Source: Tenggerimyces flavus (lineage in GTDB: Bacteria > Actinomycetota > Actinomycetes > Propionibacteriales > Actinopolymorphaceae). Taken from it: a stretch of DNA of 64,000 nucleotides. Location: NCBI RefSeq assembly GCF_016907715.1, contig NZ_JAFBCM010000001.1:6944001-7008000 (forward strand). The letters are read 5' to 3'. The notes under the pieces are model-generated. The model had not been told where the DNA came from and did not search any database. It saw nothing but the letters and a program-made list of their open reading frames with translations. Shown piece after piece: positions 1 through 64,000 of this stretch (position 1 is the stretch's first letter; each line of letters begins with the position of its first letter). The position numbers and the translations under genes were made by a program.

Positions 1-2
1 CG

Positions 3-1355
3 TTCACCTACAAGAGCTTCCAGTACGTCGAGGTGACCGGTGTCTCGGAACCGCTCGACCTGGTTGCCGTTCCGGTGCGCAGCGACGTGCCCGTGACGAT
101 GAAGCTGTCGGTGGAGCACCGCGAGCTGCAGTGGATCGCGGACGCGTTCCTGCAGACGGCGAAGAACAGCATCCACGGTTTCCCCGACGCGTCACCGTTC
201 TCGAAGGTGGGCTGGCTCGGGACGGTGACGAACCAGGGTCCGCCGCTGCTGTACCAGTTCGGGATGGCGAGCGTGTTCGCGCGCTGGCTCGACGACATCG
301 CCGCGACGCAGTCGCCGAGCGGTGCGCTGCCGCTCGTCGCGCCGCTCGGTGGGCCGCCGGCGGAGTTCCTGCTGTCGCCTGGATACGTCAGCGTGTACGC
401 GGATCTGGTGTGGCGGTACTGGCTGACGTACGGCGACCGTTCGGTCGTGGCTCGGCACTTCGACGGCGTGAAGCGGTCGGTGGACTGGATGCTGTCGCAG
501 CTGCGGGACGGGTTGGCCGACGACACGTTCGGCGACTGGTACCCGCCGAACCCGCAGTCGTACCCGCGCGGACCCGAGGGCGGGAAGCTCGTGGGCACGG
601 CGTACGTGATCAAGTCGGTCCGGAACACCGCCGCGCTGGCCTCGGTGCTGGGCAGGGACTCGGTGGCCTCGTCGTTGCGGGCACGGGAGCGTGCGTTGGT
701 GGCTCGGTTCAACTCAGCGTTCCTGAAGTCGTCAGGTGTCTACGAGACCGAGGTGCCGACGGCGTACCGGCAAACCAGCAACGCGGTGCCGTTGGCTCTG
801 GGCCTGGTGCCTTCGGGGTCGGTCGCTCGCGTTGCCGCCGGGCTGGCGGCCGACGTGGAGTCGAAGCAACGCCACCTTGACACCGGCTCGATGGGCACGG
901 GCGCATTGCCGTACGCGCTGTCGGACTTCGGGCGGCCGGACCTGGCGGTGGCGGTGCTCGGGCAGAAGACGTACCCGGGGTACGGGTATCTGCGGTCGCT
1001 CGGCGCGACGACATTCTGGGAGCGCTGGGAGGCGATCGCGCGGGCGCGGCAGGACCCGACGTTGAGCGGACCGGTGAAGTGGCTGGTGGAGCGCGCCGCT
1101 GGCGTGGAACCGTTGGCCGCTGGCTGGGCTCGGTTCCGGGTCGCTCCCGCGGTGACCGCTTCGCTGCCGTCGGGCTCGGTCGTGCTGTCGACAGTGCGCG
1201 GCCGGGTAGCCGTGTCGTGGCGGCGGCGCGGCTCCTCGTTCACGCTGTCGGTCGAGGTGCCGGTCAACGCGGTGGCCTCGGTGGTGCTGCCGGACGGGCG
1301 GACGCGCGAGCTGGGCTCAGGCCGGCATCGGCTCCGGGCCCGGCTCGAGCGGTAG
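3..1355 (+). CDS. GH78 alpha-L-rhamnosidase, 5'-truncated by window edge
   Basis: This is the C-terminal 450 residues of a family 78 glycoside hydrolase, which removes terminal L-rhamnose from glycosides. The frame is open from base 3 and the first residues (FTYKSFQYVEVTG) match the conserved beta-strand just before the catalytic (alpha/alpha)6 barrel, so the true start lies upstream of the window. The barrel shows GDWYPP and the TTFWERWE motif that carries the putative general base, followed by the C-terminal beta-sandwich. The usual acidic motif (RDERxGWxGD, or YEKNGW in other members) reads PFSKVGWLGT here, so the presumed general acid is Ser (codon 201-203). Activity may be reduced or the alignment may be shifted. 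The 3' end overlaps the convergent kinase-like gene by 39 nt. Family is fairly sure; substrate is inferred. Confidence 0.85.
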   Translation, partial: FTYKSFQYVEVTGVSEPLDLVAVPVRSDVPVTMKLSVEHRELQWIADAFLQTAKNSIHGFPDASPFSKVGWLGTVTNQGPPLLYQFGMASVFARWLDDIAATQSPSGALPLVAPLGGPPAEFLLSPGYVSVYADLVWRYWLTYGDRSVVARHFDGVKRSVDWMLSQLRDGLADDTFGDWYPPNPQSYPRGPEGGKLVGTAYVIKSVRNTAALASVLGRDSVASSLRARERALVARFNSAFLKSSGVYETEVPTAYRQTSNAVPLALGLVPSGSVARVAAGLAADVESKQRHLDTGSMGTGALPYALSDFGRPDLAVAVLGQKTYPGYGYLRSLGATTFWERWEAIARARQDPTLSGPVKWLVERAAGVEPLAAGWARFRVAPAVTASLPSGSVVLSTVRGRVAVSWRRRGSSFTLSVEVPVNAVASVVLPDGRTRELGSGRHRLRARLER

Positions 1356-1862
1356 GCCGGTGTCGGCGAGAATCCGCTTGACGGTGGCGTCCAGCTCGCT
1401 GTGCTGGTCGATGACCTGCTCCCGGTCGCCCGGGAGCAGGTCGCGGTCCCGGTACCACTCGGCCATCACGTCCGGCCCGTACACGGCCGCCTCTGGCTTG
1501 GTGGCGTGCCGGCGGACGGTCTCGTCGAACGGGACGTCGAAGTAGTAGAAGAACGATGGCCCTCTGTTGGCGGCGGCGAGCCGATCGAGCATCTCCGCGT
1601 ACCTGGCCGCGTCCAGGATGCCCTCGACCACGACGTGATAGCCGCGGTCGAGGGCGAACCGCGCGGTGTGCTCGATCAGCTCGATGTTGATGCCGCCAGG
1701 GACGTCCCGCTCGCGCAGGATCGTCCGGCGGAGCACGTCCTGGCCGACCCACGCCATCGAGCGCTCGCAGGCCATCCGCAGCGCGTGGGCGACCGAGCTC
1801 TTCCCGGACGCGGACGGGCCGCGGAGGACGACGAGCCGCGTTCTTGGGCTGCCGATCTTCAC
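1317..1862 (-). CDS. AAA/zeta-toxin-like P-loop kinase
   Basis: A 181-residue P-loop protein with a Walker A motif GPSASGKSS at about residues 15-23, a strand ending in VVVEGIL (Walker B-like) near residue 76, and a C-terminal lid region rich in Arg and Tyr. This resembles small nucleoside or aminoglycoside-type phosphotransferases and zeta-toxin-like kinases; the substrate cannot be told. The start is GTG: an antisense-strand TAGGCT box lies 6 nt upstream, which fits a leaderless transcript. The gene is convergent with, and overlaps, the rhamnosidase. No antitoxin-like partner is adjacent, so a toxin role is not supported. Confidence 0.75.
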   Translation of the reverse strand: MKIGSPRTRLVVLRGPSASGKSSVAHALRMACERSMAWVGQDVLRRTILRERDVPGGINIELIEHTARFALDRGYHVVVEGILDAARYAEMLDRLAAANRGPSFFYYFDVPFDETVRRHATKPEAAVYGPDVMAEWYRDRDLLPGDREQVIDQHSELDATVKRILADTGLPLEPGPEPMPA

Positions 1863-1868
1863 CCCGCG

Positions 1869-1874
1869 AGCCTA
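1869..1874 (-). promoter_or_regulatory. -10 box of leaderless P-loop kinase gene
   Basis: TAGGCT on the minus strand, 6 nt before the GTG at 1862; fits the actinobacterial TANNNT spacing for a leaderless mRNA. Confidence 0.45.
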
Positions 1875-1919
1875 GGGGCGGCCACCGACGTGGCGGGGGC
1901 TCGGGTGCTGCTGTTGCTG

Positions 1920-1990
1920 TTGCTTTGCCCTGCTGTGCTTGGTCGGGCTCGCTGGTCGGGCTGTGGCGGCGGTCGATTGTGGTGGCCGGT
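1920..1990. repeat. Imperfect direct repeat, copy 1
   Basis: In a gene-free stretch (1863-2464). A 23-nt block starting TTGCTTTGCCC (1920-1942) and a second block starting GGGCTGTGGCGG (1958-1990) recur in the same order about 190 nt downstream. The sequence is T/G-rich and has no convincing coding frame. Copy 2 is at 2111-2180. Confidence 0.7.
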
Positions 1991-2110
1991 TGGCCACCTT
2001 GCGCACCTCGCGACCACTACTTCACCCCCGCGCCCGCAAGTCCTAGCCCGCTACTCCCATCCTCTTCACCTCCGCCTCTTTGGGGGCGTGCTGGTCTTCT
2101 GCTCTTGTTG

Positions 2111-2180
2111 TTGCTTTGCCCTGCTGTGCTTGGGCAAGTAGCTGGGCGGGCTGTGGCGGCGGTCGAGTGTGGTGGCCGGT
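2111..2180. repeat. Imperfect direct repeat, copy 2
   Basis: Second copy of the unit at 1920-1990. The first block is identical over 23 nt (2111-2133). The second (2148-2180) differs by one base over 33 nt. Copy 2 runs straight into the left arm of the inverted repeat at 2174-2278. Confidence 0.7.
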
Positions 2181-2278
2181 CCGGGGCGCGTCAAGGGCGC
2201 CTCTCTGGGGCGCTTCGCGGAGGAGAGAGGCGTCGCTTCGCGACCGCTTTGCGGCCCTTGACTCGCCCCGGCCCGGCC
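2174..2278. repeat. 105-nt multi-branched inverted repeat
   Basis: Left arm 2174-2197 and right arm 2255-2278 pair at 22 of 24 positions. Inside are a 9-bp stem (2198-2206 with 2224-2232) and a 4-bp stem (CCGC/GCGG, 2244-2254). Folded, it gives one long closing stem and two inner stems. It lies about 190 nt upstream of the 13E12-type HNH gene. It could be a structured RNA, a REP-like palindromic element or a strong bidirectional terminator; sequence alone does not decide. Confidence 0.65.
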
Positions 2279-2452
2279 ACCAGTTTGATACGCGCCGCCC
2301 CTGCCCCGGGAACAGTGTCCCGGGCAAGGCCTGCCTGCGCCTTGGGTCTGTGGCCGTGTTGCGGCTTCTTGTGGAGCCCTCGGCTTCTTGTGGTGGCGGA
2401 TGATGTCGGGAGGTTTCCCTTGCTGGGTTGGGCATTAGCCTGACTCGGCTGG

Positions 2453-2458
2453 TAGAAT
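2453..2458 (+). promoter_or_regulatory. -10 box of leaderless HNH gene
   Basis: TAGAAT, 6 nt before the ATG at 2465, with no Shine-Dalgarno sequence between. Transcription would start at or next to the A of the start codon. Confidence 0.55.
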
Positions 2459-2464
2459 TCTGCT

Positions 2465-3718
2465 ATGGAATCGACCACCCGCTCGAACACCACCGGCACC
2501 GCCGATGGTGTCTCGGCGTGGTCGATGTCCGATGACCAACTCACCACCGCACTCCTCGACAACGCCACCCAGCTGAACCGGCTCGAGGGCCGCCAGCTCG
2601 AACTGATCCGCGAGGCCGACGCCCGCAACCTCGCCGTCACCGCTGGTGCGGCGAACACCGCGCAGTGGGTCGCCGGTCGGCTTCGGGTCCCGACTGCGGA
2701 GGCCGGGGCGATGGTGAAACTGGCCTCTCATCTCGACGCGGAGTTGCCGGCCACCGCGCAAGCGTTGGCTAGCGGCGAGATTTCTGTTCCGCACGCACGA
2801 GTGATCTCCCGGGTCGTGACGATGCTGCCCTCCCACATCGCCACCCCGGAACTCCGCTCCGAGGTGGAGGCGACCCTGCTGAAGAACGCCGCCATCTTCG
2901 ACCCGAAGGTCTTGTCGAAGGTCGGGAACAGGCTCTTGGAGACCGTCGCGCCGGATCTTGCTGACCAGGTCCTGGAGTTGAAGCTCAAACAAGAAGAGGC
3001 CAGCGCCGAACGGGACCGGTTCCTCCGCATGTCCTTCGACGCCACGTCAGGGACGTGGCGGGTCACCGCCCGGCTCCCCAAACTCGTCGGGGAACGCCTC
3101 AAGCTGGTTCTCGACCCGCTGGCCGCGCCGCAGCCCGGACCCGACGGCCGCGACACCCGCCTCCCCGAACAACGCAACGTCGACGCAATGGACGAGGCCT
3201 GCCGCCGACTCCTCGCCGAGCGGCTCGTCCCCTCCCATGGCGGGAACCCCACCCAACTGGTCGTCACCCTCACCAACACCGGTGGACGGACCCTGCACAC
3301 CGGGATCGAACTGTCCCGCAAACTCGTCGACCAACTCATGTGCGAAGCGGACCGGGCATTCTTGGTCAAGCCCGAGGACCAGCCCGGCCGCGTCACACTG
3401 CTGACCGACACCCAACAGCGACTCTTCCAAGGCAAACTCCGCCGCATCCTCGAACTCCGCGACGGCGGCTGCGCGTTCCCCGGCTGCGACCGCCCACCAG
3501 GCTGGTGCCACGCCCACCACCTCACCCCGTGGAGCCAGGGCGGACCCACCACCCGCGACAACGGAGTCCTACTCTGCGGCTACCACCACCGCCTCATCCA
3601 CCAAGGCGCCTGGCAAGTCCGCATCGCACGAGACGGATTACCCGAGTTCTTACCCCCCGACTGGATCGACCCCCACCAACAACCACTCCGCAACCACCGC
3701 CTCACCCCAGCCGCCTAG
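2465..3718 (+). CDS. DUF222/HNH endonuclease (13E12 repeat family)
   Basis: A 417-residue protein with the two-part layout of the REP13E12 family: a long helical DUF222 region (about residues 20-300) and a C-terminal HNH nuclease domain (about 330-380). The HNH motif is complete: Cys pairs around CAFPGCDRPP, then CHAHHLTPW, then the DNGVLLCGYHHRLIH block with the metal-binding His and Asn. These proteins are repeated many times in actinobacterial genomes and are suspected to be mobile or homing-type nucleases; the exact role is unknown. The start is fixed by a TAGAAT box 6 nt upstream. A strong hairpin follows the stop. The flanking repeats at 1920-2278 may belong to the same repeated unit. 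Confidence 0.9.
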   Translation: MESTTRSNTTGTADGVSAWSMSDDQLTTALLDNATQLNRLEGRQLELIREADARNLAVTAGAANTAQWVAGRLRVPTAEAGAMVKLASHLDAELPATAQALASGEISVPHARVISRVVTMLPSHIATPELRSEVEATLLKNAAIFDPKVLSKVGNRLLETVAPDLADQVLELKLKQEEASAERDRFLRMSFDATSGTWRVTARLPKLVGERLKLVLDPLAAPQPGPDGRDTRLPEQRNVDAMDEACRRLLAERLVPSHGGNPTQLVVTLTNTGGRTLHTGIELSRKLVDQLMCEADRAFLVKPEDQPGRVTLLTDTQQRLFQGKLRRILELRDGGCAFPGCDRPPGWCHAHHLTPWSQGGPTTRDNGVLLCGYHHRLIHQGAWQVRIARDGLPEFLPPDWIDPHQQPLRNHRLTPAA

Positions 3719-3737
3719 AGCAGCGGCCGGGGCCGGG

Positions 3738-3761
3738 GCCGGCGGAGCGCGCGCCGCCGGC
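3738..3761. terminator. GC-rich hairpin after HNH gene
   Basis: GCCGGCGG (3738-3745) and CCGCCGGC (3754-3761) are perfectly complementary with an 8-nt loop, starting 20 nt after the HNH stop codon. No U-tract follows, as is usual in high-GC actinobacteria. Confidence 0.6.
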
Positions 3762-3820
3762 TGGGGCACCTCACACGGCAACCACCCCTCTACCTGGCGT
3801 CCACCCCACGTAAAGCGCCA

Positions 3821-3844
3821 AATGATCATGTAAGCACGATCATT
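3821..3844. terminator. A/T-rich inverted repeat between convergent genes
   Basis: AATGATC (3821-3827) and GATCATT (3838-3844) are complementary with a 10-nt loop, in the gap between the HNH gene and the convergent aldo/keto reductase. It may end transcription from the reductase side. Confidence 0.35.
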
Positions 3845-3871
3845 GGCCCCGACGCGCCCCCAGGTCGGTTG

Positions 3872-4732
3872 TCAGGCGGTGATGGCGTCGAGCTCCGCGA
3901 CTGCTTCGGTTGGCAGGGCTAGGTCGGCGGCGGCGACGTTCTCGCGGAGGTGGGCGAGGGACGAGGTGCCGGGGATCAGGGCGATCGTCGGCGAGCGTTG
4001 CAGCAGCCAGGCGAGCGCGACCCGGTGCGGGGTCGCGTCGAGGCGGGCGGCGACCTTGGCGAGGGTCTCGGCCTGCAGGGGCAGCATGCCGCCGAGCGGG
4101 AAGAACGCGGCGTACGCGATCCCCTCCGCGGCGCAGCGGTCGACCATCGCGTCGTCGCGGCGGTGCGCGACGTTGTAGAGGTTCTGCACGGTGACCACCG
4201 GTGCGATCGACTGGGCCTCGGTGAGCTGCGCGCCAGACGCGCCGCTGAGGCCGAGGTGCCTGATCAAGCCCTGCTCCCTCAAGGCAGCCAACGTCTCGAA
4301 CGGCTTGGCGATCGACTCGTCGCTGTCGCCCTCGAACGTCGCGAGCCGCAGGTTGACCGCGTCGAGGGACTCGACGCCGAGGTGCTCGAGGTTCTCGTGG
4401 ACCTGCTTCTCCAGGTCGGCGCTGTCCAACGACGGCAGCCACGCGCCGGCGGAGTCGCGGCGGGCGCCGACCTTGGTGACGATGCGCAGGTCGGCCGGGT
4501 ACGGAGACAACGCCTCGCGGATGAGAGCGTTCACGACGGTCGGGCCGTAGAAGTCGCTGGTGTCGATGTGGGTGATGCCGAGGTCGACGACCTCGCGCAG
4601 GACGGCGAGCGCCTGGTCGCGGTCGCGGGGCGGGCCGAACACGTTCGGGCCGGCGAGCTGCATGGCGCCGAAGCCCATCCGGCTGATCGTCAGATCGGAC
4701 GCGAGGGCGAGGACGCCTCCGGGAGCAGTCAT
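3872..4732 (-). CDS. Aldo/keto reductase with substituted catalytic His
   Basis: A 286-residue (alpha/beta)8-barrel oxidoreductase expected to use NADPH to reduce a carbonyl substrate. The Asp57, Tyr62 and Lys87 members of the tetrad are visible (HIDTSDFYG, IVTKVG). The fourth position, normally His at the end of the next strand, is Arg129 (DAVNLRL). The same NLR form is known in some actinobacterial family members, so it may be a subfamily trait and not damage. A Shine-Dalgarno AGGAGA lies about 10 nt before the ATG. It is divergent from a TetR gene, with two operator-like palindromes in the shared promoter, so the TetR protein probably represses it. Confidence 0.9.
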   Translation of the reverse strand: MTAPGGVLALASDLTISRMGFGAMQLAGPNVFGPPRDRDQALAVLREVVDLGITHIDTSDFYGPTVVNALIREALSPYPADLRIVTKVGARRDSAGAWLPSLDSADLEKQVHENLEHLGVESLDAVNLRLATFEGDSDESIAKPFETLAALREQGLIRHLGLSGASGAQLTEAQSIAPVVTVQNLYNVAHRRDDAMVDRCAAEGIAYAAFFPLGGMLPLQAETLAKVAARLDATPHRVALAWLLQRSPTIALIPGTSSLAHLRENVAAADLALPTEAVAELDAITA

Positions 4733-4749
4733 GGGATTCAGGTCTCCTA

Positions 4750-4794
4750 ACTAACTGGTTAGCCAGCAAGCTACCTGCTCGCTAACCAGTTAGT
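4750..4794. promoter_or_regulatory. Paired TetR operator between reductase and regulator
   Basis: ACTAACTGGTTAGC (4750-4763) and GCTAACCAGTTAGT (4781-4794) are exact reverse complements. Each arm is itself a palindrome of the form CTAAC-N2-GTTAG (4751-4762 and 4782-4793), as expected of a TetR dimer site. The two centres are 31 bp apart, about three helical turns, so two dimers could bind the same face of the DNA and control both divergent genes. Confidence 0.75.
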
Positions 4795-4805
4795 CAACGC
4801 TTCGC

Positions 4806-4811
4806 TAGGAT
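4806..4811 (+). promoter_or_regulatory. -10 box of leaderless TetR gene
   Basis: TAGGAT, 7 nt before the ATG at 4819; it also contains an upstream in-frame ATG at 4810 that would then lie before the transcript. The second operator palindrome sits just upstream, in the -35 region. Confidence 0.5.
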
Positions 4812-4818
4812 GGCCGGC

Positions 4819-5421
4819 ATGGCTGCAGTGGGCAACGCCGAGGCGACGAAGGAGCACATCGTCGCGGCCGCGATGGCGGAGTTCTCCGCGTACGGCATCG
4901 CCGGCGCGCGCGTCGACCGGATCGCGCAGACCGCGGGCTGCAACAAGAACCTGATCTACATCTACTTCGGCAGCAAGGAGAAGCTGTTCGCGGCCGTGCT
5001 CGACCGCAGCCTGCTGCAGGTGTACGAGGCGGTGGACTTCACGCCAGACGACCTGCCGGGGTACGCGGCCCGGGTGTTCGAGTTCGCGCTGGCGCGGCCG
5101 GACGTGATGCGGCTGATGGCCTGGTTCGCCCTCGAGCGGACGCCGGAAGCGGGCGCCGTGCAGTCCCGCGGCGCCGCCCACAGCGGGAAGGTGGCCGAGC
5201 TCGCCGCCGCCCAACGCTCCGGTCAGCTGGCGAGCACGTTCGACCCGAACTTCCTGCTGACCGCGATCATGTCGCTGGCCACCGCCTGGTCCGCGGTCAG
5301 CCCCTTCGGCCCCGTCCTGGACCAGCAGTCCCTCGCCGATCCCGTCCGCCTCCGCCAGAGCATCACCACCGCCGTCGCCCTCCTGGCGCAGACGAACGAG
5401 GTCCCTGCTCAGCCGAGCTAG
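4819..5421 (+). CDS. TetR/AcrR family regulator
   Basis: A 200-residue one-component repressor. The N-terminal helix-turn-helix is clear (EHIVAAAMAEF, then GARVDRIAQTAGCNKNLIYIYFGSKEKLF), and the remaining 140 residues form a ligand-binding domain. I chose the ATG at 4819 because a TAGGAT box lies 7 nt upstream; an in-frame ATG at 4810 would lie inside that box. The target is most likely its own promoter and the divergent aldo/keto reductase. The stop overlaps the stop of the convergent ABC exporter gene by 4 nt. The ligand is unknown. Confidence 0.9.
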   Translation: MAAVGNAEATKEHIVAAAMAEFSAYGIAGARVDRIAQTAGCNKNLIYIYFGSKEKLFAAVLDRSLLQVYEAVDFTPDDLPGYAARVFEFALARPDVMRLMAWFALERTPEAGAVQSRGAAHSGKVAELAAAQRSGQLASTFDPNFLLTAIMSLATAWSAVSPFGPVLDQQSLADPVRLRQSITTAVALLAQTNEVPAQPS

Positions 5422-7256
5422 ACCCGGGTCTGGGCAGGCTGTTCCTCTTCGGCTTCGACGATGGACTCCTCCGACCACAGCCGCCGCATCTCGGGGCAGG
5501 TGCGGAGGAGGTGGTCCAGCGGGCCGGAGCCGACGACCTCGCCGCGGTCCAGGACGACGACCTGGTCGGCTCGTTCCAACGCCGCGCGGCGGTGCGACAC
5601 CACCAGCAGGGTCGACGGGCCGCGGCCCACGGACGCCGCGGTGGCGATGCGGTCCCACAGCTGGTGCTCGGTCTCCACGTCCAACGCCGACGAGAGGTCG
5701 TCGACCACGAGCAGGTCGGGCGTACGGACCAGCGCACGTGCCGCGGTCGCCCGCTGGACCTGGCCACCCGACAGCCGCACACCGCGCGGGCCCACGACGG
5801 TCGACAGGCCCTCCGGCATGTCCGCCAGATCCTGCTCGAACGTCGCCAGCTCGACCGCCCGACCGAGGTCGGCATCCGAGGCGGGCCAACCGAGCAGCAG
5901 GTTCTCCCGCAGCGACTCCGAGAACAGCCGCGGCACCTGACCCGCGTACGCCACCCGGTCGGGGACCATGAACGTCCCCGGATCGTCCACCACCGACCCG
6001 TTCCACCGCACCTCGCCCGCGGACACCGGCAACAGCCCCAACAGCGCCCGGACCAGCGTCGTCTTGCCGGCACCGACAGCGCCCGTCACCACCGTGAACG
6101 AACCCTGCGGAATCCGCAACGACACCTCGCGAATCCCCCGCCCGGTGTCCCCGTGCACCACGGTCAGCCCGGAGGCTTCCAGCACGTGCAGTGGATCCGA
6201 CCGCGTGGGCACCGGCAGCGACGCGGGCGGCGCCTCCTGACCGAACCACAGCGGACCGTGCTTCGACATGTCGTCCACCGACTCGTGCGAGGCCATCAGC
6301 CGGCTCAGCCGCTCGGTCGCGACCGCCGCCTGCGGTACGCGATAGAGCATCCGCCCCATCATCCGCGGCAGGAACGTCAGCCATCCCACGTACGACGTGA
6401 ACAGGGCCAGGTCGCCGACGGTGAACGTCCCCTGCCGCATCGCCGGAGCGGCGAGCAGCAGGATCAGCCCGATCGAGATCTCGACCGAGGCGCCGGTCGC
6501 GGTGTCGAGCAGGTCCATCGCCAACCTGTCCTTGACAGCCGCCTCCCGCCGCGCCCGGTTGTGCGCCCGCAGCCGCTCCAGCACCGCGTCCTCGGCCCCG
6601 GCGGTCTTGATCGCGAGCACGCCGCTGAAGATCTCGCCGATGTACGCCGTCACCGCGGCACCGAGCGCGCGAGCCCGCGAGTGGATCCGCCGGATCACGT
6701 CGCTGAGCAGCCGGGTCAGGATGATCACGACGATCATCGGCAGCACGAGCGCCAGCGTGATCACCGGGGAGATCGCCAGCATGATCATGAACGCGATCAC
6801 CGCGAACGCGAACGCCGACACCAGGTCGACCAGGTTGTCCGCGAGGACCACCAGATCGTGCACGTCGTCTCGGAACCGCGACACCGCCTCGCCCGACGAG
6901 TGCGGCAGCCGGCTCGCCGCCGGACCGCGCGCGGTGAGGATCGAGCGCAGCAGGTTGGTCTGCAGGATCGTCGAGGCGCCGTTCCACCAGTACGGCCAGA
7001 AGAAGTTCAGCGCCAGCCAGAGCAGCCCACCGCGTACGGTCTCGACCGCGACGAACGCCGCGCACAGCCAGATCGCGTTCTCCAGCGTGGCGGCCTTCTG
7101 CCCGCTGATCACGTCGAACAGAGACTTCAGCACCAGCCCGGTCACGATCGGCGTGATGATGAACGCGGCCCACATCACGGTGCCGCCGAAGTACCGCTTC
7201 TTGGTGAACGTCGTCATCCGTCCGACGACCAGCAGTGCGTCGGAGATCCGGCTCAT
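5418..7256 (-). CDS. ABC exporter half-transporter, degenerate ATPase site
   Basis: A 612-residue membrane-ATPase fusion. Six transmembrane helices fill residues 20-310. The nucleotide-binding domain has Walker A GAVGAGKTT (392-400), Q-loop Gln440, signature LSGGQ (495-499) and Walker B LLVVDD (515-520). The residue after Walker B that normally acts as catalytic Glu is Asp520, a mark of the degenerate site in heterodimeric exporters. The 4-nt ATGA overlap with the upstream exporter gene at 7253 implies co-translation, and that partner carries the normal Glu. The substrate cannot be inferred. Confidence 0.92.
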   Translation of the reverse strand: MSRISDALLVVGRMTTFTKKRYFGGTVMWAAFIITPIVTGLVLKSLFDVISGQKAATLENAIWLCAAFVAVETVRGGLLWLALNFFWPYWWNGASTILQTNLLRSILTARGPAASRLPHSSGEAVSRFRDDVHDLVVLADNLVDLVSAFAFAVIAFMIMLAISPVITLALVLPMIVVIILTRLLSDVIRRIHSRARALGAAVTAYIGEIFSGVLAIKTAGAEDAVLERLRAHNRARREAAVKDRLAMDLLDTATGASVEISIGLILLLAAPAMRQGTFTVGDLALFTSYVGWLTFLPRMMGRMLYRVPQAAVATERLSRLMASHESVDDMSKHGPLWFGQEAPPASLPVPTRSDPLHVLEASGLTVVHGDTGRGIREVSLRIPQGSFTVVTGAVGAGKTTLVRALLGLLPVSAGEVRWNGSVVDDPGTFMVPDRVAYAGQVPRLFSESLRENLLLGWPASDADLGRAVELATFEQDLADMPEGLSTVVGPRGVRLSGGQVQRATAARALVRTPDLLVVDDLSSALDVETEHQLWDRIATAASVGRGPSTLLVVSHRRAALERADQVVVLDRGEVVGSGPLDHLLRTCPEMRRLWSEESIVEAEEEQPAQTRV

Positions 7257-8998
7257 CGTGCAACTCCCGCCGCGTCCAACAGATGGGAGAACCGGCTGCT
7301 CGGGTCGGCGGCCAGCTCCACGCGCCGTCCGTACTCCACGATCCGGCCGTCGTTGACGACCGCGATCTTGTCCACCCGCGCCAGCGACGACAGGCGGTGC
7401 GCGATCAGCACGGCCGTCCGGTTCGTCAGCAGCTGCTCGATCGCGTCCTCGATGTGCAGCTCGGTCGCCGGGTCGAGCCGGCTCGACGCCTCGTCGAGCA
7501 CGACCAGCCCCGGATCGGTGAGGAACGCGCGCGCGAACGCCAGCAGCTGCGCCTCGCCGGCCGACACGCCACTGCCCGCGGCGCCGAGCTCGGTGTCGAG
7601 CCCGTTCGGCAGGTCCCGCAGCCAGTCGCCGAGTCCCACGGACTCGAGCACCGAACGGAGCCGGTCGTCATCGGCGTCGCCGCGGAACAGCATCAGGTTG
7701 TCCCGCACGCTCGCCGCGAACAGCTGCACGTCCTGCGTCACCACCGCGATCCGGCGGTGGACCGAGGCGAGATCGGTGTCGCGCAGGTCGACGCCGCCGA
7801 GCCGAACGGTGCCCTGGGTCGGGTCGTACAGCCGTAGCACCATCCGCGCGATCGTGGTCTTGCCCGAGCCTGTCCGCCCCACCAGGCCGAGCGTCTCCCC
7901 CGGCTCCAGCCACAGTGTGATGTCGGACAGCACCTGCTCGTCGTCGTCGGCGTAGGCGAACCCGACGTGGTCGAGCTCCAGGCTCAGCGGACCGTGCGCG
8001 GGCAGCGGCCGCGGCTCCTCCGGCTCGGGCAGCGTGCGCTGCTCGGCGAACAGCTGGCCGATCCGCGCGACGCCGGCGAGCGCCTTCTGGTACTGCTGGA
8101 TCTGGTCGATGATGCGTTCGAACGGCGCCCGCACCATCTGCGTGTACTGAAAGAGCAGCACCGCGGTACCGACCGTGAGCGTGCCGTTCTGCTGCACCCA
8201 CGCGGCGAGGCCGAGGATGATCGCGGTGCCGAGCGCGAACGCGATGTTGGTGCCCGCGAACAGCGCGCCGCCGATCCGTTCGGCCTTCAGGTCGGCGCGA
8301 TAGACCTCGGCGGCCTTGCCGTGGTAGCGGTTGACGAGGTGGTGACCGGCGCCGTTCGCCCGGATGTCCTCCGCGCCCGCGAGCTGCTCCTCGAGGCTGC
8401 CGAACAGCGCGGCGAACCGTTCGCGCACCTTCGTCGCCGCCGGGACGGCGAGCCGCTGCGCGCGCACCATCGCCAGCCCGACCAGCGCGCAGTAGACGAG
8501 CAGGACGCCACCGATGCGTACATCGACCGTGAGCACGACCGCGATCACGCCGACGAGCAAGAGCAGGCTGGCCACGACGTCGAGCATGAACGCGACGACG
8601 AACTCCGCCAGCGCCACGACGTCGCCGTCGACGCGCTCGATCATCTCCCCAGGCGTGCGCTTGCCGTGGTACGCCATGTCCAGGCTCATCGCGTGCTCGG
8701 CGAGGCCCTCGCGCATGCGGTTGGTGCCGTCCCAGGCGAGCTGGCTGGCCAGCCAGGCGGTGACGACCCGGGCGCCCTGGCCGGAGACCGCGAGGCCGAG
8801 GTAGCCGAGGGCGATGAGGATGAGCTGCTGAGCGCTCTCCCCCGCGATCGCGCCGTCGACGAAGGCCTTGGTGAACTGGGGCGCGAGCAGCGGCAGCACG
8901 GTCGTGGCGAGGATGGCAGCGGCCAGCGCTGCGGCCGCCCGGCGCCCAGGCCAGAGGTGACGCAGCACGGAACGGCGGCGGTTGGTCGGCGTTGACAT
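7253..8998 (-). CDS. ABC exporter half-transporter, canonical ATPase site
   Basis: A 581-residue type IV ABC exporter subunit: six transmembrane helices, then an ATPase domain with Walker A GRTGSGKTT, signature VSAGEAQ (a variant of LSGGQ) and Walker B VVLDEASS with the catalytic Glu. With the following gene it should form an asymmetric heterodimer like TM287/288. The ATG at 8998 is preferred over the in-frame GTG at 9010: a GTGAGG ribosome site lies 6 nt before the ATG, and the GTG sits inside it. The divergent sugar-importer operon starts about 190 bp away. Confidence 0.92.
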   Translation of the reverse strand: MSTPTNRRRSVLRHLWPGRRAAAALAAAILATTVLPLLAPQFTKAFVDGAIAGESAQQLILIALGYLGLAVSGQGARVVTAWLASQLAWDGTNRMREGLAEHAMSLDMAYHGKRTPGEMIERVDGDVVALAEFVVAFMLDVVASLLLLVGVIAVVLTVDVRIGGVLLVYCALVGLAMVRAQRLAVPAATKVRERFAALFGSLEEQLAGAEDIRANGAGHHLVNRYHGKAAEVYRADLKAERIGGALFAGTNIAFALGTAIILGLAAWVQQNGTLTVGTAVLLFQYTQMVRAPFERIIDQIQQYQKALAGVARIGQLFAEQRTLPEPEEPRPLPAHGPLSLELDHVGFAYADDDEQVLSDITLWLEPGETLGLVGRTGSGKTTIARMVLRLYDPTQGTVRLGGVDLRDTDLASVHRRIAVVTQDVQLFAASVRDNLMLFRGDADDDRLRSVLESVGLGDWLRDLPNGLDTELGAAGSGVSAGEAQLLAFARAFLTDPGLVVLDEASSRLDPATELHIEDAIEQLLTNRTAVLIAHRLSSLARVDKIAVVNDGRIVEYGRRVELAADPSSRFSHLLDAAGVAR

Positions 8999-9070
8999 GG
9001 AATGCCTCACGCTACGGATCGCGAGGCGTCGCCCACAAACGGTTTTAGCCCGCGCCTGGTCCCAATCGGA

Positions 9071-9143
9071 GGAGACCAGTTGTCTGCCCGAGTCGCCGCC
9101 GGCACGCGGGGATTGTCCAGCGGTGGACGCACCAGTGGTCTCC
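9071..9143. promoter_or_regulatory. Inverted repeats in divergent promoter region
   Basis: In the gap between exporter and importer operons, GGAGACCA (9071-9078) pairs with TGGTCTCC (9136-9143), and GTCCA (9115-9119) pairs with TGGAC (9124-9128). They may be operators for an importer regulator, which is not encoded in the window. Functional evidence is absent. Confidence 0.3.
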
Positions 9144-9189
9144 CCGCAAACGACCGGCCACCTAGGCGTGAACCAGGCCCGCTCCTACT

Positions 9190-10116
9190 GTGCTGAGCAG
9201 TCGTCCAGGAAGGCTCAGCACCTTGCTGCACCGGATGTTGCGTGTCCGTTGGATGTACGCGTTCATCATCCCCGGCTTCTTGTTCTTCGTGGTGTTCGCG
9301 TACGTGCCGCTGCTCGGGAACGTCGTGGCGTTCCAGGACTACTCGCCGTTCCTCGGCTTCACCGGCTCACCGTGGGTCGGGATGGCGAACTTCCAAGCCC
9401 TGTTGACAGGTCCCGAGCTGATCGACTCGTTGCGCAACACGTTGATCATCTCGCTGCTGCAGATCGTGTTCGCGTTCCCGGCGCCGATCGCGCTGGCGCT
9501 GCTGCTCAACTCGCTGCTGTCGGAGCGCGTGAAGCGCGTTGTGCAGTCGATCGTCTACCTGCCGCACTTCATCTCCTGGGTGATCGTGATCTCGATCTGG
9601 CAGGAGGTGCTCGGCGGCGCCGGCGCGGTCTCGCAGTTGGCTCAGCTGTTCGGTGGCGACTCGGTGAACGTGATGTCCAACCCCGACACGTTCCAGCTGC
9701 TCGTCACGCTGCAGGTGATCTGGAAGGAGACCGGTTGGGGAACGATCATCTTCTTCGCCGCGATCACCGCGATCCCGCAGGACCTGTACGAGTCGAGCGC
9801 CTGCGACGGCGCCGGGCCGCTGCGCCGGATCTGGCATGTGACGCTGCCCGGCATCGTCCCGGTGATCATGCTGCTGCTCATCCTGCGGCTCGGCTCGGTG
9901 CTGTCTGTCGGGTTCGAGCAGCTGATCCTGCAGCAGCCCGCAGTTGGCGCGGACGCGGCGCAGGTACTCGACACGTTCGTCTACTACCGCGGCGTGCTCG
10001 GCGGCGACTGGGGCATCTCGACCGCGGCCGGCCTGCTCAAGGGCATCGTCGGCACGCTGCTGGTGTTGGCCGCGAACAAGCTGGCCAAACGCTCCGGCGC
10101 GGAAGGACTGTTCTAG
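9190..10116 (+). CDS. Carbohydrate ABC importer permease (LplB type)
   Basis: A permease of about 300 residues with six transmembrane helices and the EAA cytoplasmic loop (ESSACDGAGPLRRIWHVTLPG) that contacts the ATPase. It resembles LplB/YtcP-type permeases used for oligosaccharides. The GTG at 9190 has no ribosome site. A TTG at 9223 has AGGAAGG 9 nt upstream and may be the real start. The next permease begins directly after its stop (TAG-ATG). No ATPase gene is present, so a shared MsiK-like ATPase elsewhere is likely. Confidence 0.9.
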   Translation: MLSSRPGRLSTLLHRMLRVRWMYAFIIPGFLFFVVFAYVPLLGNVVAFQDYSPFLGFTGSPWVGMANFQALLTGPELIDSLRNTLIISLLQIVFAFPAPIALALLLNSLLSERVKRVVQSIVYLPHFISWVIVISIWQEVLGGAGAVSQLAQLFGGDSVNVMSNPDTFQLLVTLQVIWKETGWGTIIFFAAITAIPQDLYESSACDGAGPLRRIWHVTLPGIVPVIMLLLILRLGSVLSVGFEQLILQQPAVGADAAQVLDTFVYYRGVLGGDWGISTAAGLLKGIVGTLLVLAANKLAKRSGAEGLF

Positions 10117-10989
10117 ATGGCGTCCCCCTGGTTGCGGCCGCCGAGCGCACCGATCCGAGGCGTGAAAGCGCTCGTGATCGCGGCGATCGTGCTGGTGATG
10201 CTGTACCCGTTCGCGTACGTGATCTTCGCCTCGTTCTCAGCCGCGGGCTCGACGATGCAGGCGTCGCTGATCCCGTCGGAGTGGACGCTCGACGCGTACC
10301 GCGCGATCCTGCAGGGCGGAGTGGTCACCCGCGCGCTGTGGGTGTCGGCCGGCGTCACGCTGGTCGGGACGGCGATGTCGGTGTTCTTCACGATCACGTT
10401 GGCGTACGGGCTCACCCGGACGCGCGAGGTGCCCGGCGCGAAGCCGATCCTCTACCTGGTGCTGTTCACGATGCTGTTCGGTGCCGGCATCATCCCGAAC
10501 TACCTGCTGGTCAAGGGACTCGGCCTCCTGGACACGTACTGGGCACTGATCCTGCCCGGGCTGATCTCGGCGTTCAACATGGTCGTGGTCCGCAACTTCT
10601 TCATGCAGATCCCCACCGAGCTGTTCGAGGCGGCGCGCATCGACGGCGCCGGGGAGGTACGGATCTTCACCCGCATCGTGCTGCCGCTGTCGAAGGCGGT
10701 CGTCGCGGTGATCGCGTTGTTCTACGCGGTGGGCTACTGGAACTCGTTCTTCGGCGCGATGCTCTATCTCAACGACGCGTCGAAGTGGCCGATCCAGCTC
10801 GTGCTCAACCAGTACGTGCTGCAGGGCACGCCGCTGTCGCAGTTCGAGAATCCCAACTCAGTGCCGCCGCCCGCTCAGGCGGTGTCGATGGCGGTCGTCG
10901 TCCTCGCCACTCTTCCGATCCTCGTCATCTACCCGTTTGCCCAACGCTACTTCACGAAAGGCGTGCTGACCGGCGCCATCAAGGGCTGA
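10117..10989 (+). CDS. Carbohydrate ABC importer permease (YtcP/MalG type)
   Basis: A 290-residue inner-membrane permease, partner of the preceding one. It has six transmembrane segments and the EAA loop (ELFEAARIDGAGEVRIFTRIVLP). The C-terminus KGVLTGAIKG is typical of the subfamily whose solute-binding proteins resemble LipO/YtcQ. The start codon follows the previous stop without a gap, so translation is coupled. The substrate is probably an oligosaccharide; the GH78 gene 9 kb upstream is too distant to assign rhamnose-containing sugars with confidence. Confidence 0.93.
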   Translation: MASPWLRPPSAPIRGVKALVIAAIVLVMLYPFAYVIFASFSAAGSTMQASLIPSEWTLDAYRAILQGGVVTRALWVSAGVTLVGTAMSVFFTITLAYGLTRTREVPGAKPILYLVLFTMLFGAGIIPNYLLVKGLGLLDTYWALILPGLISAFNMVVVRNFFMQIPTELFEAARIDGAGEVRIFTRIVLPLSKAVVAVIALFYAVGYWNSFFGAMLYLNDASKWPIQLVLNQYVLQGTPLSQFENPNSVPPPAQAVSMAVVVLATLPILVIYPFAQRYFTKGVLTGAIKG

Positions 10990-11008
10990 TCGGCGGAAGG
11001 AGACTGCC

Positions 11009-12694
11009 ATGAATCCATCGAGTCCAGCACCGTTGAGCCGCCGCGCCGCGCTCTCCCTCGGCCTCGGGACTGCCGCCTCGCTCGCCCTCGCCGCGTGTGG
11101 CGGGTCCGGGTCAGGCTCCAGCTCGGCCGGACCGCAGAAGGGCGCGGGCAAGCTGCCGGACCCGCCCGCGTTCGTCCCGCTGCCCAAGGTGGACGGGGCG
11201 ATCGTGAGCACCGTCGACGGCGTGCCGCCGGGGTACGTGACGTTCCCGAAGGAGCTGTTCACGTCGACGTCCGCGCCGTTCAAGGGCGTCAAGCCGGTCA
11301 GCGTGTTCCAGATCGTGTGGGGCAACGCGCCGACGCCGCTGACCGGGAACAAGTACTGGCAGGCGTTGAACGAGGGGCTCGGCACGGAGTACAAGGCGAT
11401 CTTCGTCCCGGCGGACGCGTACGACCAGAAGCTCTCGACGATGCTCGCGAGCAACGACCTGCCGGACATCACCGAGATGCTGCCGACTCCCGCGTCGGAC
11501 AAGGCGATTCGGCAGGGCGCGTTCGCCGATCTCACCGAGATCCTGGCCGGCGACGGCGTGAAGAAGTACAAGAACCTCGTGCACATTCGTCAGGACCAGT
11601 GGGAGAACTCGTCGATCAACGGGCGGATCTTCGGCGTGCCGGTGGACCTGCCGTACGCCGACATGCAGTTCCGCTACCGCGGCGACTGGGCCGCGAAGCT
11701 CGGCTACCCGGACGTGCCGTCGTCGCCGGAGGAGTTCCTCACGGTGATGTCCGCTATCTCCAAGGGGAATCCGGTGTCCGGGAAGCGGACGTGGGGGCTC
11801 GGCGCGTACCCGGGCGCGTTGCGGATCTTCCTCAGCGGCATGTTCATGGTGCCGAACGAGTTCCGGCTCGACGCCGGCAAGCTGACGCCCGCGTTGGACA
11901 CCGACGAGTACGAGGCGTCGCTGGAGTACACCGCCGAGCTGTGGAAGGCGGGCGCGTTCCACCCCGACGCGTTGGCGCTGGGAACGCAGGAGGCCAAGGC
12001 GATCGACAAGTTCATCGGTGGCGAGCTCGGGTTCGTGAAGACCGGGATCGCGGGGTCGATCTACGAGCCGTTCGTCGGGATGTACGCGAAGAACCCGCTG
12101 ATCCGCGCGATCACTCCGCCGGGGAAGGACGGCAAGTTCACGTTCCCGCGGACGTCTGGCTGGTGGGCGCGGACGGTGATCCCGGCCTCGGTCGGCAAGG
12201 ACCGCAAGCGGCTGGAGGAGGTGCTGTCGGTCATCGACTACCTCTGGGCGGCGTACGGCTCGGTGGAGCGGATGATCGGCTCGTTCGGCAAGGAAGGCGT
12301 GACGTACGACCGCGACCCCAGCAAGAAGGGCGCGCCGCTCCCGCGCTCGGAGGGTGCGATGGCGAACGACGTGATCGGCTTCTCGTCGTGGACAGCGCCG
12401 TTCTACTACTACTCCGTCGGCGGCGAGAAGCCGATCCGCGATGCCGTCGCGTACTGCGAGAAGATGGTCCAGAACTCCGTCGCCAACCCCGCCGCCGGCC
12501 TGTTCTCCCAGACGGCGAGCCGGCAGAGCGGGGTGCTGGAGACGTTGGAGAAGGACTACGTCAACCAGATCGTGACCGGCCGCAAACCCGTGTCAGCGTT
12601 GGCCGAATACCGAGCCCAGTGGCACAAGCGCGCAGGCGACCAGATCATCTCCGAGCTCAGCAAGGCCCTGGACGAACGCGAGGGTCCGTCCTAG
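11009..12694 (+). CDS. Extracellular solute-binding lipoprotein
   Basis: A 561-residue substrate-binding protein of the importer. The N-terminus combines a twin-arginine motif (SRRAALS, residues 10-16), a hydrophobic stretch and a lipobox LAAC with Cys30, so it should be exported folded by Tat and lipid-anchored outside the membrane. A Gly/Ser-rich linker follows. The length and the C-terminal helical region fit the large LipO/YtcQ-like family, not the 420-residue maltose type. A GGAAGGAG ribosome site precedes the ATG. The stop overlaps the stop of convergent dprE2 by 4 nt. Confidence 0.92.
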   Translation: MNPSSPAPLSRRAALSLGLGTAASLALAACGGSGSGSSSAGPQKGAGKLPDPPAFVPLPKVDGAIVSTVDGVPPGYVTFPKELFTSTSAPFKGVKPVSVFQIVWGNAPTPLTGNKYWQALNEGLGTEYKAIFVPADAYDQKLSTMLASNDLPDITEMLPTPASDKAIRQGAFADLTEILAGDGVKKYKNLVHIRQDQWENSSINGRIFGVPVDLPYADMQFRYRGDWAAKLGYPDVPSSPEEFLTVMSAISKGNPVSGKRTWGLGAYPGALRIFLSGMFMVPNEFRLDAGKLTPALDTDEYEASLEYTAELWKAGAFHPDALALGTQEAKAIDKFIGGELGFVKTGIAGSIYEPFVGMYAKNPLIRAITPPGKDGKFTFPRTSGWWARTVIPASVGKDRKRLEEVLSVIDYLWAAYGSVERMIGSFGKEGVTYDRDPSKKGAPLPRSEGAMANDVIGFSSWTAPFYYYSVGGEKPIRDAVAYCEKMVQNSVANPAAGLFSQTASRQSGVLETLEKDYVNQIVTGRKPVSALAEYRAQWHKRAGDQIISELSKALDEREGPS

Positions 12695-13446
12695 AGGGGC
12701 AGGCGGCGGAAGATCGGGCGTGGCAGGTGTCTCAGGGCTGACATCACCACGCGGAACGTGGCGGGGACCCACACCGTCTCCGCGCGGCCTGCCACCGCCG
12801 TACGGACCGCCACCGCCACCTCGTCCGCGGACACCGACAAGGGCGCGGACTGCAAGCCGGCTGTCATCTTCGTCGTCACGAAGCCCGGCCGCACCACCAC
12901 GACCCGCACGCCGAACTCGCGCACCGCGTCGCCCAGACCCGTGTAGAACGCGTCCATCCCCGCCTTCGTCGACCCGTACACGAAGTTCGAACGCCGGGCC
13001 CGCTCCCCCGCGACCGACGACATCGCGACGATCACGCCGTGCCCCTGCTGCTTCATCCGGTCCGCCAGCGCCACTCCGACCGACACCGCGCCGACATAGT
13101 TGACCTCCGCCAGCTCGACCGCCGCGGACACGTCCGTCCATGCTTGTTCGTTGTCGCCGAGCAGGCCGAACGCCACCACCGCCACGTCGATGTCCCCGCC
13201 GGCGAACGCCTTCGCGACGACCTCCTCGTGCGTCTCGGTCGCACGCGCCTCGAACGGCAGCACCTCGACGTCGCATCGCAGCCCGCGCAGATGCGCGGCA
13301 GAAGCGTCGAGGTTGGCCGACGGACGCCCCGCCAGGACGACCCGCAGCGGCTGGCCGCCCGCGAGCGCCTCGACGATCGCGAGGCCGATCTCGGAGCCGC
13401 CACCCAGCAGCAGGATCGACTGGGGCTTGCCGGTCGCGTTGATCAC
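12691..13446 (-). CDS. dprE2: Decaprenylphospho-beta-D-erythro-pentofuranosid-2-ulose 2-reductase
   Basis: A 251-residue short-chain dehydrogenase that, by homology, reduces the keto intermediate made by DprE1 with NADH to give decaprenylphosphoryl-arabinose. The Rossmann motif is ILLLGGGSEIG (11-21), the catalytic Ser is in AMSSVAGERARRSN, and the YGSTKAG motif supplies Tyr and Lys. The arrangement matches Rv3791. The GTG start overlaps the dprE1 stop by 4 nt. The C-terminus RHLPRPIFRRLP is characteristic of this enzyme. Confidence 0.93.
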   Translation of the reverse strand: MINATGKPQSILLLGGGSEIGLAIVEALAGGQPLRVVLAGRPSANLDASAAHLRGLRCDVEVLPFEARATETHEEVVAKAFAGGDIDVAVVAFGLLGDNEQAWTDVSAAVELAEVNYVGAVSVGVALADRMKQQGHGVIVAMSSVAGERARRSNFVYGSTKAGMDAFYTGLGDAVREFGVRVVVVRPGFVTTKMTAGLQSAPLSVSADEVAVAVRTAVAGRAETVWVPATFRVVMSALRHLPRPIFRRLPL

Positions 13447-14795
13447 AGTTGCAGCCTCCGGGACAGGTCGGAGCAGAACACTCCGTCGGGATCGAGCTCT
13501 GAACGTACCCGGTTGAACTCGTCGAGCCGCGGGTACATCGCCCGGAGCGTCTCCGGCGCGACCCGCGAGTCCTTCGCGAGATAGACCCGGCCACCGGCCT
13601 CGAGCACCATCGCGTCCAGCGCGTCGAGCAGGTCACCGAGGCCCGGGCCGACGGGGATGTCGACCGCGAGAGTCCAACCAGGGTTGGGGAACGAGAGCGG
13701 CGCGGGGTTCGCGGCACCGAAGCGCTTGAGCACGTTCAGGCACGACACGTGCCCCGACGACGCGATCGCCGACACACAGGCCCGGAACGTGGACTCCGCG
13801 CCGAACGGCAACACGAACTGGTACTGCACGAAGCCGCGCGGCCCGTACACCCTGTTCCACTCCGCGACGATGTCCAGCGGGTGGAAGAACTGGGTGATGT
13901 TCTGGACCTCGTCGTGCCGGTTCTTCGGTGCCTTGCGGTACCACAGCTCGTTGAACGCCGACGCGGTCAGCCGATTCACCAACCCACTGGGGAAAAGCGG
14001 CGGCATCGTCGCCAGCTGAGGAGCGGCGAACCGCAGCGGAGCCGAACGCAGCTTGCGAGGAAGATCGTCGCGCAGCGCCGATCGGCCGCGGGTCAGCACC
14101 GCGCGCCCCAAGCGAGGCCCGGTCGTCACCGAGTCGAACCACGCGACCGAGTACGCATACTGGTCGTCGCCGTCGGAGAGCCGGTCCATCAGCTCGTCGA
14201 GGTTCTCGGTGCGTTCGGTGTCGACGACGAAGTACGCCGACTCGACCCGCTTCACCCGGATCCGCGCCCGCAGCACGATCCCGGTGAGCCCCATCCCGCC
14301 GACCGTCGCCCAGAACGCGGCGGCGTCCGGACCTTCCGGCATGAGCGTACGAACCTCGCCGTTGGCGGTCAGCAGTTCCATCGACAGCACGTGGTTGCCG
14401 AAGCTGCCGTCGACATGGTGGTTCTTGCCGTGCACGTCCGCCGCGATCGCGCCGCCGACCGTCACCTGCCGGGTGCCGGGGATGACCGGCAGCCAGAGCC
14501 CGCACGGCAACAGCGCACGCATCAACGTGTCCAGGCTGACCCCGGCATCGACGTCGACCGTCGCGCCGTCGACGTCCACCGAGTGCACGCGGTCCAGCCC
14601 GGTGAGGTCGATGACCAGTCCGCCGGCGTTCTGCGCGGCGTCGCCGTAGCTGCGGCCCAGTCCGCGCGCGACCACTCCGCGCGGCCCCGCGTCCTTGAGC
14701 GCGTGGGCGACGGCGTCGTACGAGGTCACGGGTACGACGTTCGCCATCGTCGGCGCCGTCCGGCCCCAGCCGTGCAGCACCCGTCGCTCAGTCAT
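13443..14795 (-). CDS. dprE1: Decaprenylphosphoryl-beta-D-ribose oxidase
   Basis: A 450-residue FAD oxidase that oxidises the 2'-OH of decaprenylphosphoryl-ribose, the first epimerisation step to the arabinose donor. The FAD-binding half shows RGLGRSYGDAA and HGKNHHVDGSFGNH. The substrate half has YHPLD-like FFHPLDIVAEWNR and YLAKDSR with the conserved Lys. The residue that is Cys387 in M. tuberculosis, the covalent target of benzothiazinones, is Ala377 here (GWTLAVDIP, codon 13665-13667). It overlaps the upstream ubiA-like gene by 8 nt and dprE2 by 4 nt. Confidence 0.94.
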   Translation of the reverse strand: MTERRVLHGWGRTAPTMANVVPVTSYDAVAHALKDAGPRGVVARGLGRSYGDAAQNAGGLVIDLTGLDRVHSVDVDGATVDVDAGVSLDTLMRALLPCGLWLPVIPGTRQVTVGGAIAADVHGKNHHVDGSFGNHVLSMELLTANGEVRTLMPEGPDAAAFWATVGGMGLTGIVLRARIRVKRVESAYFVVDTERTENLDELMDRLSDGDDQYAYSVAWFDSVTTGPRLGRAVLTRGRSALRDDLPRKLRSAPLRFAAPQLATMPPLFPSGLVNRLTASAFNELWYRKAPKNRHDEVQNITQFFHPLDIVAEWNRVYGPRGFVQYQFVLPFGAESTFRACVSAIASSGHVSCLNVLKRFGAANPAPLSFPNPGWTLAVDIPVGPGLGDLLDALDAMVLEAGGRVYLAKDSRVAPETLRAMYPRLDEFNRVRSELDPDGVFCSDLSRRLQL

Positions 14796-15717
14796 CGAAC
14801 ACCCCTAGGACGAAGATCAGAAGCCACGCGACTCCCAACAGTTGAAGGCCGCGATCGCGCAGCACGATGTCCTCCGGCTCGCCGGCCTCGCCCTTGTCGA
14901 CGTCGACGGCGTACCGCAGGAGGCTCAGCACGAACGGCGCGATCGAGATCGCCTCCCACTTGATGCCGACGCTCTGGTTCGCCATCTCGAACGCCCACAG
15001 GCTGTACGCCGCCACGGTCACCGTCGCCGACAGCGTCCAGACGAACCGCAGGTACGTCGTCGAGTACCCCTCGAGCGAACGACGCGTCTCCGATCCAGGC
15101 CCGAGCTCGCGCAGCTCCGAGTAGCGCTTCCCCGCGACCATGAACAGCGAGCCGAAGCTCGCGACCAGCAAGAACCACTGCGACAACGGGATGCCCGCAG
15201 CGACGCCACCGGCGATCGCGCGGAGCAGGAATCCCGAAGCCACGACGGCGATGTCGATCACCGGCTCGTGCTTCAACCACAGCGAATAGGCGAGCGACGC
15301 GGCCGCGTACACGCCGAGCGTCACGGTGAGATAGACGCTCGCCAGCAGGCTGAGCCCGAGCCCTCCTGCGAGCAGGACGACCGCCAGGACGACGGCCGCG
15401 CGCGGCGACACGAGGCCGGCGGCGATCGGGCGGAACCGCTTCACCGGATGGCGGCGATCCTCCTCGACATCCCTGACGTCGTTGATCAAGTAGATCGCGG
15501 AGGCGACCAGGCAGAAACTCACGAACGCCACCAGCGTGCCGAACAGAACGTCCAGCTCGCCGATCTGCCCAGAGGCCAACGGGGCCGCGCAGACGAGGAC
15601 GTTCTTCACCCATTGGCGGGGACGCGCGGAACGGATCAATGCGCCCAGGAGCGAACGCCCACGGACAAATGCCGTAGGTGTGCTCTTGTCGACGTCCGTT
15701 GTCACCGAAGGAATCAA
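14788..15717 (-). CDS. ubiA: Decaprenyl-phosphate phosphoribosyltransferase (UbiA family)
   Basis: A 309-residue polytopic prenyltransferase that attaches 5-phosphoribose from PRPP to decaprenyl phosphate, the entry to the decaprenylphosphoryl-arabinose pathway (Rv3806c-like). The Asp-rich motif NDVRDVEEDRRHP at about residues 79-91 binds Mg-diphosphate, and a second Asp motif is near HEPVIDIAVV. About nine hydrophobic helices are visible. The TTG at 15717 gives the longest form; a GTG at 15705 is an alternative. It is the first gene of ubiA-dprE1-dprE2. The phosphatase that should act between ubiA and dprE1 is not in the window. Confidence 0.92.
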   Translation of the reverse strand: MIPSVTTDVDKSTPTAFVRGRSLLGALIRSARPRQWVKNVLVCAAPLASGQIGELDVLFGTLVAFVSFCLVASAIYLINDVRDVEEDRRHPVKRFRPIAAGLVSPRAAVVLAVVLLAGGLGLSLLASVYLTVTLGVYAAASLAYSLWLKHEPVIDIAVVASGFLLRAIAGGVAAGIPLSQWFLLVASFGSLFMVAGKRYSELRELGPGSETRRSLEGYSTTYLRFVWTLSATVTVAAYSLWAFEMANQSVGIKWEAISIAPFVLSLLRYAVDVDKGEAGEPEDIVLRDRGLQLLGVAWLLIFVLGVFDD

Positions 15718-15912
15718 CTCACGCTATCGTCACGCACGGGGAAAGCATCGCTTTGCGGTCGGCACGATAACAACACAGAGTCAGCGCATTTCGGCCGACC
15801 GGGGGGATCTACCGGGGATTCAGCGGGATCTGGTGGTGAGCGTTCCCCGTTTCGTGGGCAGGCTCACCCCGAGCGAACAAGAATCCATCGCAAGACCCGA
15901 CGAGGAGTTCTC

Positions 15913-17679
15913 GTGTCTGTCAGCCTGGCGCCCACCGACTCGGCGGTGGACCCTGACGTGGAACGACACCCGACCCCCCGTTCATCGTCGTTCGTCGCCT
16001 TCGTGGTGGATCTGGCCGGCTCGTTCCTGGTCCCGCTGGGCGCGTACCTCTTCCACGCGGCCCTCTTCGGCCGCTGGATCGTCGACGACGCCGCGATCTC
16101 GTTCGCGTACGCCCGCAACATCGCCGAGGGGTACGGCATCGTCCACCAGCCCGGCGCCGAGTCGGTCGAGGGCTACTCCAACCCGTTGTGGACCGCACTG
16201 CTCACCGTGCTGCACTACTTCGGCGTGCTGGACGACGGCACCAACACGCTCGGCGGAATCCCCGACTACGCGTACGTCCCGCGCGCGATCGCCGTCGTCT
16301 GCGTGATCGTCATCTTCCTCTGCCTGCGGCGGATCTTCGGCCAGATCTTCCCGCGCAGGCGGGCGATCGTGGCGACGCTGGTGGCCGGACTGATCCTCGC
16401 GATCAACCCGTCGTTCGTCGGCTGGACCGTCTCCGGCATGGAGAACCCGCTCTACGCCGCGCTGGTCGCCCTGCTCGCCGCGCTGCTGGTGACCGCGGCC
16501 GTCAAGCGGAACGTGCTGTCCGCCAGGGTCGCGATGCTGTCGTCGGTGCTCGTGCTGCTGCTCGCCCTCACCCGGCCGGACGGGCTGATCTTCGTATTGG
16601 CGTACCCGTTGCTCGTCGCCAGCCAGCTGCGCCGGCCGAACCTCGGCCGCTCGTTCAAGGCTCTCGTGATCGCCGGGGCGACGTTCGCGATCCCGGCCGC
16701 CGCGTTGCTGTTCCTGCGGTACCAGACCTGGGGACTGCTGGTGCCGAACACCGCGGTGGCGAAGTCCCAGAACGGCTTGGACTTCGCGGGCCTGGCGAAG
16801 GTCACCCAGCTCGTCGAGCACGTGGGCTGGCCGGTCACGTTCCTCGCGCTGCTGCTGGTCGGGATGACGTTCGTGCAGCTGCTTCGGCCGGCGCCTACGT
16901 GGCGGGTGTCGTCCGCGTTCAAGCTCGGGCTGTACGGGCTGACCGCGGTGTTCCTGCCCTCGTTCGCCGCGTACGCGTTGCTCAACGAGGACTGGATGAT
17001 CCAGCTGCGGTTCGCGACGCCGTTCTGGGTGACGTCGGCGCCGCTGCTCGCCGCGCTCCTCGTGCACTGGCTGGCGATGCCGCACCGGCGGACGCAGGTC
17101 GTGGTCGGCGTACTGACGCTGGCGGCGGTCGTTCCGACGCTGTTGATCATGGCCGACAAGTCGCAGACCTGGCGGACCCGCCCGACGCTGACCGCCTGCT
17201 TCGTCGCCGAGCGCTACGGGCGGATGTGGAACACCTACGCCGACCTGCTCGGGATCCAGAACGCGTCGTACCTCACCCCCGACCTCGGCGGCACGCTGCT
17301 CACGTCGCGGCACAAGATCTACGACCTCGGCGGCCTGATGGACGCGCACATCGCCCGCGCGATGAACACCGGCGACCACCAGGCGCTCGCGGAGTACGTC
17401 TTCACCGAGACCAAGCCGACGTTCATCCACATCCATGGGTCGTTCAAGGAGCCGATCTTCTCCGACCCGCGGCTGGACACGGACTACCTGCCGATCGTCC
17501 CGAGCCAGGACTACGTCCGCAAGGACGCCGTGCGGAACCTGAGTGGCTACTACTTCCTGAGGAACTCCGCCCCCGTGGCCGAGGCGGCTCTGTGGTCGTG
17601 GCGGAAGTCCCACCAGCTCGCCTCGTGCGGCCCGATGACCCCGGGCTCCCCCAGCCGCATGGGCGTCCAGAACCCGTAG
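15913..17679 (+). CDS. AftB-like GT-C membrane glycosyltransferase
   Basis: A 588-residue polytopic membrane protein of the GT-C fold. Near residue 50 it has RWIVDDAAISFAYARNIAEGYG and then the VEGYSNPLW motif, matching Rv3805c (AftB), which uses decaprenylphosphoryl-arabinose to cap arabinan chains. About ten transmembrane helices are followed by a soluble C-terminal part. The GTG start at 15913 has GAGGAG 5 nt upstream; the frame is open far upstream but that part is antisense to ubiA. Divergent position next to the donor-making operon supports an arabinosyltransferase role; the acceptor is unknown. Confidence 0.8.
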   Translation: MSVSLAPTDSAVDPDVERHPTPRSSSFVAFVVDLAGSFLVPLGAYLFHAALFGRWIVDDAAISFAYARNIAEGYGIVHQPGAESVEGYSNPLWTALLTVLHYFGVLDDGTNTLGGIPDYAYVPRAIAVVCVIVIFLCLRRIFGQIFPRRRAIVATLVAGLILAINPSFVGWTVSGMENPLYAALVALLAALLVTAAVKRNVLSARVAMLSSVLVLLLALTRPDGLIFVLAYPLLVASQLRRPNLGRSFKALVIAGATFAIPAAALLFLRYQTWGLLVPNTAVAKSQNGLDFAGLAKVTQLVEHVGWPVTFLALLLVGMTFVQLLRPAPTWRVSSAFKLGLYGLTAVFLPSFAAYALLNEDWMIQLRFATPFWVTSAPLLAALLVHWLAMPHRRTQVVVGVLTLAAVVPTLLIMADKSQTWRTRPTLTACFVAERYGRMWNTYADLLGIQNASYLTPDLGGTLLTSRHKIYDLGGLMDAHIARAMNTGDHQALAEYVFTETKPTFIHIHGSFKEPIFSDPRLDTDYLPIVPSQDYVRKDAVRNLSGYYFLRNSAPVAEAALWSWRKSHQLASCGPMTPGSPSRMGVQNP

Positions 17680-17777
17680 CTTGCACGGGACTTTAAGACT
17701 GGCTGAAGGCGCTTCGAAGGCTGCCTGAACTCCCCTGCGGACGATGGTTCCGAACAGCTCCCAGGGAGGGAACAGAC

Positions 17778-18467
17778 ATGGCCGCACCAGTCCCCGATCC
17801 GCACGTGACCTGCGAGTTCGGCGTTCCAGGCGACTGGAAGGCGGGTTACCACACCGGCCGCGACTACCGGGCGCGGACGGGGACGCCGGTGTTCGCCACC
17901 GCGACGGGGCGGGTCGCCAAGCTGCATCCCGGGACCGACGGGTCGTACGGGCGGTACGTGTGGCTGGAGACCGATGGGATCCGGCACCTGTACGCGCACC
18001 TGTCCAAGATCCTCGTCGAGGTGGGCGAGACTGTGAAGGCGGGCGAGCAGCTCGCGGAGTCCGGCAACACCGGCAACACGACCGGCCCGCACCTGCACTA
18101 CGAGGAGCGGCACAGCCCGTACCGCTACCTGAACCACCGCAAGCCGCGGCTCGACCGCACGTCGACCGCGACGCCGCTCGTGCACCCGATCTGGTGGCGG
18201 CGGCTCGCGTTCGGGACCCGCGACTCCGACTCGGTGCGCGCGCTGCAGGCGCGGCTCAACGGGGTCGTCCGCGCCGGGCTGCCGGTCACCGGCAACTACC
18301 TCGACCTGACCAAGGCGGCGGTCCGGAAGTTCCAGCTCGCGCAGCACTGGGTGGGCGCCGACGCGGACGGACTGATCTACGACCCCGAGCGGCAGGGCGG
18401 CGGGCGCGAGACGACGCGGCGGCTGTTCCCGAACCCGCCGTACGTCATCCACTGGCAGACGCTGTAG
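17778..18467 (+). CDS. M23 metallopeptidase with C-terminal peptidoglycan-binding domain
   Basis: A 229-residue protein. The M23 zinc site is complete: His25 and Asp29 (HTGRD), His73 (YAHLS) and His105/His107 (GPHLHYE). The last 90 residues hold a peptidoglycan-binding repeat (DSVRALQARLNG, then LTKAAVRKFQ). The family cuts peptide cross-links in the cell wall. There is no signal peptide or transmembrane segment: the N-terminus MAAPVPDPHVTCEFG goes straight into the catalytic fold, the layout of a phage-type endolysin. No other phage genes are nearby. An AGGGAGGG ribosome site lies 8 nt before the ATG. Confidence 0.9.
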   Translation: MAAPVPDPHVTCEFGVPGDWKAGYHTGRDYRARTGTPVFATATGRVAKLHPGTDGSYGRYVWLETDGIRHLYAHLSKILVEVGETVKAGEQLAESGNTGNTTGPHLHYEERHSPYRYLNHRKPRLDRTSTATPLVHPIWWRRLAFGTRDSDSVRALQARLNGVVRAGLPVTGNYLDLTKAAVRKFQLAQHWVGADADGLIYDPERQGGGRETTRRLFPNPPYVIHWQTL

Positions 18468-18493
18468 CTCAGCCGATCTGGCAGGGTTGAGGC

Positions 18494-18916
18494 ATGGCGA
18501 ACGACTCCTCGCTCCGCTCCGTGTCCCTGTCCCACGTCGGTGACGGTGCGTTCACCGCGACCAACGTCCGGGGCGGCACGGTCACGGTGGGCTCCGCGGA
18601 CACCGACTTCACCCCCGTCGAGCTCCTCCTCGCGGCGATCGGCGCCTGCACGGCGCTCGACGTCGAGACGGTGACCGGCCGGCGGGCCACGCCGGAGTCG
18701 TTCGAGGTGAACGTCGACGCGCAGAAGCTGCGCGACGAATCGGGCAACCGGCTGACCGACATCGGGGTGACGTTCCGGGTGAAGTTCCCCGACGACGCCG
18801 CCGGTGACGCGGCTCGTGCAGTGCTGCCGGAGATCGTGCAGCGGTCGCACGACCGGCTGTGCACGGTCGGCCGTACGGTCGAGGCCGGAACGCCGATCGC
18901 CACGACCATCGAGTGA
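18494..18916 (+). CDS. OsmC family peroxiredoxin-like protein
   Basis: A 140-residue OsmC-fold protein, likely a dimer that reduces organic hydroperoxides. Both redox cysteines are in the expected places: Cys52 (IGACTALD) on the central helix and Cys123 (HDRLCTVGRTVE) near the C-terminus. It starts 26 nt after the M23 gene. Its stop is overlapped by the GTG start of an alpha/beta hydrolase, so the last two are likely co-translated. The pairing does not reveal a pathway. Confidence 0.92.
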   Translation: MANDSSLRSVSLSHVGDGAFTATNVRGGTVTVGSADTDFTPVELLLAAIGACTALDVETVTGRRATPESFEVNVDAQKLRDESGNRLTDIGVTFRVKFPDDAAGDAARAVLPEIVQRSHDRLCTVGRTVEAGTPIATTIE

Positions 18917-19581
18917 GCGCGCTGGCGTTCTCGATCCACGGGCCTGCCGCTGGGCGGCCGATGGTGCTGCTGCACGGGCTGACGTCGGACCGTTCGTCCT
19001 GGGATTCGGTGCTGCCTCTGCTGTCTTCGTGGCGGTCGTACGTCCCTGACCTGCGCGGCCACGGCGCCTCGGAGCGGGCGGAGCGCTACTCGTTCGAGCT
19101 GCTGGCCGCCGACATCCTGGCGCTCCTCGACGAGCAGGGACTGGCTCGGCCGGTGCTCGTCGGGCACTCGATGGGTGGCGTGGCCGCCTACCTCCTGGCC
19201 GCACGGCATCCCACCCGGCTCTCGGCGCTGGTGCTCGAGGAGACGCCGCCGCCGTTCCCGCAGCAGCGTCCCGTCCCGGAGCGCCCGCCGGGTCCGTTGC
19301 CGTACGACTGGACTGCGCGGGTGGACCTGCTGGCCGAGGTCAACAACCCCGGTGCGACCTGGCTGGACGAGCTCGGCTCGATCACCGTGCCGACGTTGGT
19401 GCTCGGCGGCGGTCCGACGAGCCCGTTCCCGCAGGACCAAATGCGCCTGGTTGCCGAACGCATCCCGCGCGGCGAGTTCGTCTCGATCCCCGTCGGCCAC
19501 GGCATCCACAAGGAGGACCCGGACGCGTTCGTCCACCTCGTCCGCACCTTCCTCGCCGGCAGCCCCCACCGTTTCGAATGA
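18913..19581 (+). CDS. Alpha/beta hydrolase
   Basis: A 222-residue serine hydrolase. The oxyanion-side motif is LLHGLTSDRSSW, the nucleophile elbow is GHSMGG, and the catalytic His is in PVGHGIHKEDP. The GTG at 18913 overlaps the osmC stop by 4 nt and is preferred over an in-frame ATG at 18859 inside osmC. The TGA stop is itself part of the first of two terminator palindromes. The substrate is unknown; esterase, lactonase or peroxidase-type activity is possible. Confidence 0.88.
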   Translation: MSALAFSIHGPAAGRPMVLLHGLTSDRSSWDSVLPLLSSWRSYVPDLRGHGASERAERYSFELLAADILALLDEQGLARPVLVGHSMGGVAAYLLAARHPTRLSALVLEETPPPFPQQRPVPERPPGPLPYDWTARVDLLAEVNNPGATWLDELGSITVPTLVLGGGPTSPFPQDQMRLVAERIPRGEFVSIPVGHGIHKEDPDAFVHLVRTFLAGSPHRFE

Positions 19582-19624
19582 AGGGCACCTTCATTCAATA
19601 GGTTCGAATGAAGGTGCCCTTCAT
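19576..19624. terminator. Tandem palindromes forming a 19-nt perfect inverted repeat
   Basis: Two hairpins with arms ATGAAGG/CCTTCAT (19576-19596 and 19606-19624) face each other. Together they form an exact inverted repeat: 19578-19596 with 19606-19624, 9-nt spacer. The stop codon of the alpha/beta hydrolase is inside the first. Similar GAATGAAGG palindromes serve as terminators in other actinomycetes; this is a probable bidirectional terminator. Confidence 0.65.
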
Positions 19625-19809
19625 CCCGGATCCACCGTTCGGGTTTGGTGGTGCGGTTTTCGGGGGGTTTGCTGTTCGTTGTTGTGGCTGGTGTTGTTTG
19701 GGCGCTAGGAGGTTGCCGGGCGGTGCCGGCTGTTCCATGTGTGGTCTTCGGTCGGGCCCGTTGAGGGCCGGGTGGTCGGGGTGGTTAGACACCCCAGGTC
19801 CGTAAGTTG

Positions 19810-21054
19810 TCAAGCGGCGGTTTGTTGATCTTGGTTTCGGTGGGCCCAGGCGGTGTGTTCGTCGTAGTGGGTGTGGTGGCGTAGGCATCCGTGGAGGATG
19901 CCGACGAGGCGGTTGCCGAGGGCGCGGAGGGCTTGGTGGTGGAGGTCGCCGGCGGCGCGGTGTTGGTCGTAGAGGGCGCGTGCTCCGGGGCTTCGGGTGA
20001 GGGAGCAGAAGGCCCAGGCGTCGATGGCGTCGTAGAGGCGGCGGTTGCGGACGTGGCGGGCGAGCACGGCGCGTTTCTTGCCCGAGGCGATGGTCAACGG
20101 TGACGTGCCGGCGTAGTTCTTGCGAGACTTGGTGGTGGTGTAGCGAGTGGGGTCGTCCCCGAACTCACCGAGCACCCGGGCGCCGAGGATGACACCGAGT
20201 CCTGGCAGGGAGCGGTAGATGTCGGCGTCCGGGTGGTGCTCAAAATGGGCTGCGAGTTCGGTTTCGAGCTCGCTGATCTGGCGGTTCATCTCGGCGATGA
20301 TGCCGACCGCGGCGCGGGTGGTGGCCGCGAACGCGGCCGCCACTGGGACGGGTGCGGCCAGCTGCTCGGTGCGCAACGCGGCCTGGATCTCGCGGGCCCG
20401 GGTGTCGAGGTTGCGGCGGCGCCCGGCCTGCTTCAGCGCTGACCGGATCGACGAGACGCTCAGCCGGGCACCCTGGTCGGGGGTCGCCGCGCGCTCGAGC
20501 ACGGCCAGCGCGTCCCGGTCGGTGAGATCGTCGAAGGCGACCAGCGCGCCCGGGTAGTACTCGCGCAGCGCCGAGCGCAGCGCGTTGGTCTGCCTGGTGC
20601 GGGCCCAGATCAGGTTCTGGTGGCCGCGGGCCAACACCTTGACAGCCTCAGCACCCGCACTGTCACCGGCGATCGGCCGGTGGTTGTGGCGGTCGGTGCG
20701 GACCAGGTCGGCGAGCAGTTTCGCATCACCGGCGTCGGACTTGGCTCCCGACAGATGGTGGCGGTCGCGGTAGCGGGCCACCGCCAGTGGGTTGATCGCA
20801 TACACCTGGTACCCGGCCGCGACCAACGCGTTGACCCACAGACCACGGTCGGTCTCGATCCCGACCACCACCCCGGCCGGGTCCACGCCATGATCCTCGG
20901 CATGGACGGCGGCGTGGCTGGCGACCACGTCATGCAACGCCCGGATCCCGGGCAGCCCTTCCGGCAGCCGGCGCGAGGCCAACCGTTCACCGTTGTCGTC
21001 CATCACGTGAATGTCGTGATGATCCTCGGCCCAGTCATCGCCAACGAAGATCAT
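19810..21054 (-). CDS. IS110-family transposase (DEDD plus Ser)
   Basis: A 414-residue recombinase. The N-terminal RuvC-like DEDD domain shows FVGDDWAED (Asp6/7), VVVGIETDRG (Glu67) and KSDAGDAKLLADL (Asp107, Asp110). The C-terminal Tnp_20 domain shows YRSLPGLG and YAGTSPLT-SGKK, which supplies the catalytic Ser. All key residues are present and the length is normal, so it looks intact. A GGGAGGTGAT ribosome site immediately precedes the ATG. In this family a bridge RNA from the non-coding end selects donor and target. Confidence 0.93.
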   Translation of the reverse strand: MIFVGDDWAEDHHDIHVMDDNGERLASRRLPEGLPGIRALHDVVASHAAVHAEDHGVDPAGVVVGIETDRGLWVNALVAAGYQVYAINPLAVARYRDRHHLSGAKSDAGDAKLLADLVRTDRHNHRPIAGDSAGAEAVKVLARGHQNLIWARTRQTNALRSALREYYPGALVAFDDLTDRDALAVLERAATPDQGARLSVSSIRSALKQAGRRRNLDTRAREIQAALRTEQLAAPVPVAAAFAATTRAAVGIIAEMNRQISELETELAAHFEHHPDADIYRSLPGLGVILGARVLGEFGDDPTRYTTTKSRKNYAGTSPLTIASGKKRAVLARHVRNRRLYDAIDAWAFCSLTRSPGARALYDQHRAAGDLHHQALRALGNRLVGILHGCLRHHTHYDEHTAWAHRNQDQQTAA

Positions 21055-21325
21055 CGATCACCTCCCAAGGTGCGCCGAGTCGCTGGAACCTGTCCGAGCC
21101 GAAGGCAACCCGGCGGCAACCTAATGGATCAGTGCTCACGCCATCATCGACGGGCACGACACCCCATCAGCGCTACAGGAAGCCTCACCAACCGGCCGGC
21201 GCACGATCTAACCCTAGGAGTCGAACATCGATCCAGGCGGCAGAAGTGCTCACCGGCCAGCGGCTCGGCGACCAGCGTTCCTCCAACCAGACATCATCCG
21301 TTCGAGGCTCGCCGATCAGGTCCCA
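21055..21325 (-). ncRNA. Candidate IS110 bridge RNA region
   Basis: This is the non-coding stretch 5' of the IS110 transposase, where the IS110 subgroup encodes its bridge RNA. TCGGCGA (21265-21271) and TCGCCGA (21309-21315) form a 7-bp stem with a 37-nt loop at the outer end, and AGTGCTCAC occurs twice (21131-21139 and 21245-21253). The guide loops cannot be assigned without related elements. Location is family knowledge; the stem and repeats are seen. Confidence 0.4.
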
Positions 21326-22738
21326 TTAGGCGGGGTGTGGTGGGGCGTGCTGAGCAGCGGTGGTGAACAGTTGTTGCCAGTCGTGTTCCCAGGGCCAGTT
21401 CCGTGGTAGGTGGAGGGTGAGGCGGCGGGCGGATCGGGCGATCCGGGCGGGCAGGTTGATCAGGTGGGCGCGGATGGTCGCGGTGGTGGCGCGGGCGTGG
21501 AAGGTCGAGGCGAGGGTGCCGGCGGCGCGGGTCAGGTTGAACGCGATCGCGGCGCAGACCAGCCAGGCGGCGTTGGCGTTGAACCGGCCGGACGGTAGGT
21601 GGGCCAGGGCGGAGTTCTTCAGGTCGGCGATGACTTGTTCGACGATGGCGTGGCCGCGGTGCTGAGTTTCGGCCTGTAGCAGCAGCATCGGAGAGTCGGT
21701 GAACACCGCGTGATAGCGGTAGGCCGCGAACAACTCGCCCTGCACCGCGTCGGTTTGGAGGTGGCGTTGGATGTTGCGGGGAACGTGGCTGGTGGGGTTG
21801 AGGCGGCGGACTCGGCGCACGATCAGTCGGGCGGTGACCTGTTCACCGGCGCGGCGGTTACCGAAGGCGGTGTAGCCGATTTCGGCGACTTCGGCATCGG
21901 AGATCCAGCACTGCTCGGCTTCGTCGAAGACCGCGTTGGGGTAGTGGATCGGCGTCCAGGTCTGCTCGTCGATGGCGCTGATCGCGGCGACCACGGCCGG
22001 TGTCATCCGGGCCGTCACCGAGAACCGGGCCCGGGCCCGGCGGATCGCGGCGATCGTGTGGTGGGTGTAGAACGCGGAGTCCGCACGCACGATGACCATG
22101 CCGGACGCGTCGGCCTTCCGGACGGTGCCGATCGCGTCGCCGATCAGCGTGGCGGCGCCGCGAGCCGAATGCGTCGACCCTTTCCGCAGCCGGGTGGCGG
22201 CGATCACCGGCGCGCCGGTGGATGTGGACACGGTCGCGAGCAGCGCGTTCAAACCGCTCACACCGGAGTAGCCGCAGCCGACGCCCTGCTTGGCGTGACC
22301 ATGGGTTCGCCGGATGGTGTCGTCGACATCGACGAACACCAACTCATCGCCGTCGGGCAGCAGCGGAGTGTGCCTGGCCAGGTTCACCAAGAACGCTGCC
22401 GCGACCGCGTCTAGCTGCCGGACATGGCCGAAGGTGAAACAGCGAAGGAAGGTGCCCAACGTCGACGGTGCCCGCACCCCGCCGAACAACCGGTCCATCC
22501 CGCCGTGCCGCAGCAGGTCCAGGTCATCAATCGAGTCCGCGCCGGCGACCATTCCGGCGACCAGCGCCGGCACCTTCAGCTGCGGGTTCGCCCCACCCGG
22601 GGCATCGATGCTGACCCTCGCGCCGGCCAACTGCGCCAGCCCGCACCGCCGCGCCAACGACAGCACCGGAACCAATCCCGCGCACGAAACCAGATTCGGA
22701 TCATCAAAAACCGCCGAAACACTATGAGAGACTCGCAT
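21326..22738 (-). CDS. IS1380-family transposase
   Basis: A 470-residue DDE transposase. The first catalytic Asp is in ELVFVDVDDTIRRTHGHAKQG, the second in MVIVRADSAFYT, and the Glu in the AIVEQVIADLKN block near the C-terminus. The N-terminus MRVSHSVSAVFDDPNLVSCAGLVP is the standard family start, so the ATG at 22738 is used although the frame is open further upstream. The C-terminus PRNWPWEHDWQQLF is complete. The gene appears intact even though an IS110 element abuts its stop. Confidence 0.92.
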   Translation of the reverse strand: MRVSHSVSAVFDDPNLVSCAGLVPVLSLARRCGLAQLAGARVSIDAPGGANPQLKVPALVAGMVAGADSIDDLDLLRHGGMDRLFGGVRAPSTLGTFLRCFTFGHVRQLDAVAAAFLVNLARHTPLLPDGDELVFVDVDDTIRRTHGHAKQGVGCGYSGVSGLNALLATVSTSTGAPVIAATRLRKGSTHSARGAATLIGDAIGTVRKADASGMVIVRADSAFYTHHTIAAIRRARARFSVTARMTPAVVAAISAIDEQTWTPIHYPNAVFDEAEQCWISDAEVAEIGYTAFGNRRAGEQVTARLIVRRVRRLNPTSHVPRNIQRHLQTDAVQGELFAAYRYHAVFTDSPMLLLQAETQHRGHAIVEQVIADLKNSALAHLPSGRFNANAAWLVCAAIAFNLTRAAGTLASTFHARATTATIRAHLINLPARIARSARRLTLHLPRNWPWEHDWQQLFTTAAQHAPPHPA

Positions 22739-22855
22739 CTCACGGATGCCCTTCTCGCCGGTGACCTGGAACTCTCGACAAGTCCCATCGTCCCCGCCCA
22801 GAAGGGCATTCGTGCGCAACGACCCGCCCGACCACCCAGCCCACTCGGTGGATCG
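21326..22855 (-). mobile_element. IS1380-family insertion sequence (ends not defined)
   Basis: It contains the intact transposase gene and about 120 nt upstream of it. I could not find convincing terminal inverted repeats next to the coding region. Inverted copies of GATCCACCG at 19629-19637 and 22846-22854 bracket both IS elements and could be the outer ends if the IS110 is nested. Confidence 0.5.
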
Positions 22856-22871
22856 GGGTTCATTCGAACCC
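22856..22871. terminator. Hairpin after SARP-like regulator gene
   Basis: GGGTTC (22856-22861) and GAACCC (22866-22871) pair around ATTC, 3 nt past the stop codon of the minus-strand regulator. It shares TTCGAATGAA with the terminator at 19603-19613. Confidence 0.5.
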
Positions 22872-22874
22872 TCG

Positions 22875-25800
22875 CTAGCCGACGGCGCCGGTGCGGGTGG
22901 TGTGGCCGGGGAACGGGGCGGGTTCGACGCCGAGCTCGCCCAGGCGGGAGGCGTACGTGCGGTACGCGCGGCGCGCCTCGCCGTGGGCGCCGCTCGCCAC
23001 GTACGACGAGACCAGAGCGAGGTGGGCGCGTTCGTCGTACGCGTCGCGCTGCAGGATCCGCAGCAGATAGCCGGCCGCCGCGTCGTACTCGCCAATGTCG
23101 ACCGAGCGATCGGCGAGCGCCCGCGCGACCCGGATGTACAGGGCACGGGCCTCGTCCCGCAGTCCCGTCGCCCAGTCCTGGTAGACGTCCTCCTCGAGGA
23201 AGTCGCCCGCGTACGCCGCCTCGGCCGCGCGGAGCAGCAGCACGCTCTGCGCGATCCGCCCGGCGGCCAGCGCCTCCAGGCCGGCTTGCGCGTCGCGCAG
23301 GAACGCCTCGACGTCGACCGCGAGCACGCTGTCGTCCAGCCACACCGTCGATCGGTCGCCGCCCACGAACCGGTCTGCCGGGTAGCGCTTGTCCGGATCC
23401 AGCACCGCGCGCACCGTCGACAGCGCCACCGACAGCCGCGGCGACACCGCGCCCTCGTCCTCGCCCGGCCAGAGCAGGTCGAGCAACTGCGACCGCGGCA
23501 CCGGGTGCGAGCGACGCGCGACCAGGATCTTCAGCAGGTCGCGGGCCTTCCGCGACGGCCACTCCGACAGCGCCACCGCGCGGCCGTCGCGCAGCACCCG
23601 GAAGCCGCCGAGGCACTCGACCTCGACAGCCGGCGGGCCGGAACGTTCCGCGATCAGCTGCGCGGTCGCCGCGTGCCGCGTCGCCCCGCAGGCGAGGAAG
23701 CGCTGGTGCGCGCTCTCCGCGAGCTCGCGCGCCGCCGACGAGCCGGCCGCGTGCGACGCCAGCATCAGCTCCAGCCGCGCCTCACCCAGCGGGTCGCCGA
23801 TCTCGCGCCGGATGCTCAACGCCTCCAGCAACAGCTGTTCGGACGGGTCGCCGACCGCGGCGCCGGAGTGCCCGACCGCCGCGGCCTTGAGCTCCAGCGC
23901 GGCGGCGAGCCCGGCCCGGTCGCGCCGCCGCCGGCACACCGCCGCGGCTTCGTCGGCCGTCTCGATCGCGGCCTCCGGATCCCCGTGGTGCAACGTGACC
24001 CAGCCGAGCGAGAGCAACGCCACCGAGTGCCCGAGCACCGGGCCGTACGCGACCGCCCGGCGCGCGAGGGCGGCGAGGTCGGCCGCCCGTTCCGGCTCCT
24101 CCTCGACCAGGACGCGAGCCAGCCCGGCCAGCGCGGGAACGAGCGACTGCACATCGCCGATGTCGTTGCCGATCGAGATCGACTCCTCGTAACAGGCGCG
24201 GGCCATCGCGAGGTCGCCGCGTTCGCGATAGACCTCACCGAGGATCGTGAGCGGCTGCGCGACCAGCCGCGACTCCAGCCGTTGGTAGAGCGCGCGCGAC
24301 GCCTCCAACTCCTTGATCGCCTCGTCGAGCCGACCGAGCCCGAGTAGCGCTTCGCCGCGATTGCTCAACGCCAGTGCGCGAAACGCCCCGAAGCCCGCCA
24401 GATCGGCGAGCCGGATCGCGACGTCGAGCTCGGCGATCGCTCGCGCGTAGTTCGCCTCGGAGTTGTGATGGGAGCCGCGGTTGACGCGGATCCGGATCGA
24501 CTGCAGGACGTCGCCTGCCCGTTCGGCGTGGTCGAGCGCGTGCAGGTAGTGCGCCGCGTGGGCGCGCGGGTCGCTGTCGAAGCCGGCCAGCATGCCGAGC
24601 ACGGTGTACGCCGCGGCCAGTGCCCGGTCGTCGCCGAGCGAACGTGCCTTGGCGAACGCGATCGCGCCGCGCTTCCTGCACTCCTCGATGTCGCCGCGCA
24701 TCCAGTGCGCGGCTGCCCACCAGGCTTGCAACAGGGCCTCCTCGTGGTCGTCGCTGCCGTCGAGCGCACCTCGGGAGTACATGTCCATCGCCTCGTCGAG
24801 GTGTCCGCGCAGGTGATAGATGAGGCCGGCGCGGCGAGCCAGGGAGACCGGGATCGGCCCGGTCGGCGCGATGACGCGGCCGAAGCAGAGCTGCGCGCCC
24901 TGCCAGTCGCCGAGCATCTGGCGGGCCTCGCCCTCGAGCTGGTCCATCTCCGCGTCGCGCAGTGCGTCCGGGATCTTGCCGACGGCCGCGATCACGGCCT
25001 CGGCGGCTCCTTGCGCGATCATCACGTGGCCGCTCTCGCGCAGCAGCGCGGCGACCGGCGCGGCGTCGTCGAGCTCGGTCAGGCAGCTGAGCGCGTCGCG
25101 GTGCTCGCCGGCGTCGGCGTACCAGCGGCCGGCTCGTTCGGTGACGCCCTCGCGCTCCTCGGCGGGCAGCGGCATCCGGGTGAGCGCGAAGTCGCGGACG
25201 AGCGGGTTGAGCTGGTACCCCTCGGTCTCGCTGCCGGAGAGGAACAGGCCACGGGCGTCGAGCGCGTCCAGGACGTCGATGGCGCGGTCGAGACCGAGGT
25301 GTTCGCACAGGTCGGCGTCGACCCTCGGCAGGATCGCGGCGACGGACAGGAAGCGGCGTACGTTCGTGGGCTCGCCGGCGAACACCTCCTCGGCGAGGTA
25401 GTCGTACACCGGCGCCCCCGGCCTCAGCGCGCGACGTAGCCGGGCCTTGCGTTCGCCGGGTCCGACCGTGCGCAGCGCCTCGCCGGCCAGACGTACCGCG
25501 GCCGGCCAGCCCTGGACCGCGGTGTGGATGGTGGCGGCGACCTCCTTGGCGCCGTCGCTGCCGAGGACGGCGCGGAGCACCTCGCCGGTCTCGTCGGCGG
25601 TGAACACGAGCGTCTGCGCGTCGATCTCGAGCACCTGCCCGCGGCCGCGGAGCCGGTCGATGCCGAAGGGGACCTGCGTACGGGACGCGCACACGATGTG
25701 CAGCAGCGGCGGCGCGACGCGGACGAGGCCCTCGACCAGCTTGGCGGCCGGATCGTCGGCGGTGATCTCGTGCAGGTCGTCGAGGACGAGGACGAGGTCG

Positions 25801-26204
25801 TCGGCGAGCTCGCGTTGGAGAACGTCGGCGAGCAGTTCCGCGTACGCGAGAGCCCGCATCGGCTGCTCGGCGTCGGCGTCCGGGCCACGGTGGGTGTCGC
25901 GGGCCGCGGCGACGGCCGGGGAGAGCGCGGGGACGCGCAGCCGTAGGGCGTCGACGAGGCCGGCGACCATCGCGGCGAGCGGGCGGTCGGCGGCGGTGAG
26001 CGTGTACCAGGCGCACGGGCGGTCGTCGGCCCAGCTGGCGAGCAGCGTGGACTTGCCGAACCCGGCGTCGGCGGTGATCGTGACGAGCCTGCGCCGGGCG
26101 CCTTCGTCGAGGAGCTCGGTCAGCCGCTGCCGCGGGATCGTGCCCTGCGGCACCGCGCGGGGTACGGCCTTGCCGGCCGAACGCCTGCCGTCGCCGCCGC
26201 TCAT
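22875..26204 (-). CDS. MalT-like NTPase/TPR regulator with C-terminal SARP (BTAD) domain
   Basis: A 1109-residue signal-transduction ATPase. The N-terminal AAA/STAND domain has a P-loop GFGKST at about 48-53 and a Walker B LVLVLDDLHE near residue 140. TPR-like helices fill the middle. A C-terminal winged-helix plus BTAD pair starts near residue 830 (VECLGGFRVLRDG, then RKARDLLKIL and SQLLDLLWP). The order is the reverse of classic AfsR/SARP proteins, where the DNA-binding domain is N-terminal. Two ATGs are adjacent; GGAGG lies 4 nt before the second (26204). The gene converges on the IS block. Ligand and targets are unknown. Confidence 0.88.
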   Translation of the reverse strand: MSGGDGRRSAGKAVPRAVPQGTIPRQRLTELLDEGARRRLVTITADAGFGKSTLLASWADDRPCAWYTLTAADRPLAAMVAGLVDALRLRVPALSPAVAAARDTHRGPDADAEQPMRALAYAELLADVLQRELADDLVLVLDDLHEITADDPAAKLVEGLVRVAPPLLHIVCASRTQVPFGIDRLRGRGQVLEIDAQTLVFTADETGEVLRAVLGSDGAKEVAATIHTAVQGWPAAVRLAGEALRTVGPGERKARLRRALRPGAPVYDYLAEEVFAGEPTNVRRFLSVAAILPRVDADLCEHLGLDRAIDVLDALDARGLFLSGSETEGYQLNPLVRDFALTRMPLPAEEREGVTERAGRWYADAGEHRDALSCLTELDDAAPVAALLRESGHVMIAQGAAEAVIAAVGKIPDALRDAEMDQLEGEARQMLGDWQGAQLCFGRVIAPTGPIPVSLARRAGLIYHLRGHLDEAMDMYSRGALDGSDDHEEALLQAWWAAAHWMRGDIEECRKRGAIAFAKARSLGDDRALAAAYTVLGMLAGFDSDPRAHAAHYLHALDHAERAGDVLQSIRIRVNRGSHHNSEANYARAIAELDVAIRLADLAGFGAFRALALSNRGEALLGLGRLDEAIKELEASRALYQRLESRLVAQPLTILGEVYRERGDLAMARACYEESISIGNDIGDVQSLVPALAGLARVLVEEEPERAADLAALARRAVAYGPVLGHSVALLSLGWVTLHHGDPEAAIETADEAAAVCRRRRDRAGLAAALELKAAAVGHSGAAVGDPSEQLLLEALSIRREIGDPLGEARLELMLASHAAGSSAARELAESAHQRFLACGATRHAATAQLIAERSGPPAVEVECLGGFRVLRDGRAVALSEWPSRKARDLLKILVARRSHPVPRSQLLDLLWPGEDEGAVSPRLSVALSTVRAVLDPDKRYPADRFVGGDRSTVWLDDSVLAVDVEAFLRDAQAGLEALAAGRIAQSVLLLRAAEAAYAGDFLEEDVYQDWATGLRDEARALYIRVARALADRSVDIGEYDAAAGYLLRILQRDAYDERAHLALVSSYVASGAHGEARRAYRTYASRLGELGVEPAPFPGHTTRTGAVG

Positions 26205-26320
26205 CATGCCTCCAACGCTCGCCCCGAGGCCGTGCCACCTCGCGTCCGTTATCGAGCATGGCCTCTCGACGCCTGCGCCGGTATCCGTAGTTCTACGTAC
26301 CTTCGGCCCTTTGGGCCGCC

Positions 26321-26326
26321 TAGGCT
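26321..26326 (+). promoter_or_regulatory. -10 box of leaderless GNAT gene
   Basis: TAGGCT, 7 nt before the GTG at 26334, with no ribosome-binding site between. Confidence 0.5.
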
Positions 26327-26333
26327 CGGCAGG

Positions 26334-26837
26334 GTGGAGGTCACCGAGTGCCGGGCGTCGGACGTCGAGGTGCTGGAGCGCGTCGACTCGACCGGGCCGA
26401 ACCGGTGGCACGAGCACAAGTACCAGCGTCAGGTCGCCGGGCTGTCGACCTACCTCGTCGCCTGGGACGGCGACGTGCCGGTAGGGCACGGCGAGATTCG
26501 CTGGGACGGGTGCGCGAGCCCGACTGTGCTCGAAGCGGTGCCGGACTGTCCGGAGCTCAACGGGCTGGTGGTGTACCGCGAGGAACTGCGGGGCCGCGGC
26601 ATCGGGACGGCGCTCATCCAGGCGGCCATGGAGCGTGCCGCCGCGCGAGGCTGTGAGCGGATCGGGCTCGGGGTCGGGGCCGACAATCCGGGAGCGGCTC
26701 GCCTCTACGAACGGCTCGGCTTCGTTCCGGCGGTCGAGTACGTCGACGTGTGGTCGATGCGCGACCAGCACGGCGTCTCGCACCGGTTCGAGGACCCAGG
26801 GTGGTTCCTGGTGCGGGAGCTCACGCCACCGCGATGA
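26334..26837 (+). CDS. GNAT family N-acetyltransferase
   Basis: A 167-residue acetyl-CoA-dependent acyltransferase. Motif A with the acetyl-CoA pyrophosphate loop is LRGRGIGTALIQAA, after strand beta4 (LNGLVVYREE), and motif B is NPGAARLYERLGF. The GTG start is chosen because of the TAGGCT box 7 nt upstream; the open frame continues upstream but lacks support. It converges with the Rid-family gene and overlaps it by 17 nt. The acceptor substrate is unknown. Confidence 0.88.
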   Translation: MEVTECRASDVEVLERVDSTGPNRWHEHKYQRQVAGLSTYLVAWDGDVPVGHGEIRWDGCASPTVLEAVPDCPELNGLVVYREELRGRGIGTALIQAAMERAAARGCERIGLGVGADNPGAARLYERLGFVPAVEYVDVWSMRDQHGVSHRFEDPGWFLVRELTPPR

Positions 26838-27207
26838 CCTCGATCTCGACGAGCCAGTCCTCGGACAGCGTCTGGACGACGATCGCCGTCGTCGGAATGA
26901 GCCGGTCGCCCAGCGCGGCGACTCGTGCCACGGCGTTCGGCCCGGCGTACGAGGCGTCCCGCAGGTAGCTGGTCAGCCGCACGATGTTGTCCACGGTCAT
27001 GTCCGCCGAGGCGAGGATCGCCCGCAGGTTGTTCCAGATCAGCTCGAGCTGGTGTTCCAGCGACGACCCCGGCACACCGGACGGATCGAGCCCCATCGTC
27101 CCGGACACGAACAGCATCCGTTCCGCCCCGCGTACCTCCATCGCGTGCACGTAGTCCGACACGGCCGGATAGACACCCTCGCTCGGCGAGTGCGGGATCG
27201 CTTCCAT
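26821..27207 (-). CDS. Rid family protein (YjgF/YER057c/UK114)
   Basis: A 128-residue trimeric-fold Rid protein. Family features include MLFVSGTMGLDPSG and a C-terminal strand (WLVEIEVIAVA). The Arg that RidA proper needs for enamine/imine deamination is not at its usual place (IPTTAIVV where a P-x-R is expected), so this belongs to one of the other Rid subgroups and may not be an imine deaminase. The ATG follows the FadB stop directly (TAG-ATG), so it is the last gene of the thiolase-FadB operon. Confidence 0.88.
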   Translation of the reverse strand: MEAIPHSPSEGVYPAVSDYVHAMEVRGAERMLFVSGTMGLDPSGVPGSSLEHQLELIWNNLRAILASADMTVDNIVRLTSYLRDASYAGPNAVARVAALGDRLIPTTAIVVQTLSEDWLVEIEVIAVA

Positions 27208-29364
27208 CTACTCGAAAACCTCGTTCCGTGCGGCCTTCTCGACCAGCAGCCCGGGGGGCGTGAAGCGCGCACCGTACCGCGACTCGAGCTCGCGGGCACG
27301 TGCGAGGAACGCGGCGGGACCGCCGGGATAGCCGTTGACGAACTGGATCGCTCCACCCGTCCAGGGTGGGAAACCGATGCCGAAGATCGAGCCGATGTTC
27401 GCGTCCGGCACCGAACGCAGCACGCCCTCGGCGAGGCAGCGGATGGTGTCCAGCGCTTCGGCGAACAGCAGCCGGTCCTTCATGTCCTCGAACGGGATTC
27501 CCTCATCTGTGCTTGTGTTCAAGAAGGTCGACGCGAGGCCAGGCCACAGGCCGACGCGCTTGCCGTCGACGTACTCGTAGAAGCCCGCGCCGCCGGCACG
27601 TCCCGGACGGCCGAACTCGTCGACCAGCCGGTCGTGCACGACCTCCGCGCCGTGCACCTCCCACGTTCTGCCGGAAGCTTCGACAGCCGCGCGCGACGCG
27701 CGGCGCGCCTTCTGCAGCAGGCTCAACGCCACCTCGTCGCTCAGCTGCAGCGGCGGCGTCGGGTACCCGGCCTGCATGCCCGCCTGCTCGATCGACGCGG
27801 GCGACAGCCCCTCGCCGACCATCGCGGCGGCCTCGTCGAAGAAGCGCCCGATCACGCGCGAGGTGAAGAATCCCCTGCTGTCGTTGACGACGATCGGCGT
27901 CTTGCCGAGCCGTCGCGCCAGGTCGAACGTCTTCGCCAGCGTCGCGTCGGACGTCTGCGCGCCCACGATGATCTCGACCAGCGGCATCTTCTCCACCGGC
28001 GAGAAGAAGTGCATGCCGATGAAGTCCTCCTGCCGCTTCACGCCCTCGGCGAGCCCGGTGATCGGCAGCGTCGACGTGTTCGACGCGAGCACGGCCTCCG
28101 GCAGCACGACCGGCTCGATCTCACCGAACACCTGGTGCTTGAGCTCCGGGTTCTCGAAGACCGCCTCGATCACGAAGTCGCAGCCCGCCAGGTCGTCGGC
28201 CGACGCGGTCGGGACGATCCTCGCCAATCCCTCCGCGGCCTCGTCCTGCGTCGACCGGCCGCGCGAGACCGCCTTGTCGTACAGGCCGACCGAGTACGCC
28301 TTGCCGCGCTCGGCGGCCTCGAGCGACACGTCCTTCAGCACGACGTCGATGCCGGCACGCGCGCAGACGTACGCGATCGCGGCGCCCATCATGCCCGCGC
28401 CGAGCACCCCGGCCTTCTTGGCGCGGTAGGGCTCGTACCCCTCGGGTCGCGAGCCGCCGGCGTTGAGGTGGTTGAGGTCGAAGAAGAACGCCTTGATCAT
28501 GTTCGTCGAGACCTGGCCGGACAGGAGCTCGACGAAGTACCGCGACTCGATCGTCTGCGCGGTCTCGAAGTCGACCTGAGCGCCTTCGATCGCGACGGCC
28601 AGGATCGCCCGCGGGGCTGGCAGGTTGGCGCCCTTGAGCTGCTTGCGCAGGTTGGCCGGGAACGCCGGGAGGTTCGCCGCGAACGAGGCCTGTGCCGGAG
28701 TGCCGCCGGGGATGCGGTGGCCGTCCTTGTCCCAGGGCTGGACGGGCTCGGAGTTCGCGGCGATCCACTCCTTCGCCTTCGGGAGCAGGTCGTCGACGTT
28801 CGCGACGAGCTCGTCGACCAGGCCGACCTCGAGCGCCTTAGCGGGCTTGAGTCGCTGGCCCTGCAGGACGAAGTTGAGCAGCGCGTTCTGGATGCCGACC
28901 ATGCGGACCGTACGGATGATCCCGCCCAGGCCCGGCAGCGCGCCGATGGTGACCTCGGGGAACCCGAGCTGCGAACCGGAAACGTCGGCCGCGATCCGAC
29001 GGTGGCAGGCGAGCGCGATCTCCAGCCCCGCGCCGAGAGCGCTGCCGTTGATCGCGGCGACGACCGGCTTGCCGAGCTTCTCCAGTCTGCGGAACTGATC
29101 CTTGATCCGGACCAGGCGGGCGGACAGCTGTGGCGCGTCGTCCGGGGTGACCGCGCGGATCTCCTCGAGGTTCGCGCCGGCGAAGAACGTCTTCTTGGCC
29201 GAGATGACGACGACGCCGGTGAGGGTGTCGCGCTCGGCCTCGAGCCGGTCGATGGTCTCGCCCAGGACATCGCCGAACGCGTAGCTCATCGTGTTCACCG
29301 ACGCGTTCGGATCGTCCATCGTCAGCACAACGACGCCGTCGGCGTCCTGCTCCCAGCGGATCAT
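27208..29364 (-). CDS. fadB: Fatty oxidation complex alpha subunit (enoyl-CoA hydratase/3-hydroxyacyl-CoA dehydrogenase)
   Basis: A 718-residue bifunctional beta-oxidation enzyme. The N-terminal crotonase domain holds both catalytic Glu residues (GAGLEIAL and FPEVTIGALPGLGG) and the oxyanion loop FAGANLEEI. The dehydrogenase domain begins near residue 330 with GVLGAGMMGAAIAY, has the catalytic His in GMHFFSPVEKMPLVEI, and ends with two C-terminal helical repeats. The ATG at 29364 has AAGGGA about 7 nt upstream. It lies 26 nt downstream of the thiolase gene; together they catalyse the last three steps of beta-oxidation. Confidence 0.95.
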   Translation of the reverse strand: MIRWEQDADGVVVLTMDDPNASVNTMSYAFGDVLGETIDRLEAERDTLTGVVVISAKKTFFAGANLEEIRAVTPDDAPQLSARLVRIKDQFRRLEKLGKPVVAAINGSALGAGLEIALACHRRIAADVSGSQLGFPEVTIGALPGLGGIIRTVRMVGIQNALLNFVLQGQRLKPAKALEVGLVDELVANVDDLLPKAKEWIAANSEPVQPWDKDGHRIPGGTPAQASFAANLPAFPANLRKQLKGANLPAPRAILAVAIEGAQVDFETAQTIESRYFVELLSGQVSTNMIKAFFFDLNHLNAGGSRPEGYEPYRAKKAGVLGAGMMGAAIAYVCARAGIDVVLKDVSLEAAERGKAYSVGLYDKAVSRGRSTQDEAAEGLARIVPTASADDLAGCDFVIEAVFENPELKHQVFGEIEPVVLPEAVLASNTSTLPITGLAEGVKRQEDFIGMHFFSPVEKMPLVEIIVGAQTSDATLAKTFDLARRLGKTPIVVNDSRGFFTSRVIGRFFDEAAAMVGEGLSPASIEQAGMQAGYPTPPLQLSDEVALSLLQKARRASRAAVEASGRTWEVHGAEVVHDRLVDEFGRPGRAGGAGFYEYVDGKRVGLWPGLASTFLNTSTDEGIPFEDMKDRLLFAEALDTIRCLAEGVLRSVPDANIGSIFGIGFPPWTGGAIQFVNGYPGGPAAFLARARELESRYGARFTPPGLLVEKAARNEVFE

Positions 29365-29390
29365 CTTTGGTCCCTTACTTGTGGAAGGTC

Positions 29391-30605
<1,215 letters not shown>

Positions 30606-30611
30606 ACCTCC

Positions 30612-30617
30612 ACTGTA
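30612..30617 (-). promoter_or_regulatory. -10 box of leaderless fadA operon
   Basis: TACAGT on the minus strand, 6 nt before the GTG at 30605. Confidence 0.45.
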
Positions 30618-30683
30618 GTGAGGGATTGCTGGCAAAAACCAGCACGCTTGATTCTTTTCACCGTCCGTGACACGCTGCGCCTC

Positions 30684-31478
30684 GTGGTGGAGCTCGCGCC
30701 CGTACTGGCCGACCTGGCCGACGAATGCGCCGACCTCGATCGGCTGGTCGCCGACCTGCCTGCCGCGTCCTGGGACCTCCCCACGCCCGCGCCGGGCTGG
30801 ACGATCGCGCACCAGATCGCGCACCTGGCCTGGACCGAGGAAGCCGCGATCACGGCGGCCACCGCACCCGACGCCTTCGGGGAACGGATTCGCGAGGCCC
30901 TCGACGACTTCGACAGGTTCGTCGATCGCGGCGCCCAGGCCGGTGCGACGGCGCTGCCGGCCGAGATCCTCGAACGGTGGCGACGCAGCCGCTCGACGCT
31001 CGCCGACGCGCTCCGGGCGACGCCACCGGGGACCAAGCTCCCTTGGTACGGTGTGCCCATCGGCGCCGTGTCGATGGCCTCCGCCCGGATCATGGAGACC
31101 TGGGCGCACGGCCTCGACGTCGCGGACGCCCTCGGGATGACCCGTGAACCGACCGACCGGCTCCGGCACGTGGCGCACCTCGCCGTCCGCACCCGCGACT
31201 TCGCGTTCGCTCTCCGCCAACTGCCGGCGCCGACCGAGGAGTTCCGGGTCGCGCTCACCGCCCCGGACGGAAGCAGCGAGTGGACCTGGGGCCCGGAGGA
31301 CGCGGATCAGCAGGTGACCGGCCCGGCCCTGGACCTCTGCCTGCTCGCTACCCAACGCCGCCACCGCACCGACCTCGCGCTCGTCGCCCACGGAGCCGAC
31401 GCGGACAGGTGGCTGGACATCGCCCAGACCTTCGCCGGCCCACCAGGGGCCGGCCGCCCAGCGGGAGGTGCGCGATGA
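30684..31478 (+). CDS. TIGR03084 family metal-binding protein (DinB-like)
   Basis: A 264-residue protein of the DinB/mycothiol-dependent maleylpyruvate isomerase type. The family pattern is clear: [14 protein letters not shown], the [21 protein letters not shown] block with metal-binding His residues, and [15 protein letters not shown] with the third His. GTG codons at 30684 and 30687 are both possible. Its stop overlaps the AtuA start by 4 nt, so it opens the carboxylase operon. The function is unknown. A mycothiol- or CoA-linked isomerase or hydrolase step in the pathway is possible but unproven. Confidence 0.85.
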
Positions 31479-33166
31479 CGAGTCCGATCCGGATTGGCAA
31501 CGCGTCCGGCTTCTACGGCGACCGGTTCGCGGCGTTCGGCGAGATGCTCGAAGGTGGCGAGCTGGACGTCCTGACCGGCGACTATCTCGCCGAGCTCACC
31601 ATGCTCATCCTCGCCCGCGACCGCGCGAAGGATCCCGCACTCGGCTACGCCAAGACGTTCCTCCGCCAGCTCGAGCAGCACCTCGGCACCGCTCTCGACA
31701 AGGGCGTCAAGGTCGTCACGAACGCCGGCGGCGTCAACCCCGCGGGCCTTGCCGACGAGATCCGCAAGCTCACCCAACGCCTTGGGCTCGAGGCCAGGAT
31801 CGCCCACGTCGAAGGCGACGACCTGCTTCCACGCGTGGCCGAGCTCGGCATCGAAGGCAAGCCACTGGCCGCCAACGCGTACCTCGGTGCCTGGGGCATC
31901 GCCGAGTGCCTGAACGAAGGCGCCGACGTCGTTGTCACTGGGCGCGTCACCGACGCCTCGCTCGTCGTCGGGCCCGCGGCAGCACACCACGGCTGGGCGC
32001 ACACCGACTACGACCAGCTCGCCGGTGCGGTCGTCGCCGGTCACGTCATCGAGTGCGGCACCCAGGCCACCGGCGGCAACTACGCGTTCTTCACCGATCT
32101 CAAAGACCTCCGGCACCCCGGCTTCCCCATCGCCGAGGTCCACCAGGACGGCAGCAGCGTCATCACCAAGCACGAAGGCACCGGCGGGGCCGTCACGACA
32201 GGCACCGTCACCGCACAGCTTCTGTACGAGATCGGCGGCGCCCGCTACGCCGGCCCGGACGTCACCGCGCGGATGGACACCATCCAGCTCAGCGACGACG
32301 ACGGCGAGGACCGCGTCCGCATCACCGGTGTGCGAGGCGAACCGCCGCCGCCTACGCTCAAGGTCTCGGTCAACCGGCTCGGCGGCTTCCGCAACGAGGT
32401 CGAGTTCGTCCTTACCGGCTTGGACATCGAGGCCAAGGCCGAGCTCGTTCGCCAACAGCTGAAAGACACCGTCGCCGCCGACGTCACGTGGGACCTGGTG
32501 CGCACCGACCACGTCGACGCCGACACCGAGGAACGGGCCAGCGCGACCCTCCGCTGCGTGGCACGCAGTGCCGACGCCAAAGCTGTCGGCCGCGCGTTCT
32601 CCAACGCCGCGGTCGAAATCGGTCTCGCGAGCTATCCGGGCTTCCATCTGACCGCACCTCCTGGTGATGCCGCTCCGTACGGCGTCTTCGAACCCGCGTA
32701 CGTGGAAGCGAGCCAAGTCGACCACGTCGCGGTTCTGCCGGACGGCAGCAGGAGAACCATCGCACCGGCCACCGACAACCGCATCTTGGAACCGGTCGAC
32801 GATCCACAGGTCCCCGACTTTCCACAGCCCACCAAGTACAAACGCGTTCCGTTGGGTACAGTCGTCGGTGCGAGAAGCGGTGACAAAGGCGGCAGTGCGA
32901 ACGTCGGACTTTGGGTACGAAGCGACGAGGCCTATCGATGGCTCGTCCGATCGATGAGCGTGCGGAGACTGCGAGAGCTCCTTCCTGAGACGAGCGGCCT
33001 GACGATCGAACGCCACCTGCTCCCTCACCTGCGTGCCGTCAACTTCGTCATCGACGGCATCCTCGGCGAGGGAGTGGCCTTCAACGCCCGCTTCGACCCT
33101 CAGGCGAAGGCGCTCGGCGAGTGGCTTCGCAGCCGCTACGTCGACGTACCCGAGGAACTGCTATGA
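31475..33166 (+). CDS. AtuA family protein (DUF1446)
   Basis: A 563-residue protein of the acyclic terpene utilisation AtuA family. Typical motifs are [11 protein letters not shown] at the start, [10 protein letters not shown] near residue 85, and [17 protein letters not shown] near 150. A C-terminal ferredoxin-like part starts near [13 protein letters not shown]. In Pseudomonas the atu cluster degrades citronellol and geraniol; the chemical role of AtuA is still unclear. The ATGA overlaps at both ends tie it to TIGR03084 and the carboxylase beta subunit. Confidence 0.92.
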
Positions 33167-34758
33167 CCGCACTGAGCTCCACCCTCGACCCTGGATCGGC
33201 AACACACACGGCCAACCAGGACGCGATGCTGGCCAAGCTCGACGAGCTGGAAGCCGAGCACGCCAAGGCGATCGCCGGCGGCGGGGACAAGTACGTCGCG
33301 CGCCATCACCAGCGCGGCAAGCTCCTACCCCGCGAACGCATCGAGCTGCTGATCGACGCGGACAGCCCGTTCCTCGAGCTCTCCCCGCTCGCCGGCTGGG
33401 GCAGTGACTTCGCCGTCGGCGCCAGCGTCGTCACCGGCATCGGCGTCGTCGAGGGAGTTGAGTGCGTGCTCGTCGCCAACGACCCCACCGTGCGCGGTGG
33501 CACGACCAACCCGTGGAGCCTCAAGAAGACCCTGCGCGCACAGGAGATCGCGCGCGAGAACAGGCTGCCGCTGATCAGCCTGGTCGAGTCCGGCGGCGCG
33601 GATCTGCCTACCCAGAAGGAGATCTTCATCCCCGGCGGCCAGGTCTTCCGTGACCTGACCAGGCTCTCCAAGGCCGGCATCCCGACCATCGCGCTGGTGT
33701 TCGGCAACTCCACCGCCGGCGGCGCCTACCTGCCCGCCATGTCCGACCACGTCGTGATGGTCAAGCAGCAGTCCAAGGTCTTCCTCGGCGGACCACCGCT
33801 GGTCAAGATGGCCACCGGCGAGGAGTCCGACGACGAGTCGCTGGGCGGCGCCGACATGCATGCGAGAACGTCGGGCCTCGCGGACTACTACGCCACCGAC
33901 GAGCACGACGCGCTCCGCCTCGGCCGCCGCATCGTCGCAAGGCTGAACTGGCGCAAGCTCGGCTTGACACCCACCGCAGCGGAGCCGCCGAAGTACGACG
34001 AGGAAGAGCTGCTCGGCATCGTTCCCCCCGACCTCAAGACGCCGTTCGACCCGCGCGAGGTGATCGCACGCATCGTCGACGGCTCGGAGTTCGACGAGTT
34101 CAAGCCGCTCTACGGCGGCAGCCTCGTCACCGGTTGGGCACGCCTGCACGGCTACCCGATCGGCATCCTGGCGAACGCGCGCGGCGTGCTGTTCAGCGCG
34201 GAGTCGCAGAAGGCGGCGCAGTTCATCCAGCTCGCCAACCAGGTCGACACTCCGCTGCTGTTCCTGCACAACACGACCGGCTACATGGTCGGCAAGGAGT
34301 ACGAGCAGGGCGGCATCATCAAGCACGGCGCGCAGATGATCAACGCCGTCTCCAACTCGACCGTCCCGCACCTGTCGGTGCTGATGGGCGCGTCGTACGG
34401 CGCCGGGCACTACGGCATGTGCGGACGGGCGTACGGACCACGCTTCCTGTTCGCGTGGCCGAGCGCGAAGTCCGCGGTGATGGGACCGCAGCAGCTCGCC
34501 GGCGTGCTGTCGATCGTCGCCCGCGCGGCGGCGGAAGCGCGCGGAGCACCGTTCGACGAGGACGGCGACGCGGCGATGCGCGCCGCGGTCGAGGGCCAGA
34601 TCGAGGCGGAGTCGCTGCCGACGTTCCTGTCCGGACGCCTGTACGACGACGGTGTCATCGACCCACGCGACACCCGCACCGTGCTCGGCCTCTGCCTGTC
34701 CGCGATCCACAACGCGGAAGTCAAGGGCACCACCGGCTACGGCGTCTTCCGGATGTGA
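33163..34758 (+). CDS. Acyl-CoA carboxylase beta subunit (carboxyltransferase)
   Basis: A 531-residue biotin-dependent carboxyltransferase with crotonase-fold N and C halves. It shows the acyl-CoA binding loop region GGAYLPAMSDH and the second-half motif GASYGAGHYGMCGRAYGPRF. The Gly-rich GRAYGPRFLFAWPSA segment groups it with methylcrotonyl/geranyl-CoA carboxylases and not propionyl-CoA carboxylases. It should carboxylate a branched 2-enoyl-CoA. The ATG at 33163 overlaps the AtuA stop; an in-frame ATG at 33121 inside AtuA is rejected. The substrate (3-methylcrotonyl or geranyl type) is inferred from the neighbourhood. Confidence 0.92.
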   Translation: MTALSSTLDPGSATHTANQDAMLAKLDELEAEHAKAIAGGGDKYVARHHQRGKLLPRERIELLIDADSPFLELSPLAGWGSDFAVGASVVTGIGVVEGVECVLVANDPTVRGGTTNPWSLKKTLRAQEIARENRLPLISLVESGGADLPTQKEIFIPGGQVFRDLTRLSKAGIPTIALVFGNSTAGGAYLPAMSDHVVMVKQQSKVFLGGPPLVKMATGEESDDESLGGADMHARTSGLADYYATDEHDALRLGRRIVARLNWRKLGLTPTAAEPPKYDEEELLGIVPPDLKTPFDPREVIARIVDGSEFDEFKPLYGGSLVTGWARLHGYPIGILANARGVLFSAESQKAAQFIQLANQVDTPLLFLHNTTGYMVGKEYEQGGIIKHGAQMINAVSNSTVPHLSVLMGASYGAGHYGMCGRAYGPRFLFAWPSAKSAVMGPQQLAGVLSIVARAAAEARGAPFDEDGDAAMRAAVEGQIEAESLPTFLSGRLYDDGVIDPRDTRTVLGLCLSAIHNAEVKGTTGYGVFRM

Positions 34759-34763
34759 GGGCG

Positions 34764-36671
34764 ATGTTCGACTCCGTTCTGGTCGCCAACCGCGGTGAGA
34801 TCGCGCGGCGGATCTTCCGTACCTGTAGAGAGCTCGGCCTCGCGACCGTCGCGGTCTACTCCGACGCGGACGCCGACGCGCCACACGTCCGCGAGGCCGA
34901 CGCCGCCGTACGGCTGCCGGGCAACGCACCGGTCGACACCTACCTCCGCGGCGACCTGATCATCGACGCGGCCAGGCGCGCGGGCGCGACCGCGATCCAT
35001 CCCGGCTACGGCTTTCTGTCCGAGAACGCTGACTTCGCCCGCTCGGTCGAGGCCGCGGGGATCGTCTGGATCGGCCCATCGGCCAAGGCGATCGAGACGA
35101 TGGGCGACAAGATCGAGGCCAAGCGGTCGATGGCCGCCGCGGGCGTTCCGGTGCTCACCGAGCTCGATCCGGAGCTGCTGCTCGACGACGGCAAGCCCGT
35201 ACTGGTCAAGGCCTCCGCCGGCGGTGGCGGTCGCGGCATGCGCATCGTCCGCACGAAGGCCGAGCTACCAGAGGCGCTGCGGTCCGCGCAGGCGGAAGCG
35301 CTCGCGGCGTTCGGTGACGCGACCGTGTTCTGCGAGCCGTACGTCGAGCGCGGCCATCACGTCGAGGTGCAGCTGCTCGCCGACCAGCACGGCACGATCT
35401 GGCCGGTCGGCGAACGCGAGTGCTCGATCCAGCGCCGCTACCAGAAGGTCGTCGAGGAGACCCCGTCCCCGCTCGTCGAACGCCACGTTGGACTGCGACA
35501 ACGGCTGTTCGACGCTGCCGTCGTGGCCGCGCGATCGGTCGGGTACGTCGGCGCGGGCACGGTCGAGTTCCTCGCCGACGACGACGGCCAGTTCTTCTTC
35601 CTGGAGATGAACACCAGGCTGCAGGTCGAGCACCCCGTCACCGAGTGCGTGACCGGACTCGACCTTGTCGCCCTGCAGCTGCGGATCGCCGCCGGCGAGG
35701 CGCTCCCTGCTCAGCAGCCGACGCCACAGCGCCACGCGATCGAGGTCCGCCTGTACGCCGAGGATCCCGCCAAGGACTGGCAACCGCAGACCGGCGTGCT
35801 GCATCGCATCGAGATCTCCGCGCCGCGGGTCGACTCTGGAGTAGAGAACGGCAGCACGATCAGCCCGCACTACGACGCGATGCTCGCGAAGGTCATCGCC
35901 CACGCACCCACCCGAGGGGAGGCGGCGGCCAGGCTGGCCGGCGCCCTTCAACGCGCGATCCTGCACGGCCCGCGGACGAACCGCGACCTGCTCGTCAACG
36001 TCCTGCGGCACGAGGAGTTCCTCGCCGGCGAGACCGACACCGGATTCCTCGACCGCCACGAGGTGCGCGCACCGCTCGCCGACGAGGAAGCGGAGAAGCT
36101 GTCCGCGCTGGCCGCAGCGCTCGCCGACGCTGCGGCGAACCGGACGGCAGCAAACGTCAACCCTGGCTTGCCGAGCGGCTGGCGCAACCTCAGCTCGCAG
36201 CCGCAGCGCAAGCGCTACGAAGGACACGACATCGCCTACCGGCTCACCCGGCGAGGTCTCGAGGGCCACGACGGCATGGAGCTGATCGGCAGCTCCCCCA
36301 CCGAGGTCGTGCTGGAGGTTGCCGGCGTACGCAGGGCGTTCGCCGTCGCGAGGTACGGCGACGACGTGTTCGTCGACTCCGCGCTCGGCGCGGTCCGGCT
36401 GAAACAACTGCCACGTTTCCAGGACCCGGCCGGCGACGTCGTCCCCGGTTCGCTGCTCGCGCCGATGCCCGGCACCGTCGCGAGAATCGCCATCCAGGTG
36501 GGCGATCCGGTCACCAAGGGCCAGCCGCTGCTCTGGCTGGAGGCAATGAAGATGGAACACCCCGTGCTGGCGCCGGCCAACGGCGTCGTTGCCGAGCTTC
36601 CGGTCGAGGTCGGCCGACAGGTAGACCTGGACAGTGTGCTCGCGATCGTCCGTTCCGAGGAGGGACCATGA
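34764..36671 (+). CDS. Acyl-CoA carboxylase alpha subunit (biotin carboxylase + BCCP)
   Basis: A 635-residue subunit. The biotin carboxylase part has VLVANRGEIARRI at the start, the ATP-grasp loop KASAGGGGRGMRIV and the catalytic segment EMNTRLQVEHPVTE. A linker domain and a C-terminal biotinyl domain follow, with the biotinylated Lys in EAMKMEH near residue 595. It charges biotin with CO2 for the preceding beta subunit. It begins 5 nt after the beta gene and overlaps the acyl-CoA dehydrogenase start by 4 nt. Confidence 0.95.
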   Translation: MFDSVLVANRGEIARRIFRTCRELGLATVAVYSDADADAPHVREADAAVRLPGNAPVDTYLRGDLIIDAARRAGATAIHPGYGFLSENADFARSVEAAGIVWIGPSAKAIETMGDKIEAKRSMAAAGVPVLTELDPELLLDDGKPVLVKASAGGGGRGMRIVRTKAELPEALRSAQAEALAAFGDATVFCEPYVERGHHVEVQLLADQHGTIWPVGERECSIQRRYQKVVEETPSPLVERHVGLRQRLFDAAVVAARSVGYVGAGTVEFLADDDGQFFFLEMNTRLQVEHPVTECVTGLDLVALQLRIAAGEALPAQQPTPQRHAIEVRLYAEDPAKDWQPQTGVLHRIEISAPRVDSGVENGSTISPHYDAMLAKVIAHAPTRGEAAARLAGALQRAILHGPRTNRDLLVNVLRHEEFLAGETDTGFLDRHEVRAPLADEEAEKLSALAAALADAAANRTAANVNPGLPSGWRNLSSQPQRKRYEGHDIAYRLTRRGLEGHDGMELIGSSPTEVVLEVAGVRRAFAVARYGDDVFVDSALGAVRLKQLPRFQDPAGDVVPGSLLAPMPGTVARIAIQVGDPVTKGQPLLWLEAMKMEHPVLAPANGVVAELPVEVGRQVDLDSVLAIVRSEEGP

Positions 36672-37831
36672 GCTTCGTCGAATCCGAGGAACGCCGCGAC
36701 CTGCGCCAGGTCGCCGCCGAGCTCGGCACCAAGTACGGCCACGACTACGCGCTGCGCAAGATCCGGGCCGGCGAGCCGCTCGACGAGCTGTGGGCCGAGG
36801 CCGCCAAGCTCGGCTTCCTCGGCGTCAACATCCCCGAGGAGTTCGGCGGCGGGGGTGCCGGCATCTACGAGCTCTCGCTGATCCTGGAGGAGCTGTCGGC
36901 GGCCGGCTCGGGTCTGCTCATGATGGTCGTCACACCGGCGATCTGCGCCTCGATCATCAGCCGGTACGGCACACCGGACCAGCAACGCAGGTGGCTGCCC
37001 GGTTTCTCCGACGGCTCGTCGATCATGGCGTTCGCGATCACCGAGCCCGAGGCCGGCTCGAACTCGCACAAGCTCACCACCACGGGCCGCCGCGACAGCG
37101 ACGGCGGTGGCTGGATCGTCAACGGCCGCAAGGTGTTCATCTCCGGCGTCGACCAGGCCGAGGCCGTCATGGTGGTCGGCCGGACCGAGGACGCCAAGAC
37201 CGGCAAGCTCAAGCCCGCGCTCTGGATCGTCCCGACCGACGCTCCCGGCTTCGAGTTCAAGCCGATCGAGATGGACGTCCTGATGCCGGAACGGCAGTAC
37301 ATGCTCTACCTCGACGACGTACAGCTGCCCGCCGACGCGCTCGTTGGGAGCGAGGACGCCGCGCTGCTGCAGCTGTTCGCCGGCCTCAACCCCGAACGCA
37401 TCATGGTCGCCGCGCTCGCCATCGGCACCGCCAGGTACGCGCTGGACAAGGCGGTCGCGTACGCGAAGGAACGCACGGTCTGGTCCGGGCCGATCGGCAG
37501 CCACCAGGGCATCGCCCACCCGCTCGCCCAGGTGAAGGTCGAGCTGGAGCTCGCGAAGCTGATGATGCAGAAAGCAGCGACGCTGTACGACGCGGGCGAC
37601 GACATGGGCGCCGCCGACGCCGCCAACATGGCGAAGTACGCGGCGGCCGAGGTCAACGTCCGCGCGGTCGACCAGGCCATCCAGTCCCACGGCGGCAACG
37701 GGCTGGCGAGCGAGTACGGCCTCGGCACGCTGCTCGGCGTCTCCCGGGTCAGCCGGATCGCACCGGTCAGCCGCGAGATGCTGCTCAACTACGTCGCCCA
37801 GAACACCCTCGGCCTGCCCAAGAGCTACTAG
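36668..37831 (+). CDS. Acyl-CoA dehydrogenase
   Basis: A 387-residue flavoenzyme that should form the 2-enoyl-CoA substrate of the carboxylase. Domains are in the usual order: helical N-terminal part (PEEFGGGGAG), the beta domain with FAITEPEAGSNS that contacts FAD, and the C-terminal helical bundle with the FAD-binding QSHGGNGLASEYGLG. The family resembles AtuD or isovaleryl-type dehydrogenases; the catalytic base was not assigned. The ATGA overlap with the carboxylase gene couples them. Confidence 0.93.
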   Translation: MSFVESEERRDLRQVAAELGTKYGHDYALRKIRAGEPLDELWAEAAKLGFLGVNIPEEFGGGGAGIYELSLILEELSAAGSGLLMMVVTPAICASIISRYGTPDQQRRWLPGFSDGSSIMAFAITEPEAGSNSHKLTTTGRRDSDGGGWIVNGRKVFISGVDQAEAVMVVGRTEDAKTGKLKPALWIVPTDAPGFEFKPIEMDVLMPERQYMLYLDDVQLPADALVGSEDAALLQLFAGLNPERIMVAALAIGTARYALDKAVAYAKERTVWSGPIGSHQGIAHPLAQVKVELELAKLMMQKAATLYDAGDDMGAADAANMAKYAAAEVNVRAVDQAIQSHGGNGLASEYGLGTLLGVSRVSRIAPVSREMLLNYVAQNTLGLPKSY

Positions 37832-37842
37832 GGAATCACGAC

Positions 37843-38604
37843 ATGAGCGAACTCGTTCACTACGACACCACGCGCGCGATCGCCACGATCACGCTGGACT
37901 CGCCCGACAACCGCAACGCGTTGTCCAGCCGGCTGCTCGCCGAGCTCACCGGGCACCTCGACACGGCGGCCAAGGACGACGACGTCCGCGCGGTCGTGCT
38001 CAGCCACACCGGCGGGACGTTCTGCGCCGGCGCCGACCTCGCCGAGGCGCGCGCCGAAGGCATGGAGCAGGGAACGCGCCGCCTACTCGCCCTACTGAGG
38101 CAGGTCCTCGAGCACCCGAAGCCGGTCGTCGCGCGCGTCGACGGCCATGTCCGAGCAGGTGGGGTCGGCCTGATCGGCGCGTGCGACATCGTGCTGGCCG
38201 GCCCGAAGTCGACGTTCGCGTTCTCCGAGGTCCTGCGTGGCCTCGCGCCGGCGATCATCTCGCTGAGCACCCGGACGCGGCTGCCCGAACGAGCGGCCAG
38301 CCGCTACTACCTCACCGGCGAGTCGTTCGACGTCGCCACCGCGGCGAGCATCGGGCTGGTCACCGAGGCCGCGGAGAACGTCGACGAAGCACTCGACACC
38401 CTGCTCACCGCGCTCCGAAAGGCCTCCCCGCAAGGCCTGCGCGAGACCAAGCCGCTCACGACCCGACACCTGCTCGAGGCGTTCGACACCGACGGCGAAG
38501 CACTCGTGACCCGCAGCGCGAAGCTGTTCGCCTCGGAGGAGGCCCGCGAGGGCATGTCGGCGTTCCTCGAACGCCGCCGGCCCCGCTGGGACGTCGACAC
38601 GTGA
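37843..38604 (+). CDS. Enoyl-CoA hydratase/isomerase family protein
   Basis: A 253-residue crotonase-fold protein. The oxyanion-hole loop FCAGADLAEA is present. Of the two catalytic Glu positions, the second is present (FAFSEVLRG), but the first is Gly (RAGGVGLIGACD where GGGxEL is usual). Members of this type may hydrate glutaconyl-type CoA esters formed by the carboxylase, or catalyse another reaction. It starts 11 nt after the dehydrogenase gene and overlaps the TetR gene by 4 nt. Confidence 0.9.
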   Translation: MSELVHYDTTRAIATITLDSPDNRNALSSRLLAELTGHLDTAAKDDDVRAVVLSHTGGTFCAGADLAEARAEGMEQGTRRLLALLRQVLEHPKPVVARVDGHVRAGGVGLIGACDIVLAGPKSTFAFSEVLRGLAPAIISLSTRTRLPERAASRYYLTGESFDVATAASIGLVTEAAENVDEALDTLLTALRKASPQGLRETKPLTTRHLLEAFDTDGEALVTRSAKLFASEEAREGMSAFLERRRPRWDVDT

Positions 38605-39317
38605 GCCTGCGCCAGCCCCAACAGGACCGCAGCCGGGCCACCCGGCAGCGGCTGCTGGAGGCTGCCGTCGACTGCCTCGCCGAGGTCGGCTGGGCCGGCA
38701 CCACGGTCGCGCTCGTCGCCGAGCGCGCCGGCGTCTCGCGCGGTGCGGCGCAGCACCACTTCCCCACCCGCGAGGACCTGTTCACGGTCGCGCTGGACCA
38801 CATGTCCGACGTCCGGCTCGCCGAGCTGCGCGACGCCGCGACCAAGCTGCCCACCGGCAGCAACCACACCGAGGCCGTCGTCAACCTGATCGTGCGGATC
38901 TACACCGGCTCGCTGTTCCGCGCCGCCCTCCAGCTGTGGCTCGCCGCCTCGGCCGACGAAGGCCTGCGGGCGCGGGTCGTCCCGCTCGAACAGAAGATCG
39001 GCCGGGTCTCCCATCAGACCGCGGTCGACCTGCTCGGCGCGGACGAGACGCGGCCAGGCGTACGCGAGCTCGTCCAAGGCACGCTCGACCTGGCCCGCGG
39101 GCTCGCGCTCGGCAGCATCCTCAAGGACGACTCCCGCCGACGCCGCCTGGTCGTACGTCAATGGGCCGAAACGCTCGACGCTGCACTCGTCGCCAGCGCG
39201 GGGAGAGCGGCCGGCTCGTCGAAGAAGCCGGCCGACCTGGGACAGGAGTCGATCGGCCGGAGCGAAACTGAGCGAGCCGGTCGCTCCAGGCCGACTAGGG
39301 CAGAATCGGTCCGTTAG
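38601..39317 (+). CDS. TetR/AcrR family regulator of the AtuA/carboxylase operon
   Basis: A 238-residue repressor. The helix-turn-helix is at about residues 14-60 (ATRQRLLEAAVDCLAEVG, then VALVAERAGVSRGAAQHHFPTREDLF). The GTG start overlaps the enoyl-CoA hydratase stop, so the regulator is the last gene of the operon it probably controls, with a CoA thioester as likely inducer. The charged C-terminal tail after residue 200 has no clear fold. No operator palindrome could be assigned with confidence. Confidence 0.9.
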   Translation: MSLRQPQQDRSRATRQRLLEAAVDCLAEVGWAGTTVALVAERAGVSRGAAQHHFPTREDLFTVALDHMSDVRLAELRDAATKLPTGSNHTEAVVNLIVRIYTGSLFRAALQLWLAASADEGLRARVVPLEQKIGRVSHQTAVDLLGADETRPGVRELVQGTLDLARGLALGSILKDDSRRRRLVVRQWAETLDAALVASAGRAAGSSKKPADLGQESIGRSETERAGRSRPTRAESVR

Positions 39318-39355
39318 TCCGAGGCGACCGCAGGCGACAGCACAGGAGATCAGCC

Positions 39356-41254
39356 ATGGGTTTCGGCCCCAGCACGGAACGGCACGCCGGCTCCGGCAGC
39401 CCGTTCCCGCCGATCGCGGAGTACGCGTTCCTGTCCGACTGCGAGACGACGGCTCTGGTGGCGCCGAGCGGCAACATCGAGTGGATGTGCCTGCCCCGGA
39501 TGGACTCGGAGAGCGTGTTCGGATCGGTGCTCGACCGCAGTGCGGGCGGCTTCCGCATCGGCCCGGCGACCGAGACCGTTCCCGCGGCCCGCCGGTACGT
39601 GCCCGGAACGATGGTGCTCGAGACCAGCTGGTGGACCCGCGGCGGCTGGCTGATCGTCACCGACGCGCTGCTGATGGGCCCGTGGCACCACGAGGAGGAG
39701 CGGTCCCACACCCACCGCCGCGCACCTACGGACTACGACGCCGACCACGTGCTGCTGCGGATGGTGCGGTGCGCCACCGGCGAGGTCCAGGTGCACATGG
39801 ACTGCGACCCGATGTTCAACTACGGGCGCGAGCAGGCGGAGTGGAAGCACACCGGCCCCGGCTACCGGGACGCCGTCGCGTCGAGCCGCGAGTCCGACGT
39901 CAACCTGCGATTGACATCGGACATGAACATCGGCTTCGAGGGTCCACGCGCGGTCGCGCGGACCCTGCTCAAGGAGGGCCAGACCCGGTTCGTCGCGCTG
40001 TCGTGGAGTGAGCACGCGCCGCCGCAGACGTACGAGGAGGCCGACGACCGGATGCGCTGGACCGCGCACCACTGGCAGCACTGGTTGGACCGCGGCAAGT
40101 TCCCCGACCACCCCTGGCGGTCCTACCTGCAGCGCAGCGCGCTGACGCTGAAGGGCCTGACGTTCGCCCCCTCGGGCGCGGTGGCGGCCGCGGCGACCAC
40201 GTCGCTACCGGAGGCGCTCGGCGGCGAACGCAACTGGGACTACCGCTACACCTGGATCCGCGACTCGACGTTCGCGCTGTGGGCGATGTTCACGCTGGGC
40301 TTCGACTGGGAGGCGAACGACTTCTTCCACTTCGTCGCCGACGTCGCCGCCGAGGGCGAGCTGCAGGTGATGTACGGCATCGACGGCGAACGCTCGTTGG
40401 AGGAACGCACGCTCCCGCACCTGTCCGGCTACGAGAACTCCGGGCCGGTCCGGGTCGGCAACGCCGCGTACGGCCAGCACCAGCACGACGTCTGGGGCGC
40501 GGTCGTCGGGTCGATCCAGCTCTACACCCATTCCCGCGACGGGCTGGACGACCGGCTGTGGGCGATCGTCGTGACGCAGGTCGACCGGGCGCTGGAACGG
40601 TGGCGCGAGCCCGACCAGGGCATCTGGGAGGTGCGTTCCGGCGCGCAGCACTTCACCGCGTCCAAGGTCGCCTGCTGGCTGGCCGCCGACGCCGGGTCGC
40701 GGCTCGCCCGGCAGCGCGGCGACCGGGAACGCGAGCAGCACTGGCACGCGGCGGCCGAGGAGATGCGCGCCGACATCCTCGCGAACGCGCTCGACGACCG
40801 GGGCGTGTTCACCCAGCACTACGGGACGTCGGCGCTGGACGCGTCGGTGTTGCTGATCCCGTTGATGGGCTTCCTGCCGCCGACCGACGAACGGGTGAAG
40901 GCGACCGTGCTCGCGATCGCCGACGAGCTCACCGAGAACGGCCTCGTGCTGCGCTACCGGGTCGAGGAGACCGAGGACGGGCTGAGCGGCGAGGAGGGCA
41001 CCTTCACGATCTGCTCGTTCTGGCTGGTGTCCGCGCTGGCGATGATCGGCGAGCTCCCCCGCGCCCGCACGCTGTGCGAACGCCTGCTGTCGTTGGGCAG
41101 CTCGCTGCAGCTGTACGCCGAGGAGATCGACCCGCACACCGGACGGCACCTCGGCAACTTCCCGCAGGCGTTCACCCATCTGGCGCTGGTCAACGCAGTC
41201 ACCGCGGTCATCCGCGCCGAACGCCGCAACCACGACACGTCCATCCGGCCGTGA
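39356..41254 (+). CDS. Glycoside hydrolase family 15 protein (trehalase/glucoamylase-like)
   Basis: A 632-residue protein. The N-terminal beta-sandwich begins with IAEYAFLSDCETTALVAPSGNIEWMCLP, typical of actinobacterial GH15 proteins. The catalytic (alpha/alpha)6 barrel includes NWDYRYTWIRDSTFAL with the acid-side Asp, and the C-terminal acid EEGTFTICSFW near residue 546. Mycobacterial relatives are trehalases, others glucoamylases or glucodextranases; the substrate cannot be chosen here. There is no signal peptide, so it acts in the cytoplasm. A CAGGAGAT ribosome site lies about 5 nt before the ATG. It converges on the next gene with a 3-nt gap. Confidence 0.92.
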   Translation: MGFGPSTERHAGSGSPFPPIAEYAFLSDCETTALVAPSGNIEWMCLPRMDSESVFGSVLDRSAGGFRIGPATETVPAARRYVPGTMVLETSWWTRGGWLIVTDALLMGPWHHEEERSHTHRRAPTDYDADHVLLRMVRCATGEVQVHMDCDPMFNYGREQAEWKHTGPGYRDAVASSRESDVNLRLTSDMNIGFEGPRAVARTLLKEGQTRFVALSWSEHAPPQTYEEADDRMRWTAHHWQHWLDRGKFPDHPWRSYLQRSALTLKGLTFAPSGAVAAAATTSLPEALGGERNWDYRYTWIRDSTFALWAMFTLGFDWEANDFFHFVADVAAEGELQVMYGIDGERSLEERTLPHLSGYENSGPVRVGNAAYGQHQHDVWGAVVGSIQLYTHSRDGLDDRLWAIVVTQVDRALERWREPDQGIWEVRSGAQHFTASKVACWLAADAGSRLARQRGDREREQHWHAAAEEMRADILANALDDRGVFTQHYGTSALDASVLLIPLMGFLPPTDERVKATVLAIADELTENGLVLRYRVEETEDGLSGEEGTFTICSFWLVSALAMIGELPRARTLCERLLSLGSSLQLYAEEIDPHTGRHLGNFPQAFTHLALVNAVTAVIRAERRNHDTSIRP

Positions 41255-41257
41255 GAG

Positions 41258-43645
41258 CTACCGACTGACGGTGGCTCGAAGGGCGCGGTTCTGCCGCTCG
41301 GCCAGGGCACCCCAGGAGAACTGGCGTGCGAACTGGCGGCGGCGCTGGATCGCCTGCGCCCAGGTCGGATCCGTCGCGGCGTCGACCAGCGCCTCGCCGT
41401 ACGCCACGACGTCGAACGCCGGGACGCGCCGGCCGCAGTCGTCCGGAACGACGTCACGGAGCCGGTCGAGGTCGAACGCGACGACCACGGAACCGACCGC
41501 GAGCGCCTCGATCGCGACGGTCCCGAACGGTTCGAACCGCGACGGAACGGCGACGACCCGCGCTCCGGCGAGCAGCTCGAACTTGGCCGGACCGTCGACC
41601 CAGCCGAGGAAGCGGACCCGGTCGGCCATGCCCAGCTCGTCCGCCAGCCGTTCGAGCTCGGCCCGGTCGGGACCGGTCCCCGCGATCACCAGGGCACCAC
41701 TGAGCCGGTCGGCGACCCGTGCGTACGCCCGGAGCAGCAGGTCGACGCCCTTCTGCGCGAGGTCGAGCCGGCCGACGTACACGACGTCTTCGCCCTGCCG
41801 AGGCGTGGAGGCGAACGCGCGTTCGTCGACTCCGCTGCCCATCGCGCGCGGGCTGCGGACGTGCGGCCGATGGGCCATCACCTCCGACACCGTGACGACG
41901 TGCCGGTGCACGCGGGCGGCGAACCGCTCGAGAGAGGTGGTCGGCACGACGACGTCCTCCACGACGAGGTCGACGTCCAGCCGGTCGGCGTAGCGGCGAG
42001 CCACGAACGGCAGGACCGTCGCGTACGTGAGCACCCGGCGCAGCCGCGTCGACCCGAGGCCGACGTGGACGTACCGCACGCCGTCGACCACGCCGTCGAC
42101 GCAGCCCGGGTAGCGCGGCGTCAGCACGGTGAGGTCGTGCTGCTCGGCGAGCCGCCGGGTGAGCTCGTGCGTACGCCGCGGGTCTTCGAGGCCGAGCTGC
42201 AGAACGCGCAGCCGGCCGGACGGATCGACCGCGTGGACACGCGGGGTCGGATGGCGACCGCCCTTGGACCGCCAGAACGCGAGCACGCCGAGCAGCGCGC
42301 CGACGAACACCCACGCCATGGGATGGTTCCGGACGAGCAGCAGCACGACCCCGCCCGCCCCGACCGTCAGGACCGGGCCGATCAGCGCGGAGTAGAAGTG
42401 CCGGGGCAGCAGCCGCCAGGTGGTCGCGACGAAGCCCGCGGCCGCGAGCAGGGACGCGACGGCGACACCGCGGGACAGCCCGACGATCCCCGCGAGGTGC
42501 CAGCCGGCGACCAGCCCACCCGCCACCAGCACCGCGGCCGCCGCCAGCGACAGCAGCGCCTGGCGGAACCGCCCGGCGCCCTGCAGCACGGTGACCAGCA
42601 GCGCGACCACCCCGTACCCGATGCCCGCTATGGTCGCCGCCGGCATGATGTGCCAGGCCACGAGCAGGTGCGGCGGAACGATCCAGCCGAGCACGGTCGG
42701 CGGCAGCGTGAGCAGCGCGACGGCGGCGGTGAGCGCGAGCCAGCCGAAGCCCCGTACGGCGGTCCGGATGGCCGGCACCGACGGGAGTTGCGGGAAGAGA
42801 ACGACGGCCAGCGCCGTGGCGACGAACAGCGGCGCGCGGCCGAGCGTCGCGGCGAGCTGGAAGCTGCCGGCGTCCGGACTCGCACCGGTCACGATCGGCG
42901 TCATCACGATGTCGATCGCGGTGAGGGCGGCGAGCCCGATCTGGACGACGGCGAGGCCACCGGTCTCGGCCCAGCGCCAGGTCTCGGTCAGCGTCCGCGG
43001 GATCCACGCGAGGTCCCGCCACGCGCGGCGCCCGTCGGAGCCCGGCCGGGTCAGCCCGAGGAGGCCGAGCGCGAGCGCCCCGGCGAGGAACCCGCCCAAC
43101 GCGCCCGCGGCACCGAGCCCGACGGTGACCGCACCGACGCCGACCAGCACCCGCAGGACGACCTCGACGACGCGCAGCACCGCGAGGCTGGTGAACCGCA
43201 GCTCGCCCTGCATCCAACCGACCGCGACCCCGGACAGAACGACGCCCGCTCCGGAGATGCCGATCGCGAACGCGGCGTTGAGCGGCGCGAACAGGGCGGC
43301 GACCGTACCCAGCACGCCGATCGCGAGCAGGCTGCCGACGCCGGAGACGACGAGGGCGAACGCCATCGCCTCGCGGCGCTCGGTCGACCCGGCGGGATGG
43401 GCTCGGACGGCCTTGGCCAGCGCCCACGGGATGCACGCGCTCGCGGCCGTTCCGGCGAGCAGCATCAGCGTCTGGCCTGCGGCGAAGACCGCGTATTCGG
43501 CGCCGGGCAGCAGGTGCGCGAGCACGATCCCGTAGCCGTAGCTGACGGCACCGATGATCGCCGTAGCGACCGCGATCTCCAGCCCGCCTCTGCGGGCGGA
43601 CCGGGCCGCGCCGGTACGGGCGACGACCTTCGGCGGTGGCGGCAG
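41258..43645 (-). CDS. Wzx-type flippase fused to GT4 glycosyltransferase; likely CTG start
   Basis: A 795-residue two-domain protein. The first 450 residues form a polysaccharide flippase-like membrane domain of about 12-14 helices. From about residue 475 a GT-B, family 4 glycosyltransferase follows (LRVLQLGLEDPRRTHELTRRL, VVYVGRLDLAQKGVD, and the EX7E motif EPFGTVAIE near 705). The first ATG/GTG in frame (GTG, 43525) cuts off the first membrane helix (LEIAVATAIIGAVSYGYGIVLA). Just upstream a CTG at 43645 has GGGGAG 5 nt before it, and an in-frame TAA lies beyond, so CTG is the best start. It probably makes and exports a cell-surface glycan. Confidence 0.82.
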   Translation of the reverse strand: MPPPPKVVARTGAARSARRGGLEIAVATAIIGAVSYGYGIVLAHLLPGAEYAVFAAGQTLMLLAGTAASACIPWALAKAVRAHPAGSTERREAMAFALVVSGVGSLLAIGVLGTVAALFAPLNAAFAIGISGAGVVLSGVAVGWMQGELRFTSLAVLRVVEVVLRVLVGVGAVTVGLGAAGALGGFLAGALALGLLGLTRPGSDGRRAWRDLAWIPRTLTETWRWAETGGLAVVQIGLAALTAIDIVMTPIVTGASPDAGSFQLAATLGRAPLFVATALAVVLFPQLPSVPAIRTAVRGFGWLALTAAVALLTLPPTVLGWIVPPHLLVAWHIMPAATIAGIGYGVVALLVTVLQGAGRFRQALLSLAAAAVLVAGGLVAGWHLAGIVGLSRGVAVASLLAAAGFVATTWRLLPRHFYSALIGPVLTVGAGGVVLLLVRNHPMAWVFVGALLGVLAFWRSKGGRHPTPRVHAVDPSGRLRVLQLGLEDPRRTHELTRRLAEQHDLTVLTPRYPGCVDGVVDGVRYVHVGLGSTRLRRVLTYATVLPFVARRYADRLDVDLVVEDVVVPTTSLERFAARVHRHVVTVSEVMAHRPHVRSPRAMGSGVDERAFASTPRQGEDVVYVGRLDLAQKGVDLLLRAYARVADRLSGALVIAGTGPDRAELERLADELGMADRVRFLGWVDGPAKFELLAGARVVAVPSRFEPFGTVAIEALAVGSVVVAFDLDRLRDVVPDDCGRRVPAFDVVAYGEALVDAATDPTWAQAIQRRRQFARQFSWGALAERQNRALRATVSR

Positions 43646-43728
43646 AACGACTCCCCGTTACGTCACCGCCGGCCCGTTCGAAGCGAGCCGACGTACTTGT
43701 CGCGGCGGCTCCAGTATCGCTGACCCGC

Positions 43729-44880
43729 TCAGCCCCAGCGGACATGCAGCGCGGGCGGCTTGCGGAACACCAGGCCGACGGGCGCCGTGGGCTCGGCGAG
43801 GCGGAGGTTCGGCAGCCGTTCGAGCAGCTGCCGAACCGCGACCTGGGCCTCGGAGCGGGCCACGTGCATGCCGACGCAGATGTGCGGGCCCTGCGCGAAC
43901 GCGAGCTGTTGGCGCGTGTTCGTCCGGCCGAGGTCGAACGCGTCCGGATCCGGGAACGCCGCGGGATCGCGATTGGCTCCGGCGAGGGAGACCGTGACCA
44001 GCTCGCGTTCGCCGAGCCGCGCGCCGCCGAACTCGACGGCGCGGGTGGTGTAGCGGTCGACGACGGCGGCAGCAGGCTCGAGGCGGAGGGACTCCTCGAC
44101 CGCGTTCGGGATCAGGCCCGGGTCGGCCGTGATCTGGGCGAGCTGCTCGGGGTTCGTGAGCAGATGCCAGACCGCGTTGGCGATCATGCCCTCGGTGGTC
44201 TCGATGCCGCCGAACATGATGACGGCGGCGTTCGACACCACCTCGGTCTCGTTCAGCCCGCCCGAATCCGCCGCGGTGGCGAGCAGCGAGTCGCCGCCGA
44301 TCGAGCCGCGGACGCTGACGTCGAGGTTGGCGAACGCCTCGGCGCCGGCCGCGCTGACCGCGTGGCCGGCCGAGACGTCGGAGACCGAGCGGACGATCGA
44401 GTCGTACCAGCCGAGGATCGTGGTCGGATCGGCGTCGTCCAGACCCAGTGCCTCCGCGACGACGGCGACCGCGAGCGGGCCGGCGACGGCGCGCCGGAGC
44501 TCGGCGGCGTTCGTCGGCTCGATCTCGTCGATCAGGCTCGCGGTCCGCGTCTCGACGAACTCGGCGAAGTGCTCGCGGGTCCGGGCCAGCCCGAACGCCT
44601 TCCCGAACGGGACGCGGTGCCGCGCATGCTCGGCGCCGTCGAGGGAGAGCATGCTCGGCCCCACCACCTGCGCGGTCGAGAAGCGCGGGTCGTCGACGGT
44701 GAACGTGTCCGGGTCGCGCATGACCTGGACGGCGAGCTCCCGGTCGGTCACCAGCCAGCCGTTCAACGCGGGGATCCACGAGACGGGCTCGCTCGCGCGC
44801 AGCTTGGCGAGAGTCGCGTGCAGGTCGGGACCGGCCAGGTCGTCGAGCGTGACCGCGGCGCCGAGCGGGGAGCGTTCCAT
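43729..44880 (-). CDS. Cytochrome P450
   Basis: A 383-residue P450 monooxygenase. The I-helix has MFGGIETTEG (oxygen-activating acid-Thr pair), the K-helix ExxR is ESLRLEP, and the heme ligand is Cys335 in FAQGPHICVGMHVA. It resembles soluble bacterial CYP105/107-like enzymes. No ferredoxin gene is adjacent. The ATG has a TACGGT box 7 nt upstream, so the mRNA is probably leaderless. The flippase-GT gene lies 83 nt downstream on the same strand; a pathway link is possible but not shown. Confidence 0.94.
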   Translation of the reverse strand: MERSPLGAAVTLDDLAGPDLHATLAKLRASEPVSWIPALNGWLVTDRELAVQVMRDPDTFTVDDPRFSTAQVVGPSMLSLDGAEHARHRVPFGKAFGLARTREHFAEFVETRTASLIDEIEPTNAAELRRAVAGPLAVAVVAEALGLDDADPTTILGWYDSIVRSVSDVSAGHAVSAAGAEAFANLDVSVRGSIGGDSLLATAADSGGLNETEVVSNAAVIMFGGIETTEGMIANAVWHLLTNPEQLAQITADPGLIPNAVEESLRLEPAAAVVDRYTTRAVEFGGARLGERELVTVSLAGANRDPAAFPDPDAFDLGRTNTRQQLAFAQGPHICVGMHVARSEAQVAVRQLLERLPNLRLAEPTAPVGLVFRKPPALHVRWG

Positions 44881-44887
44881 TCGTTCG

Positions 44888-44893
44888 ACCGTA
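44888..44893 (-). promoter_or_regulatory. -10 box of leaderless P450 gene
   Basis: TACGGT on the minus strand, 7 nt before the ATG at 44880 and just past the end of the response regulator gene. Confidence 0.45.
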
Positions 44894-44898
44894 GCGCG

Positions 44899-45555
44899 CT
44901 ACGAGCCGGGCTGGATGACGCCGTGCTCGTAGGCGAAGACGACCGCCTGCGCGCGGTCGCGCAGGCCGAGCTTGGCGAGGACGCGGCCGACGTGCACCTT
45001 CACGGTGGCCTCGGAGATGTAGAGCCGGGCGGCGATCTCGGCGTTGGACCGCGCGCGGGCGAGCTCGAGGAGGACCTCGCGTTCCCGTTCGGTCAGGCCG
45101 TCGAGCGTCGCGGGCTCGGTCGTGGTGGGCAGCCGCGAGGCGAGCGTGGAGATCAGCCGGCGGGTCACGCCGGGCGCGACCGCGGCGTCGCCAGCGGCCA
45201 CGACGCGGATGCCGGCGATCAGGTCGGCGGGCAGCGCGTCCTTGAGCAGGAAGCCGCTCGCGCCGGCGCGCAGCGCCGCGTAGACGTACTCGTCGAGGTC
45301 GAACGTGGTGAGGACCAGCACGCGGGCCGCATCCGTGGCGGCGACGATCCGGCGGGTCGCCTCGATGCCGTCGAGCTTCGGCATCCGTACGTCCATCAGC
45401 ACCACGTCCGGCCGCAACGCGAGCGTCGACGAGACGGCCTGCTCGCCGTCGCCCGCCTCGCCGACGACCTCCAGGTCGGGCTCCTGCTCCAGCACCGCGC
45501 GGAACCCCAGGCGCAGCCACGGCTGGTCGTCCACCAGCAGGACCCGGATCGTCAC
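44899..45555 (-). CDS. NarL/LuxR-type response regulator
   Basis: A 218-residue two-component regulator. The receiver domain has the acidic pair VDDQ and phospho-acceptor Asp55 (VVLMDVRMPK), with Thr and Lys switch residues (VLVLTTFD, FLLKDALP). The C-terminal LuxR HTH is LTEREREVLLELARARSNAEIAARLYISEATVKVHV. The GTG start overlaps the kinase stop by 4 nt. It forms a cognate pair with the upstream histidine kinase; targets are unknown. Confidence 0.94.
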   Translation of the reverse strand: MTIRVLLVDDQPWLRLGFRAVLEQEPDLEVVGEAGDGEQAVSSTLALRPDVVLMDVRMPKLDGIEATRRIVAATDAARVLVLTTFDLDEYVYAALRAGASGFLLKDALPADLIAGIRVVAAGDAAVAPGVTRRLISTLASRLPTTTEPATLDGLTEREREVLLELARARSNAEIAARLYISEATVKVHVGRVLAKLGLRDRAQAVVFAYEHGVIQPGS

Positions 45556-46460
45556 GAGGGCACCGTCAATCTCGCGTTGACGCGCCAGCCGCCATCGGCT
45601 CGGGGGCCGGCGTCGACGGATCCTCCGTACGCGGCGACGCGTTCGCGGATGCCGGTCAGGCCATGCCCGCTGGCCGATTCCTCCGCTGCCCGTCCCGCGC
45701 CGTCGTCGACCACCTCGACCTCGACGGCAGCCACGTCGTAGTGCACGCGCACGGTGGCGGTCGCGTCGGGACCGGCGTGCTTCATCGTGTTCGTCAACGC
45801 CTCTTGGACGATCCGGTAGATGGTCAGCTCGACGCCCGGTCCGAGCCGCGGCGCGTCGCCCGTTCTCGTCAGCGTCACATGCAGACCGGCGGCTCGCACC
45901 TGGTCGACGAGACCGTCCAGATCGGCCGAACGGGAGTCCTCGCGCAGGAGGCCGACGAGCTGCCGTACCTCCGAAAGCGCCTGGCGGCCGGTCGTCGACA
46001 CCTTCGCCATCAGATCGGTCGATCGCTCCGGCGTCGCCGCCGAGGCGACGGCACCGTCGGCGAGCGCGACCATCACCGCGAGGTTGTGCGCGACGATGTC
46101 GTGCAGCTCGCGGGCGATCCGGTTGCGTTCGGAGGCGCGGGCGAGCTCCTCCTTCGCCTGCCGGTAGGACCGCCGGTCCGCAACCGTGACGCCGAGCAGC
46201 AGGCAGGAGCCGTAGATCCCGACCAGCATCGCGGCGTCCCAGGCTGGACCGTCGTTCGCCAACCAGAGCACGACGAACGGCACGACCGGGATCGCGGTGA
46301 GCCAGAGCTGGCGCCGCGGACCGTACCTCGCGACGACGTACGCCGCCACCATGGGAACGATCAGCTGGGCCGGGGACAGCAGGCCGAAGATCGCGCTGGC
46401 GAAGTCGACGACGATCACGACCCAGTACGCCGCGACCGGCCACCCACGCATGGCGCTCAT
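45552..46460 (-). CDS. Sensor histidine kinase (HisKA_3 type)
   Basis: A 302-residue membrane kinase. Four or so hydrophobic segments fill the first 95 residues and form the sensor. The dimerisation region has the phospho-acceptor His120 in ARELHDIVAHN, and the ATPase domain has EALTNTMKHAG and DDGAGR. The ATG at 46460 overlaps the stop of the esterase gene by 4 nt and is preferred over a TTG at 46475. It lacks any large extracellular domain, so it may sense membrane or cell-wall stress. It pairs with the response regulator downstream. Confidence 0.92.
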   Translation of the reverse strand: MSAMRGWPVAAYWVVIVVDFASAIFGLLSPAQLIVPMVAAYVVARYGPRRQLWLTAIPVVPFVVLWLANDGPAWDAAMLVGIYGSCLLLGVTVADRRSYRQAKEELARASERNRIARELHDIVAHNLAVMVALADGAVASAATPERSTDLMAKVSTTGRQALSEVRQLVGLLREDSRSADLDGLVDQVRAAGLHVTLTRTGDAPRLGPGVELTIYRIVQEALTNTMKHAGPDATATVRVHYDVAAVEVEVVDDGAGRAAEESASGHGLTGIRERVAAYGGSVDAGPRADGGWRVNARLTVPS

Positions 46461-47305
46461 CGTACGGACGCCCAAGCCCGCAGGAGGTGCGCGGCGATCT
46501 GGTCGTTCGTCATCGTGGATTCGGGCGCCTCCTCCAGGACGAGGCTCCAGGCGTGCACCTGGCCCGGCCAGGCCTGGACGTCGACCTCGACGCGCGCTTT
46601 CCGCAGCTTGTCGCCGAGGGCGAGGTTGTCGCCGAGCAGGACTTCCTGGGTGCCGACCATCAGCAACGTGGGCGGGAGGCCGGTCAGGTCGGCGCGTAGC
46701 GGCGACATCAGCGGGTCGCCGACGTCGATGGTGCCGTTCTTCGTGTAGGAGTCGTAAACGAGCTTGCGATGTGACTCGGTGAGCAGCGGGTCGCGGTCTT
46801 TCAGCGTGCGGAACGTCCCGCCGGTCAGGGCCAGGTCGGCCGGCGCGGAGGTGGCCGTGAGCGAGGCGGGCAGGTCGTCGCCGTCCTCGCGGAGCTTCAG
46901 CGCGGTCGCCAACGTGAGGTTGCCGCCGGCGGAGTCACCCAGGATGGCGAGGTTCTCGGCCTTCGTCTGGCGGGCCAGCCATCGGTAGGCGGTGACGCCG
47001 TCGTCGCGTCCCGCCGGGAAGGGGTGTTCGGGAGCGAGGCGATAATGGGTGAGGAGGACACACGCCTTGGTGCGTTGCGAGATCGCGGCCGCGAACCTGC
47101 GCTGACCGTTGCCCGCGATCGACGTGAAGCCACCGCCGGGGAGGAAGAGGATCTGGCGTTCGGTGGTGGCGCCGCGCGCGCAGATGCGTTCGGCCGGCGC
47201 ACCGTCGGCGTCGACGGGCTGCCTGGTGACACCGTTCGGCACCTCCGGCTGCTCGGCCCGCGAGTGTTGGCGGTCCACCTGGAGCTCGGCGAGGTTCTGC
47301 GGCAT
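46457..47305 (-). CDS. Alpha/beta hydrolase (HSL-type esterase) part
   Basis: A 282-residue esterase domain: LPGGGF oxyanion motif, nucleophile GDSAGGN, and catalytic His in QVHAWSLV. The ATG at 47305 gives a sensible soluble start, but the frame immediately upstream belongs to a membrane protein in the -1 phase (see the 46457-47991 entry), so this is probably the C-terminal half of a membrane-anchored esterase. It overlaps the histidine kinase start by 4 nt. The substrate is unknown. Confidence 0.75.
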   Translation of the reverse strand: MPQNLAELQVDRQHSRAEQPEVPNGVTRQPVDADGAPAERICARGATTERQILFLPGGGFTSIAGNGQRRFAAAISQRTKACVLLTHYRLAPEHPFPAGRDDGVTAYRWLARQTKAENLAILGDSAGGNLTLATALKLREDGDDLPASLTATSAPADLALTGGTFRTLKDRDPLLTESHRKLVYDSYTKNGTIDVGDPLMSPLRADLTGLPPTLLMVGTQEVLLGDNLALGDKLRKARVEVDVQAWPGQVHAWSLVLEEAPESTMTNDQIAAHLLRAWASVR

Positions 47306-47991
47306 CGGTACAAGCTTGGGAACGCCTCGATCATCACGTAGAAGACCGAGGAGATGGCGCTGGGGACGGTGGGTGCGCCGGTGCCGTTCGGGATGGGGGT
47401 CGCGGTGAACGTGACCGCCACGGCGGCGATCGCGAGGACGGGGGCAAGGAGGGCACGGCCGATCAGCCACGCCAGCCAGAGCGGGAGGCCGACGAGCGCG
47501 ACCGTGGTGAGGATGGCGTTGGTGAGGTAGAGGCCCTCGGCGGGCGGGAGCGCGGCGTTCACGGCCCAGACGACCGAACGGGCAGCGACGGCGGCGAGCC
47601 CGAGCACGCCGAGAACGGTGAGCACGCGGCCCTTGCGCAAGCCGATCGTCCAGCCGGCAAGGGCGATCGGGGCGACGATCGCCGCGAGCACGAACGCCGG
47701 CGTGGCGACGGGCACTCCCGCGAACGCCCAGAGCGCGGTGAGTACGGCGCTCACGGCCCAGCTCCCACCGCCGACGATGCCGAGCCATCGCATGGGACCA
47801 CGTCTGGCGACGACGGCGACCAGCACACCGGAAGCGAGCAGTCCGGCGAGGCTAAGCGCGACGAGGAACGGTCGGTCGTGCACGAGCGCGGTACCGAACG
47901 AGGGCGGGTCGAGGAGGGTCTCGGGGAATCGCAGCGTGGCCGTCAATCCGAGGAAGGAGGCGAGAATCGTCAACGCGGTAAGGAGGATCAT
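46457..47991 (-). pseudogene. Membrane-anchored esterase gene split by a -1 frameshift
   Basis: From the ATG at 47991 one frame encodes about 225 residues with six or seven membrane helices (start MILLTALTILASFLG; end SAISSVFYVMIEAFP). At 47315-47330 the natural continuation (KLVPMPQNLAEL, then the esterase domain) is in the other phase. One extra C in the CCC run at 47318-47320 would fuse them into one protein of about 510 residues. In the membrane frame no stop occurs until 46897, deep inside the esterase, so two separate natural genes are unlikely. This may be a real mutation, phase variation, or a sequencing error. Confidence 0.65.
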
Positions 47992-47998
47992 GCCTAGG

Positions 47999-48004
47999 AC
48001 GCTA
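47999..48004 (-). promoter_or_regulatory. -10 box of leaderless membrane-esterase gene
   Basis: TAGCGT on the minus strand, 7 nt before the ATG at 47991. Confidence 0.4.
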
Positions 48005-48077
48005 TGGCCGCCGCACGAGCGGCCACGTCAGCTCTGGGGAGAGATCCCGAGCACCGGCATAAGCCTCAGGTCGTACG

Positions 48078-49028
48078 TCAATCCAGCGCACGGGTGTAGC
48101 GGTCGGCGAGCTTGCGGAACTCGTTCACCAGCTCCGGAGCCTCGGCGACGGAGAAGTCGAGGTCGAGCATGCTCAGGTACCGCAGCAGCATGCCCGGATC
48201 GTCCGAGCCCGCGTCCAGGTAGCACGACGACTCGTCGATCTCCGTCAGCACACCCGCGGACGCCGGCAGCCGCGCCGCGACGGACAGGGGCGCGAAGACC
48301 CGGATCCGCGCGCGGAACTCCCACATCGCCTGCGACACGCCGCGGTCGACGTACGACGCCACGCCCTCAGGAGGCAGCTCGCGCGGGACGAAGCGCGGCC
48401 CGGTCGGGATCCGCGGCGTCAGCCGGTCGACGCGGAACGTCCGCCAGTCCGACCGGTCCAGGTCGTACGCGACGAGGTACCAGCGGCCGCGCAGGTGCGC
48501 GAGCCGGTACGGCTCGACCGTGCGCACCGAGGCGGCGCCGGTGTGCGTCGCGTAGTCGAAGCGCAGGCGCTCGTGGTCCCGGCATACCGCCACCAACGAG
48601 GTCAGCACCGAAGGATCGACGACCGGACCCTGCCCCGGGATCGGCACCAGGAAGCTCTGCAGCGCGCTGACCCGGTGCCGCAACCGCGACGGCAGCACCT
48701 GCTCGAGCTTGGCCAGCGCGCGGACCGAGGTCTCCTCGATCCCCGCGACCGAGCCGCCGGCCGCGGTCCGCAGGCCGACCGCGACCGCCACCGCCTCCTC
48801 GTCGTCGAGCAGCAGCGGCGGCAGCGCGGCGCCCGCGCCGAGCCGGTAGCCGCCGGCCACACCGGGCGTGGCGTCGACCGGATAGCCGAGGTTGCGCAGC
48901 CGGTCGACGTCGTTGCGTACGGTCCGAGCGGTCACGCCCAGCCGCTCCGCGAGCGCCGGGCCGGTCCAGTGCTGGTGCGCCTGCAACAAGGAGAGCAGTC
49001 GCAGCAGTCGAGCCGAGGTCTCCAACAT
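48078..49028 (-). CDS. YafY-type HTH/WYL domain regulator
   Basis: A 316-residue regulator. The N-terminal DeoR-type winged helix (SARLLRLLSLLQAHQHWTGPALAERLGVTARTVRNDVDRL) binds DNA, and the WYL domain (PYRLAHLRGRWYLVAYDLD) with the C-terminal WCX extension senses a ligand, often a nucleotide or nucleic acid. It is divergent from an epoxide hydrolase across 62 bp that contain a GCGGAA/TTCCGC palindrome. It probably regulates that gene and itself. TAGGAT lies 9 nt before its ATG. Confidence 0.93.
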   Translation of the reverse strand: MLETSARLLRLLSLLQAHQHWTGPALAERLGVTARTVRNDVDRLRNLGYPVDATPGVAGGYRLGAGAALPPLLLDDEEAVAVAVGLRTAAGGSVAGIEETSVRALAKLEQVLPSRLRHRVSALQSFLVPIPGQGPVVDPSVLTSLVAVCRDHERLRFDYATHTGAASVRTVEPYRLAHLRGRWYLVAYDLDRSDWRTFRVDRLTPRIPTGPRFVPRELPPEGVASYVDRGVSQAMWEFRARIRVFAPLSVAARLPASAGVLTEIDESSCYLDAGSDDPGMLLRYLSMLDLDFSVAEAPELVNEFRKLADRYTRALD

Positions 49029-49049
49029 TTCTTCAGAATCCTAACTAAC

Positions 49050-49083
49050 GCGGAAAGAACCGTTCCGCAATCGTTTCTAGGGT
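49050..49083 (+). promoter_or_regulatory. Operator palindrome and -10 box for epoxide hydrolase
   Basis: GCGGAA (49050-49055) and TTCCGC (49063-49068) are complementary around 7 nt and overlap the region expected for the -35. TAGGGT (49078-49083) lies 7 nt before the ATG at 49091, a leaderless arrangement. The WYL protein is the likely ligand of the palindrome. Confidence 0.5.
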
Positions 49084-49090
49084 CCTTCTC

Positions 49091-50284
49091 ATGACGACCA
49101 CCACAGCCATCCGCTCCTTCCGCATCGACGTTCCGCAGGCCGAGCTCGACGACCTCCGCGCCCGGCTCGCCCACACCCGCTGGCCCGGCGAGCTCCCAGG
49201 CGTCGGCTGGACCCGCGGCGTCCCGACCAGCTACCTGAAGCGGATCGCGGACTACTGGCAGCACACCTACGACTGGCGCAAGGCCGAGGCACAGCTGAAC
49301 GAGCTGCCGCAGTTCGTCACCGAGGTCGACCGGCAGCCGATCCACTTCGCGCACGTCCGCTCCGCCGAGCCCACCGCCCGGCCGCTGCTGATGGTGCACG
49401 GGTGGCCGAGCTCGTTCGCCGAGTTCGCGAATGTCGTCGGCCCGCTCACCGACCCGGTCGCCCATGGCGGCAAGGCCGAGGACGCGGTGCACCTCGTGCT
49501 CCCGTCCATCCCGGGGTACGGCTACTCCCCCGTCACCGAGGCCGGCTGGGGCAACCTATTCCGCGTCGCCGCCGCGTTCGCCGAGGTCATGACCCGGCTC
49601 GGGTACGACCGGTTCCTCGCCCAGGGCACCGACGTCGGCTCCGGCATCGTCGGGATGCTGCCGATGGTCGCGCCGGGACAGGTCATCGCGTCGCACGTCA
49701 ACGGCCCGGCCCCGTTCCCGTTCGGTCCGGAGCTCTCGCTCGACGGGCTCGAAGGCAGCCAGCTGGAGCGGGCGGAGCGGTTCAACGCGTGGCGCCAGGA
49801 CGGCATCGGCTACCTGAGCATCCAGTCGACCCGGCCGCAGACGCTCTCGTACGGCCTCACCGACTCACCGGTCGCGCAGCTCGCGTGGATCGTGGAGAAG
49901 TTCAAGGAGTGGACCGACTCCAAGGCCGAGCTGCCCGAGGACGCGGTCGACCTCGACCAGCTCCTGACCAACGTGAGCATCTACTGGTTCAACGAGCTCG
50001 GCTGGTCCAGCGCGCACTCGGTGTACGAGGGCATGGAGGCGTACCGCCAGTTCGCCAGCCGCTCGGACGAGCCAGCCGCCGAAGGTGGCGGCTGGGAGGC
50101 GCCGCCGATGCCGCCGACCGCGGTCGCGGTGTTCGAGGCCGACCTGTCGGTCCGGCGCGAGGTCGACCCTTACGGCGCGTACACGGCGTGGACCGAGTAC
50201 GACCGCGGCGGCCACTTCCCCGCCATGGAGGTGCCAGAGTTGCTGGTCGACGACATCCGCACCTTCTTCCGGAGCCACCGGTGA
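49091..50284 (+). CDS. Epoxide hydrolase (EHN domain)
   Basis: A 397-residue alpha/beta hydrolase with the N-terminal EHN extension (SFRIDVPQAELDDLRARLAHTRWP). Catalytic features are HGWP (103-106, oxyanion hole), nucleophilic Asp181 in AQGTDVGSGI, and His near residue 375 in GGHFPAMEVP. It opens epoxides to diols in the cytoplasm. The WYL regulator is divergent. The next gene, a broken AlkZ-like protein, starts at its stop (GTGA overlap). The leaderless start is set by the TAGGGT box. Confidence 0.93.
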   Translation: MTTTTAIRSFRIDVPQAELDDLRARLAHTRWPGELPGVGWTRGVPTSYLKRIADYWQHTYDWRKAEAQLNELPQFVTEVDRQPIHFAHVRSAEPTARPLLMVHGWPSSFAEFANVVGPLTDPVAHGGKAEDAVHLVLPSIPGYGYSPVTEAGWGNLFRVAAAFAEVMTRLGYDRFLAQGTDVGSGIVGMLPMVAPGQVIASHVNGPAPFPFGPELSLDGLEGSQLERAERFNAWRQDGIGYLSIQSTRPQTLSYGLTDSPVAQLAWIVEKFKEWTDSKAELPEDAVDLDQLLTNVSIYWFNELGWSSAHSVYEGMEAYRQFASRSDEPAAEGGGWEAPPMPPTAVAVFEADLSVRREVDPYGAYTAWTEYDRGGHFPAMEVPELLVDDIRTFFRSHR

Positions 50285-51107
50285 CCCACGCTCAGACGCT
50301 CGGGCAGCGCGCGCTCAACCGCGCGCTGCTCGCGCGCCAGCTGCTCCTCGAACGCGCCGACCTGTCCGCTGTCGAGGCCGTGGCGCACCTCGTCGGCATG
50401 CAGGCGCAGGCACCGCTGGCTCCGTACGTCGGCCTCTGGATCCGGCTCGCGAGCTTCGACCCGAAGGACCTGGCCGAGCCGCTGACCGACCGCACGCTGG
50501 TCCGGGCCTCGCTGATGCGGGGGACGGTCCATCTCGCGACGGCGTCGGACTGCCTGCTGCTGCGCCCGCTCGTGGCGCCGGCGCTCGTGCGGGGGTTCCG
50601 CGGCGGCTTCGGGCGGTTCCTGAACGGGGTCGATCTGGACGCCGTACGCGCCTACGCTGGCCTGCCACGGTGATGGACGTGCAGGCGTGGTCCGGGCTGA
50701 CCAAGCTGCGTGAGGTGGTCGACCGGTTGGCGCCGAAGCTGCGCACGTTCGCGAACGAGAAGGGCGGCGTGCTGTACGACGTACCCGACGCGCCGCTCCC
50801 CGACCCGGACACGCCCGCGCCGCCGAGGTTCCTGCCGGAGTACGACAACCTGCTGCTGTCCCACGACGACCGCACGCGCGTGATCGACGACGGCCGCGCG
50901 GTCCCCCTGCCTCCCGGCAACGGCGCGAAGAGGGGCACGCTGCTCGTCGACGGCTTCTTCCGCGGCATGTGGAACCTCGACGGCACCACGCTGTGGGTGT
51001 CCCCGTTCGCGCCGCTGGCCACGGCCGACGCGGACGCCGTCTCCGAGGAGGCGTACCGGCTGGTCGCCTTCCTCGGCGGCGACGACGTGCGAGTCAGCGA
51101 CAGCTAG
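50281..51107 (+). pseudogene. AlkZ-like winged-helix DNA glycosylase (HTH_42), broken
   Basis: Two frames carry the ends of one family. Frame 1 (GTG 50281 to TGA 50673) gives the N-terminus with the QxQ active-site motif of AlkZ-like glycosylases (LVGMQAQAP) and stops after NGVDLDAV. The other frame, from about 50660, gives the C-terminus (PATVMDVQAWSGLTKLREVVDRL, then RFLPEYDNLLLSH). Complete relatives are about 365 residues; here only about 275 codons remain, so roughly 90 internal residues are missing and the phase has changed. Such proteins repair bulky or cross-link base adducts. It overlaps the epoxide hydrolase stop, which suggests a former operon. Confidence 0.8.
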
Positions 51108-51823
51108 CCCGCTGCCGGGAAGTGCGGGACGCTCCAGCCCCGGTAGCCCGTTCGGTACAGATAGCCCGCGACGCCGACCTTGCCGCTCACCGAGGTGCCG
51201 ATGATCTTGCCCTCGCCGAGGCTGACGACGACGTGCCCGGTGCCGGCGGAGTTGTGGTACCAGACGATCGCGCCGCGCGGCGGGATGCCTGTCGTCCGCA
51301 TGTAGCCGTGCGACTGGATCCAGTCGCCGCCGACCTCGGCGGACGCCCAGCCCGACGCGCCCCAGCCGTACGACTGGGCCTGGAACCGCATGCACCAGCC
51401 CTCGTGCGCAGTCGAGCCGAGCCGCGCGAACTGCCAGGAGATCGCCGCGTTCACGCCGCGCGGATTGGCCCGCGGCGGTGCGCCGACGTACGAGCACTTC
51501 TTCTCGACGTAGCCATCCGACCCCGTGTGCACGTACGCGTCGGACACGAAGCCACCGTTGGACAGCATGTCCCAGATCGTGCTCGTGCCCTGCGAGCCCG
51601 TGACCGAGGAACCCTCGGTCTGGCACACGATCGACACGGTGGACCCGTTCGCGACGCTCGACCACGCGTCCAGCCCGGCTCCAGGGCCGGCTCGGACGGT
51701 CAGAGCGGCACCACTGGTCTCGACGACGCCGGTGGCCGCGAACGCGACACCGGTCGACATGGGGAACGACACTGCGATCGCGGTTGCCGCGACAGCGATC
51801 AAACGCCACGCGATGCTCCTCAT
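51104..51823 (-). CDS. Secreted SH3b plus CHAP/NlpC-like cell-wall protein
   Basis: A 239-residue exported protein. A Sec signal peptide (MRSIAWRL, hydrophobic core, cut near AFA-A at about residue 30) is followed by an SH3-type domain (LTVRAGPGAG). A C-terminal papain-like domain has Cys144 (EGWCMRFQAQ) and His197 (GTGHVVVSLGEGKIIGTS), the order of CHAP/NlpC amidases. It probably acts on peptidoglycan outside the cell. It lies 12 nt downstream of the SARP gene on the same strand, so they may be co-transcribed. Confidence 0.82.
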   Translation of the reverse strand: MRSIAWRLIAVAATAIAVSFPMSTGVAFAATGVVETSGAALTVRAGPGAGLDAWSSVANGSTVSIVCQTEGSSVTGSQGTSTIWDMLSNGGFVSDAYVHTGSDGYVEKKCSYVGAPPRANPRGVNAAISWQFARLGSTAHEGWCMRFQAQSYGWGASGWASAEVGGDWIQSHGYMRTTGIPPRGAIVWYHNSAGTGHVVVSLGEGKIIGTSVSGKVGVAGYLYRTGYRGWSVPHFPAAG

Positions 51824-51835
51824 AGAGCGAAGGAT

Positions 51836-54160
51836 CTACACCGCCGATACACGATCCATACATGGCCGCCGCAGCCCGCTGAGCCGGGCCGTCACCGCGG
51901 CCTCCTCGGCCGGCGCCGACAGCTGCTGCCACAGCGTGCGGGCCTGGCGGAGGTACGAACGGGCGCGCTTCGTCCGCCCGGCAGCACCGTGCAGCTCGCC
52001 GAGCAACGTCGCCACCACGGCCTCGCCGCGCTTGTCGCCGCTGCGGCGGTGCGCGTTCAGCGAGTCGACGAGCAGCGGCCGAGCCCGCGTCGGCTCGCGC
52101 CGGTCGAGGTGCAGCTCGCCGATCAGCTGGCGGACGTACGCCGTGCAGTGCTCGTCGGCGAGCTCGGTGAACAACGCCAGCGCCCGCCGCAGCGAGAGCA
52201 GCGCCTCGTCGACCCGGCCGAGGTCGCGCTGCATCATCGCGAGCCGGCGCAGCACCTGGCCCTGCCGGTGCCGGTCGTCGAGGGCGAGCGCGAGGTTGTA
52301 CGCCCGCAGCAGCATCGGCTCGGCGAGCTCCGGCCGGCCGCGGGCGAGCCAGACCTGCCCGATACCGCTGAGCGCCACGGCCTCGCCGTGCTGGTCGCCG
52401 GCCGCGACGAGCAGCGCGAGCGCCTCCTCGTACAGCACGATCGCCGGGTCGTACCGGCCGCGCACCCGCTGCACGGTCGCCAGCCCGCAGGTCGCGACCG
52501 CGGCGCCGACCTGGTCGCCGGACTGCGCGAACAGCGTGCGCGACCGGCCGAGCGCGGTCGCGGCCGCGTCGTAGCGGTCGCGGTAGATGTCGAGCTGGCC
52601 GAGGTTGCGCAGCAGCGTCGCCTGCCCGCGCAGGTCGCGTACGCGCCGCGCCGCCTCGAGCCCGGCGCGGTGCGACCGTTCCCACGGGTCGAACCCGCCG
52701 GTCAGGTCGAAGTACGGGGCGAGCGTCGCGGCCAGCTGCCAGGCGAGCTCGTCGCAGCCCACGTCGGCCGCGACCTCGATCGCGGCGACGAGCCCGGGCA
52801 GCTCCTGCTCGAACCACGCCATCGCGTCCGCCGGCGGTGTGCGGCGACCCGGCGGCAGCTCGGGCGTCGTCCCGAAGAAACGGACCGGCATCTGCTGCCG
52901 CGCGGCGTCGGCGAGCAGCAGCCAGGTCTGCAGGACGCCGGCGAGTCCCTCGCGCCGGTCGGGCTGTTCGCGGGCGAGCTCGGCGCCGTAGCAGCGGACC
53001 AGATCGGGCAGCCGGTACCTGCTCTCGCCGACCGTCTCCAGCAGCCGCGCCCGGACCAGCTCCTCCCGCCCGCCGGCGGCGTCGACCAGCCAGCCGGGGA
53101 GCTGAACGGGCCCGAACAGGCTCACCATCCACAGCGCGCGCCGCGCCGCGGACGGCAGGCTCTCGGTGATCCGGCGCAGCTCGGTTCGGACCGGCCGCAG
53201 CTCGTCGAGGCGCCGGCGTTCGTCGCGCAGCCTGTCCGCGTACGCCCGGAGCGAGACGTGCGGCCTGGCGGCGAGCCGGTTCGCGGCCGCGCGGACGGCG
53301 AGCGGCAGCTGGTCGCACGCCCGCACGATGTCCTCCGCCGCAGCCGGCTCGCGGTCGACCCGGCCGCGACCCACGGTGCCGGCGAGCAGCTCGACGAGAT
53401 CCCGCGGCCGCATCGGCTGACCGCCGAACACCGCCTCGTCGGTGGGGTCCGTGGTTTCGCCGCCCCGGATCGCCTCGAGCAGCTGCCGCAGCTCCTGTCC
53501 GGGACCGACCGCGAGCTCGCGGCGCAGCACGACCTCGGCGTCGGCGTACGCGCGCATCGCCTCGGCGGTCCGGCCGCAGCGCCGGAGCGCGACCATCAGT
53601 TGCCGCCACAGACCCTCGCGCAGCGGGTGGTCGGCGAGCAGCTCGCGCAGCTCGGCGACCGCGGCCTCGTGCTGTGCCGGAGTGGTCGCGAGCGCGGCGC
53701 GGCGTTCGACCGCGGCGAGGCGCAGCTCGGTGAGGCGCGCGATCGTCGGTGCCCAGGTCGGGTTGCCGGGCAGGTCCTCCAGGACGCGGCCGCGCCAGAG
53801 CCCGCAGGCCTCGTCCAGGTCCTCGGGTCGCGCGGAGTGGACGAGCCGTTCGAACCTGGCCGCGTCCAGCAGATCCGGGGCGACTTCGGCGACGTATCCG
53901 ACCGTGGTCGTCCGGATCGCGACCGTGTCGGGCAACCGGCCGCGGAGCGCATGGAGATAGGTGCGGATGTTCGCGATCGCCGAGCGCGGCGGCCCCGCCG
54001 GCCAGAGGACGTCGATGAGCAGGTCAGTGGAGACCGGCTTGTGGGGGCTGAGCAGCAGGGTGCCGAGGACGGTACGCGGCTTGACTCCTCCGAGCGCGAC
54101 GGCGGAACCGTTCATCGCGACCTGGAGCGGACCGAGCACCCGGTACGACGGCTCGTTCAT
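51836..54160 (-). CDS. SARP/AfsR-type regulator lacking the NB-ARC P-loop
   Basis: A 774-residue regulator. An N-terminal winged helix (SYRVLGPLQVAMNGSAVALGGVKPRTVLGTLLL) and a BTAD domain fill residues 1-250. In AfsR relatives an ATPase with GMGGVGKT follows. Here the sequence passes directly into the later part (EPAAAEDIVRACDQLPLAVRAAANRLAARPH), so Walker A and B are absent. TPR repeats fill residues 470-760. It may act as a nucleotide-independent activator. Its ribosome site GGAAGG is 1 nt from the ATG and paired in a hairpin with CCTTCC (54162-54179). Confidence 0.88.
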   Translation of the reverse strand: MNEPSYRVLGPLQVAMNGSAVALGGVKPRTVLGTLLLSPHKPVSTDLLIDVLWPAGPPRSAIANIRTYLHALRGRLPDTVAIRTTTVGYVAEVAPDLLDAARFERLVHSARPEDLDEACGLWRGRVLEDLPGNPTWAPTIARLTELRLAAVERRAALATTPAQHEAAVAELRELLADHPLREGLWRQLMVALRRCGRTAEAMRAYADAEVVLRRELAVGPGQELRQLLEAIRGGETTDPTDEAVFGGQPMRPRDLVELLAGTVGRGRVDREPAAAEDIVRACDQLPLAVRAAANRLAARPHVSLRAYADRLRDERRRLDELRPVRTELRRITESLPSAARRALWMVSLFGPVQLPGWLVDAAGGREELVRARLLETVGESRYRLPDLVRCYGAELAREQPDRREGLAGVLQTWLLLADAARQQMPVRFFGTTPELPPGRRTPPADAMAWFEQELPGLVAAIEVAADVGCDELAWQLAATLAPYFDLTGGFDPWERSHRAGLEAARRVRDLRGQATLLRNLGQLDIYRDRYDAAATALGRSRTLFAQSGDQVGAAVATCGLATVQRVRGRYDPAIVLYEEALALLVAAGDQHGEAVALSGIGQVWLARGRPELAEPMLLRAYNLALALDDRHRQGQVLRRLAMMQRDLGRVDEALLSLRRALALFTELADEHCTAYVRQLIGELHLDRREPTRARPLLVDSLNAHRRSGDKRGEAVVATLLGELHGAAGRTKRARSYLRQARTLWQQLSAPAEEAAVTARLSGLRRPCMDRVSAV

Positions 54161-54161
54161 G

Positions 54162-54179
54162 CCTTCCCCCGTAGGAAGG
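54162..54179 (-). promoter_or_regulatory. Hairpin masking the SARP ribosome site
   Basis: On the minus strand CCTTCC, a 6-nt loop and GGAAGG form a perfect 6-bp hairpin ending 1 nt before the SARP ATG. The GGAAGG arm is the only ribosome site, so folding would limit translation. Confidence 0.4.
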
Positions 54180-54262
54180 TTGCGTGGATTCGGCCGATAC
54201 CGAAAGATCCCATCACGCTAGGGACATCGGTCGGCAACGGTCAAGGCTCGCCGCGTCCCGAG

Positions 54263-54268
54263 TATGGT
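54263..54268 (+). promoter_or_regulatory. -10 box of kinase gene
   Basis: TATGGT, about 35 nt before the kinase ATG, with GGGGAGGGG as ribosome site at 54285-54293; a normal leadered promoter. Confidence 0.4.
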
Positions 54269-54303
54269 CGAACCGCACACCGACGGGGAGGGGTGTTCGG
54301 GCG

Positions 54304-55278
54304 ATGGAGCACGTGGGGCGGTACCGCTTGGTCAAGCGGGTCGGCTCCGGTGCCTTCGCGACCGTGTGGCTGGCGAACGACGACCTGCTCGACGCACCCG
54401 TCGCGATCAAGATCCTGGCCGACAACTGGGCGCATCAGGCCGACGTGCACGGGCGCTTCCTCGAGGAGGCGCGGCTGCTGCGCCGGATCGACCATCCGCG
54501 GGTCGTGCGCGTGATGGACATCGGCGAGCTCGAGGACAGCCGCCCGTACTTCGTCATGGACTACGCCGAGGGCGGCTCGCTCGCGGACCGGATGCGGGCC
54601 GGGGAGATGACCATCCCCGAGGCCGTTCGACACGGCGTCGACGCGGCGCGGGCGCTCGCGGTGCTGCACGAGTACGGCGTCGTGCACCGCGACGTGACGC
54701 CGGGCAACTTGCTGTTCCGGATCTCGCGACACGGCGAGCACCACCTGGTGGTCGCGGACCTCGGCATGGCGAAGGCGCTGGTCGATGCGTCGAAGCTCAC
54801 CCAGGTCGTGGGCACGCCGTCCTACATGGCGCCGGAGCAGGCGGTGTCGCCGACCGGTTTCGACGAACGGGCCGACGTCTACTCACTCGCCGCCGTGACG
54901 TACGCGCTGCTCACCGGCCGACCGCCGCACGAGGCGTCGTCGCCGGTGGACGTGTACCTGCGGGCGCCGGACGTCCGGCCCTCGCCGGCGTCGGAGCACC
55001 GGCCGGAGGTGCCGCGGGCGGTCGACGACGTGCTGATGCGGGCGTTGTCGCACGACCCGGGCGGTCGGTTCAACTCGGCGACGGACTTCGCGGACGGCCT
55101 CGAGTCGGCGTTGACGGCGCCGCAGACGTACCGCGCCGTCCAGCGGCGCCCGAAGTCCCGCGTCCCCACCCGCCGCACGCGGACAGCGCGCTGGGTCGCG
55201 CTGGTCAGCAGCTCGATCGTGCTCTTCGTCGTGGGCCTGTTCCTCGGCTTCACGATGATGCGCGGCGGCTCCCTCTGA
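54304..55278 (+). CDS. Membrane-anchored Ser/Thr protein kinase
   Basis: A 324-residue Hanks-type kinase. The Gly-rich loop is VGSGAFATV, ATP-binding Lys36 is in VAIK, and the catalytic loop is HRDVTPGNLL (Asp130, Asn135). The metal-binding Asp152 is in DLG in place of DFG, and GTPSYMAPEQA closes the activation loop. A single transmembrane helix at about 298-318 is followed by only a few residues, so there is no extracellular PASTA or other sensor. The ATG at 54304 has a purine-rich ribosome site; the frame is open further upstream without support. It is divergent from the SARP gene. Confidence 0.94.
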   Translation: MEHVGRYRLVKRVGSGAFATVWLANDDLLDAPVAIKILADNWAHQADVHGRFLEEARLLRRIDHPRVVRVMDIGELEDSRPYFVMDYAEGGSLADRMRAGEMTIPEAVRHGVDAARALAVLHEYGVVHRDVTPGNLLFRISRHGEHHLVVADLGMAKALVDASKLTQVVGTPSYMAPEQAVSPTGFDERADVYSLAAVTYALLTGRPPHEASSPVDVYLRAPDVRPSPASEHRPEVPRAVDDVLMRALSHDPGGRFNSATDFADGLESALTAPQTYRAVQRRPKSRVPTRRTRTARWVALVSSSIVLFVVGLFLGFTMMRGGSL

Positions 55279-55606
55279 CCTTGGCCAACCTCGGCAGACT
55301 GGCTCAAAGCGGGCAATATCCACAGGGAGTGACTGGCCGTGCGGCTTGGGTTCGTTGAAGTGGGGTAGTCTCCCTGCCTCGTGTTCCGTTGCTGTCAGAC
55401 CTGGGTACGGACACGAACGCGGACCTTCCGGCATGAGGCCGATCAGTCGGAAGAAATCCCCGCAATGTAGACGCAGCGTGTTCGTCTCTCGACACAGAGT
55501 GACGAGCTGGGAGACAATCGCGCCCTGAGGTTTCCGCCGGGGGAACCAGGGGCGGTGGATCTTGAATAGAGGCAGGGAACGACGTGAGTCGAAGGTCTAC
55601 GGGCGC
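55279..55606 (+). ncRNA. Long structured 5' leader (candidate riboswitch) of GGDEF gene
   Basis: A 328-nt gap before the GGDEF gene. A -10 box TAGTCT (55366-55371) gives a leader of about 230 nt. Stems: 55380-55389 with 55407-55415 (one bulge), 55425-55430 with 55448-55453 (CTTCCG/CGGAAG) enclosing GGC/GCC, and GCGG/CCGC closing the latter. Near 55535-55562, GGGGGAACCA followed by GGTGGATC recalls the core of ydaO/c-di-AMP riboswitches, but the rest of that consensus was not found. A structured regulatory leader is likely; the ligand is a guess. Confidence 0.45.
55366..55371 (+). promoter_or_regulatory. -10 box for GGDEF gene leader
   Basis: TAGTCT, with GGCTTG 17 nt upstream as a weak -35. 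It places the 5' end about 230 nt before the start codon. Confidence 0.4.
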
Positions 55607-57214
55607 ATGAAGCCCAGACCGGCGGCCCTCGCCGACATCACCGCGCTCTTGATCAGGGCGCAGTCGGGCGAGGCCCGACAGGTGCTCGACGAGCTCGACG
55701 GCTTGCTCGCCGAGGCCCAGAACCAGCACGCCCACGACCGCGCCCAGTGGTTGCGCTTCGTCCGCTTCGCCTCCTACCACGAGCTGCACATCTTCGACGC
55801 CGCCGACGAGGTCGCGGTCGAGATGATCCGACTCGCGGAGCCGTTCGACGACCGGATCTGGGAGGCGTTCGGCCACAGCCTGCGCGGCATGTCCCTGCTG
55901 TTCCAGGGCACGTTCGAGTCCGCGTACGAAGAGCTGGCCCGCGCCGTCGTTCTGCTCGAAGAGCTCGACACCCCCAGCTACGCGGTCGCGCACGCGATCA
56001 ACGCCGCCGCGATCGCGCTCGGCCGGCTCGACCTGTACGAGCTCGCCACCACCTGGCTGGAGAAGCTCTACCAGGTCGCCGACCAGCTGTCCGACGCGAT
56101 GCTGCAGACCCTGTACGCGTTCAACTCTGGCTGGCTGCACCTCACCTGGGCCGCCGAGCTCGAGCTGATCGGCGAGAACGAAGAGGCCCGCGACCACTAC
56201 CGGCAGACGCTGTCCGCGTTCGAGAAGGCGCCCACCGGCCTCGACGTCGTCGACGCCTCGACCTGGCCGAGCGAGGTCGTCGTCCAGGGCTGCCTCGCCC
56301 GCGCGATGCTCGGCGAGGGCAAGACGCTGATCCCCGAGCTGCGCGAGAACATGACGACGGTCGCGCCGACCCAGCGGCACGAAACCACCCTGGTCGGCCA
56401 CCTCGCGCTGGCCCGCGCGTTCGCCAACGACGGCGAGACCGGCCAGGCGCTGGAGGAGGCCGAGCAGGCCTGCGGCGTCGGCGACACGATGCCGCGGCTC
56501 CAGGTCTTGGCGGGCCGCGCGTACTGGGAGTACGCCGAGCTGCTCCGGCAGAGCGACGGCGACACCCGTTCGGCGGCTGCGTTCGAATGGCTCGCCCGCC
56601 GGCTCGTCCGCGACCGCTGGGTCGAGCGACGGGCGCGGGTGCTCGCGTTCGAGGAACGCCTCTCCGCCGAGCGCGTGCTCGACGAGCAGCGCCGCCGCGC
56701 GGCCGCGTACCTCACCGACCCGCTCACCGGCCTCGGCAACCGCCGGCTGGTCGAGATCCGGCTGCCCGAGCTGCTGGTCGAGGCCGAGGCGACGCGCCGC
56801 CCGCTCGCCGTGGGCTTCATCGACCTGGACGACTTCAAGAGCGTCAACGACGAGCTGTCCCACCTGATCGGCGACGACCTGCTCCGCGAGCTCGCCCAGG
56901 AGCTCCGGTCGGCGCTGACCTCGGACGACGTGATGGCGCGGTTCGGCGGCGACGAGTTCGTGATCGTGCTGCCGGACCGTACGGCCGGCCAGGCGTACCA
57001 CGTGGCCGAGCACCTGCGCCGCAAGGTCGAGGAGCGCGTCTGGAAGAGCCTCCCCAAGGGCCGCGGCATCCGGATGTCCGCGGGCCTCGCCGAGTCGTGG
57101 ACCGGCGCCACCCGTACCCAGCTCCTCGCGGCCGCCGACGAGGCCCTCTTACGGGCCAAGCGGCAGGGCAAGAACCGCGTGGAGATCCGCGCCCACCCAC
57201 TGCCGGATCCCTAG
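55607..57214 (+). CDS. TPR-like protein with C-terminal GGDEF (diguanylate cyclase) domain
   Basis: A 535-residue cytoplasmic protein. Helical TPR-like repeats fill residues 1-360, then a GGDEF domain (DPLTGLGNRR, then RFGGDEFVIVLP with the signature at about 446-450). The signature is intact, so it should make c-di-GMP. The inhibitory RxxD site before it is absent. The ATG at 55607 is chosen; a TTG at 55562 would lie inside the structured leader. It has no transmembrane segment, so TPR-mediated protein contact may control it. Confidence 0.9.
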   Translation: MKPRPAALADITALLIRAQSGEARQVLDELDGLLAEAQNQHAHDRAQWLRFVRFASYHELHIFDAADEVAVEMIRLAEPFDDRIWEAFGHSLRGMSLLFQGTFESAYEELARAVVLLEELDTPSYAVAHAINAAAIALGRLDLYELATTWLEKLYQVADQLSDAMLQTLYAFNSGWLHLTWAAELELIGENEEARDHYRQTLSAFEKAPTGLDVVDASTWPSEVVVQGCLARAMLGEGKTLIPELRENMTTVAPTQRHETTLVGHLALARAFANDGETGQALEEAEQACGVGDTMPRLQVLAGRAYWEYAELLRQSDGDTRSAAAFEWLARRLVRDRWVERRARVLAFEERLSAERVLDEQRRRAAAYLTDPLTGLGNRRLVEIRLPELLVEAEATRRPLAVGFIDLDDFKSVNDELSHLIGDDLLRELAQELRSALTSDDVMARFGGDEFVIVLPDRTAGQAYHVAEHLRRKVEERVWKSLPKGRGIRMSAGLAESWTGATRTQLLAAADEALLRAKRQGKNRVEIRAHPLPDP

Positions 57215-57236
57215 TTCGCAGAAGCGTCCGGCGGTT

Positions 57237-57339
57237 GTCGATGCTTTCTCGACCCGCAACGCACCGACGGCACCGCCACGCCGCCATCGCCGGGCACCGA
57301 ACCGATGCCGTCGGTGCCCCTCGTCGAGAAGGCATCGAC
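57237..57339. repeat. 103-nt long hairpin between GGDEF and ATPase genes
   Basis: Outer arms 57237-57253 and 57323-57339 pair over 17 positions (one G-U on RNA), and inner arms GCACCGACGGCA (57261-57272) and TGCCGTCGGTGC (57306-57317) pair perfectly over 12. The loop is 33 nt. It starts 22 nt after the GGDEF stop. It may be a terminator or a small palindromic mobile element. Confidence 0.7.
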
Positions 57340-57427
57340 CTGCTTGCCGCCGGACCGATGCGAACACGGAAGGGAGGCGCATGGGAGCCAAGGAACGACG
57401 CGGTCGTCCGGATTCGCCTGGGCGGCG

Positions 57428-57433
57428 TACGGT
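57428..57433 (+). promoter_or_regulatory. -10 box of leaderless MoxR-type ATPase gene
   Basis: TACGGT, 7 nt before the GTG at 57441; it decides that start over an in-frame ATG at 57381. Confidence 0.45.
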
Positions 57434-57440
57434 CAAAGGC

Positions 57441-58826
57441 GTGACGCGACCTTCCACACTCGGCGCCCTGCGCCACTCTCGGCACCATCACCGCAGCGTC
57501 AAGGACGAGATCCGCGACAACCTCATCGCCGCGCTGTCCGGTGGAAGCAAGGCCTTCCCCGGCATCGTCGGCTTCGACGACACCGTGCTGCCGCAGCTTG
57601 AGCGCGCCCTGCTCGCCGGCCACGACCTGGTCCTGCTCGGCGAGCGCGGCCAGGGCAAGACCCGACTCATGCGCACCCTCGTGGGCCTGCTCGACGAGTG
57701 GACCCCGGTCATAGACGGCTGCGAGATCAACGACCACCCGTACGCCCCGGTCTGCGCCCGCTGCAAGCGGCTCGCGGCCGAGGCGGGCAACGACCTGCCG
57801 ATCACCTGGAAGCACCGCGACGACCGGTACGGCGAGAAGCTCGCCACCCCTGACACCTCCGTCGGTGACCTGGTCGGCGACGTCGACCCGGTCCGCGTCG
57901 CGGAGGGCCGTACGCTCGGCGACCCGGAGACGATTCACTACGGCCTGGTGCCGCGGACCAACCGCGGCATCTTCGCCCTGAACGAGCTTCCTGACCTGGC
58001 CGAACGCATCCAGGTCGCGCTGTTCAACGTGCTCGAGGAACGCGACATCCAGGTCCGCGGCTACAACCTGCGGCTGCCGCTCGACCTGCTCCTGGTCGCC
58101 TCGGCCAACCCCGAGGACTACACCAACCGCGGCCGGATCATCACGCCGCTCAAGGACCGGTTCGGCGCGGAGATCCGCACCCACTACCCGGTCGAGGTTG
58201 CCGACGAGGCTGCCCTGATCCGGCAGGAGGCGCGGCTCGCGGCGCCCGTACCCGACCACCTGCTCGAGATCGTCGCCCGCTTCACCCGCGGCCTGCGGGA
58301 GTCGCCGGCGGTCGACCAGCGGTCGGGCGTCTCGGCCCGGTTCGGCATCACGGCGGCGGAGACGACGGCGGCCTCGGCGCTGCGGCGGGCCGCGCTGGCT
58401 TCGGAGAACGACCCGGTGGCGCGCGTCTGCGACCTGCCCGGGACGCTGCCGACGCTGCGCGGCAAGGTCGAGTTCGAGATGGGCGAGGAGGGACGCGAGG
58501 AGGAGGTCTTCGCGCACCTGCTGCGCGTGGCGGTGGCGGAGACGTTCCGCGAACGGCTGCGCGGGCTGGACCTCGCCGGCTTCACCGAGCGGTTCGTCGA
58601 GGGCGCGACCGTCGAGACGGGCGAGCTGACGCGGGCGGAGGACCTGCTCGAGCAGCTCGGGACCGTGCCTGGGCTGGCGAAGGTGCTCGACCGGCTCGGC
58701 TTCGAGGACGCGGCCTCGCGCGGTGAGGCGGCGGCCGGTGTCGAGTTCGTCCTCGAGGGGCTGCATCTCACCCGGCGGCTCGCGAAGGACTCGGTCGACG
58801 GGGTCACTGTCTACGGAGCGGTGTGA
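57441..58826 (+). CDS. MoxR/magnesium-chelatase-type AAA ATPase
   Basis: A 461-residue AAA+ protein. Walker A is GERGQGKT (67-74), sensor and Walker B regions include GIFALNELPDL and ASANPEDYTNRGRI. A CEIND-x-VCARC cluster (Cys94, Cys105, Cys108) could bind a metal and is unusual for plain MoxR proteins. With the VWA protein whose start overlaps its stop it forms a ChlI/ChlD-like or MoxR-VWA pair, which usually remodels or inserts metal into a partner enzyme. No target is obvious in the neighbourhood. The GTG start is set by the TACGGT box. Confidence 0.88.
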   Translation: MTRPSTLGALRHSRHHHRSVKDEIRDNLIAALSGGSKAFPGIVGFDDTVLPQLERALLAGHDLVLLGERGQGKTRLMRTLVGLLDEWTPVIDGCEINDHPYAPVCARCKRLAAEAGNDLPITWKHRDDRYGEKLATPDTSVGDLVGDVDPVRVAEGRTLGDPETIHYGLVPRTNRGIFALNELPDLAERIQVALFNVLEERDIQVRGYNLRLPLDLLLVASANPEDYTNRGRIITPLKDRFGAEIRTHYPVEVADEAALIRQEARLAAPVPDHLLEIVARFTRGLRESPAVDQRSGVSARFGITAAETTAASALRRAALASENDPVARVCDLPGTLPTLRGKVEFEMGEEGREEEVFAHLLRVAVAETFRERLRGLDLAGFTERFVEGATVETGELTRAEDLLEQLGTVPGLAKVLDRLGFEDAASRGEAAAGVEFVLEGLHLTRRLAKDSVDGVTVYGAV

Positions 58827-60796
58827 TGGCGTCCCGTCGGTTCCGGTACGGGCCGTGGGACGACGGGCCCGATCCGCTGGCACCGCCGTACGACGTCCGC
58901 GAGGCTTTGGACCAGCTCGGCCGCGACGTTCTGGCTGGCGGGTCTTTGCGCGAGGCGCTGCGGGATCTCTTGCGGCGTGGGCCGGAGGGGCGGCGCGGGC
59001 TGGACTCGCTGCTGAACCGCGCGCGGAAGCGGCGCGAGCAGTTGCGGCGGCGCGGGGATCTCGCGGGCACGTTGGACCGCGTACGGCAAATGCTCGACCA
59101 GGCGATCGCGGCGGAGAAGGACGAGCTCGCGCGCGACCCGTCCGACGACGCGCGGCTGCAGGAGCTGGACCTGGAGACGATGCCCTCGGACACCGCGCGG
59201 GCGGTGCGGGAGCTGTCGGAGTACCAGTGGCGCTCGTCCGATGCGCGGGAGCTTTACGAGCAGATCAAGCAGCTGCTGCAGCGCGAGGTGCTCGACGCTC
59301 AGTTCTCCGGCATGCGCGAGGCGATGTCGGGGTCGAGCGAGGAGGCGCAGGCCGCTCAGCAGGCGATCAAGGACATGCTCGCGGACCTGAACGCGCTGCT
59401 TGCTTCGCACGCTCGGGGTGAGGACACGACGGACCGGTTCTCGCAGTTCATGGAACGGCATGGGGACTTCTTCCCGGAGAACCCGCAGTCGACGGACGAG
59501 CTGATCGATCTGCTGGCGCGGCGGGCGGCTGCCGCCGAGCGGCTGATGCGTTCGCTGTCGCCGGAGCAGCGCGACGAGCTGGCCCGGTTGATGAGCGAGG
59601 CGCTGGGCGACGCCGACCTGGCGTTCCAGTTGTCGTCGTTGCGGGACAACCTCCGTTCTCTGCGGCCTGGTCTGGACTGGGAGTCGCGGGCGCGGATGCG
59701 GGGCTCTTCGCCTATGGGGTACGCCGAGGGGGTCGAGGCGGTCGCCGACCTGGCGGACCTGGAGGCTTTGTCCGAGCAACTCTCGCAGGAGCATCCGGGA
59801 GCGACGTTGGACGACGTCGACGTGGAGGCTCTGGAGCGGCAGCTCGGTCCTGGGGCCGGCACTGATCTGCGTGCGTTGCGCGAGCTCGAGCGGGAGTTGG
59901 AGCGGCAGGGGTACGTGTCGCGCGGGCGCGAAGGGCTGCGGCTGACACCGAAGGCTTTGCGTCGGCTCGGTGAGTCGGCACTGCGGCGGGTGTTCTCGTC
60001 CTTGGAGGCCGGCGGGCGCGGTGACCACGACGACCAGCGGACCGGGTCGGCGGACGAGCCGACGGGGGCGTCGCGGGAGTGGCGGTTCGGCGACGAGCAC
60101 CCGATCGACGCCGTACGTACTGTGCACAACGCGGTCTTGCGGTCGGCCTCGTCCCGGTCTGCGTTGTCCTTGGATGTCGAAGACTTCGCGATCGCGGAGA
60201 CCGAGCGCCGTACGTCCGCGGCGGTGGCGTTGTGCGTCGACCTGTCGTACTCGATGGTCCAGGAGGGCCGCTGGGGTCCGATGAAGCAGACGGCGCTGGC
60301 GTTGTCGCACCTGGTGGCGACGCGGTTCCGGCAGGACGCGCTGGAGATCATCGGCTTCGACCGCGTGGGACGGCGGCTGTCACCGGTGCAGCTGGCGGAG
60401 ATCGAGCCGGACTGGATCCAGGGCACGAACCTCCAGCACGCGCTGATGCTCGCCGGCCGGCACGTACGCCGGCACCCGGACGCGGAGCCGGTGATCCTGG
60501 TCGTGACCGACGGCGAGCCGACCGCCCACCTGGAGGCCGACGGCTCGCCGTTCTTCTCCTGGCCGACGACGTACGAGACTCTGCGGGCAACGATCACCGA
60601 AGTGGACGCCCTGACCCGCTATGGCGCGACGCTGAACGTCTTCATGCTCGGCGAAGACGAGGGCCTGGCCCGCTTCATCGACGCCGTCGCCAAGCGCAAC
60701 GGCGGCCGCGTCTTCACCCCCGACCTCGACCGCCTCGGCGACTTCGTCGTCGCCGACTACCTCAGGGCCCGCCGCGGCATGCGGCGCTCCGCCTGA
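58826..60796 (+). CDS. VWA domain protein, partner of the MoxR-type ATPase
   Basis: A 656-residue protein. The N-terminal 400 residues are charged and helical (coiled-coil-like stretches with many Arg/Glu repeats). The C-terminal VWA domain has an intact MIDAS: DLSYS near residue 471, then a Thr loop, and VTDGEPT. The ATG overlaps the ATPase stop (TGATG); a GTG 3 nt earlier is also possible. The pair is typical of chelatase-like chaperones. Its 3' end overlaps the convergent XRE gene by 40 nt. Confidence 0.9.
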   Translation: MASRRFRYGPWDDGPDPLAPPYDVREALDQLGRDVLAGGSLREALRDLLRRGPEGRRGLDSLLNRARKRREQLRRRGDLAGTLDRVRQMLDQAIAAEKDELARDPSDDARLQELDLETMPSDTARAVRELSEYQWRSSDARELYEQIKQLLQREVLDAQFSGMREAMSGSSEEAQAAQQAIKDMLADLNALLASHARGEDTTDRFSQFMERHGDFFPENPQSTDELIDLLARRAAAAERLMRSLSPEQRDELARLMSEALGDADLAFQLSSLRDNLRSLRPGLDWESRARMRGSSPMGYAEGVEAVADLADLEALSEQLSQEHPGATLDDVDVEALERQLGPGAGTDLRALRELERELERQGYVSRGREGLRLTPKALRRLGESALRRVFSSLEAGGRGDHDDQRTGSADEPTGASREWRFGDEHPIDAVRTVHNAVLRSASSRSALSLDVEDFAIAETERRTSAAVALCVDLSYSMVQEGRWGPMKQTALALSHLVATRFRQDALEIIGFDRVGRRLSPVQLAEIEPDWIQGTNLQHALMLAGRHVRRHPDAEPVILVVTDGEPTAHLEADGSPFFSWPTTYETLRATITEVDALTRYGATLNVFMLGEDEGLARFIDAVAKRNGGRVFTPDLDRLGDFVVADYLRARRGMRRSA

Positions 60797-61647
60797 TCTG
60801 TCGCGATCCGCTTGATCAGTCGAGAGGCCGCTTTCCCCGTGAGTGCGTGGGTGCGGTGGCGGTCGAACGTTTCGCGGTATGGCGCGATGTCGGTGGGATC
60901 GGTGAGGGTGAGCCGGCCGTGGGGTAGCTCGATCGCGACGACGGGTTCGTGGTCGCCGGCCGGTTCGTCATAGAGGGTGAAGGTATGGGCGAGCCCGAGC
61001 GGTGCGCCGAGCGGCAGGATGCCGAGCCAGACGTTGGCCATGCCTACGCCTGCTTGGATCTTCGCCAGTTGGGCGGGCATGAGGTCGGGTGCGGGCGCCC
61101 AGCTGAGCACGGTTTCGCTGATCAGGAACTCGAACCGTTGGGCAGGGTTGTAGAGAATCTCCTGCCGTCGTAGTCGTGCCGCGACGGCGGCCGCGGTGTC
61201 GTGTCCAGTCATCGCCTGGGTGACGAGCGGGAACAGCGCGGTCGCGTACTCGGCAGTTTGTAGGAGGCCGGGTACGAGGTCGTAGGTGCATTGCCGAATG
61301 AGCGTCGCTGTCTCGGCTGTCGCGGCGGCGTCTTCTTGCATGTGAGCTCTGCCGGCGAGAGCTGTGCGCCAGGGCGCTGCCTCGGCTTTGGCGCGTTCGG
61401 CGAGGGTGGCGAGCCGGTCAGTCGTCTCGGCGTCGGCGCCTGTTGCGGAGCAGTAGGCGAGGACTTCAGGGATCGAGGGAGCTCGCGTTCCGGCTTCGAG
61501 CCGGGAGAGTGTCGCTTGGGAGATGCCGACCCGCGTGGCCATGCCCCGGCCCCCGATGCCGGCGAGGTCGCGCAACCTGCGCAGCTCGTAGCCGAGCTGT
61601 TGTCGCAGGCTGGGCGCCTCGCCGGGGCGGTCGGTCATGGTGGTCAT
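60757..61647 (-). CDS. XRE family regulator with DUF5753
   Basis: A 296-residue protein. The helix-turn-helix is at about residues 16-75 (QLGYELRRLRDLAG, ATRVGISQATLSRLEAGTRAPS), and the DUF5753 domain follows (LVPGLLQTAEYATAL, then FEFLISETVLSW). This architecture is common in actinomycetes and is usually encoded beside small partner proteins; some members control development or act in toxin-antitoxin-like pairs. The ATG at 61647 overlaps the DUF6879 stop by 4 nt. Confidence 0.93.
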   Translation of the reverse strand: MTTMTDRPGEAPSLRQQLGYELRRLRDLAGIGGRGMATRVGISQATLSRLEAGTRAPSIPEVLAYCSATGADAETTDRLATLAERAKAEAAPWRTALAGRAHMQEDAAATAETATLIRQCTYDLVPGLLQTAEYATALFPLVTQAMTGHDTAAAVAARLRRQEILYNPAQRFEFLISETVLSWAPAPDLMPAQLAKIQAGVGMANVWLGILPLGAPLGLAHTFTLYDEPAGDHEPVVAIELPHGRLTLTDPTDIAPYRETFDRHRTHALTGKAASRLIKRIATDQAERRMPRRALR

Positions 61648-62180
61648 CGCGGAACGATTGTCACGTGCTCGTTGAGGTTCCGTCCGGTCGGCCATACCGT
61701 GTCGCGGATTTTGGTGTAGGCGGCCAGCCTGTCGACGTCGTTGACGAGGTCGGCGCCGAGGTAGCGGCCGTCCGGGTCGTAGCGCATCGCGAGCGCGCAC
61801 GCGTTGTCGGTGCCTGCGTCGAACAGCCAGAAGTCCTCGTGTGCGCGGAGTTCGTCGGTGAGGTCACAGAGGCGGATCTCTTCGCCGCATGCTTGGGATT
61901 CGACATAGCCGGCGATCTCGTAGCACAGGTACTCGGTCAGTGGCCAGTCGACGGCGTGGATCCGTTGCCACGACTTGCCAGCTGCTGTGGAGGTTGCGAT
62001 GCGGCTGAGCCAGGCGCTGGTGCGGACTGATCGTTCGGGTCGCGGCTCGCCGCGTGTGAACGCCTCGACCCGTTCGACCTCGGCGTCGACGAGGTACTGC
62101 GCGAGCGTCTCCAGACGGAAGACGTTCCGTTCGAACCGATCGAAGCAGGCGTTGAACTCCTCAGGGCTGACCGCCGTCAT
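61644..62180 (-). CDS. DUF6879 family protein
   Basis: A 178-residue soluble protein. Recognisable parts are the helical N-terminus (FDRFERNVFRLETLAQYLV), RIHAVDWPLTEYLCYEIAGY, and DFWLFDAGTDNACALAMRYD, which match DUF6879, a family regularly found next to XRE-DUF5753 regulators. The function is unknown; an effector silenced or activated by the regulator is one idea. Both ends overlap neighbours by 4 nt, so three proteins are made from one message. Confidence 0.85.
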   Translation of the reverse strand: MTAVSPEEFNACFDRFERNVFRLETLAQYLVDAEVERVEAFTRGEPRPERSVRTSAWLSRIATSTAAGKSWQRIHAVDWPLTEYLCYEIAGYVESQACGEEIRLCDLTDELRAHEDFWLFDAGTDNACALAMRYDPDGRYLGADLVNDVDRLAAYTKIRDTVWPTGRNLNEHVTIVPR

Positions 62181-62401
62181 GCGGTCGGCTTCCCGACGCG
62201 GCCGGTGGCGATCAGGTACTGCTCCAGGACCGCTCGCGGGATGGAGACGACGCCTTCGTGGCTGGGCACCGGGCCGACTTCGTCGCGGTAGCTCGGGTCG
62301 TTCACGAACGCTCCCTGCACGATGACATCGCCGGTGTCGAGGTCGTCGGACATCTTCGGACACGGACCGTCTTCGCATCCTGCACGCTGCGCGTACCGCA
62401 T
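62177..62401 (-). CDS. Small protein at head of XRE/DUF6879 operon
   Basis: A 74-residue protein I do not recognise. It begins MRYAQRAGCEDGPCPK (two Cys 6 apart) and has a GDVIVQGAFVND segment and a C-terminal helix SIPRAVLEQYLIA. The ATG at 62401 has GGGAGG 5 nt upstream, a better site than the in-frame ATG at 62428. It is the first gene of the operon. Size and position suggest the small partner (DUF397-like role) of an XRE-DUF5753 protein, but sequence similarity was not established. Confidence 0.65.
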   Translation of the reverse strand: MRYAQRAGCEDGPCPKMSDDLDTGDVIVQGAFVNDPSYRDEVGPVPSHEGVVSIPRAVLEQYLIATGRVGKPTA

Positions 62402-62435
62402 GGGTTCCTCCCGTGATGACTGATACATGTCGAGT

Positions 62436-62521
62436 CAGTGTGTTCCACTGTGATGCGACGTTGGCGCTTGGTCAAGAGTTGACATGCTATACGCATGAGC
62501 CTCAAACTGATTCAAATTGAT
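62436..62521 (-). promoter_or_regulatory. Promoter of XRE operon with stacked palindromes
   Basis: On the minus strand TTGACC (complement of 62470-62475) and CACAGT (complement of 62447-62452) are spaced 17 nt. Palindromes CAGTG/CACTG (62436-62450) and GTCAA/TTGAC (62471-62483) cover the -10 and -35. CATGC/GCATG (62483-62497) and a tandem repeat TCAAACTGAT/TCAAATTGAT (62502-62521) lie upstream. These are candidate XRE operators. Confidence 0.5.
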
Positions 62522-62598
62522 TAACGGAACCTGCCGTGGACCAGCCGAGCGGCGGTCGGACCGCGGACGAATCCTCGGGCTGTCCCGGGAAGGCGGCA

Positions 62599-62808
62599 AT
62601 GGACGAATACGAGGAGGCCGCCCTGGAGCGTAAGCGGCTCCTCGGCACCCCGTGCGGGTTCTGCGGTCAAGCGGCCGGCTATTGGTGCGTCGATGCGGGC
62701 GGCCGCGAAGTCCGCAACACCAACCGACAGCACGTGATCCGGTACAGCCAATCCGGTGTCAGACGAGGTGTGTTGCGCGCCCTTCTGGTCAAGGCACGGC
62801 TCCTGTAA
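62599..62808 (+). CDS. Small zinc-finger-like protein
   Basis: A 69-residue protein with a CGFCG motif, a third Cys (YWCVDAGG) and a His (RQHVIRY). This resembles the short CxxC-C-H zinc-finger domain proteins found in actinobacteria and their phages. The ATG at 62599 has GGGAAGG 5 nt upstream and is preferred to an in-frame start at 62536. The gene stands alone between the XRE operon and a convergent methyltransferase. The function is unknown; nucleic-acid binding is possible. Confidence 0.55.
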   Translation: MDEYEEAALERKRLLGTPCGFCGQAAGYWCVDAGGREVRNTNRQHVIRYSQSGVRRGVLRALLVKARLL

Positions 62809-62872
62809 CAAGCCACGGTCCCGGGCACAGTTCCCAGCGGACGGTCGCCTTGCACCGTGTTGTCGGCTGCCT

Positions 62873-63601
62873 TCACTCAGGTCGGTGGGCGACGAAGACG
62901 AGCTCCCGGCCGGGGCGGTCGGGGGCGTCGCGGACCTCGTCGAGCACGTAGCCATGCTCGGCGAGGTCGGCCTCGACCTCGGTTCGTGAGCGGAACCGCA
63001 GCGTCGAGTCGGAGGTGAGCACGGCGCCGTCCGAAGCGAAGACGCAGGTGCCGCGGAACGACACCAGGGGTAGCGCGACGTTGGTGAGGTCGAGCCAGCT
63101 CTCCACAGCTCCGACCTCTGGGATGTCCGTCACGCCGTGGGTGTGCTCCCGGGTCCACTCCTCCCACGCGCGGCGGGCCGGGTCGCGCGTCTCGAACACC
63201 AGCCGCCCGCCGGGCCGCAGGGCTTCGAACGCTCCGCGCAACGTCCCCTGCCAGTCGCCCGGATCGACGATGGCCTGCGCTACGTTCGCGGTCATCGTGG
63301 CCAGGTCGACCTGCAACGGTGGGAGCGCGGTCGCGTCGCCGTGGATCCAGCGAACTCGTTCGCTCCCGAGCTTGCCGCGCGCCACGTCGAGCGACGCGCC
63401 GGCCGGATCGACGCCGACCACCTCGAGACCTCGGTCGGCGAGCAGCAGCGCGAAGACGCCCGTTCCGCACCCGATGTCCAGTACGCGTCGCGCGCCGAAC
63501 TCCGCCGCCATCCGGACATACACGTCGAGATCGCCGCGGTCCGGATCGAGCGCGTCGTAGATCGCGGCGAGCCGTGGATGTTCGAACCCCTCGTCGGCCA
63601 T
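62873..63601 (-). CDS. Class I SAM-dependent methyltransferase
   Basis: A 242-residue enzyme of the Methyltransf_11/25 type. SAM motif I is VLDIGCGTGVFALLLADRG, the acidic end of strand 2 is VVGVDPAG, and motif IV is DLATMTANVAQ; FEALRPGGRLVFETRD marks the post-motif loop. The ATG has a TACGTT box 6 nt upstream, a leaderless arrangement, and a second gene starts divergently 95 bp away. The substrate is unknown. Confidence 0.92.
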   Translation of the reverse strand: MADEGFEHPRLAAIYDALDPDRGDLDVYVRMAAEFGARRVLDIGCGTGVFALLLADRGLEVVGVDPAGASLDVARGKLGSERVRWIHGDATALPPLQVDLATMTANVAQAIVDPGDWQGTLRGAFEALRPGGRLVFETRDPARRAWEEWTREHTHGVTDIPEVGAVESWLDLTNVALPLVSFRGTCVFASDGAVLTSDSTLRFRSRTEVEADLAEHGYVLDEVRDAPDRPGRELVFVAHRPE

Positions 63602-63607
63602 GCGGGG

Positions 63608-63613
63608 AACGTA
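63608..63613 (-). promoter_or_regulatory. -10 box of leaderless methyltransferase gene
   Basis: TACGTT on the minus strand, 6 nt before the ATG at 63601. Confidence 0.5.
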
Positions 63614-63682
63614 GAGGGCACGAGGTCGCGACACCACTCGGTTTTCGCGCGTTCCGCGTGACGGGAAGGTCAGACGTGTGGT

Positions 63683-63688
63683 TATGGT
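63683..63688 (+). promoter_or_regulatory. -10 box of leaderless orn gene
   Basis: TATGGT, 7 nt before the ATG at 63696. It excludes the in-frame ATG at 63684, which lies within the box. Confidence 0.5.
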
Positions 63689-63695
63689 GTCCGAC

Positions 63696-64000
63696 ATGTA
63701 TGACCGGCTGGTCTGGATCGACTGTGAGATGACGGGGCTGGACCTCGGTGCCGATGCGCTCGTCGAGGTGGCGGCGCTGGTCACCGACGGAGAGCTCACG
63801 GTGCTGGGTGACGGCATCGACCTGGTGATCAAACCGCCGCCCGCCGCGATCGACCAGATGCGTGACGTCGTACGCGAGATGCACACGTCCTCGGGGCTGC
63901 TCACCGAGCTCGCCGACGGGCTGACGCTGGCGGAGGCTGAGGAGCAGGTACTGGACTACATCCGGCAGTTTGCCGCCGAGCCCGGGCGGGCACCGTTGGC
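63696..64000 (+). CDS. orn: Oligoribonuclease, 3'-truncated by window edge
   Basis: The first 101 residues of a DEDDh 3'-5' exonuclease that degrades RNA di- to pentanucleotides and pGpG. The first DEDD motif is LVWIDCEMTGLD (Asp and Glu metal ligands), followed by the family signature IKPPPAAIDQM and the MHTSSGLL region. The ATG at 63696 is set by the TATGGT box 7 nt upstream. The gene runs past the window end. A link to the diguanylate cyclase 6 kb upstream through pGpG turnover is functional knowledge only. Confidence 0.95.
   Translation, partial: MYDRLVWIDCEMTGLDLGADALVEVAALVTDGELTVLGDGIDLVIKPPPAAIDQMRDVVREMHTSSGLLTELADGLTLAEAEEQVLDYIRQFAAEPGRAPL

Follow-up and report, generated by a model that had tools for sequence, protein, structure and literature searches.

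A Branched Palindrome Family Linked to DUF222-HNH Genes in Tenggerimyces flavus and Its Possible Pairing with the HNH Protein

Introduction

A long, branched palindrome precedes a DUF222-HNH gene of the 13E12 type in Tenggerimyces flavus, and its position raises the question of whether it belongs to the gene, and if so, in what capacity. The locus lies in a stretch of 64,000 nt (contig NZ_JAFBCM010000001.1, positions 6,944,001 to 7,008,000), referred to here as the window, and coordinates are those of the window unless stated otherwise. A sequence-only reading of this DNA had proposed that the palindrome is a non-coding part of the mobile 13E12 unit on which the HNH nuclease acts, or else a strong terminator.

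Structure of the Palindrome

The features of the locus are, from left to right:

1892–1998, + strand: upstream duplicate of the left module, closing with a collapsed 18-nt palindrome remnant
1981–1998 (18 nt): the collapsed palindrome remnant, GGTGGCCGGTTGGCCACC, at the end of the first repeat copy
2110–2173, + strand: left module, about 64 nt conserved 5′ of the palindrome in DUF222-linked copies
2174–2278, no strand assigned: branched palindrome, recognised by fold, inverted repeat and covariation
2174–2198 and 2254–2278: palindrome arms, 25 nt each, 23 of 25 positions pairing
2170–2198 and 2254–2282: extended arms, 29 nt, 93% complementary
2199–2231, 2232–2244 and 2245–2253: three inner hairpins
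2279–2464, + strand: promoter-bearing linker; gene-less copies share about 140 nt of it
2453–2458, + strand: TAGAAT promoter motif, 6 nt 5′ of the ATG, leaderless type
2465–3718, + strand: DUF222-HNH gene, 417 aa, 13E12 type
3705–3733, no strand assigned, bounds approximate: imperfect inverted repeat across the stop codon, the right end of the conserved unit

The coordinates first read, and the palindrome itself, are borne out (z about −6.5 on both strands). The + strand of 2174–2278 folds with −78.9 kcal/mol (z −6.41) and the − strand with −77.0 kcal/mol (z −6.95), and in neither case was any of 200 shuffles as good. The pairing of the outer arms also stands, with the original figure of 22 pairs in 24 positions corrected to 23 in 25; the two unpaired positions are T.C and C.T mismatches. 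The interior is different from what had been described: three hairpins, not two stems, lie inside the arms, and the junction is therefore four-way, not three-way. Rfam was scanned with the initial 5 kb of the window and gave no fitting family, only a chance-level match.

The 190-nt direct repeat previously seen upstream is real as repetition, but is not a single repeat of that length; it consists of one conserved block of 51 nt (82%) and another of 40 nt (95%), each recurring at a spacing of 190–191 nt. At another host locus (L031), the left module occurs in tandem with a period of about 44 nt, some 200 nt to the left of the palindrome. Elsewhere in the window, a 19-nt inverted repeat (4750–4794, 95% complementary) lies between two ORFs that we take to be aldo/keto reductase-like and TetR-like, and is possibly an operator.

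Copies in the Host Genome and Linkage to DUF222 Genes

A search for other copies had been suggested as a check; the palindrome is one of at least 76 copies read in the host genome, 73 of them distinct. The exact core pattern has 69 host matches and its reversed control has none. The copy number is a lower bound: of 124 candidates in the first own-genome search, 40 were scored, and an additional copy (L353) was met beyond the 76.

The DUF222 family is likewise multi-copy, as had been supposed, with 27 host matches of the 13E12 type. In 23 of these 27 genes a palindrome is found no more than 400 nt upstream and on the same strand, which supports the proposal that the palindrome belongs to the 13E12/DUF222 unit, as a regular component. 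The distance from palindrome to start codon is 183–186 nt in 22 units and 171 nt in a divergent one (L085), and that from palindrome to DUF222 match is 268–273 nt and 295 nt, respectively. Being fixed in this way upstream of the genes, the palindrome is therefore part of a repeated unit of about 1.6 kb. Two of the four genes without it (L086 and L087) are distant DUF222 genes. The other two (L083 and L084) are members of the same two subfamilies as the linked genes and have intact ORFs, and their palindromes have apparently been lost by deletion. The units L084 and L085 are closely similar, one of them without the palindrome, and a deletion-like junction lies at a CGGA repeat.

Conservation of the gene-linked unit begins about 64 nt 5′ of the palindrome and ceases about 14 nt 3′ of the stop codon; these ends were mapped by loss of conservation only, no target-site duplication or empty site being demonstrable with a set of relatives that contained no second genome of the genus. 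The inverted repeat at the right end is of the type CCCCGGCCGCC-stop-GCGGCGGCCGGGG, and a loose pattern for it matches 17 of the 23 units. Directly 3′ of the DUF222 stop, at the same junction, a 414-aa ORF is present in three of the 23 subfamily-1 units (L027, L034 and L025); judging by its sequence type, we take it to be an IS110-like transposase, placed as if it targeted the right-end inverted repeat.

The remaining 53 copies are gene-less. The sequence they share runs from about 25 nt before the palindrome to about 140 nt after it, beyond which they differ. A second conserved hairpin, GAATGAAGGGCACCTTCATTC-AATAGGTT-CGAATGAAGGTGCCCTTCATTC, is found about 150 nt downstream in 39 of the 53, and closes most of them; further hairpin families were located near gene-less copies. 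In the 52 copies whose edges were read by eye, with the exception of two divergent ones, the arms are preceded by a conserved TGGT and followed by ACC, and no GTAG or CGTC tag was seen. None of the 23 gene-linked palindromes has a second known copy closer than 6 kb.

The neighbourhoods of the copies were also inspected for a mobilising gene. A Y1/RAYT transposase was rejected as a candidate, no match to PF01797 being present in the host genome. DUF222 apart, no gene beside the copies recurs as a mobiliser would: the recurrent neighbours of gene-less copies, named by eye, are an ABC transporter type (10 loci) and two regulator types (six loci each), which look like large paralogous families, and the remainder form small clusters of three loci.

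The DUF222-HNH Protein

The gene downstream of the palindrome had been called DUF222/HNH, and its product matches PF02720 (E 1e-35) and PF01844 (E 6.8e-6) above cut-off. Pfam lists DUF222, HNH and HNH_2 only and reports no RuvC domain. The 23 subfamily-1 paralogues have a median dN of 0.060, dS of 0.48 and dN/dS of 0.13 over 253 pairs, and all 23 retain the HNH motif. These ratios indicate that the genes are under purifying selection.

The HNH domain lies at about residues 335–383. In an AlphaFold2 model built from 42 sequences (mean pLDDT 83.8, pTM 0.55), residues 36–163 align to the DNA-binding domains of Noc and ParB with a Z of 10.3 and an rmsd of 2.2 over 103 residues, and the best 12 structural matches are all Noc, ParB or Spo0J, with the caveat that helical domains may reach middling Z values by chance. 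Foldseek alone gives the ParB match an E of 0.15, and a profile search finds Spo0J/ParB at E 0.18–0.45; the fold match is therefore good, not certain. On this model DUF222 would contain a ParB/Noc-like domain, with the HNH nuclease after it. The sites bound by ParB and Noc are palindromic. For the HNH part, the closest PDB sequence matches are the HNH domains of IscB, and the guided_IscB model scores the protein at 10.7 bits, with a cut-off of 175.

The motif TAGAAT stands 6 nt before the ATG in all 23 subfamily-1 units, and TAGAAT just before an ATG is a leaderless promoter pattern in actinobacteria. Since the palindrome lies upstream of this putative leaderless-type promoter, it is not the 5′ UTR of the DUF222 gene. 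Mismatches of the A.C type in the arms are about as common as G.U (70 of the 73 distinct copies tabulated), so there is no sign of RNA selection on the + strand.

Evolution of the Palindromes

Covariation had been suggested as a check, and the stems do covary. In an alignment of 49 of the copies known when it was built, both-side changed cells number 42, compared with 13.3 in shuffles and 2–23 in slid controls. It is the first inner hairpin that supplies most of this signal, since the arms are nearly invariant; the inner hairpins are variable in sequence and their pairing is kept. Gene-linked and gene-less copies differ by only 3.4% in the arms, compared with 29% in the next 135 nt.

Trees and distances were calculated from 73 of the 76 copies, leaving out two divergent and one truncated. 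In the tree of the right-hand module one label change suffices, the gene-linked copies grouping as a single clade with support 99.5; the inner-hairpin tree needs eight label changes, and a single gene-linked clade is rejected by the AU test (p 0.0007). Gene dS shows no relation to palindrome distance (Mantel r 0.03, p 0.32, n = 22) but is related to linker distance (r 0.32, p 0.0025, n = 22). These comparisons indicate that palindromes have been exchanged between gene-bearing and gene-less contexts, an argument that would weaken to the extent that short, pairing-constrained hairpins show homoplasy.

DUF222 Loci and Related Palindromes in Other Genomes

Among 38 relatives searched, 35 carry DUF222/13E12 repeats. 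Actinopolymorpha alba (G005) has a different palindrome, with 36 pattern matches at up to two mismatches and none in the control. Of the 30 loci read in this species, 13 have a DUF222 gene 69–77 nt downstream on the same strand, three consist of the unit leader without an ORF and 14 are solo; two A. alba units (L147 and L155) are without such a palindrome. A third, different hairpin occurs at about 25 places in another genus (G016), where it is 180–193 nt upstream of two of the 15 DUF222 matches, a third case being doubtful. The arrangement of palindrome and DUF222 gene recurs, then, with different palindromes in A. alba and, weakly, in a third genus.

The arrangement does not seem to be general. 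Upstream inverted repeats scoring at least 13 were found at 8 of 75 named DUF222 loci, compared with 7 of 183 in the background. Among other relatives examined, repeats scoring at least 15 are conspicuous in A. alba, G016 and one gene of G006, and such repeats are absent at the DUF222 genes examined in G002, G003, G007, G017, G025, G032, G033, G034 and G036.

Relatives of the host palindrome itself were also found. In the order, 37 of 391 genomes searched contain a match to its core. At 38 of 40 low-copy loci there is no DUF222 gene in the stretch read, and the other two have a DUF222-like match more than 1 kb away. One genome (G027) has 47 core-pattern matches on the + strand and 51 on the − strand, where one place may count on both strands, and none of its 12 palindrome loci read has a DUF222 gene. 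At the G027 loci L089–L116 the related palindrome forms a MITE-like element whose inverted ends are CACCCGTCCCCCTGA/TCAGGGGGACGGGTG; the loci read there contain no DUF222 partner. At L370–L386, loci from other genomes of the order, a related multi-hairpin palindrome sits between RepSA and integrase genes, in elements of the AICE type.

Possible Functions of the Palindrome

We tentatively favour a REP/REPtron-like pair, in which the DUF222-HNH protein, not a tyrosine transposase, would act on the palindrome. The palindrome would be a DNA-level recognition and recombination site borne by the repeated 13E12-type unit, whose order is left module (about 64 nt), palindrome, promoter, DUF222-HNH gene and right inverted repeat. 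Binding, cleavage and copying are steps that we infer: the protein would bind through its ParB/Noc-like helical domain, the HNH domain would nick or cut the palindrome as duplex, cruciform or single-strand hairpin, and repair off another copy would convert or copy palindromes together with neighbouring modules. The 53 gene-less copies may then be non-autonomous relatives served in trans. For this pairing count the fixed linkage to 23 of the 27 host genes, the conserved fold and arms, the covarying stems, the evidence that palindromes pass between contexts, the purifying selection on the protein and its retained HNH motif, the ParB/Noc-like model, the lack of a Y1/RAYT gene or another recurrent mobiliser in the host, and the A. 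alba loci; of these, it is the model that lends indirect support to an action of the nuclease on the palindrome. Against it count the Foldseek E of 0.15 for the ParB match, the lack of a demonstrable target-site duplication or empty site, the possible homoplasy of short hairpins, the intact ORFs without a palindrome at L083 and L084, the lack of a palindrome at most of the DUF222 genes surveyed elsewhere, and the related palindromes found without DUF222 in other genomes, some of them beside RepSA or integrase genes. A wider version, on which DUF222-HNH (13E12) proteins in general would be selfish nucleases directed to palindromes, seems to us somewhat less probable; the ParB/Noc-like domain would read a lineage-specific palindrome, the HNH domain would nick it, and copying would follow by break-induced conversion.

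Close behind the palindrome–nuclease pair, and a plausible competitor to it, is the explanation that the palindrome is a passenger: an independent REP/MITE-like element that lodged before an ancestral DUF222 gene and was co-amplified by unrelated recombination, the nuclease being inactive on it. The several other hairpin families beside copies, including the second hairpin of the 39 gene-less copies, speak for it, as do the palindromes that exist without DUF222 in G027 and across the order and the A. alba units L147 and L155 that have none. It accounts less readily for the recurrence of the layout in A. alba (13 of 30 loci) and G016 (clearly at 2 of 15 DUF222 matches), where the palindromes are unrelated, for arms much more conserved than the flanking unit sequence, and for the resemblance of the DUF222 model to palindrome-binding proteins.

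The palindrome could alternatively be the remnant of a replication origin, a multi-hairpin site of pSAM2-type elements recognised by the HUH initiator RepSA and spread with them. This is unlikely for the host copies, although the neighbourhood of the relatives speaks for it: a RepSA-type match lies within about 150 nt of the related palindrome at 13 of 20 loci, with an integrase match on the opposite side at 10 of the 20, and all three pattern matches in G016 adjoin its three RepSA genes. For these RepSA-adjacent palindromes the arrangement suggests an origin-like role, and they are candidate replication origins. A covariance model of the host copies scores many of them (46 sources given), which supports kinship only partly because the relatives were pre-selected by a 17-base core, making the scores partly circular. 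The host itself has just two RepSA matches, one with an internal stop; their positions, 233197 and 1768517, are distant from that of the window (6944001), and no such palindrome, nor any strong inverted repeat within 700 nt, is found downstream of either. G027, for all its core matches on both strands, has no RepSA, and 23 host copies are tied to DUF222.

A terminator, the alternative first offered for the locus, or an insulator, ending the transcripts of upstream genes either alone or before the DUF222 gene, fits less well; we consider it more improbable still. The stem is very stable and G+C-rich on both strands, is followed by a T-rich stretch on the + strand in many copies, and stands between the upstream region and the DUF222 promoter. 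By crude gene calls, however, the 53 gene-less copies lie in 17 convergent, 22 codirectional, 13 divergent and one undecided context, and between divergent genes a dedicated terminator is not needed. Termination also leaves the exchange of palindromes and the near-invariant, mismatched arms unexplained.

Least probable is a structured non-coding RNA acting as guide or regulator of the HNH protein, in the manner of IscB and omega RNA: the same-strand position upstream of an HNH gene, the covarying stems and the IscB matches of the protein would suit it, but all 23 of 23 units have the leaderless-type promoter motif 3′ of the structure, Rfam gives no HEARO or omega-RNA match, Pfam reports no RuvC domain, and the balance of A.C-type and G.U mismatches in the arms is no sign of selection on a + strand RNA.

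Comparison with Known Systems

The palindrome–nuclease pair resembles the REP/REPIN-RAYT systems (REPtrons) in its many dispersed extragenic palindromes, a subset of which is tied to one gene family, and in their species specificity. It differs in that the linked gene is DUF222-HNH and not an HUH/Y1 tyrosine transposase, in having one palindrome per gene, upstream and with no GTAG or CGTC tag seen, and in the size of the palindrome (105 nt with three inner hairpins). In IscB/HEARO loci with omega RNA, too, a structured element precedes an HNH gene of the same strand; here no RuvC domain or HEARO RNA match was found and the structure is upstream of a leaderless-type promoter. Elements of the AICE (pSAM2) type with RepSA hold, in relatives of the host, a related multi-hairpin palindrome between RepSA and integrase, whereas the window palindrome adjoins DUF222. 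The protein may share a fold with ParB, Noc and KorB, its predicted helical domain (residues 36–163) aligning with their DNA-binding domain, but its partner domain is HNH.

The gene itself falls in the 13E12/DUF222-HNH class, having DUF222, a C-terminal HNH domain and several genomic copies, and is in this respect like REP13E12 of Mycobacterium tuberculosis, a multi-copy DUF222 and HNH repeat. A 2026 preprint (PMC13061034) describes the REP13E12 repeats as gene-conversion hotspots with undefined function. A palindrome companion of DUF222/13E12 genes, as found here, is not reported for them in the literature searched, which mostly excluded subscription papers. If the wider version holds, DUF222-HNH proteins would form a REPIN-like system with an HNH enzyme at its centre, and the DUF222 family would gain a first function. 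With a cognate palindrome and a domain predicted to bind palindromes, the function of REP13E12 becomes testable by binding and nicking, and, were the pairing real, the tyrosine transposases would be joined by a second kind of enzyme as partners of dispersed bacterial palindromes.
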